This document shows positions 1 to 64,000 of a stretch of 64,000 bases of DNA, in pieces. Every line of letters begins with the position of its first letter. The first letter of the stretch is position 1. The notes beneath the pieces were generated by a model. That model searched no databases and was not told where the DNA came from. It saw only the letters and a list, made by a program, of their open reading frames with translations. The translations under genes were made by a program, and so were the position numbers. The stretch comes from Ascidia mentula (taxonomy: Eukaryota; Chordata; Ascidiacea; Phlebobranchia; Ascidiidae). The DNA lies in assembly GCA_947561715.1 (NCBI GenBank), contig OX387197.1:4407001-4471000 (forward strand). Direction: 5' to 3'.

Positions 1-802
1 GTGCATAAACGTGAATTACCTTTTTGCAAACATTACCAGAGGGTAGCTAATTTAAAAAAATCACCACTATCTCAAAATTTACGACCAAACAAAAGCACGT
101 AAATCAAGCTTTCAAAAAGTATTGGACTTGTTTAAAAACACAGAAGGCCGCCGAAGCCTATACAGTTAAGCGCACACCCTCATTGTAAACACGGTTTAGA
201 GGTGGTCCGACACATACTTGTTTCGATTGATGTTGGTTCAAACATATGGTCCCAAGCTGTTCTTTTCAAAAACAATCTTATACCGTCCAACTATCGAATA
301 AAATCAATCTTATCTTATTCAGCTAAGGGTGGCTATCCTGAATTCAGCGATATCTGGGAAAACTAATCTTTAATCTTATTATGTATGCTATGGAATGAAC
401 TAAAACTTAACTGATTCAGTTTAGGGCTACGCTAGACATACAAAACGAGAGGGGGTTCCCCAGTTTTCTTCCCCAAGGAAATTGAACGGGTTTTTCCCAC
501 GAAAATTCACCGCACGTTTCAAATTATCGCGGGAGCAAAAAGGATTCTATAGAGATCGTATTTTACTGATATATACTTAAAATTACTGAATAATTACAGT
601 AAGTAGCACCCAAACTAATGGCTGTGGTAATAACTAAATAAAGCTGCTCGCAGAAAAGATGCATTACGTGCACTAGTTATGGCGGTAGTATTCTCATTAT
701 GTTTATTCAAATATACAGCATACAAAGTTTTATTGCCATGTTCGCGTTCACGGACTGCGGCAATTGGCTTGACTTTTCCTTCTAAGGCCGTTGAGGTGGA
801 TT
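1..802. other. AT-rich stretch, no gene seen
   Basis: I see no open frame flanked by good splice signals on either strand. The upstream exons expected for the first PARP copy are not recognisable here, so they probably lie to the left of the window. Confidence 0.5.
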
Positions 803-1069
803 AAAAGTGACGTCACTTCCAAAGCAAAAAGCGTAAAAAGACCTGTGCTTCAGGTCGTTCTGATGGAATACGTGGAATCTCTACTGCTTTTGATTACTTT
901 TGCGCTATTCAGCAGTCAATTCTTGACAGATACAGAGATTTAAAAAAAAATTCTAGGGAGCGGAAAGTGGTTTGGCACTTGATTGAAAGTGACGTCACCC
1001 TCAAGGCAAAGAGCGTAAAAAGGCACGAGTTTCAGGTCATTCTGATGAAATACGTGGGACTTCTGTGGC
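803..1069. repeat. Imperfect direct repeat, two units of about 85 bp
   Basis: Units at roughly 803-887 and 985-1069 share the order AAAGTGACGTCAC, a run ending AGCGTAAAAAG, TTTCAGGTC or CTTCAGGTC, and ATTCTGATG followed by AATACGTGG. They are separated by about 97 bp. Each unit carries a perfect GTGACGTCAC palindrome near its start (807-816 and 989-998). It could be two copies of a short mobile or regulatory unit; no open frame runs through it. Confidence 0.7.
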
Positions 1070-1401
1070 GGTGTTAATGCGAAATACTTGTCAAGTAAAA
1101 TATTTTGCAAAATAATGTAACCTGTCATAATATAAACCCAAAAGAATCTCAATTGTATAGTTTAAACCTTGTTGTGAAATACTGCTCAATGTTGCGGTAC
1201 TTGCCAGAATGACAATAGTTGCCATGTTGTATGTCATATTTTGACAGGGTTGTTTCCCGAATAATTCACCTACATTTCAATAGATTCCAGTTTATGTAAT
1301 TTTTATCAGTGTATAAACCCTAATTCTCATATTTTGCAAATGGTTGGGACAGCACTTGTTGCGGATCTAGTGATAAGTCGGAGCGAGATCTGAGAATTCA
1401 A

Positions 1402-1466
1402 GCTCCCGGTGAGGCTTGAACTCACGACCCTGGGCTAACCAGGCCCAACGCTGTACCAGACCTGCA
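1402..1466 (-). repeat. Truncated tRNA-like element (pseudo-tRNA or SINE head)
   Basis: Read on the minus strand, a T-arm with a perfect 5-bp stem (GTGAG/CTCAC) around TTCAAGC is preceded by a 5-bp anticodon stem (TGGGC/GCCCA) with the 7-nt loop CTGGTTA, which would give anticodon GGT. The 3' half of a D-arm (GGTACAGCG) is present. The 5' acceptor strand that should pair with CGGGAGC is missing, so this is not a functional tRNA. The element ends where homology between the two PARP copies begins (about 1455). Confidence 0.6.
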
Positions 1467-1527
1467 TTGTATCGGCATATTGCCACAGGAACACTTTTTG
1501 TCTGACTGAAACTTCAATCGTTGCCAG

Positions 1528-2972
1528 GTATAACGGAGGAAGATGGTGATAGCGCTTCAGAGCAAAGGACGAGTGGGCCCGAAGTTAGATTGAAAACTTC
1601 ACAACTAACAAACATCAGAGAGGGTCGCTTCAACAACGGAGCCACACGTAAATATGATATTGTATGATGTAGTTTACTACTATGGCATATGAACAGTTAT
1701 AGCAACCATATTGGATCAGTGAATCCAAGCTAAACGTATTGAGAGTTTCTGTGTCAAACTGAAAACCTTTTCACGCAGAAACTTACATCACTATCTCCAG
1801 CCAACTTTTTTTAACAGAGACATTCAAATAATCGATTGCTGTAAAAAAACGATGAGCATTTAATCAGGCAAGTTATGATTTCTCGCTTTTTTGCAGATCT
1901 TCCAATTGATTGGGATAAAATGGATGGACAACCTCAAAAACTAGTGTCTTTAAGACATTTTTCATTGGAGTTTAAACGTGTGGTTAGACAAGTTCAAAAC
2001 ACCCACACCTGCCGCGTCATTGACGTAATTAAATATTTGTTGTTTTTATTATGAGCGCTTCGGTTCTTGCTTTATACTCTGAGGAACACTGATAACACGT
2101 GCAAATTACCAGGGTACTATTTGTTTTAGATTGAAAGAGTACAAAATCCCAATCTACACAAACTATTCGAGAACCACAAAATGTTCATTAAAGATCAATT
2201 GGAATCAGAGGGGAATTACAGAATGTTGGTAACAAGAAAACTTTTCCACGGCGTAACCATGAATTCCGTGCAAAACATATGTCAGAACGGTTTCGACAGA
2301 AGCTATCACGGAGCAAACGGTAAAGGATATTTTATGTGCTAAAATCTTATTACCTTCAGCCTGTATAATAGTTGGTTAGAGGGATTTGATTGTACGCTGA
2401 TGATTTATTCGTCTTTTTCGTACATTAATATTATTTGAGAACACTTTTTTATTCGTCCAAGTGCGAGCAAATTTGTGTACTGAAGTTACTACGAAAAATG
2501 CCACGTTCGCATTACTATGTTTACAACTTGCCAAAGTTTTTACAAAATAGATTTTACAAGTTTACAACATGAACTGACTATTTCATTTTACTTGCGACAT
2601 TTTCTTGAGTGTCATGTCTTGTCAGAATGGAATACTAACGTTGGCAAAACAGGAGGCCTTGAGAGAAATGAATTTTCTAGTATATTTAATTACGTAGGTA
2701 CCGAATACGGAAATGGAGTTTATTTCGCTGAAAATGCGAATTACTCCCACAAATACACCAGACCGGAAAGAAGTGGCAAAAGAAAAATGATTTTAGCTGA
2801 AGTGATTACTGGGCATTACTGCGTTGGAAACAATGAAATGAAAGTTGCTCCATTTAAACCAAACGGACAACTTTTTGACAGCGTGGTAAACAATACAAGA
2901 AATCCAACAATATTCGTAGTTTTCCGCGACGCCAGTGCCTATCCTAAGTACATCATCACATATGTAAAATAA
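1528..2972 (+). CDS. PARP14-like mono-ADP-ribosyltransferase, copy 1 (5' end not seen)
   Basis: Four exons are supported by splice signals and phase: 1528-1647, 1897-2024, 2130-2319 and 2698-2972 (stop TAA). Intron phases after the first three are 1, 0 and 1. The product is the C-terminal catalytic domain of the PARP10/14/15 group: LPIDWDKM start, RKLFHG (catalytic His), YGNGVYFA (catalytic Tyr), then NPTIFVVF with Ile at the third position, giving an H-Y-I triad. In this family H-Y-I indicates mono- rather than poly-ADP-ribosylation with NAD+ as donor. The end AYPKYIITYVK matches the usual C-terminus. The first exon begins in phase 1, so at least one exon is missing upstream; it may lie outside the window. 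No macro or WWE domain is visible. No AATAAA was found close to the stop. Confidence 0.85.
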
Positions 2973-4625
2973 CGCCTAAAGATCAAATATAAGTACGAAT
3001 AATTTTTTCCAGTGTACATAGTGCAAAACTTGCAAAAGTGATGTTTAATGATATTTTGGTCGAAATTGTCGGGTTATTCTATCTCAAGTAAATAATCATA
3101 TATGTGAGTTTTCAAATTAGAAAGTTGCATATGGATAAATCCTATTTGTATTTACATTTTCGTTTGCAGTTTGTTGTTCGTTTCATTTCTGGTGAAACTT
3201 ATAAGCCTAACATGTGTGCAATTGCTTACTCTTGGTTTCATGATTGTGGTTAAAGTGATGTGGTTAGTATTTCAAAGGCCAAAGTCCTGTTACGAGATGT
3301 AACCCAAATTGAACCAAGTTTATTTAAGGTTTTATCGGTGTCTATGTTATTTTGACTTGCATAGTTGCAGTCTACTGCGACATAAATCTTACCGAGTCAG
3401 GTGCCCATATGATGTTTAATTCGTTGCAGAAAATCACGCTTTGCCTAAGGATCCCACCCCACCCGGTCGTGCTGGCCAAAAACCTTCTCTGCTCCGAGCA
3501 CATCCAGTGACGTGTTAAACTTCCAACTTCCCTAAGTTTGTAAGGTCCAGCAAAGTAGAAGATGTCAGGCCACCGAGAATTAGTTTAAAAATATTGTGAA
3601 TATGGTACGAATTTACAACGTTCAAATAGTTAATGTTTGGTTCGCAGAGTCGATTACATGTTACTGTTGAGAGAGGTACAAGGCCCAGGAGAAAAGGAAA
3701 GCTCAGATGGGCCAACATAAGTAGCTTTGTCAATATAGACACAGACACTAGCATAGCTGCTATTTACATTTGATATAAGGCTATGCTCGACAAGTGCCGA
3801 AGGGAGTGTGCTTAAGGTTTACCTTATACTTGCCGAATTCAGAAGGTATTTAAAACTTTGTTATGATAAATATCTTTGAAAAACATTAATGTTATATAAA
3901 TGTTAAAATGTACAGTGAAATTGAAAGTGAAATGTATAGTGCGGTCGTCATGCTTGCTCAGCATCTCAATTTACCCCCAGAACTGCGTAAAATCCATCTA
4001 AAGTTAACCATCAGGGTGAACTTCGGGTACACTCGGCACTACCCCAAAACATGCGTAAAAATAGAGGTTGGAACTGCTTAACTTTGACTAACGATTAAAA
4101 GCAACATAATGTTGTAATACTCAAAACATTTTCAGTGAGGAAAAGTTCTGCTTTGTGTTTTGTTGTTTACACCCTTTTGTTCCTTTTTAATGCTGAAAGT
4201 AAGTTTATACAATTAAATTTTATCCTTTTTTTCATTTAAATTTCTGTTAATTCCTTTGTTAGACGTGGGTGAGCATTAGTGAGTCTTTCAATTTTGTTAC
4301 ATAAATTTGGTTCGCGGAAGCCTTTACCTTATTTGTTCACCACGCACAAACTCACGGTGCGCCCATGCGCTGATAACAAGACAAACAATTCCGCACGAAA
4401 CCAAACACATTGACGTACAATGCTACATGCGCATGCCTGGAAAGAGGAAATAAAGTGCTTGTTTGCGCAGAATAACGCAACGCATCTTACCAGCTCTTCT
4501 GCTCTGTCAGTTACAACTAATGTTCTTACCTTGTGGCAGTTGTAAAAACAAACTAAAACATAGATGTATGAATTTAGGTATCAATTCACATCTGACGAAT
4601 AAATGAAGCAGGATATTGTTTTGCA
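2973..4625. other. Spacer between PARP copy 1 and the four-TM exons
   Basis: It should hold the 3' UTR of copy 1 and the promoter of the next gene. A donor-like GTAAGT at about 4199 follows a T-rich open stretch and might end a 5' non-coding exon. I see no coding exon here; the minus-strand frame at 3515-3754 has no recognisable domain. Confidence 0.4.
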
Positions 4626-5365
4626 ATGGAACGCAAGAAACTACTATCAAGAGTGGGAGTTTCTGTTTTTGTGGTTGGATTATTGGCCTATGTTGCTGCT
4701 ACAGTTCTTGCTGTGACAGCGATAACCACATGCCATTGGGTTGACGACAGTTCAAAAGATGTTTCTTTGGGTGTTCTTTATTTTTGCGGTTCAACCGAAA
4801 ATGAAAGAATTCCTGAAGGTGGGAGTGGATATAAAGGAAAGTGTAAGCAATCAATGTTAATTTTTAATTATAAACGTTGACAGAACTTAAAAGTGGTGGA
4901 AGACAGGCGGTGGCTGTAATGCTTCTCTTTGGCATAGCTATTAGTGTCTTCTCTGAAATTGCATTTATTTTGAGCATCAGAAGGGACACTGTCCATGTTC
5001 TACTTTACCATGGCGCGAAGGCCGCAGCGGTTCCTATATGTAAGTATTTGGATTTATTGAGGTAGTAATGCTAAAATACTTAGTGTTGCATCAATTCAGA
5101 AGGTACATTATCAGGTTATAGAGCTACCGACAAAAAAAATTAAAACTGTGTTAACTTTTAAATATTTTTATTATTCCAGCATGTTTCTACACGATTGCAG
5201 TGGCTGTTTTTGCAAGTCCAACAGGTTTGCAAGGCCTCCCGGATACATCTTATCGAGGATGGAGTTTCACAGTAGCGTTTTTTGCATGGGTGTCTTCAAT
5301 AGTTTCTTGTATCTGCTGGTTTGTGTTGATGTGCTTGAAACCATCGTTTCTGCAACAAAATACGG
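4626..5365 (+). CDS. Four-transmembrane claudin/PMP22-like module, probably the N-terminal half of a 4TM-PARP protein
   Basis: Exons read as 4626-4818, 4884-5039 and 5180-5365, all ending in phase 1. The 178 residues form four hydrophobic segments: TM1 about 9-34, TM2 73-94, TM3 109-128, TM4 146-169. The first outer loop has a Trp (TCHWVD) and LGVLYFC, recalling the W-GLW-C signature of claudin, PMP22 and EMP proteins; the second loop Cys is doubtful. The first junction is the weakest. AAG|GTGGGA (exon end 4818) keeps the frame, whereas the better-looking GTAAGC donor at 4843 would create a TAA when joined to the acceptor at 4883. If the phase-1 donor at 5366 (ACGG|GTGACG) is used, the frame continues into the PARP exon at 5731. 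If not, the protein reads on to a stop at 5451 as a separate four-TM protein of about 206 aa. Confidence 0.65.
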
Positions 5366-5459
5366 GTGACGTTGTTTTTTGTTTTACCCGGTCATTCCTG
5401 TGGCTATCTATAGCTTGTTTTCAAAAATCGAGAATCGAACTATATTCTTAAACAAGGAA

Positions 5460-5498
5460 TCCAGACCTGCAGTGTATTGGCATTAGCCACAGGAACAC
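5460..5498 (+). repeat. Segment homologous to 1455-1493 (intron of PARP copy 1)
   Basis: CCAGACCTGCA, then GTGTATTGGCAT and GCCACAGGAACAC, match the sequence upstream of the first PARP exon of copy 1 with few differences. Sequence to the left of 5460 does not match copy 1, so this marks the left boundary of the PARP tandem duplication. About 200 bp at 5499-5700 is present only in this copy. Confidence 0.7.
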
Positions 5499-5730
5499 AA
5501 GACCTGTAATGAACTCCACACTACTCCTGTCTTATTTATTGGCAAATTTAGTAGAAACATTAATATTTTGTTTCTACGACATCCCGAAGAATCATAAAAT
5601 ATGCATTCTTTTGCAAGAAAGTTTCAGCAAAAATTTCTGTCATTTAAAAATATAAACTCGTGCTCACACTCGTATGCCCAGTTGTAACTAATACACTACT
5701 TTTCTTTGACTAAAACTTCAGTCGTCGCAG

Positions 5731-6736
5731 GTATACCGGAGGAAGGTACAAATCGAAGGCCAAGAAGGCCGAGAAGGCCAAGAAGGCCCGCAGTTAGATT
5801 GGAAACGTCACAACTAACAAACAGCACAGAGAGTCACTTCAACAACGATGTTACACGTAAATATGATGCATTTTACCACATATCTGTAGGCAAATAAAGT
5901 AAATCATTGCTTTTATGCAGATCTTCCAATTGATTGGGATAAAATGGATGGACAACCTCAAAAACTAGTGTCTTTAAGACATTTTTCATTGGAGTTTAAA
6001 CGTGTGGTTAGACAAGTTCGAAACACCCACACCTGCCGCGTCATTGACGTAATCAAATATTTGTGTTTTTTTTATTTGAGGTTTTCGGTATTTGCTTTTT
6101 AGTCTGAAGAGTATGGGCAACATTCGTGCATTAACAAAAGAACACTCATTTTAGATTGAAAGAGTGCAAAATGTCATTCTCCACAAACAATTCCAGACCT
6201 ACAAAAACTTTGTTAAAAATCAGTTGGAATCAGAGGGGAACCACAGAATGTTGGTAACAAGAGAACTTTTCCACGGTACAACCAGTGACGCTGTGCAAAA
6301 TATATGCAAGAACGGTTTCGACAGAAGCTACCACGGAGCAAACGGTACATAATATTATAAGTGCTAAAATCGCGTGCATCCAATGTAGAATTCAAACTTT
6401 GGCAAAACAGGTGCCCTTGTTTGAAGAGGAATTAATTTTCTGGTATGTATCAATTACGTAGGTACCGCATACGGAAATGGAGTTTATTTCGCCAAGCAAG
6501 CTAATTACTCCCACTTTTACGCAAAGCCGGAAAGAAGTGGTCAAAGAAGAATGATTTTAGCCGAAGTGATTACAGGACATTACTGTGTTGGAAACAGTAA
6601 AATGAAAGTTGCTCCATTTAAGCCAAACGGAAAACTTTTTGACAGCGTGGTAAACGATATAAGAAATCCAGCAATATTCGTGGTTTTCCGCGACGCCAGT
6701 GCCTATCCAAAATACATAATTACATATGTAAAATAA
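5731..6736 (+). CDS. PARP14-like mono-ADP-ribosyltransferase catalytic exons, copy 2
   Basis: Exons 5731-5856, 5921-6048, 6155-6344 and 6462-6736 (stop TAA) have the same sizes and phases as copy 1 apart from a 6-nt longer first exon. Joined to the three four-TM exons upstream, the model is 1254 nt, a 417-aa protein. In that numbering the catalytic triad is His303 (ELFHGT), Tyr335 (NGVYFA) and Ile398 (NPAIFVVF). The fold should use NAD+ for mono-ADP-ribosylation of proteins or nucleic acids; the substrate is unknown. The first exon encodes a basic, proline-rich linker with four RRP-type units, which would sit on the cytosolic side just after TM4. Copy 2 keeps all three triad positions and has no frameshift, so it looks functional. 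Confidence 0.85.
5754..5789 (+). repeat. 9-bp tandem repeat coding an RRP linker
   Basis: Four in-frame 9-nt units of the type (C/A)GAAGGCC(A/G/C) encode Arg-Arg-Pro four times between the four-TM part and the PARP domain. The same exon of copy 1 has no such repeat. Confidence 0.9.
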
Positions 6737-28994
<22,258 letters not shown>

Positions 28995-29084
28995 ATTGCC
29001 TTCTTGTTGTGGTTGTAATGTTGAGGATAGTCAACTTAGTATTCGCATAAAGGCGTGTGATATAACTAGGGACTATTGATTGCT
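28995..29084 (-). promoter_or_regulatory. GATA 5' UTR with splice acceptor
   Basis: A strong acceptor, TTTTTCTGTTTTGCAG, ends at 29083, giving 88 nt of 5' UTR before the ATG. Either a non-coding exon lies further upstream or this is a spliced-leader trans-splice site, a process common in Ciona. Confidence 0.6.
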
Positions 29085-29642
29085 GCAAAACAGAAAAATA
29101 TCTGATTACAAACCAAAGTAAAGATTTTTGTTGGATCATAAAATCAACTTAATGTCTTTTGGTACAAGTTGTAATTGAGCTGTTGGAATCTACTGCAGGT
29201 TATTGTTGGTTTAGCAAAGGAACAGATAATAACATGCTACAATATGGGCTTTATACGTCATATAAGAATCGAGCCGTCTCTAAACATGCTGGTTACGGAG
29301 CCACTCATTTGCATTGCACGTGGAGCTTGGTGGGAAATATTCCACTAAGAATTTCGCGCCAGAAAACTCCAGTTTCTGCTGACATTGCGTTCCATAGCCG
29401 TTTACCTTGCGACGGAACGACCGAGCAATGTGAGTTCATAACCTTCCATCTCAAGTTTGGCGCGAAATCTCGAAGCTTCGGAACGTAAATAACGAGCGTG
29501 TGTTGTCTGAAACAGACAAGGAAACGCCAACGCGAGATGCTTTCTCCGCGTCTTGGACGCCCATACTTCCGTAGGCGCTGCGTGCTCAAGCCTGGACACT
29601 CTGTCACGCGATATAATGTGGAAGTAGCAGTCACATATTCAC

Positions 29643-29674
29643 AAAATGGCGCGCGTGACGCGTTGTGACGTCAC
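29643..29674. promoter_or_regulatory. YY1-like AAAATGGCG followed by GTGACGTCAC
   Basis: AAAATGGCG at 29643-29651 and a perfect GTGACGTCAC at 29665-29674, within a GC-rich island about 0.6 kb upstream of the GATA 5' UTR. The pairing is typical of housekeeping-type promoters or proximal enhancers; the role is inferred. Confidence 0.4.
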
Positions 29675-32600
29675 ATGCGTTAGTGTTCCGACAGCCAAGC
29701 GCAACGTTGACGCGATGGCTGGCGTCCCCACGGCTGCGCGATTAAATTTTCGCCGCTTCGGCGCGATTCGCAGATCTTGAACACGCGAAGATTGCAGAAC
29801 TGTGGGAAATGAGGGCGTCCCGCGAGATAATGTACGAGAAACGCCATTCAATGTATTGTCATGCGGCGCGATTGATTGAAAGCAACCTACTAACGTACCT
29901 GCATGCCCCATTTCGTTTCACCGGATTGCGGACGAACAAGCGTAGTCAGCTATATTCGGAGCAAGCATAAACGAGATAGGGGATGCAAAATAATCAGATA
30001 ACATACTAATTGTACATCACGTTCGATTTCTTTGAGCAGATTCATGGAGTGAGGTACGACGCCTCCATCCTGTCTTACTCTGTAGTATCACAATTTGGTA
30101 CACATTATTTAGTAATATATGTTTGGTGACCTAAATGTTACCATGGTGGTGATGACATACTTATGATGCTTCGAGCTTAGATGAGCCTAATGTTAAATTC
30201 TTTTGGATTGACAAGCCGCGTCCGTTTCGAATACATAGGGCGGTTTATAAAAATAATTGCACTTTTAAGTGTTGAAAAGTTAAACAAATTAACACCTATC
30301 ATCATCCAAAATACAGATGCAACACAATAATATATGTTTTTGTTTCATTGTGGTTCACCAAACGGTTGAAGTTCTATTTAAAGTTGACATTCAGCGCGCT
30401 AATTTGCAATATAAGATTGTTATCTCGACAAAGAAACTTGTTAACAGGAGATCAAAACGTAAAAGTTAAAATAAATCCATCAACCCACAGCCCCGATATC
30501 GATAAACACAACTTGTCAAAACCCGACAAGTGATATCAGCACTCAATTTGAAAACTTCCTTCATCACCCAGAGTCGCGCACAATACGCATCGACAAAATA
30601 CAATATGGCGGCTGCGACCGCGCCGGCACTTCCGTCGGCGGCGAGATTTCGCTTATCGGACATCGGTCTTATTTTACTTCACCCTGTCCGTGACGTTTGC
30701 GGTATAACCAATACGATTTGATCCGATTGGATTTGACAAGTAGCTTGGAGCGGGATATGACGCTTGGCTGACACCTTGAGATTAATTGAATCATTCTAAG
30801 CTCATCGAAAGTGATCATGGTTTTGAAGCCGCTATATGATGTTTAAACTCGCCCCAAGCAACGTTGACATGCGTGGTTTACGTGTAAATATTAAAACATA
30901 AGGAAGTCGAAGGGCGCAACAAACAAAATTATCACAAAAAAACAATTAGCCAGCCTGGACTTTAGGGTGCACAACTAGTTGACAGCAACTGACATTCTTT
31001 GGCCGCAAAACATATTGACTGCAAATAATGAACATTCTGCCTCATATTTCGGCTACCTTCGACAATATCCTACACAATATTCCCACACAACCTAAGTATG
31101 CTGTATTTGCATTGAAACCGATAGCGCAATATTTTGCAAGCCATTGTTTGTCTGCAGAGCAATTTCCACCCGTATACTCGCGCACCAGCCAACTGTAGAC
31201 TTCCCTTCGACACGAAAAGGCCAACTTCCCAGTTTTGACATTCACGTCCAAAAAAATCGCGAAAGATGCCGAACAAACACTCCTCGCAAATTCATCCGTG
31301 CCCCCTGCGGCACCTTCCTACAGTCAGGGCCTAAATGCGCGCGGCTATCGCGTAGCAAATCGACTGACGAGACCCGGACAGCCACACGGTATCTGTAACC
31401 CTACGCTAAGGAGCTTCGCTCAGCTCGCCGCGGGCAACACTATTTATACTTTTCGCCAATTCGCCTTTCCTCAAACTTGGCATACGTCTGAATATTTTTT
31501 AAGCTTGCTGTGAACAACGAAACAACTGTGTTCTGAAATTGACACACACGCCGGTACTCCGGTTAGCGAATCAACATTCTTCAAAATTAAGCCTTCGCGG
31601 AATACCTAACGCACCTGGAAATATATAATAATCTCCCTGCATTCGTCCCGCAAAATTTGGAAACATCGGGATTTGAGGTCGACCTAGGCGTTAGCATACG
31701 GCGTGCGATGAAGCTCTAATGCCACCACAATCTGTTTGTTGGCCTTCGGAATGGGAGGTGGAAAATGCCCAAATTAAGCTGTTTATTCCACCTCCGCCTT
31801 AAGGCCACTAATCCAAAGCTGCTGTGGCAAAAACCTTTGCCATATATTTTTGCCTCCAAACTGATGATGCTTCACTGACATATCTGGAAACCACTAAACT
31901 TACAGAAATAAGAATATGCCTGAAACCATTCAGGACGCAATTCGCCACAATCAATTTGCACCCCAGCCGTAATTTCCTGTGCAAACTTTCGCGGGTGCTT
32001 GAAACCGAACCTGCGTCGATACGGACAATAACTGCACAACACCAACCCACCTTTAGTGCGACCTATTCGCGAATGGTTCGTAAACCGTAGCGGGCACGGA
32101 AGCAGACACCTGTTTGCTTCGGCGCTCGCAGCCGCCGTCATACGGATGTTTTTTTCCCTTTTTTCCCCGAAAAAGTTTTCGCCCGCTCATGGGACCACAT
32201 TGGGCGCACGTAGCAATGCGTTACGGACGGTTGTTCCGTCTGACAAATGGGAGCCATTTTTCACGTGCGCCGAGGCTGATACACAAAATGAAGTATCCGT
32301 CGCACTGCTTTACTTCTTGATCGTTCAATTGCAAGAGTTTTTATTTTTTTGCCATCACCAAGCAAAGTGCATGTTTCGCAAAATAACCCAAATCATTTAA
32401 AGTTTACCGAAATTTACAAATGTTTAAGACCAAGTGAAATAAAGTAATTCCTACGCGGTGTTGCTCACTTACAGCCTACTCATAATGTTTTTCATCTTGT
32501 ATTGGGTAAACAAAATGTTATCGCAACAAAGCCTTGTTGACTGATCGAACAGTGCGATCTGTTGCGCGATTGCGTCGATAAACACTATTTACGATTCCGG

Positions 32601-34943
32601 TTCATTTACTTTCAATGTTCTGGGCTACAGGAGATACAGATTCACTAAGATTTTAATTCTGAAATATTTCATCGTGTTTTCAGTGTATTGGGATAAAGGA
32701 ATTTGGTTGAACTGTAAATGTGGAACCAATTATAGTTACGCAAATTTATCAAATCTTAACATAAAAAATTGCAAGTATTTAAAATAATATCGGCCCAATG
32801 CATTTCGAAAACAGTTTTTACGATAAACAGCTTTCTGATGACAACAAACTTATTGTGGTGTTGACACTGTTTCTCACTTGACGCAAAGTAACAACGTATA
32901 ATTAGGAGTCAAATTGTCACCTTCGAAAAGTATCTTCATCAATGAGACTCGTTATACTTTCTTTAAACCAACTTGCTAACTGCTGCTTTGTCCTCCAATG
33001 CGATCACTAATCGGTTCTATTGTAATGTAACAAGCAACGTAACCAAGCAATTGCCGTCGAAGTGTGGAACGTTTTACCACTGGGAGATGGGTGGCAAATT
33101 GGTGGAACAGTTTCGTTGAATTGTTTGCGAATGAAACACTAATTACTGATTATTTGTTGCGCATTGTGCGACTAACGAACGTGTGGAACTTCTCTTGAAA
33201 ACTGTATCAAATTAAAGCGGCTCCGTTGATTTCGTTCTTATTCTTGAGCTCGTTCAGGTGGCAACATAATTAAAAGTAAAAAATCATATGTATTAAAATT
33301 ACTTCGCCGATTTTCACACAAAATAGTTCTTGAAAAGTGGTAACTTTATGCTGGACTTATTACTTACGTAATACGGTTGAAATGTCTTTTCAATATTGAG
33401 TATTTTTCTCAAAAAATATTTTGTATTGGTTTTGCCAACAAATACTTTTCCAACATACGTTCAACGGCATAACATATTCCACTCCATGCATATTTCAACA
33501 CCCGCCACATAAATAGCGTTCTTTGAAATAACTTTAACCATCCATAAGTATCAATACAAATTAAAATAAGACGACTCCACTTATCCTTTTCATAACCCTG
33601 TAATGCCACGATAAAGTGGAATCGGCGATCCTACAGAAAAACAAAACGAATCTCGTCTCTATCTATAACAGGTCATCTTGATGGGCAGATGATTTTGACG
33701 CAAATGGTATCTCGGTGTCAGTCGCTCGCTTTTTATTTTGCGCCGCCACTTAAACCGACGCCCCTGCGTTGGTTTTTGTGACTTTCTGGAAGAAGTCGGG
33801 GGCAAAGAACGCGGTTTCGCGTGCTGCAGGAAAAAGGATTTTTAGTCCGGCGGAAAACGCGCTGGAATCGATGAGTTTATTTCCATTTAAGGGAACATTT
33901 CTCGGCTGAAAGTTGTAGATTGGCCGCCTCAATCGCGCGCTATCTGTGGCTTTGCGGAATGATCTCAATTAGAGAAGCGTTCTTCGGGTTCGTGTTTTTC
34001 ACTGCCTTCATAATTACTCGGGGCGTGCTTGTCAATATCACGACTACAAGTTTTGTACGTACGGTTCTTTGTACCAGATGTTTTCCTCACAAACAACACA
34101 ATCGTTAAAAAGGTTTACAAGTTTTATGTTTCTGTTTTAAACGTTTCACAACTGTCGAAAATTAGGCGTTATGTTGGGCGGTATGTACCAAGCAAAATTT
34201 AGTTGGTTAATATCCACATCATGAAATCATTAAATTTTGTCGACACTTTGTGAAGTAAGTGGACAGACAACAGTTACGCTTTCCACAAAACATCAAATTC
34301 TTGAGCAAAGACAGTTGCCACTGCAAAACAAGCGGAACGGGGAATAACCCATCACGTTAATGATGCATCAAAGCAAATTGCGTGACAGCTGCGACACAAA
34401 ACTCCCAAGGTCGTCTGCGTCATAAAAAGTTCCCAACAGACAAACAACCGAGAAACAGCGTAGAGAAGGGAAATGTCAGAAGATAACATGAGGCGATTAC
34501 TTGCAACTTTCCAATAGGAAAATCACACTGCACGCACATCAAAACAACTCTGGGGAGTAATTCGTAGTTAAAGAATTCCAACCTGCGTTTTTCGCCAATT
34601 TTGTAAATACCTATTGTAAATATTTTTTTTGGCAAATGGTTCAGAAAAACAGAAACATTTTTTTATCAAGCTTTTACCAACATTTTGCATCTGATGACAC
34701 TTTAAAATCCTGCGGAAGAAAGCGTGTAAACGGCTTTGGGCCGCCACAAACTCGCACCGACATATTTCTTTAATTATAGAAACTCCGCATCAAACGGCGG
34801 CCCCTTCTCCTTTTCAAAAAACTCAAAACACAATTTCGCAGCGAGCCGATCGAGCTATGCATCGCGAAACCAGGCATAGCGACAGTTCGAATTTGCGAGT
34901 CACGTGTTTGTTTACCGTGTCACGCCCCGCGGAGCGCACGTTT

Positions 34944-34953
34944 GTGACGTCAC
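34944..34953. promoter_or_regulatory. CRE-type palindrome GTGACGTCAC
   Basis: Perfect palindrome in a GC-rich island (about 34850-35120). Confidence 0.4.
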
Positions 34954-37900
34954 ATAGGCCAGGTGCGTTGTTGGTCATCCCCGCACTTCGAAGTCTACTT
35001 TGGACCGGTCTGGGTCTTCTTCTCATCAAGATCGAGATCGCCAATCGACTTTGGCTCAACTTGTTTGTGTGCAAACGCGTCATGGAACAGCATTCGGCCT
35101 TTGATATTCAGCGCACAGATCGTTAACGTTTGCCGATACAAATATGCCATCCTCGTCTGGACGCGAAAGTTTTTGAAGTTTTTGTCTGTTTGTCGAACAC
35201 TTCCGCTTGGTCATGTTCAGAATTGCCCGCTGGCCTAAAAAGCTTGGCGAAAATCGAATGAAGAAACATACAACAATTTATAGAAATAAAACAGCCTCTT
35301 GCACCATTTCCAGAGCGTGATGGTATATTTCTACTTTAACAACCAATTAAATCTGTTTTCTAAATCAATTATTAAACTCGCATTAAAAAGAACCATCCAA
35401 TGCAATACCGGGAGGTTTCAGAAACCTCAAGGTGCGAATTTACCCCCGAGAAGCGGAAACGATCGGAATCAATAAAACGACCCAAACGCGTCACAATCTC
35501 ATCTCGATATCTCGATATCTCGTTTGTTATTCGCGTCCGGTTGCTAGCATACAAAGTACCGGTTTCTTCTAAACATTTGCTTTTTCGATCAACACAGAAA
35601 CTGTGGAGTCCAGTTTAAGAGTAAAATCACATCAAATACACAACTTCGTTAATTCCCAAAAGAATTTCTATCGTATTTAATTGCCGTTTCCATGTTACAA
35701 TAAAATTGATTGAGTTTTTTGAAAAAAAATAAAATCGCAGAACAACTTTGATGTAATGGAATGGAAAAAAGGATGCCGTGAAGTTATTATCACTGATGGT
35801 TGCCTAAAAACATCTTTTGACGCTAGAGAGAGAAACGAGCGCAGCAAATATATCGAGCTAACGACGACAGAGCATATCGATATACCATAACAAGAGTGCA
35901 CCTAAATGTCAACAGTCACCAGTGAGTTGTTTTGCACCCTCATAGACACGAAGATAGCCCTGTGATGCGGGCAATGACGTGTCTAACGAAAAACCAAAAA
36001 TCTACCGATGTTCGTAAGCGAACGACCGAAAGCACAAATCAGCGCTTAATGCGACATCATGCGGTGAAGGCGCAATTTCTTGCGATCGCCATTGTTTGTT
36101 GGTGGTGATCAGACCCTTGCGCTTGAAGTGCCGGCCCGATAACGGCCGAGGCGGCCTAAGCCGTCACAGGGTCCCCGGCCGCGCACTAATGCATTGGCAG
36201 GTCGTGCCGTTGCTAGCGTCTAACGAGCCGACAGTGTTTGTTATTACAATTTCGAGATTCGATACGGCTTCGGCCGCTTGACGATATCGGGTAAACGGTG
36301 CCCCGGCCATCGTTGGCTTATGTGTGTATGTCAGTAACCGTCAACGATCGATGGACGGGGAGCCTTAAGGGATCTGCCGAGAAGCTCTTAATGACGAGCT
36401 CGCGCAAGGCGATATCGGTGCATTGCAGAAAGGTGCCTCATTTTATTTAAATACGTCGACCAATAGTAAGCGCGATGCAGTTACATAACGACGAATCGCC
36501 CGTCGCCTAAGTATGCGGTGACTAAATACCTTAGGAGCGCATTAAGCCCTTTATATCGAATCGCCGCAGTCGGGTTACGCTGACCTGCCTCCCTTAAACT
36601 TCTGCAAAAGCATTGCATTCTTTAGATTTTAAATACATTTATTAACACAACTAAATACTATGGGTAAAAAAGTAATACCTTCATTGCGCCATTTTAAATG
36701 TTTTTTTAATGCTAAATATATGAAATAAGTTTTGCAAAAAGATATTAAATAGATTCCAAACCCAACCAAAATAACAGAAATTAAGAAAAGAATAAAACGT
36801 TTTTTTCTGGACTGATTTAATTTTTCATTTCGTACAAACTTATAACTTGCATGAATATAAAATAACAACGACTACTTAACAAAAGAAGCAAACGTTTTTT
36901 ACCCTTGCCTGGCTACGCTTTCACAAACCACCTGAAGACTAGCCGATTTCATAATAAAGATACAACACACCAATTGGATTAAAGTGTTGTAGCGAACAAA
37001 CCTCATTTCGCAATCCTAACTACATCAATGCAGGTCTAATTAGGTTAGCGCTGCTGCCATCGCTCAGCAACACACTTTTAAGTTTCCCAAACAACCCCGT
37101 TACGTCAAACCAAAAGTGCTGTAACAAAGCGAACGCCGGGAAAGATCCGGAACCTTACTTTGCCGTGACACTTGACGAGGCACCTTTTCACACCTGGCTC
37201 ACTCTTAACGCTTGTCGGTCAATGCTGCTTCTTTCAGTCGAGTTCAAGTGGCAAGAGTCGCCCTTTGCCTGGTAGGAAGGCCGAGGGATTCAGTTCCATT
37301 GTTCCTTGTCGACCACCCGCATTGTTTTTCCTACTTACTCGTGCTTCGAACGCGCGAAGTGTATTCGATGGATTTTGACTCTAGATTGCGCTTTCGCGAT
37401 TCATGGTACAAAGAAGCCGTGTTCTGAATCGCCATTAGGACTCTGTTATGATGAAACGCAAAAAGCAAATGTCTTGTTGTGAGTTGCCGTAGTGAATTGA
37501 ATACAGTTTCATTTTACCGACTATAAAGTCATGAAACACAAGTTTAATGCCTATCACAAATAAAGTAAACATTAGTCAGCCACACATACAAAATACAATT
37601 TAGGCCACAAAATTGATTGTAAAATAAAATAATCAAGTTTCGTTGAAACTCTTTTTATTTTATCTAAAGTTTGTCACTTTATTTACGTCACAATACATTG
37701 TACAAAATTGTAAACTGCCTAACCGTAAATTTAAATATAGCAAAAATATTAAATAAAAATTGTTATCCTTAAATTTAGCTATAACAGACGAATGAGAACT
37801 AAGGTATGTAACAGTACTTTTTTAAAGTTTAAACCCATCAATTTCTCTCTGATTTTGAACCGTGTCCAATTAGGTTTTCCTGGTTCAGGTCCAGTCATTT

Positions 37901-40900
37901 ACTAGCGTTGCAAGGGGCAGTTTAGGAGGGTCTGTGGTCGCCAAAAACTTCGCCCTAACAGTGTTTGGGTCCTTGACCTGTCTGGACGCAAGTTTACCGA
38001 CATGCCACGGGCAATTTGTCACATTAATGCCCCTTACCGTATTACCTCGAGGCCAGGTAGCCAATTTAACACCGACCGCTCTCGTCTATTCTAACGGCAT
38101 GTTTCGGGAATGATTAAGATGGTTAATATTGCATGTTGGTTTACGCAAAAAATTGGTGTCAAAATAAACATGACTTTACTTTTCGGTTTGCACGAAAACA
38201 CGTTGCTTGTCAGAGTAGAGCGCACGGACCTGTAAGATAAATCACACTAACTTTTTTAGTCAGTTATATAACTAATGTCCCAGAAAACCCATAAAAGGGA
38301 GATACCTATCGAACCACACAGATTGCTCATGGTTCCCTAATATTCACACAGCAAGAATATTACGCGAACCCGGTGTTGTACATAGACAATTAGTATTTCG
38401 CGATGGTTCTTTGTCTTGTAACAAAAATATGCAAGGTGGGTCATTAAAAACAGAACATTTTGCAACAAAGCAATTGCAAATTTGGTTCCCATATTTCACA
38501 TTGCTGACATTCACCGATGGACTGAGAAAATTGTTCGATTCAACTCAAAAATGACTCGACACTTAGCACAAAACTTGGACAAAGATAACCAAAAGAACTG
38601 ACAGCCACAAAACACTCACAGGTATCGTTTGCAAGGAAACTAGGCTCATAACAACAACGCAAAATTTTCGACTAGGGTCACACTTTTGCTGGTGTCGTTT
38701 GCAGATAACACGACACAGTGGTAACCGGATCGATAATGGAGCTTTATGTCGTAACAGTAGGCGATAATGGCGACTGTTTACAGACGAGGCGGCATTCGAA
38801 ATATGGCGGAATACGCTTAAGAGGCAAAAATTGCCGTAACGGTCGCCAGCCGCCTATCGAACTGTTAACCCTAGCATAAATATCCGATGTCAAATCACAT
38901 TTTCCGACCACGACTTTGCCCAATTTGCTCGGTTTAAACAAAAATCACGTTCCTGTTTCCATGGACTGATCGGCCGTTTCTTGCACCTACGTATTTTTAA
39001 GAAAAATACACCGCGTTCTTACCGTCAACGAACTACGTCGTACAAGAAATGCATCTGATCATCATGTCAATTTGAAGCAACACTATACAGGAATATTTAC
39101 CACCAACAAACGCATGTTCTACAACAAAAGTAAGATTGTCCAGACTGTTTTATTGCGCAACAAGCACGCCAAGCATTCGCGCCCTAGCAAACGCGTGTTT
39201 GTTACGCAATAAAACCCAGAGTACTGGAAACAAATTAAATTAGAACTCAGCGGCCTATCTTTTCCAAATTTCATTACACATTACATTGTCGAGTGAATAA
39301 CACACATCTTCATTATGTAAAGCAACACATACCAGCAGGTAAAGCACAGAGCACTATTATACACCTCCTAGATCATCAACATGACGCAATCAAACGAAAA
39401 GGTTAACAGCTTACCACAACACAACAAAAAAAACCTGCAGTTGTTTTTAACCTGGCGACTGTGTCACGTGATACAGCGAGGCGGTCACGCTCGATCGGCT
39501 CCAGGTCTCTTGATCATGCAGCGTGTTTTGTTGGTGGCGCCGCATGGCATGCCGCAGCCAAGTAGCCGTACGAGGCTCAGGCAACATTCACTGCGGACGA
39601 GCCGCATTTCGAGCTGATGAATTAACGCCCCCTTTGACGTAATCGCCGCTTTTGGTGCCCCCTGCCTCACCGCTTAGGCTAATTAGGCGAGCAAAGCGAG
39701 GGGAGCGTTTAATTCGCAGCGCAAACTTACAGTCATTTGGCTTTTGGATCTCGTGGTTGAATTTAACTCTGAGTTATCGGCAACCTTGGTACAGGGGGTT
39801 AAACAAGCAATCATGCGAGAGTTTACTTATGTGGCAATGCACTGTGATGTAAATCCTGTTTAATGTAAATTAATTACGATTGGCTTGCACTATATGTGCC
39901 GGTAAAGAGGCTGCACATTGATTTCAAAAGTTGCCAAGCTTTACTGCGTTTCAATTCAAAAGATTTCACCAAATTTGTCGTTTTCACAGAAATAGTTCGT
40001 TAAAATTTCATGCAGACTTCTTCATAAACATTGCCGCATGCAAAAAAATGATCTAATTTTGATGTTTTTAATATATTTTATGCAAATATATTTACACAAG
40101 TCTACAGTAATTTTTAACAAATATAATTTCAAATAGCGAAAGGCATAAACCGTAAGAAAAACAGGTGAAACGTTTTTTCTCATACTCGGACAAATAAAAA
40201 AAAAACGGCAAATGCCAACCACAAGACGACAGCGGCACCAGCAAACCTTAACATCACACCCGCAAACGTTAAAGCGGCAAACTTGTCCGTTTGATCACCA
40301 CTGTGCGGCTTTCACCTGACGTATTGTTTGTTCTACTGGGCAGCGGGGTCAAAACCCGTGGGTGTAACTTTCCGAACAGGGACTGGAAAACTTACTCAGA
40401 CTTTGGCATCGGATTCGTTTTGATTAATTTCGGGTGGTTTTAGTTCGTTAACCCCGTCGCCATTTCATCGGGTCCCGTATGATTAAAACATTAATAAATT
40501 ATGCAGGTAAGACAAAGGGATCCCCATGCGCATAACGACCGCATCATCTTATTTTAACAAACCTTTGACTTCCGTTGACATGACAAAGCGATTGGCATGG
40601 CAACCTGGTTGCTATCAGAAATAAATATAAACTTGTTTGTCCAAAAGCAGGTCGATTACCTGACGACCGAAACGTAGATCAAATATATAGTTTTTTTTTA
40701 CCAGAAGAGCTTTAAAATTGACAAAATAGTATGCCTAGTAACGTCAGTAGCAATTATTCTGTCTATTTGCATAGGTTTGTACCACAGTCGTTACTATGTT
40801 GAAAGTAAGTAAAGCTCGAAGTTATATCAACGTGTATGAAGTATATAGCCATTATTATCCCTTTCTAAATACCACCAAGGTGCGCGCAGAAAAACTTTGC

Positions 40901-42091
40901 AAAACTCGCATTTCGGGAGATTCGTCAACGTTGCAACTAACCCCGATGTGGACACAAGCGAGCGCAAACATGCCAAGCTGGCAGCAGCGCGCTCACCGGC
41001 AAAGCAGATTAACAAATTCCGCGTGTGTACAAATGTACCCCGGAGGCATCAAGGGGCTGTTGCGCTTAGACGTGAACGCACCCTATACTCGCAAGTTTTC
41101 TGACTGGTGCCAATGGAGCGGGTATCGTTCCATTAGGAGCGGTTACATCCTTAGTAGGTGTCGACAGACACGTAGCATGACTAACCGCTCTGGGTCGTGA
41201 CTTTGAACTGGAAAGGGGACTCCGACCCGCATATAGGTTCCGCGGCTCCAGCGATCCCTAATGCGTTTGCTCGTTCGTTTAACTGGCAACTGCTAACAGT
41301 CAAATAGTTCCCACCTCAACATCATGGCTGCAAACCCGCACTTTCAGGAAAGGACATGTTTTATGCTTTTGTTTGGGTTTTCGCATGATGGGAAACCGGT
41401 GGGGTGCAATACATGCTGCAATTACGGATACATGATGTCACGTTTTCTCGTAGCAAACAATAGCAATCTTTAACGTTGCAAATGTATTTTATATTTGAAG
41501 AGCACAAATTTTGCAATTTAGCGCACTTGAAATTTAACTTCCCAGGAAGATTGTGAATGTGTTGAATAATTTAACGTGCAAAGTATTCAATTTGCTTGAA
41601 CGTATCATGTTCCACGGCCTTGGCTCGAAGAACTATCCCAAAAGGAAATTGTATAGGACACAACCAGATGGTGAATTCACACAATACACTATACGCTCTT
41701 GCATTAACTACGCAGCACACTTTCGATGGGGAAGGAAACTACCAGAGTACCTCAGTATCGTAATCCGTGTGCTTCAAAGTCCAACATACTAACCGCCGGT
41801 ATCTCTAAAGCGGTCAGTCTGGACGTTAGTCGCCACGGTTCGTTGCACGGGTCAAGATGACCAGCGATCACGTGACGGCGGCAAGCCTTGAGGTCTGGGA
41901 TCGGGTGTCGGAAAAAATCTTTTTCATGTTGGTCGGTCTTTGTCGTGAATCGTGGGAAAATAGCGGTTGCAGCAGGTGGACGTTGAAATGGAAGCCGAAT
42001 CGAAAGGCGTTTGCAATTTTCGGTGTGTTTTTAGATTGGTGCCACGGTTAACAAGGAAGATCGTTGTTTGGAGGTTTTCCATTCGACATGG

Positions 42092-42135
42092 GCTATTGTG
42101 AGATACAATCTTTAAACTTTGTATCTCACAATAGC
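42092..42135. repeat. Perfect 17-bp inverted repeat with 10-nt loop
   Basis: GCTATTGTGAGATACAA and its exact reverse complement are separated by TCTTTAAACT. A transcript would fold into a stable hairpin. No protein frame is associated. Confidence 0.9.
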
Positions 42136-43154
42136 TAAACTTTAACATTTAAGGTTTTTTATAATAAAAGAAACCGTTCAATCCATCATTACAAAAAAAA
42201 ACAACGACATATTGTGGGTGAAGGTTAGAGGAGTTTGGGGAAATCTTATGTTTATTTCCAATTCATTTTACAAAAAAAAACACATATATGAAGCGCAACC
42301 GACATCAAATACCCTCTCAATTTTTTTAGTCCGAATGCATCCAAAGGTGTTTACTGACGCCAAGAAGCCGATGGAAAATCTATAGGCCACATTTAGCAAA
42401 AGTTGGTTGTTGGATTTTTCCAATAAACGCTAAACGCGAAAAGAAACAGAAACACTTCTGCCAAAAAACTACACCGAACAATAATCTTCGAAATAGGGAA
42501 AGGAATTTGCACTAAAGGTAATGCAAAAAAACGCGGGAAACTTACCATGCGTTGCTTGCCGGTTTGGAATCATCTCCAGAAGCAAATAGTGCAAGCAAAT
42601 AAAATCGTTCTTGTCAGATCAGTCGCGTGCCAACTCAACTTCCGTGCACACACCATTATCAAGTCAAATCGTGTGAGTGAAGACCAATTGCCTTGTTTGC
42701 TTACACTTGGGAACGCGCAAACACAAACAGGGCACGCGTATTTATCGAGAACCAAGCGCGGAATGAGTAACAGGGTGTTCTTATTCACCCGTATACATCG
42801 ATGCGACGCGAGCTCCTGTCAATTCCACAAAGCGCAGCAGCCACAAAATGGCGTCTCCGCGCACATGACGTATCGTTTCGGTAGCGCGATCGGATTGTGA
42901 CAAAACAATCGGCACAGAAAGGGGGTCCCGGCCAAGACGGATGAGATTCTTTTCTTTTTCGGTAAGCGGAAGGCGGAGACAGGTTCATTATTCGGCCGCA
43001 GGTCGGCAAACAGCAGAGCCGGGCGAAAATGTGGCCGGCCGAAAGGAGACTCTGAGACGCCGCGCCATGACAGGGCGGATAACGCCATTGAGCCCCCTTT
43101 AATTTCTCTCTTTCTCGCGACCACTCGAGTCTCTCCTCGACGTCTTATGTCTAC

Positions 43155-43184
43155 GTGACGTCACTCAATTTGGGTGTGACGTCA
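43155..43184. promoter_or_regulatory. Paired CRE-type palindromes
   Basis: GTGACGTCAC at 43155-43164 and TGACGTCA at 43177-43184, centres about 21 bp apart (two helical turns). AAAATGGCG lies at 42845-42853 in the same GC-rich island. It looks like an orphan promoter or enhancer. Confidence 0.5.
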
Positions 43185-45337
43185 TGTGAAAGGGTGACTA
43201 ATGTTGAGCCGTTGTAGAAAATTCACAGAAAGCGAGACAAATGTAGTTTATTTTCATACCTATTTCGTTGAACTGCTTTGTATAGTTCAACATTCTGTTG
43301 CATGTCACCTATATTCATGTGTTGTTAAACTGTCTGCTGACACACTGATATTGCAAGTTGCATGCAACAAGACAATATTATCACTGGCTTTAACTGCGAA
43401 ACACCCTCAAGTCTAACAATACAGCGCACTGGACAGCACAAGCTTTTCGCGATGCCTGTGTAAAACGCGAATTTTCCGCGCTTTCACCTTTTGTCGAACT
43501 CGATATCGACGCGACAATAAAAGCATGCACTTAAAACAGCAAAGGGGACGCGCCAAAAGATAGTAATTGATGTCGCACGCTGCGGAGAGGTCTCGCCGAT
43601 AAGGTGAGTGCCCGTCTTTTACGGTAAATCTCCGAAACAGGGTATTTTGATGAATGGCCGCTTCGCTTATGTACCGCACCGTGTGTGGTTTAATGTTGGT
43701 CGACTACGCAGCAACGCATGTTATGTACACGCTTCATTATAGATGAGAAACAGGGCGTTAACACAAGTGTTTTGTTTAGGAAATATGCACCAGCTATGTG
43801 TTTTCCCCTAAATGTAAATAAACCTATTGAATATAACAGCGAAAACAACAAAAATAAAAGTGACATATCGCACTTGCTATCAATAAAATATTCTGTGTTG
43901 TTTCTTTAGTTTTTACACAGCTTTTTTTATTTAAACAACGGTTTTTCATGAACATCGGATCGGTTTGTTTTCATTCGTCCAACTTTGTTGGTCCAAAAAT
44001 GTCACCAGCGTGCAATTGGTCTCATGCTGTACCCCCAAAACAGCCAAATCTTGCCGGAAAAGGCATGGCGTTGTTATCAGATGGTTAACACCACCTATTA
44101 TCCCCAATTACGCGAGTACAACGACACGCCGTAACAAAGATCTGCTGACAGATCAGGCGTTTTTTCCACGCCACATTGCTCTGGGACAACAAACAGCCCC
44201 ACTGACAGAAACGGGGTGCGAAAACTAGGATAGCGCTCACCGCAGTCAATATTGGTTTTTCGCTCGAATGCCTTTGATCGGAAGCAAGATTCGCTCCAAG
44301 GGCGTGTCGGACTACTGAATAGTTTTGGCATTCCTCCCAACGACTGCACCAGAGATGCTTTGCTGTGATATGTTGCAGCGGACATGCATACATGCAAAAG
44401 AAACATGTACGCTGCTGTATTTGATGCCTACACGTCTGAATTATCAACGATACAAATGGTGAACCATCATGAAATTCGCGAGCAGACGTTAAAGATTGTT
44501 CTGTATATAGGATGTTTTTCGAATTGCCAATGCGACAAAGAAAATAAGCAGGATAAATCAACAGTTTTGAAAATTTTATCGCGTGTCTCACACCAAAAGT
44601 GTATGACATATGTGTGGAATATCCGACGGCAAGACCCACGCAATGATATAAAACAATATGTGTGATCTATTCACACATGCCCAGTCACGTGGATATGAAT
44701 TGAATGTTAAACATGCGATGACGATAGGGGTATTATTTATATAGAAAAACTAGCCCCGCCTAAAATGCGGCCTATGAAATTATCGAAAGCGATTTTGTCA
44801 ACCAAACTTCTCACCAGCTAAGAAAGCAACTATCAGCAAAGCACAACTCTTGTGTCAAGTTTATAAACGGTCAGACACGTAACAAGAGTTGGCCAACCAC
44901 AGATGTCGAAGTCACGTCAATGTTTTGCAGCAAACAATTGGCAATGGTTTAATGACATAATTATTCCGTTTTTTAATGCACAATGTCATGCTATTTTTTC
45001 ATTTTTATCACGTCACATTCATTCGGCAAAACCATTGGTTGAATTTGGTCGACCATACACTAAATACTCCACCACAAATCAACAGTAGTGCTACATACGC
45101 CGCATGCGCCAATAATGTCGGTTTTCTCCCAGTCAATCAACGATTAAAGCTGATGACTACGACAACAGTGTCGCGTCGGCGGTGACCTTCGAGCGACCTT
45201 GAAGTAAACACGTGTACCACGCCGGAAAGCGGGGTACTGTGAGTGGTGGCTCGTGTATGCCACCATACCCGGATTACTAAGTGACTAATAAACCGCTCGA
45301 CTGCTGTCATCCTTAATAACTGCGCGATTGGACCGCA

Positions 45338-45347
45338 GTGACGTCAC
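45338..45347. promoter_or_regulatory. CRE-type palindrome GTGACGTCAC
   Basis: Perfect palindrome in the GC-rich island at about 45300-45600. Confidence 0.4.
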
Positions 45348-47757
45348 CGATCAGCTCGTTTGCGGTCTTAACTGTCGTGGGTCGGTTGATGAGCGGAGGT
45401 AACGGTGTGAAGGTGTTTGCTTTGACCGCAAACAAATTGAAACGATCACTGGTTTCGGGCAGCTTTGCAGGATCGAAAAAGTCGTGAGAATCAAGTCGCC
45501 GACGCGTCGCACTTGTTTTGGGCAAAATGGATTTTTGATGTCGAAACGATGATTCAGAAACGGAAGAACGGGATCACGGAACAAGTAATTTGCCACTGTT
45601 TTCGGAAAAACACAGCTGTTGCTGTAAGTATAACATGTATTTTAAAGCCAATGATAATATTTTTGACTGTTCTCATGAACATAGCATTTTTCTCTTCAAA
45701 ATACCTGCGTTAATGTAACGTTATCAAAAGCTTTGTGTGCAAGTCAAAGTATATAGAAGTTGGATCATTGCGTTGTTATCACATTTGCTTTAAAAAGTTA
45801 GTACATCAGGACTATAATGAGAAAAAAATATTATATAAAAACAAAAAGTTTAAAAAGAAAATGTGGCACAATGGAAAATAATTATTATTTTTTTTATTAG
45901 ACATAGTTCAAGAGTGAGGCAACAAAGGTATATTTCCAATTCCATGTTCAAAGTGGGCTGAATTACGAATCAGTGGCAGTCAATCAAATTTGAAATTTTT
46001 TTGTCTGTCTTTCAGTGTACATTTTCGCCTACGCTTAGCGACGAGGCACAAAGTGGGCGCACGGGAAGCATTATTCACTTTGTCAGGTGGCAAACAGGGT
46101 GTTATGTTCAAAGTACATCCGCATATCCCAAAACATACACGGCCACAATTTCCCGCCGACTTCAAAATCCACAGCGAAATCTTTGGACAAAAAGCGTTTT
46201 CCTTCCATAATGGAACGGCGGAATATCGGCGACGACGATAAAATCTTGCGAGTTGGGAAAGGAATCAAGCGGGTCCTTGGATCAGTTTTAAGAAATAAAC
46301 ATCGGAATCAATGGTCTCCTTCATTGTGCTGCTAGACCCCACTGGTATTCATGTAAAATATTTGATGTCAAATGTTTGCCTGCGATCAACATAAGGTCGC
46401 ATAAGCCCACGATAAAAGATGTTTTGAAACACATGTTTGTTTGAAGTGTGTATGTGACAACAAAACTTGGATTGTACCAAAAAAAATCTTCTTCGCTGAC
46501 ACACGGTAACATGTAACTGGAACAAAGAATAAACAAAGGATGAGCAAACAACGAAAAGTGTAACCACTACGGAAATTGTCATCCTATCTGTATGACAAGA
46601 CCAGCCGTGGTTGCTTTAAGTTGTTCCTTTATGTAGCGACACACAGAGATTGCTTCAACCTTTGGTGTGCGGCCGATTTAACGAAATGTTACACCGTAAA
46701 CGTTCGGTCTTAGTGAGCTAAATAGCAGCTTGATCTCGTCCATCATAACCCGCGTGCCACGCATAAAGCCGTATTGCCTTACAGGTCGAAGCGACTTCGA
46801 ACCAGAACATACAGCACCCGATACTATAAAAACCGAGGCCAACGGGATTTAAGAGCAACTAGCGAAGGGATTTCGCCAGAAAATCGCTTCCTGAGCTTGG
46901 TGTAATGATTTCGCGGGCGTTCGTTTATTGCAGCAAATCGTTTTACTTTCTCAGGTCGGGTTTCCTTGACACGGTTAATGTCGCAAAAAGGGCTTATGAG
47001 GTAAGCCGCAAGTCGTATTAAAGTGTCGCGCCATTTTTTGACAAATAAACGCTAATACGAAGAGACTGTCATGCAAACAGGCCTAAGAATATACAGGCCT
47101 TCCCCATTTTACCTTCTGTGTACAGCCTTAAATTTAATTATACAGTACGTAGCACAATAAGAGCAACAAACAGCACAAGACAAACAAACAATTTTGTTTT
47201 TTTTACCCAAAGTGACAGAAGAACGACTTAACCGAGAAATTTAATATATATTAATACACATTAGATGGACAAAAAAGATCAAATATTTGCAAACCTGTTG
47301 CTTTCCAAATTGAAAAAGTGTTTGAACAAAATGCATTTCATTCAATTGCCAGCCCACATAGAAGAAGCGATTCAAATAATCCCTTACGCCGTTTCGTGAT
47401 TGTCGGTAACAGCAAACAAAACAGACATTTTGAGTGGAACCGAGAGTTATTGTTGACTCTGAATTTCGCGCTGGCGAACCTACAATCCCCGATAATCCTT
47501 CATCACACAAAGTTAAAAGCTTCCCCTCTGCCGCTTGCTGTGTTAAATCGACCTGTCATGTCAGTGAAACCGGGACGACCTGTATTTGACCCGGAGTTTG
47601 CGTCCGAAGCAATATGAGTTGGCCCTGCATCGCTTAGAAACGAGACAATGCAATGCCGGGTGTATTAAGTTTGAACTTAACAGCGCTGTCATTATTTTAC
47701 TATGAGTCAAAAATGTTTGTTTGGCAGTCTGGAGCATTCTTAAATATGCTAAATGAT

Positions 47758-47800
47758 GTGTGCAGTTTAAACGACAACTACTAGTGTGCAGTTTAAACGA
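47758..47800. repeat. 26-bp tandem duplication
   Basis: GTGTGCAGTTTAAACGA occurs twice, at 47758-47774 and 47784-47800, followed shortly by a GTAAGT. No open frame fits. Confidence 0.85.
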
Positions 47801-48791
47801 TAAAGAAGTCTTACAATACTGGGCGAATCTGGTAAGTAATAAACGTTGGCCCTTAAAACTATGCTAAAATTACTTGTGAAAAGGTTGTAATTTGCTCCAG
47901 CCTATAGTTAACAAAATTGGTTGGTTAGTTTTCTAGATTCCACAAACAACTAAATAAAGCATGGTATTGATTTGCATTATTGTAATAAGCAATCCTTCTG
48001 GTTGAATTGGTTATTTTGAACGTTTTCCCAAAACAAAGGTGATTAGCGACAATAAAGCCGCCATTTTGTGCCTTCAATACACAAACTGTCTGCCATTTTG
48101 TCTTATATTTTGACCATACCTATGTACCAGACTTGAATCACAATAATCCCTTTAAAGACTTCATTGCCTTTCGCAAAAAAAACAATTAAAAAAAAGTTTT
48201 ATCACAAATTCGCGCCGAAAATATGGTATTTGAATGCTCATAGTTGACTTGATCTACGAAAAAATGAAATCTACCTGATGTAGAGGTTTATCTGATGGAC
48301 ATATTGTAAGTTTAAGAAAAAACATAGATTTTCAATTATTCTAAAAGGATGACACAAAAAACTACATTTTCCTATAAAAAAAGTATTGGTGATCATGAAA
48401 CATTGGAAACACCCTCAAATATATTCTTTACAAGACAACAGAAATTATTTCAATTTTACTACTTTTGAAGATTTAATTATGTTAGTATATCAGGGGTGTA
48501 TTTGTCAATAGATTAATGCGGGCACGACCAGTCCTCATTTAACCCTGGTTTACATAGCAACCCTGTTTGCAGACTCGATTTGAGCCGCTAAGGATTAAAC
48601 CACTTCGACATTATTATACCAAAGTCATTGGTCAACTTCGGTTTGCATCAACATGGGTTTGTGCGTAAGAGGGAGAGTTTAAGGTGAAATGTTTGTTTTT
48701 ACAGACCTTGGCTGACAGGTGATGAGCTGTCGGAGCAACGGTGAAAAATTAATACACAAATAAACACATTCGCCACGCCACGCAAACTTAC

Positions 48792-49047
48792 GAAAACCGC
48801 TAAGCTGTGGTTCAATTTGTTGAAGTCCGGGCCAGTCCTGAACGGGCGCAATTTTCTTTCGAGCGATTTTATCTACAAAGCTACGAATGAGAAACACGCG
48901 AAAGCTTTTGGCAATCGCGACAGCCAGAAGTAGGCGTTGCAAATTAGAGGGTGATAAGGGAAGACTGAGCGTAGATAAGTCGGATTTTCGACCAACACAA
49001 ATAGACAAATCGCCATTTGAAACAGAGCTTGTTGAGCCTACGGGCAT
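48792..49047 (-). CDS. Candidate first coding exon, unknown protein
   Basis: From ATG at 49047 (MPVGSTSSVSNGDLS...) the frame is open for 85 codons to a consensus donor (TTTTC|GTAAGT, phase 1). The region is Ser/Leu-rich, then has a basic stretch (RSFVDKIARKKI). I do not recognise the protein and found no convincing next exon downstream on the minus strand. The opposite strand is also open (48887-49084), so one of the two is a shadow and both may be chance. Confidence 0.3.
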
Positions 49048-49794
49048 TCGCAGATGTACAGACGAACGCGAAATGACCAATTAACGTCATCGGCCAATGG
49101 CAGAAGTTTGTTTTAAAATATTTGGGTAATTGTACCTCATTGAACATGGAGTAGCAAAACAGATTGGCGTTAGAAATGAAATAAAATATGATCAGATGAT
49201 TTCCCAACCTCTAATGACAGTGGTACTAAAAATATAACAGTTAACACTAAAAACAGCCAATATTTTGAGAACATGTCACAACATTAGACTATTATGGTGT
49301 CAGTATTTTTCAAAAGAGAAAATTTACATTAGTCACCCATCCGAAACAGTCTCATCCAATTGCTACAACTCTTTAGCAACACTTGCAATCTTTTCAAATC
49401 AGTACTCTTCCCACACAAAAAGTGCAACAAACAAAAAACAAAAACTTGTGATACAAATTTTCACCAGCAACACTACACCACTAACATAAGCACCTCCTCA
49501 ACTGACAGCTGCCTGTTAAGTTGTTGATGCACAGATTATCTGACTTATGCGAACACAATCTTTGGTAAATCTAAACTTGTAAGACGCTTTTTACCTTAGG
49601 CTGAACTGCTGATTGTAATTGATTCCCACGAAAGCGCAGGACAGGGTTGACTCAACATGGTTATTACGTCACAAAGGCAGTCTTTACGCAACAATGATTT
49701 AAACATGGCGATTTGAAGAGCTTGGATTGGAACAGGAAGAGGAAAGTCGAAAATATTCAACGAGTGATTGAAAATATACGTTAAATTAAAAAGT

Positions 49795-51820
49795 ATGGAT
49801 GACGATCTGGAACTTCCACTTGGTCAGCCGATACTTTACAATGAAAAAGAGCAGATACCTAACGGTAAGTAACATAGATGAATGGCAAATTTATTCAGTA
49901 GGTGATTTGGGTTAATTTTGTTCTAGCCACAAAACATAATGCTATTTATCACGAGTTTGGAAAACGGGTTCTGGAAAGTAAACTTAAGTAACCAAATATA
50001 TTTTACTATGACACCCAGAAAACTTTTTTGATTGTAAACTGATGTTTTTAAGCTTTCTCAAAAAACATTTTGCTGATGCCTAATAATACCTGACAACCAC
50101 AAACCTTTGATATTGGTAATCCATACAATATACACTTGAGAACAACTCACTTAATTTAGTCCTCTCTTATCCGTGCTGGCCTGAGTACAATATCCCTGCC
50201 TAGCAAAGCAAAGAAACCCGGATGTTGCAACTACAAGGGCTGCAAGAAATACGTCTGGTGTGTTTTACCTTGCACATGTAGTACCACTTTTGCAAACCCC
50301 ACTAAAGCTCCAAAAGCAACACAAGCATCCCGGAGTCTTTCATCTCGTTAACCGCGGCCAGGTCGACAGGGCTATCGGTGCGGCATCTTTTTGCCTCGTT
50401 AGTGAATCTCAAATCACATCATCAGCACCCAGATCCTTGCCTAAACGTAGCAGATGCTGTGATCGATTGTGGCTCTGCTGTCAAAGATATGTGGTTTGTG
50501 TGTTTCTACAGTGAGGGTATTGATACGCGCAGTTTTTACCGCTACTATGGTAACAGCATGCCGCCATCTCAGCAACTGTTTTATGCCCAAGGACGATTAC
50601 TAAAATTAGGATTTTTGCCTTGTAAATGTTCAATACAATGTAATGCAAATACTTAAAGCCAAAGTTAGGCCCAGGCATCGGAATGACGTGTTGAAAAATA
50701 TGATGTGCGGCCTACTTATTCCGTTGTGGAAAAAATCATGAAGTTGCTTTTGTGACATTTAGATGTAAAAAGAATACATGGTTCTGGCATGCTGAATAAT
50801 TAAATGCAATTTTTGAGAAATTTTAAACGAAAGAGATTTTGTAAATTTAAAACCCCTAATATTCTGTTTCTCGTCACTATATTGCATATTCTCCATATGC
50901 ACAGGATTTTAAAATGAGTGTACACAGCACCCGCAAATATCAAACTGCGCTTTAAAAAGCCAGTTCGGAGGTCTTTTACCCCCCAAAAAATTATAGCGTG
51001 GACCGAAAATTCGCCGCACGACTCAAATCGATTTACTTCAACCAAATATTTAAGTTTGACAGGTGAATATAAGCCCTCCAGGCAGCGCGGACCGTTTCTC
51101 TAACGACCTTATGCGTGTATTTGCGTTGTTTGTTGCTGCAATATAGACTTAGGGGGGAGGAGCACTTAAAAAATGAAGATGTCGTGCAAATAGACTTGAG
51201 CATTGCCAAACTTCTCATAAATGATAACCTTATGTGTGCACGTTTTATTAGTGATAGTTTTGGGAACGATTCTCATTAATGCATCATCTTTTTAAAGAAT
51301 TCCCCTCTGATATAAATGATACAAGTTGTTAGTTTGAGCAAATATCATCTTATACATTACCTTTTTAATTGGAAACGTTTTGCCCTTGGTAAAACCAGCT
51401 CATTTTCTTGATAATCTTCGTGGCAACAAGGTCGAGTTGTATGAATACCCGATGAAATCCTTTTCTCCACACATATCTGTGCAAACTCTTCTTCCCGCCC
51501 AAAATGTTCGAAAGTTTTACTCTTTGTATTTGTAACCCACCTATACATCACACACTGGATCTTTTAACAGGAATCACCGATCTGCTCCACATGCTGGGCA
51601 GGGAGGTGCTACGGGAACAACCACAAGACATCGTCGCATTCGCGGCTTCGTTCTTGGAAAAGATGGTTTGAAAACGATATCTGTATATTTTACAATGTGA
51701 TGATGCCCCTTTTTTCTGTAGGTAGGAGTAAGAGATGGTAAAGTTGAGAGCAAGAGCGATTTACAGGCGATGCAGACCAACATTCCCGAATCGCTACAGC
51801 GACCTCGCGTTGTGAAGTAA
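49795..51820 (+). CDS. Small RIIa-domain (PKA R-subunit docking-like) protein, sperm/cilium type
   Basis: Three exons: 49795-49864 (ATG, donor AACG|GTAAGT), 51571-51665 (acceptor CTTTTAACAG) and 51722-51820 (acceptor TTTTTTCTGTAG, stop TAA). Phases 1 and 0 agree; the product is 87 aa. Residues 22-54 (IPNGITDLLHMLGREVLREQ and onward to FAASFLEKM) match the RIIa dimerisation/docking fold, closest by eye to SPA17 and CABYR (IPxGxxxLLExxxREILREQPxxxxxFAAxYF). Such proteins dimerise and bind AKAPs in the fibrous sheath or radial spokes of sperm and cilia (family knowledge). The donor of the second intron is weak (ATG|GTTTGA), but the 56-nt intron size and phase fit. Without it the frame stops at 51671 after 56 aa. 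Confidence 0.75.
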
Positions 51821-54564
51821 ATTTGTGGCTCTACGTTGTCGGTGAATCGTTTTCTTATAAAATATGCGTGTGTGAATGTGGTATCATATACTGAAGAAAC
51901 CGTAGTTTAGAGCACGTAGGAGAGCAATGCATTAGACACGTTGCATGAAGTGAAGACGTATGGATATTATCGTTAGGGCCGTTACGCGCTGTTCCAACCA
52001 TTGATGGCGTCCTAATAAGGCAGGGTTCGGCAACCTACTGAGCTCTCCCGGCTGTTTCTTTACAAATGGGCAGTTACTATATAACCCACCAAGTTCTATT
52101 ATGTTGTAGTACAGAACATGAAGATAATCTGCACAAAAATCCCCCGTTTACAATATACAACATTACAAACAGTGCATACACTATGGATGGCGATATTGTC
52201 AGTGGAGAAAATAGTACGGTTCTCTGATACAGTGCGTTATATTGGCTAAGACGGCCAGGAAAGGTTGCCGACCCCGACACTAACGAATACGTGAAAATAC
52301 CACGATCAAAGACATTTACATCTGCCAAACAGTAAGCAAAACCTGACAACCTGTATTCCCGTAATTGCATCTTAAGCCGCTTTTGACAAATGGAGCTCAG
52401 ATCCAACCTATCAAAGAAACAGTGAAAGTAAAGCAACCGTGCCTTGCGATCTTTGCATGCAAACGTAGCATGGAGTAACCTAAGGGAATTTTGTAACTGG
52501 AGTTTACAGTTCTAGAGGACAGGTTAATCCTCTTAAACCACTCTTTGAGTCTACCGAGCTGATTGACGATTTTCTATTGACCGGCACGCTGAAGTCCTGT
52601 GTTTTTGAGGCCACAAATAAAAGCTATTTTAGACAAAGACAATTTCTCTAAACAATTTAATCCCCCTAAAAATGCGAGACCTTTAGTGCGTGTTTGTTTT
52701 GCTGTAATGCCGAGTCGCGGTGCTTATCATCACCAAGGAATAATCCTGATATGAAGATGGGTAAACAAAAACAATGTGTTAACTAAACACAATGAGCTCG
52801 TTGAGTAAAACACTGATTATGTTTGCCGTTTCGGCCATTATTCCACCGAGCAATAGAAACAATATGTGTTCACTGGAATTTATTCAAAACCAAATGTGTT
52901 GCGTATAACTTGCACGGAAAAGTTGTAATTAATCTGGAGAATTTTGGCCCACGTTAGATTTCAAAACTCTCCAAGCGGAACGTACAGGGATCAAGTGTCA
53001 AATCGATTCGGTCGATACCTCTAACAAAAAATAAAGTTGTGTCGCTCATAAGGAGGCTTAATTTGCCAACTGTATCAAGTTACTGTACTTGGACTCAATA
53101 CAAAAATTTCGGCAAAACCGTGCGTGCAGAAATTTCCACGTTCATGGCAACCTTCGCAAAATTACCATCTACAACGCACTAGAAACCGTTGTTTGCTTAG
53201 TCCGCACGCCAACCGCGTCGGTTTCGCGTTTTAAAAGCGTCATTTTGCAATCCCACGCCGGGTGGCAGTTCTACAGCAGCTACAGCGTACGGCGACAGAA
53301 CCAGGTGATGACAGATGTAGGTCTTGAACCTTGTCTCCAGCGAACAAGAGGTTTCTCGTCTTGTTGAGATGCCGCGACGCCGGGAACACAGTGAAAATTG
53401 CCTCCATACCCATGGGTTTGGTCGTGCTCTCACGGAACCGCAGGAGATTTCGCTGAGTGGCAATATTGGCCCACGTAATTTCGGCTGTCGACCTGCTTTG
53501 AACATACCGACGTCTCTTTCCAGTCGCCACAACTCCTGTCTTGTTTTGCGTGTAAACTTATTTCCCAAACCCCCCTATGGGCCCGGGTCGCGCGTCGTTG
53601 CCCCCGACGGGTTTGACACCGCTCGCAAATCAATCCTTTAATCCGATTAAGACCTACCCATGCGCCCCCGCGCACCCTTTCAACTTTCCACACTTGGCAT
53701 TTTTGCGCAACTATGGCAACCGTTTAACGAATCCGATGTATGAAAGGCACGTGACCTGTTGTTACCTCCTGCCGTTTCGGTCATTTTTACTCCTGCGGGC
53801 CTTAGTGGATCAGTTTCGCGACCTCATTGGACTTTAATATATTTTCAATTTGTGGATATACTATTGCTTGTTTACAGAGGTTTTGAAACTTATGAAACTA
53901 AAGAAAAAAAACAACTGATAGGTTATTCACATTGTTTGTCAGTATGGCGGAAGGCGTCCAGCAAAATGAGTGTACCATTACTATGATAAAGATGGTTTCT
54001 TCATTCAAAAAGGCGTTTTGGCAAACGTGAGAGTTTTTATTACTGCAAGTCTGTTGTGAACTACAACACTACAAACATCCAACAATGCAGGGTTAGAAAT
54101 GAAGAATATACTGGGTGGTGGGAAACCCACGAGAAAAAAGACCGCACAGTGTGAGCAAAAATATACAGTGTGGAATTATCTGAGATAAAGTTGCGTAAAA
54201 AGGTTTTATATATCGAGATTAAAATAATTTGCTGGCGAAAAAGGGGTGTAGCATCATATACAGTGGGAATGCGGTGTGAGAAATGCGGCAGTAAAACTAT
54301 TTATAATGAACTGCTGCGAAACAGCGAGGAATTAATTGTGCAAAACATACTTGTGCGAAATTCGTATTAAACATACAGCACTTAAATTTAATTGTGTAAC
54401 AGTGATGTTCAGAAAGCACTCATCAAAAAAAAGGAGGTACCCAAAAAGCTTATGCCCATTTGAGCATGGAAGATGGCTGTACAAAAAAAGACAAACACAA
54501 AGTAAAAGTGTTAAACGACTTGAAAGGCGATCGGTAACAAATTGAATGAATTATCAAATAAACA
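51821..54564. other. Spacer between convergent genes
   Basis: No supported gene. AATAAA signals on the plus strand at about 52615 and 53029 could end the RIIa gene transcript. A GC-rich island lies at about 53100-53840 with overlapping open frames on both strands but no domain. Another plus-strand AATAAA (54557-54562) lies next to the polyadenylation signal of the converging C2 gene. Confidence 0.45.
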
Positions 54565-54584
54565 AGTTACTCTAAACATTGTGC

Positions 54585-54590
54585 TTTATT
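54585..54590 (-). terminator. Polyadenylation signal of the C2-domain gene
   Basis: AATAAA on the minus strand, 65 nt after the stop codon at 54655. Confidence 0.75.
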
Positions 54591-54654
54591 TCAAAAAACT
54601 TCAATGACACACACAGGAGCGATTACAAAAAGTGATAATGCGCGGTTGCCATGG

Positions 54655-54740
54655 CTACTGATCGTTTAGCGAACTAGAACTCCGTTCACGATGCGAAGAC
54701 GTGATTGGGCGCCGGCCTTCGGGACACGAATCGAAATAGC
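54655..54740 (-). CDS. C2 gene last exon (tail)
   Basis: Acceptor GTTATTTTCAG|GCTATT. Joined to the membrane exon (phase 1) it reads CYFDSCPEGRRPITSSHRER and so on to TAG at 54655-54657. Joined directly to the exon at 58528 (phase 0) it reads AISIRVPKAGAQSRLRIVNG and so on to TAA at 54666-54668. Both frames are open. Confidence 0.65.
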
Positions 54741-57700
54741 CTGAAAAATAACGGAATAATGGTTAACGAAAGTAGCCGAAGGTTCCTTGCTATCATGTTG
54801 CACCAACGTTTGCAATCACCCATCCGAACAATGCAGAATTAAAGGGTCAATATGTCGACGTGCCCCTGGATGACCCCAACAGCACATTTCTTATTATTTC
54901 ACTCAAGCTTGAAACCACTCATCGGGACAATTCAAATCAATAGTAAAATGTACCGATATCCCAAACAATAATTCGGTTTTGACAAGCTTAAAGCCCCGTA
55001 CAAGCGCCAAACAACTTACGGCAGTTAAAGCTTTCCTTGGTTTTGTGTTGCAAAACACAAAGTAAAAGGATGAAGTTTTCTTATCTCACTGAGAAAATAA
55101 ACTAAGCAAGTCAATTTCGACGCCTTTTATTCGACAGTTCTGAAAGTTGAGAGCTTCAAGGCGCGACCTTAGGACCACTAGCGCCCCCAAGTGTTCGATA
55201 TCGTATTAGTTTTATGGTGAGCCGGTTGCGAAATATTTAAACTTTAATAGAAACGCTTTTAACAGTTTGGCGGTCAAGTACTTTACACGTAATGGGTGCA
55301 ACCAAAAACAACATCATTAAATAAACGCTTTATATATAGAACTGCAGTACCAAGCAGAGACAACGGGTACATTACGCTACCGAAATGCCGGAACGTACCA
55401 TTTTCTAATTGCTTGTAAATCCTTTGGTCGATAACACGGTACCGTGTCGCAAAGCCACTTTCACACACAAAAAATGTGCTGCGAAACTACTTAGGATAAA
55501 TATATTTGATTCAATAAAACAAGCAAAAATGCAACAGGAAAATAAAGTCAAAGCCAAAAGTATTAAACTTTTCCAATGAACAGAACCTCCGCTCTTCCGC
55601 CGTAATTATGTTTGAACGAAACGAACCAACCGCATCATATTCAGATACAAAGAAGACAAAGTGCCGACTTAAAGCGGATGAGTGAAAGACAGTGGGGTTG
55701 ACTTTGTTTATTTGTTCGGGGATTAGCCAAGTTTCAAGTTACCCGGTCATGCCACCGGAAACGTCACGTGATGACGGGTGAAGATTTTCGGATAAACGAC
55801 AGTGTTAAGATTATCACCTCATCATGCATGGGGTTGTTTGGAAGATAGAGAAAAACGATTTGATTTTGCAACATAACCGACTTTGCCGGTCTATAGAAGT
55901 TAAACATATTTTCCAAGGACTTGATTGCATACCCCGCTAACTACATCACCCGTAAATTCATAGGAAACAACTACTTATTCCCCGTTACCTATACTTTATT
56001 ATGGGGCAGTAATTTCTCAGGCATATTTTCAAGGATGCTCCGTGTAAGTAGGTCGGTTGCAGCAGTTGCAAGTAAATAAATGAAAGAAATTTTTCCACTT
56101 TTTTTTCTGTTTCGTCATCACGCTTGGCGAAAAACACTGGGTATTGTTAAAGCGTTTGAAATTTGAAATACTCCAATGTAACAAACATTGCATACGGTTA
56201 ATAGGCTGGTTTTAATCTACACGATAAAACTAAAACCCAAACATTCCACCTCCCGAAAATTTGTACCCAATACATTCAACCCTAACATTTCCAACTAAAA
56301 AAGACGTCTCAGGCAGCGGCCCTTGCCGACAGGGACTGGGAAAAAAACAGTCGAGTTCAGAAGTCAGATCCACTGTCCGCCCGACAGCATTCACCCGTGG
56401 CGATCCGACGTGCCGTTGCCATGACCAACGGCGTTTGCGTTGCGATCGGTTTCGGGACGTCCCCTTATCCTGCCGGTCAGTTGTTTGCGACTGGTTATAG
56501 GGTTACGGCGGTGGTGTGAGTGACGTGCAAGTCAAGCAGACGGCATTTCGTTGCTTCTTGCAGAAAAGACTGATCCACGTCGCAATTGTTTATCAAATCG
56601 TTTTAATAGAGACTTTACGTAAATGGGGAGTTTTCTGGGTCCCGGAAAACGATCAGATTTTTTTAAGTAAGTCGATGAAAAAACGCATTGCAATCTGGCG
56701 TAACTTACATGTAATGAAAATGATTGTTGTCAATATGATTATTAATTTACCGGCAGTTACAATGAAAACGGAAATAAGAACTATTAAAGAAGAAACGAGC
56801 GTTGATTTCCGAGTTCCCTGTGTAAGACTATAAGTATTGTGAAAGTTGCAACTTAACCATGCGGTTTTAACCACAATGAGAAAATGAACACACAACTTCG
56901 TTTGTGGGATTGAAACAAACAAACAAACCACAATTATTAACAGCAATTGCGTTGTAACGCAATAGGTTAGACGTTATAGAAATTTAACGGCACAACAAAA
57001 CGAATGGACTCATCTTGCTTGCGGTTTGATTCTGTGGATCGACAGACAACCGGTCGTAATCGCATAGTGAGTTTCGCACAAAACAAAGTGATTTGGCGCT
57101 CGTTACCCAACGTTCTACTTCTCGCCGAAAATCTCGCACCTTTAACAACGACCAACAAACAAAGCTCGACCTCCGCCCTTTGGCACCGAACGCTTTCGAC
57201 AACTTAATGTTAGTCCCAATGAGCGATCGCATTAGGACCCGACCGCAGCGGGTGCCCGACGTCACAATCGTGCCTTTGTGACGTCACGGGGTCGCCCCGC
57301 GGAAAGGCACGGCGAAATGTAAGCGCGACATTAAAAAAATAAACGATGCGTTCGGGAACGGGACGATGATGAGCACATCTCGCCGGTGTGTGATGTTTGC
57401 TTCAGTGCGAGAAGCCAAATTTAGAAATGTCACGGCGATCGTTGTTTGCCACGCGCACATTCAATCGTGTGCGGTTGTTTATGGAACTGTTGCAACGTTT
57501 CAAAGTTCCGAATGCGATTCTCGACGATGCCCATGAAGTGTGGAGAAGTGTCCACTTGGTGTCGCGTAATAATTAACCGTGTTAAAAATAGTTTGATTGA
57601 AATGACTTTAAATTGAAAAGATGGAAAACAATAATAACATTGATTTAACCTTGGAAAACGCTTAAACCCCACAGCAAGTTTTTATTCGTTTAAAATACCC

Positions 57701-60700
57701 CAAAATAAAGAGTACCGGCAATTTACAGCGCTGCAAAAGTATATAAAGAGCCACAATAACACTGCAGAGAACCTGCTTTTAACCTTACGTGTTATTGCCA
57801 AATCGCGCATCAAATCGTAAACTTCATGCACCTAAAATACCAAGCTGGGGTTCAGAAAATAAACCCATGCCGTTATCTGCCACCGCCTGGACAAGTTAAA
57901 CCCAACAGTTGAGCAATCATGTGATCAATATTTTAACCGGAGCAGCCAATTACTGTCAATGGAAACTGCGTTAAGAGGCCACGTGACCAAGTCTTTAGCG
58001 CGTCACAATGTCGTTTATCACGTCATAACGGTCAAGATGCGTATCCCGCTTTGATTTATGGAGGGTGATCAGGGCCCTGAAAATGGCCCAGGGCCAATGA
58101 AAAGTAACTTAGAAGAGTGCTGCGTGCAATCTAAGGTAAATAAACAAAGCCTGAGGATCGTTCGCTTTGGCCAAGACTCGGCCGGTAGCGGCAAAGCCGA
58201 CATGCTTTTCCCATTTGCGGTTCTCGACGAATACGAAGCTGTACCTGGGGTGACCTTTCGCGGCGGAAGGCCGTAATTGAAAGAGTGTTTATAGGGAACG
58301 CAACAGGTGACTGATGTTCCTTAAGGGCCTTAGGGAAGGTTTAGGACACTCGAAATTGCAAGCGCATGAGGTTACAACTGTAAAGTGCGCTGAACATTGG
58401 GATCGCACTTCTGCATATACAATGTGAGTTGCAGTTAAACATCACCGCAGTTTATCAAAGCAGTTCAATAACACAGTGACAAAAACCTTTAACAATAAAA
58501 ATTTAAAATTATCATTGATATGTCTACCTTGTTTTCGGCACCTCTGACCCTCGCAAAAACCATGTTCGGTTTCTTGTACATTGCATGGGCCACCATGGCC
58601 TCCTGGAACTCCTGCGTCACAGCGTTCCGGGTCCATCTGCTTCGGACAGTCACGTTTCCTCGCTGATCATAAGCACAAAATAAAAAAATAAGTAAGTAAC
58701 TGGACAGTAACCCGATCATCACGGTCAAAATCATCAACAAACGATTAATGAGCAGAAAATGTTTGTAATTCCAAATTGGTGTGCAAAGAGAACAAGCATG
58801 ATGCATTTAGAAGTGACAATCAAACTGCATATTAATCAACATCGTCTTAGTGTCGGCTAATTTGAACCACAGCAGTTCGACACGCTTTAAACACAAAACT
58901 TAACATTTCCAAATCGTTAGGCATTAGAACATAATTTTAAGGGTCATATACATTGCCAGCATTACCGAAGACGCAAAACAGACTTATTGCATGTCAAAAA
59001 CTTGCAAATTTTAGTACTAGCTGTTGCCAATCTGCTAGGAAGTGTTTTGGCAATTCGAAAACCCAAACTTGTCACGTGATGTGAGAAACAACGTATTCGT
59101 AAACTTATTCCAGGTTTTTCGTCACAAGGAAAACTCCTCACCATATCGGAAAGGGGGAATTCCCCTTCGAATCCCTGTTCTGGTTGGAAGTTGTCGAGAT
59201 CAATGTGGCATTCGCCAAGGTAACTATCTTCTTCGTTCGCGTCACCAACTATCAGCACCACGTACCTGAACAGCGTAGAGTAGACGCCATTTTCAGTTAA
59301 AAACTGATATTAGATAAGTTGGGAAAGATGGATCAGGATATTTCAGCACAATCGCGATTTTTGTTGAAAACATATCAGAGAAGGTAATTTTTTTTCTAAT
59401 CTGTTTTTTTTTTTAAATCCGTTGAAAGCAAAATATGTAAAACGGGGAAAGCAACGAGGCGTGACGAAATCTGCCATAGAACAATTACAGAAGTTTAATT
59501 TGTTTGAAATTTTTCTCTTAATATTTGAAAACATCAAACGAAAAACAAAGAAGTGGGAAATAAAATGTACGCATCATTCCAAGTACGTTGTCATAGTCAC
59601 TCTCTACAGTCCAAGGTGTCTGACAACAACCAAATAAGTGTCAATTAACAATATGTCTCACAGCATTGGCAACAAAACGTTGAATTAAGAAAGAAATTCT
59701 CAACAACAATACAATGACACAGAACACACATAAAGAGTAATTCTCACAGCAACACCACAGGTGGTTTTACCTGGTGTTCAGTTCTTCCTTGGGCAGAGGA
59801 AAGTCGAACGATTCGTTCCACTGCGGTTTGTCAGTCTGCTCCTTGTTCGGCCACGTTTTGTAAACATATGGAACTCCGGGAATGTAAACTCTCACGAATC
59901 TAAAGACATTTGACGATTCAATGAAAAAGACAGCATGTCGCTTTATCTAAAAAACGATTTAAATGAAACCACGTCGTTTTTCTTTGTAGTTTCCGTAACA
60001 TCACGAAGCGAAGTCGAAAATTAAATTTAAATGTAGGAACTTGTACTTCCAGGCTTTAGACTACAGAGCTCTTTTTGTCGCTATGAAAATTAAGTTCTAC
60101 AATGCGAATCAAACACAAAAGCTTGGAAGTCTTACTATTTTAACACAGTGCTATATTAACGCAGTAATATTTTATGCAATGGCATGATTGGCAGGATCGC
60201 CCCACTGCGCAGGTCCTTGCTTGGCGATCGCAACTATCGTATCGCGATAATGGGGTTAATACTATATTATCAACAAAATCGTTATGAAACAGTTAAAACG
60301 CATTGTGGCAATAATGAGATAACACGTACGGTTGAACGTCTTCGTTGTCCATGCGAATTTCCTTTGCACCAACCACAGTGATGTTGAGAGTTTGAGGAAG
60401 TTTGTAAGCCAACTTTATACCAACCATGCCACCAATACTCAGGTCGGTCTGCAAACCACAAGGAAATGAATTTAAGTCTGATAGTGCTATTGCGGTTTGG
60501 CAACATTCAGTTTTTGGAATTAAAATGTTATGGCATTTGGTTCTCTCACCACCAGCATGCCATAGTAACCGCGGGATTACGATGATCGAAGTGCAAGATA
60601 GGCCAACACAAACGGTTGTTAACAACCGGCTCGCTTAGGCAATCAAATTACAAGAACCAGTTCGCACGAATCCCACCACTGGTAATGCTACGAGTAGCTG

Positions 60701-63470
60701 CCCCGGTTTGTATAAAAACAAAAAATCTCAACATGGTGTTAGAGCACTTTGCAAAAATACATTACACGATTTTAAACATATAGATAATACATTAAAAGGT
60801 CAGGAGTTGGACAAGTTGGTTTAAACCAAGCACAGATTTTCCCACGACATGCTGTGTTATTTTATAGCAATACAATGACCGATTCTTTGCGCTGAAAGCG
60901 TTTAAGCAGGACAACAAGATAAAGATGCGAATAAACTGCAGAGGAAAATGATGAATTTAATGGGTGAATTTTTGCAAAGAAACGAGATTCATTTTCTGGT
61001 CAATGTACAATGAATATTTGCTGACCCACGAGGACAATTACGTAAGGACGAAATTGCAATTACGTCAAGCTCCTGCGAAACGGAAAAAATAATCCTGGAC
61101 CGTGCGAAAATATATCAGATACCATCATCAAACACGCAGACAATGGCAAAGCACAGAAAAGGAATTTGGGCCTCTGTCCTCTGGAAGACCTAACTGGGCG
61201 TATTTATAATTCATAAAGCGACGCTATCATCCCCAAATCGCCGCTATCGGTTGCTCCGACAGGGTTATTTGCCGGCCGTTGGGGCCAACAATGGCAATGA
61301 GGCCCCATGTAAACAGTGGGATGCCAGGGTTCATAGAGGCTGTGGCCTGAATTACATTTCCGCTCAGGGATTGTTGTCGGGCAACGGATGTGGTTTTACG
61401 GCAAATTTTTGGTTAGTTGATGGATAAGCTTGGTAAAAAAGGAATCACTTTGTTCTCCACACAAGACAATGCAAATAGGTTTGCATTTCTACCATGTTCT
61501 GTTTTAAAATACGCACGACGTAAGAAAATGAGGCCTGATACTTGGTAAAGGTGGTGGTATAGTTATTGCCCCATATTGTTTGTGAACCTTATGGCAGAAC
61601 GTTGTTTCGCCACTGTTTTAGCGTTTGTATTTCCATTTGCTTTTTTAACATTCGTCTTATTTTCCAACCGTTTATCCTTCGTTGGTAAAGGTGATTATGC
61701 AACAACCAAAAAATGGTGCACTTGCCATTGAACGATAAATTTATATTTCATGTATAAAAATGTGATACATTTCATGTGAATAAATGTAATGATCTTTCAT
61801 ATGAGCAAGAACCAAACTGTTGACAAAAGAACGCAACTTCCCAATACAGAAGATATGATCTCGCTTCCAAATCGATTCAAAGTCTTGTAAGTCGTTCGGA
61901 AGAGTTGTTCCATTAATGAGACTATATCTGCCACGTGGAGACAGGGGCGGTGACGTGGATCGATGGAGTAAATTTAAGGTCGACTGAACGTGGACACAGC
62001 ATATAGTTTACATCAAAAAGACCAAACTTTAAAATGATTTAATATGACGTATTTTGTTAATGTGACCGTGCTTACGACTAAAAGGCAGCTTTAGTGAAAC
62101 AATATTTTCCAGAAATCATTTCCATGTAATTTGGCGACAATGGTACGTATCCTTTAAATCCAAGAACTAACTTATATCAACCAGAAATTGGAAACTACTT
62201 AAAGAAAAGGTGGATATATGAAAAAAACATTTTTGTAACCATCTTGCGTTTGTTTAAAAGTTTCACTCAAAACTTTCTTGCATAAAACCGACCACAAAAG
62301 CAAGCAATAAAGTTACGTATTTTTAAACCACATTATTGCATAATCGAGGGCAAAATTCAAAATCAAGCCCTATCAGCAAAACGTCTGTCCGTGATATTTA
62401 AATTCCAAGCAGTTAAGGTCAAAGCGGACACTCTCGCGCGATGTCGTCAATCATATCAACACTCAGGAGAAACAAAACGACCGCAATATATTGCTGCCTT
62501 ATCTCAGAAGCCTCAAATCTGGCAGCAAAATCAGCTTGAAAAGCCAAAACAAGGTACCATTAAGTACAAGGTCTTTTCAGGGGACACATTTTGCCACATA
62601 AGCCCGATAGAATCGATTTGATGACTAGACGTGCGCAGTGGATGCGGGCTGGGCGCAACGAAACGAGCAGTTGATGGGCATTTTGGATATTATCACTACA
62701 CGCCGTTGACGCGCCGTGAAAAATTAGCGCTGCCCTCAGCTCCGAAATTAGGGCCGGGCATGTTTATCAGCTCGCATCTTGCCCCTGTGTGTATTGACGC
62801 GCTTATTCCGGTCAAAGGTGGAGGCCTTTGAAGCTGCGCCAGTAGTGCACGCATTTTAGTGGGTGGTGGTCGCTTTTTAGCACTTGATGTCAGTCAAAAC
62901 GCTTGCGATGCTATTTTCTAAAGTCGTTTATACACTGTTCGTTGTATCCCTGAAGACGGACCAGGTTTGTAAACACAAAATACAATTCAGAACAGAAAGA
63001 AAAAAAGAAAAAAAAACAAGTTTTATTTTACTGTTTCAAATGTTCCTCAAGACAACGTTTCCTGTGAAAATTGTAATTTTTTGTGGGTATTTTACCTTTT
63101 ATCCAAATTTTGGCAACTAGATGTTATGCATATGTTGTACACTTTTTTGCACTTAGTTGCAAGGTTTCATTGTAACTTAGAAACCGCCCGAGAAATAATT
63201 TTAAAATACTTTTACAAACGTATTTAGAGCAGAATATAATTTAGCTCTCTAGCGACACCATGCTGAAACATTCAAAACAACCCCTTACCACTAAAAAAAT
63301 AATGTGTTTTGTTGACACTGCATCCATATAATTTAAGCTTGCTTACCTCTGGAAGAAGCTCATACCAATCAGCATGGACAACATCATAGCATGATAAATC
63401 ACTGACTGCTATCAGCCTCTCACCCATGAAGTCATCTTTGCCCAAAGAATCGAAACTCCATACAGAACAC
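54655..63470 (-). CDS. Tandem C2-domain protein with C-terminal membrane segment (3' part; 5' end beyond window)
   Basis: Seven minus-strand exons are supported: 63347-63470, 60330-60448, 59771-59899, 59142-59265, 58528-58662, 56709-56817 and 54655-54740. Phases agree at every junction (0,2,2,0,0,1). The first exon is the end of one C2 domain (SVWSFDSLGKDDFMGE, DWYELLPE). The next three make a second C2 (TLNITVVGAKEI, PFVRVYI, PQWNESFDF, YLGECHIDL). A GNVTVRSRW strand then starts a further partial repeat. The sixth exon encodes a strongly hydrophobic segment and the last a polar 27-residue tail. C2 domains bind phospholipids, often with Ca2+; here the Asp set in the Ca2+ loops looks incomplete. 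C2 arrays with a C-terminal anchor recall ferlins, MCTPs and E-Syt-like trafficking proteins, but I cannot place the family. Confidence 0.75.
54741..56708 (-). other. C2 gene intron
   Basis: No exon could be confirmed. A segment at about 55017-55086 is framed by a strong acceptor (TTTATTTTCTCAG) and a GTAAGT donor, but all three frames contain stops, so it is not a coding exon. Confidence 0.5.
56709..56817 (-). CDS. C2 gene transmembrane exon
   Basis: Acceptor AGTCTTACACAG|GGAACT and donor TTACAT|GTAAGT, 36 codons plus one base. After TRKST comes a hydrophobic run of about 30 residues (LVSSLIVLISVFIVTAG, then KLIIILTTIIFIT), enough for one membrane pass or a hairpin. The phase-0 start fits the preceding exon exactly. 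The plus-strand open frame over the same DNA is treated as a shadow. Confidence 0.6.
57278..57287. promoter_or_regulatory. CRE-type palindrome GTGACGTCAC in C2 gene intron
   Basis: Perfect palindrome, with a half-matching CGACGTCAC at 57258-57266, in a GC-rich patch (about 57010-57470). Confidence 0.4.
58528..58662 (-). CDS. C2 gene exon: GNVTVRSRW strand and helix
   Basis: Acceptor TTATGATCAG|CGAGG and donor AACAAG|GTAGAC, 45 codons, phase 0 on both sides. It begins RGNVTVRSRW, the kind of strand that opens the next repeat after a C2 domain, then an amphipathic stretch (QEFQEAMVAHAMYKK). Confidence 0.75.
59142..59265 (-). CDS. C2 gene exon: end of second C2 domain
   Basis: Acceptor ACGCTGTTCAG|G and donor GATATG|GTGAGG. 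It encodes YVVLIVGDANEEDSYLGECH and the following IDLDN...FPLSDM, the calcium-loop-3 side and last strands of a C2 domain. Confidence 0.85.
59771..59899 (-). CDS. C2 gene exon: core of second C2 domain
   Basis: Acceptor AATGTCTTTAG|A and donor CACCAG|GTAAAA. It encodes FVRVYIPGVPYVYKTWPNKE and PQWNESFDFPL, the central C2 strands with the characteristic WNESF motif. Confidence 0.88.
60330..60448 (-). CDS. C2 gene exon: start of second C2 domain
   Basis: Acceptor TGTGGTTTGCAG|ACCG and donor GTTCAACC|GTACGT. It encodes GGMVGIKLAYKLPQTLNITV and VGAKEI, strands 1 and 2 of a C2 domain. Confidence 0.85.
60449..63346 (-). other. C2 gene intron (2.9 kb)
   Basis: Phases on both sides are 0, so no exon is required. 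GC-richer patches at about 61180-61400 and 62590-62870 have no supported coding frame. Confidence 0.5.
63347..63470 (-). CDS. C2 gene exon: end of an upstream C2 domain
   Basis: Acceptor TCTTCACTTAG|G and donor CCAGAG|GTAAGC, 41 codons. CSVWSFDSLGKDDFMGERLI and ADWYELLPE are typical of the last strands of a C2 domain (compare xVWDYDRFxxNDFLGE and WYPL). The upstream part of this domain lies beyond the right edge. Confidence 0.85.
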
Positions 63471-63503
63471 CTAAGTGAAGACATGGAAATGTTAGATGTA
63501 AAG

Positions 63504-63796
63504 CAGTGATTCTCAAACTTGTGTCAAAGCTAAATCTGAAACCTCAAGTTCGCAAGGAGTTGCATAAAACCAGAAATCAAGACCAGGGAAACCTAATTCG
63601 GAAAGATTATTTATGAGCAGATATTTAAACGCATCTCACATTTTTTGAAACTGATATTTGAACGCATTTTTTTTTTTTTGAAAAAGTAAAACAAACCTAA
63701 AAAAGGTCTTTCTATATTAGGCACCACCACATTTTCTATGAATGGTCCCGATAATTGGGCCAGGAAAAAAAGTTAGTGGTGGTTGAGAATCATGGA
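63504..63796. mobile_element. hAT-like MITE
   Basis: The left end CAGTGATTCTCAA and the right end TTGAGAATCATGG form imperfect terminal inverted repeats of the hAT type. They are flanked by near-identical 8-bp duplications (ATGTAAAG at 63496-63503, GTGTAAAG at 63797-63804). The element is about 293 bp and codes for no transposase. It lies just upstream of a C2 gene exon. Confidence 0.6.
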
Positions 63797-63804
63797 GTGT
63801 AAAG

Positions 63805-64000
63805 AATTGGCAATGCTAAAATGCTACTATAGTTAACTAAATGTCTGAATACACCTTAGTTTACCAGTGGGGGACTCACTAAGGCAGAAAAAAATAAGTC
63901 ACAAGTGATGTTCTACCAAAAAATTACTAGCCACTAAGACACACTGAGATTCACAGTTAGTTTTATAGTCTATCATCTATTTCTTTTTTGTTTAAAGATG
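63805..64000. other. Right edge, intron of the C2 gene
   Basis: AT-rich, no exon seen. Confidence 0.4.

Follow-up and report, generated by a model that had tools for sequence, protein, structure and literature searches.

A gene of seven exons in the ascidian Ascidia mentula reads as one open frame of 417 amino acids, and the best reading of this frame is a predicted fusion of a claudin-like tetraspan (4TM) block with a PARP14/15-type ADP-ribosyltransferase (ART) domain, which would add a new domain architecture to a known enzyme family. Strong support for this fusion comes from paralogs, in which the same linked 4TM-ART order recurs, and the gene probably belongs to a multigene family encoding membrane-tethered cytosolic mono-ADP-ribosyltransferases that combine one or two PMP22/claudin/LHFPL-like blocks with a PARP14/15-type ART domain. 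The gene lies in a stretch of 64,000 nucleotides (positions 4,407,001 to 4,471,000 of contig OX387197.1), referred to here as the window, on a 27.9-Mb contig (C1) of the 195.8 Mb of genome searched. The DNA itself shows the exons, their frame and phases, the recurrence of the linked order in paralogs, four hydrophobic segments, the homology of the ART domain and a conserved catalytic triad; that the 4TM and ART parts are carried by one mRNA and one protein is our inference.

Splicing and translation reproduced the seven exons and phases proposed by the first-pass annotation, with lengths of 193, 156, 186, 126, 128, 190 and 275 nt that add up to 1254 nt, or 417 codons and a stop. All six introns are GT...AG with compatible phases, and the proposed join of 5365 to 5731 keeps one open frame through the 4TM and ART exons. 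Exon 1 (4626..4818, on the forward strand like the other six) encodes the start methionine, a short basic N-terminus, TM1 and the first extracellular loop, which contains a W and then GVLYFC and misses the second cysteine; its ATG at 4626 lies ten codons inside a frame opening at 4596. Exon 2 (4884..5039), whose junction is homologous to that of the paralogs, encodes TM2 and the intracellular loop. Exon 3 (5180..5365) contains TM3, the second extracellular loop and TM4 and ends at a weak phase-1 donor (CGG/GTGACG); if it were read through, 28 extra residues would be added before a stop at 5451. The basic RRP-repeat linker described directly after TM4 is present and is encoded by exon 4 (5731..5856). 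This exon of phase 1-1 may be optional, since skipping its 126 nt would leave the frame unchanged. Its counterpart was found only in a second ART copy of the window, and comparison of the two gave no sign of constraint (pS 0.29, pN 0.28). Exon 5 (5921..6048) encodes the N-terminal part of the ART domain, and its donor was taken as 6048, homologous to the donor of the second copy, rather than the later site at 6087. The triad His (LFHGT) is located in exon 6 (6155..6344), and the triad Tyr (GVYFA), the aliphatic third residue (KYIITY) and the stop codon in exon 7 (6462..6736). Elsewhere in the window, a long CA and then TA dinucleotide repeat occupies 7198-7320, 3' of the gene, and an Ala- and His-rich open frame is found on the reverse strand at 11720-12250, which we take to resemble part of a GATA-type factor.

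The C-terminal part of the product is an ART domain. PARP (PF00644) is matched at amino acids 244-414 with an E-value of 7.4e-25 (88.1 bits, against a curated cut-off of 26.7) and is the sole Pfam match of the 417-aa product at E up to 1, macrodomains not being found. The description of these exons as PARP14-like is borne out by the closest PDB sequences, PARP15 (3.2e-33) and PARP14 (1.8e-31), so that the catalytic domains of human PARP14 and PARP15 (ARTD8 and ARTD7) are the closest solved structures by sequence and share with the window domain the His, the Tyr and the aliphatic third residue. The product differs from both in its N-terminal tetraspan block, and it was not assigned to PARP14 or PARP15 proper because their N-terminal macrodomains are absent; the relation is one of the ART domain. 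The H-Y-I triad is intact, as the first-pass annotation had stated. The His is found in 17 of 17 copies of exon 6, and the Tyr together with I or V in 17 of 17 copies of exon 7, fragments weaker than E 1e-20 being excluded and the third position being assigned by visual comparison with PARP15. A triad of this composition, aliphatic in its third position, is the mono-ART pattern in the text available from PMC2964712. Hydrophobic segments of the product, at the cut-off used, are confined to amino acids 5-37, 69-97, 108-131 and 143-175; no TM helix follows the ART domain, whose PARP match ends at residue 414 of 417.

By hydropathy, these four segments are consistent with four TM helices and a large first extracellular loop, the predicted topology being that of the tetraspan superfamily. 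The claim that this block is claudin/PMP22-like holds at the level of the family, and the window copy alone stays below the profile cut-off. Eighteen 4TM units, the window unit included, were aligned and scanned singly: PF00822 (PMP22_Claudin) was matched by 12 of the 18 at E up to 1 (best 2.1e-8) and Claudin_2 by 8 of the 18. The window unit gave no PF00822 match at E up to 1, and its match to Claudin_2 (7.8 bits, E 3.5) is below the curated cut-off of 29.1, and the block is therefore named claudin-like rather than claudin. A profile of all 18 units, searched against PDB, found LHFPL5 (3.3e-5), MOSMO (8e-5), LHFPL4 (from 0.0017) and the calcium-channel gamma-1 subunit (0.0041), with chance matches from 0.048 on. 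The alignment has invariant W, G, V and F residues and a first-loop pattern of W, GL(F), xxC and C, and both loop cysteines are present in 25 of 29 exon-1 copies. In the window, exon 1 keeps the W and the first C of this W-GLW-C-C motif without the second C, so that the window block appears atypical, and it is only 22-33% identical to the other units. The spliced protein matched a profile of the 17 other units at 9.3e-30, which is more than chance would give, the best value among 1000 shuffles of the window 4TM part being 0.11. The block thus reads as a divergent PMP22/claudin/LHFPL-type tetraspan, an assignment drawn from the family and not from the window copy alone. It was also asked whether the block is one of the ordinary claudins of the genome, which was rejected: none of the 51 genomic matches of the PF00822 profile lies inside a 4TM-ART cluster. 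This result means that the profile misses the 4TM exons when they are taken singly, and it also counts against a close relationship with claudins.

Recurrence of the pairing across the genome carries most of the argument. Searching with the window 4TM protein gave 22 matches, of which three are the window's own exons and the other 19 lie in regions that also hold PARP matches. Twenty stretches of 10 kb and the window, 261 kb together, were then scanned with iterated profiles built from each window exon, and a same-strand order was found to recur, in which 4TM exons 1-2-3, often repeated, are followed by ART exons 5-6-7. Twelve loci have 4TM exons upstream of ART exons on the same strand, distributed over four neighbourhoods on three chromosome-sized contigs (two on C1, one each on C2 and C70). 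The pairing described for the window gene therefore recurs, whereas the picture of a single gene was incomplete: it is a family, and the majority of its complete copies contain two blocks.

Two full 4TM blocks are present in seven of the 12 loci. All six 4TM exons and the ART are found in C1:4383964-4380441 (-), C70:3757452-3752610 (-) and C70:3774100-3778399 (+), as well as in C1:4391019-4387388 (-), where the spliced model has a gap between exons 5 and 6. C1:4374260-4370277 (-) and C1:6523123-6518936 (-) likewise possess six 4TM exons and the ART, with a gap between the TM part and exon 6, and C2:7218581-7214321 (-) has the same exons with a gap between the blocks. A gap, which concerns four of these seven loci, means that no junction was found or that exon 5 is missing. 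One block is found in the window gene (+) and in C70:3746128-3749138 (+). The remaining loci are less complete: in C2:7193506-7188777 (-) the first block is partial, in C70:3861781-3858362 (-) exon 2 is weak, and in C70:3798777-3791365 (-) a masked run (3792501-3795000) separates the 4TM and ART exons.

A genome-wide search with a 4TM unit more central to the family gave 57 exon matches at E up to 1, only the best candidates being scored. Each of the 57 falls in one of the four neighbourhoods on three contigs, with an ART last exon no more than 18 kb away, whichever the strand; 43 are within 10 kb and 40 within 6 kb upstream of such an exon on the same strand. It might be proposed that unrelated pieces lie side by side by chance and that the fusion is an artefact of splice-site choice, and the weak sites of the window, taken without the paralogs, would agree with this. 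Random placement within 6 kb upstream on the same strand is expected at about 0.0008 per match, although the matches are not independent, as they include several exons per gene and tandem copies. With 40 of 57 matches so placed and 12 loci on three contigs, chance adjacency is scarcely credible and was rejected on the recurrence of the linked order.

The two modules also occur apart. From 111 ART matches, the 54 covering the last exon were selected by hand; 12 of these belong to the 4TM-ART loci and 42 lie outside them. No ART was found downstream of the 4TM blocks at C1:4352k, 4355k, 4358k and 4377k and at C70:3786k and 3851k, and a lone 4TM exon 1 is located at C70:3869k. The blocks at C1:4352305-4353694 (-) and C1:4358249-4359516 (-) run into a stop soon after TM4 and have no phase-1 donor; they are perhaps stand-alone relatives of the fused block. 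The ART copies at C70:3783759 and C70:3864659, which have no 4TM, are each preceded by a long coiled-coil-like stretch that shares the open frame of the ART, and in these two the ART module appears to be joined to a different N-terminal part. More ART arrays are located at C1:3.71-3.92 Mb, C1:7.43-7.49 Mb, C70:3.48-3.51 Mb, and C73:4.81-4.84 and 6.09-6.15 Mb, and the genome search gave no matches to the 4TM family in any of them.

The window itself contains the second ART copy, open and on the forward strand, with an exon 4-like linker (1528..1647), exon 5 (1897..2024), exon 6 (2130..2319) and exon 7 with the stop (2698..2972). The duplicated stretch (1528-2972) starts within what is intron 3 of the fusion gene. 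Profile scanning found no 4TM exon upstream of this copy, either in the window or in the 10 kb preceding it, and the copy is either 5'-truncated or joined to some other first exon. An additional 4TM block upstream of the window gene was considered and rejected, as the scan gave no such block in the interval from the second ART copy to 4626.

Linkage does not by itself decide between one gene and two, and the splice sites bear on this question. Tunicates use trans-spliced operons, and the pairs could be two neighbours, or an operon of the ascidian type, duplicated together; the 4TM gene would then end after exon 3, and a trans-spliced ART mRNA would begin at exon 4 or 5, with the Met of PxxWxxM as its start. 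This arrangement is considered distinctly unlikely. The host belongs to a group with such operons, and its genome has GH6 matches, which fit a tunicate, GH6 being tied to tunicate cellulose synthase. Several copies of ART exon 5 have a Met at PxxWxxM, the two modules also occur separately, and the donors preceding the ART are mostly weak. Against it, exon 4 contains no Met, the exon 5 Met is missing at C2:7189655 and at C1:4371707 (a weak match), and neither AATAAA nor ATTAAA was found by motif search between exon 3 and exon 4 (5366-5730). A gene ending at 4TM exon 3 would need no donor there, and the presence of phase-1 donors speaks for the fusion. When donors were scored in the open stretch after the conserved core of the 4TM exon, the best one was in phase 1 in every one of the 12 last blocks preceding the ART and likewise in all 12 first blocks that precede a second block, compared with 37% of 2000 length-matched control sites. 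Among five other 4TM blocks the best donor was in phase 1 in two, and in another two (C1:4352k and 4358k) there is no phase-1 GT before the stop.

The strength of these donors speaks less clearly for the fusion. First-block donors score 2 or more in 9 of 12 cases, compared with 6.8% of the matched control, and last-block donors reach a score of at least 2 in 4 of 12 cases and of at least 0 in 9 (6.8% and 17% of the matched control). The GTGACG donor at 5366, which the first-pass annotation had listed as a weak point, is indeed weak (score 0.6) and is located after TM4, where the best phase-1 donors of the paralogs lie. The other doubtful site, the 4818/4884 junction between exons 1 and 2, shares its columns of the 18-unit alignment with the corresponding junctions of the paralogs, and of 22 units scored, window included, 20 had phase 1 as the best solution there. 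Joint scoring of donor and acceptor between the TM and ART parts, from which the masked locus (C70:3798777-3791365) was left out, favoured phase 1 in all nine of the 12 loci with a scorable exon 4 or 5; two of the nine scores are negative (C2:7218k, -5.4; C70:3774k, -2.2). At C1:4374k and C1:6523k, where no exon 5 passed the cut, the TM part was scored against exon 6 and the result was phase 0. Outside the 12 loci, a fragment of exon 5 with 15 residues at C1:4357686 is compatible with phase 0 only. For the junction of block 1 to block 2, phase 1 was best in 11 of 12, with no solution at C2:7218k. On the weak splice sites of the window alone, the fusion would remain undecided without the paralogs.

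Constraint was estimated by dN/dS. For the ART domain, values of 0.42 (window against second window copy), 0.20 (window against C1:4388k) and 0.33 (a C70 pair) were obtained, and for the 8TM part of two pairs 0.63 and 0.41; block 1 of the recent C1 pair gave 1.1, with few changes. In the window 4TM block dS is saturated and no dN/dS is obtainable. These values bear on the proposal that the family is real and the window copy is decaying or alternatively spliced, so that mainly a 4TM-only or broken product would be formed, a proposal regarded as rather doubtful. It agrees with the weak donor at 5366, the lost loop-1 cysteine, the low identity of the window 4TM to the other units, an unconstrained exon 4 and a 4TM part with saturated dS; an AATAAA at 5893, inside intron 4, would moreover permit a shorter 4TM-only transcript. 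The seven exons are all open and every one of the six introns has GT and AG, which points the other way, as do the ART dN/dS values of 0.20 and 0.42 against two paralogs, and an intact fusion gene is the preferred reading. The recent C1 pair further suggests that modules have been exchanged. The 8TM parts of C1:4391019-4387388 and C1:4383964-4380441 share 86-92% DNA identity, extending to about 130 bases beyond the modelled donor, whereas the ART of the former is 75% identical in amino acids to the window ART and 50% identical to the ART of the latter. An exchange of ART modules between genes, with the break in the intron between the TM and ART exons, is thus visible in the sequences.

Among the open-licence papers listed by the searches, none dealt with PARPs that are multi-pass or fused to a claudin, or with the PARP genes of tunicates, in line with the earlier statement that no described PARP with a claudin/PMP22-like 4TM domain is known. 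Such fused models may already sit unnoticed among the predicted proteins of sequence databases. PARP16 (ARTD15) is a membrane-bound PARP with a TM helix downstream of its ART domain and is targeted to the ER, according to the portion of PMC10450202 consulted. It possesses one C-terminal TM helix and a helical extension, whereas in the window family four or eight TMs are predicted to precede the ART. The window ART matched 48 PDB sequences, none of them a PARP16 chain. The GPI-anchored ecto-ADP-ribosyltransferases (ARTC) are membrane-attached mono-ADP-ribosyltransferases that act outside the cell and carry an R-S-E motif. The window family would likewise consist of membrane-attached mono-ARTs, but it belongs to PF00644, carries H-Y-I and is predicted to be cytosolic. 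With the PMP22/EMP/claudin and LHFPL superfamily it shares the four TMs and, in most copies though not in the window copy with its missing second cysteine, the complete W...GL(F)xxC...C first loop, and it differs from the members of that superfamily in its divergence, its predicted fusion to an enzyme domain and the frequent tandem arrangement of its blocks. To our knowledge, known PMP22/claudin/LHFPL members have short tails and no enzyme domain.

If the fused product is made, one four-helix block (in the window gene) or two would sit in the membrane, and the chain would leave TM4 on the cytosolic side, where a linker, arginine-rich in the window gene, would lead into the ART domain. Basic stretches face the cytosol by the positive-inside rule. 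Both termini are predicted to be cytosolic because the number of helices is even, because the N-terminus and the post-TM4 linker are basic, and because of the supply of NAD+. The putatively active ART domain would add single ADP-ribose units to targets near the membrane. The tetraspan block may direct the enzyme to a given membrane or contact, or may sense something there, and in this way would decide where, and perhaps when, the ART acts. The many copies, their tandem arrays and the swaps of modules would agree, by analogy, with a role that evolves fast and is perhaps related to defence, for which the turnover of vertebrate PARP14 and PARP15, as presented in the accessible part of PMC4038475, offers a suggestive parallel. 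A further, speculative and rather unlikely possibility is that these proteins are lineage-specific receptor-type ADP-ribosyltransferases, in which claudin-like loops would sense a ligand or a neighbouring cell and control the tethered cytosolic mono-ART, the ART modules being exchanged at the phase-1 intron; surface events would then be written directly as ADP-ribose marks.

If joined mRNAs exist, an invertebrate chordate has a branch of the PARP family that crosses the membrane several times, with a claudin-type tetraspan directly before the enzyme. Such proteins would provide a natural, built-in aiming of mono-ADP-ribosylation at a membrane or cell contact, and their genes would clearly illustrate the exchange of membrane and enzyme modules at one intron.
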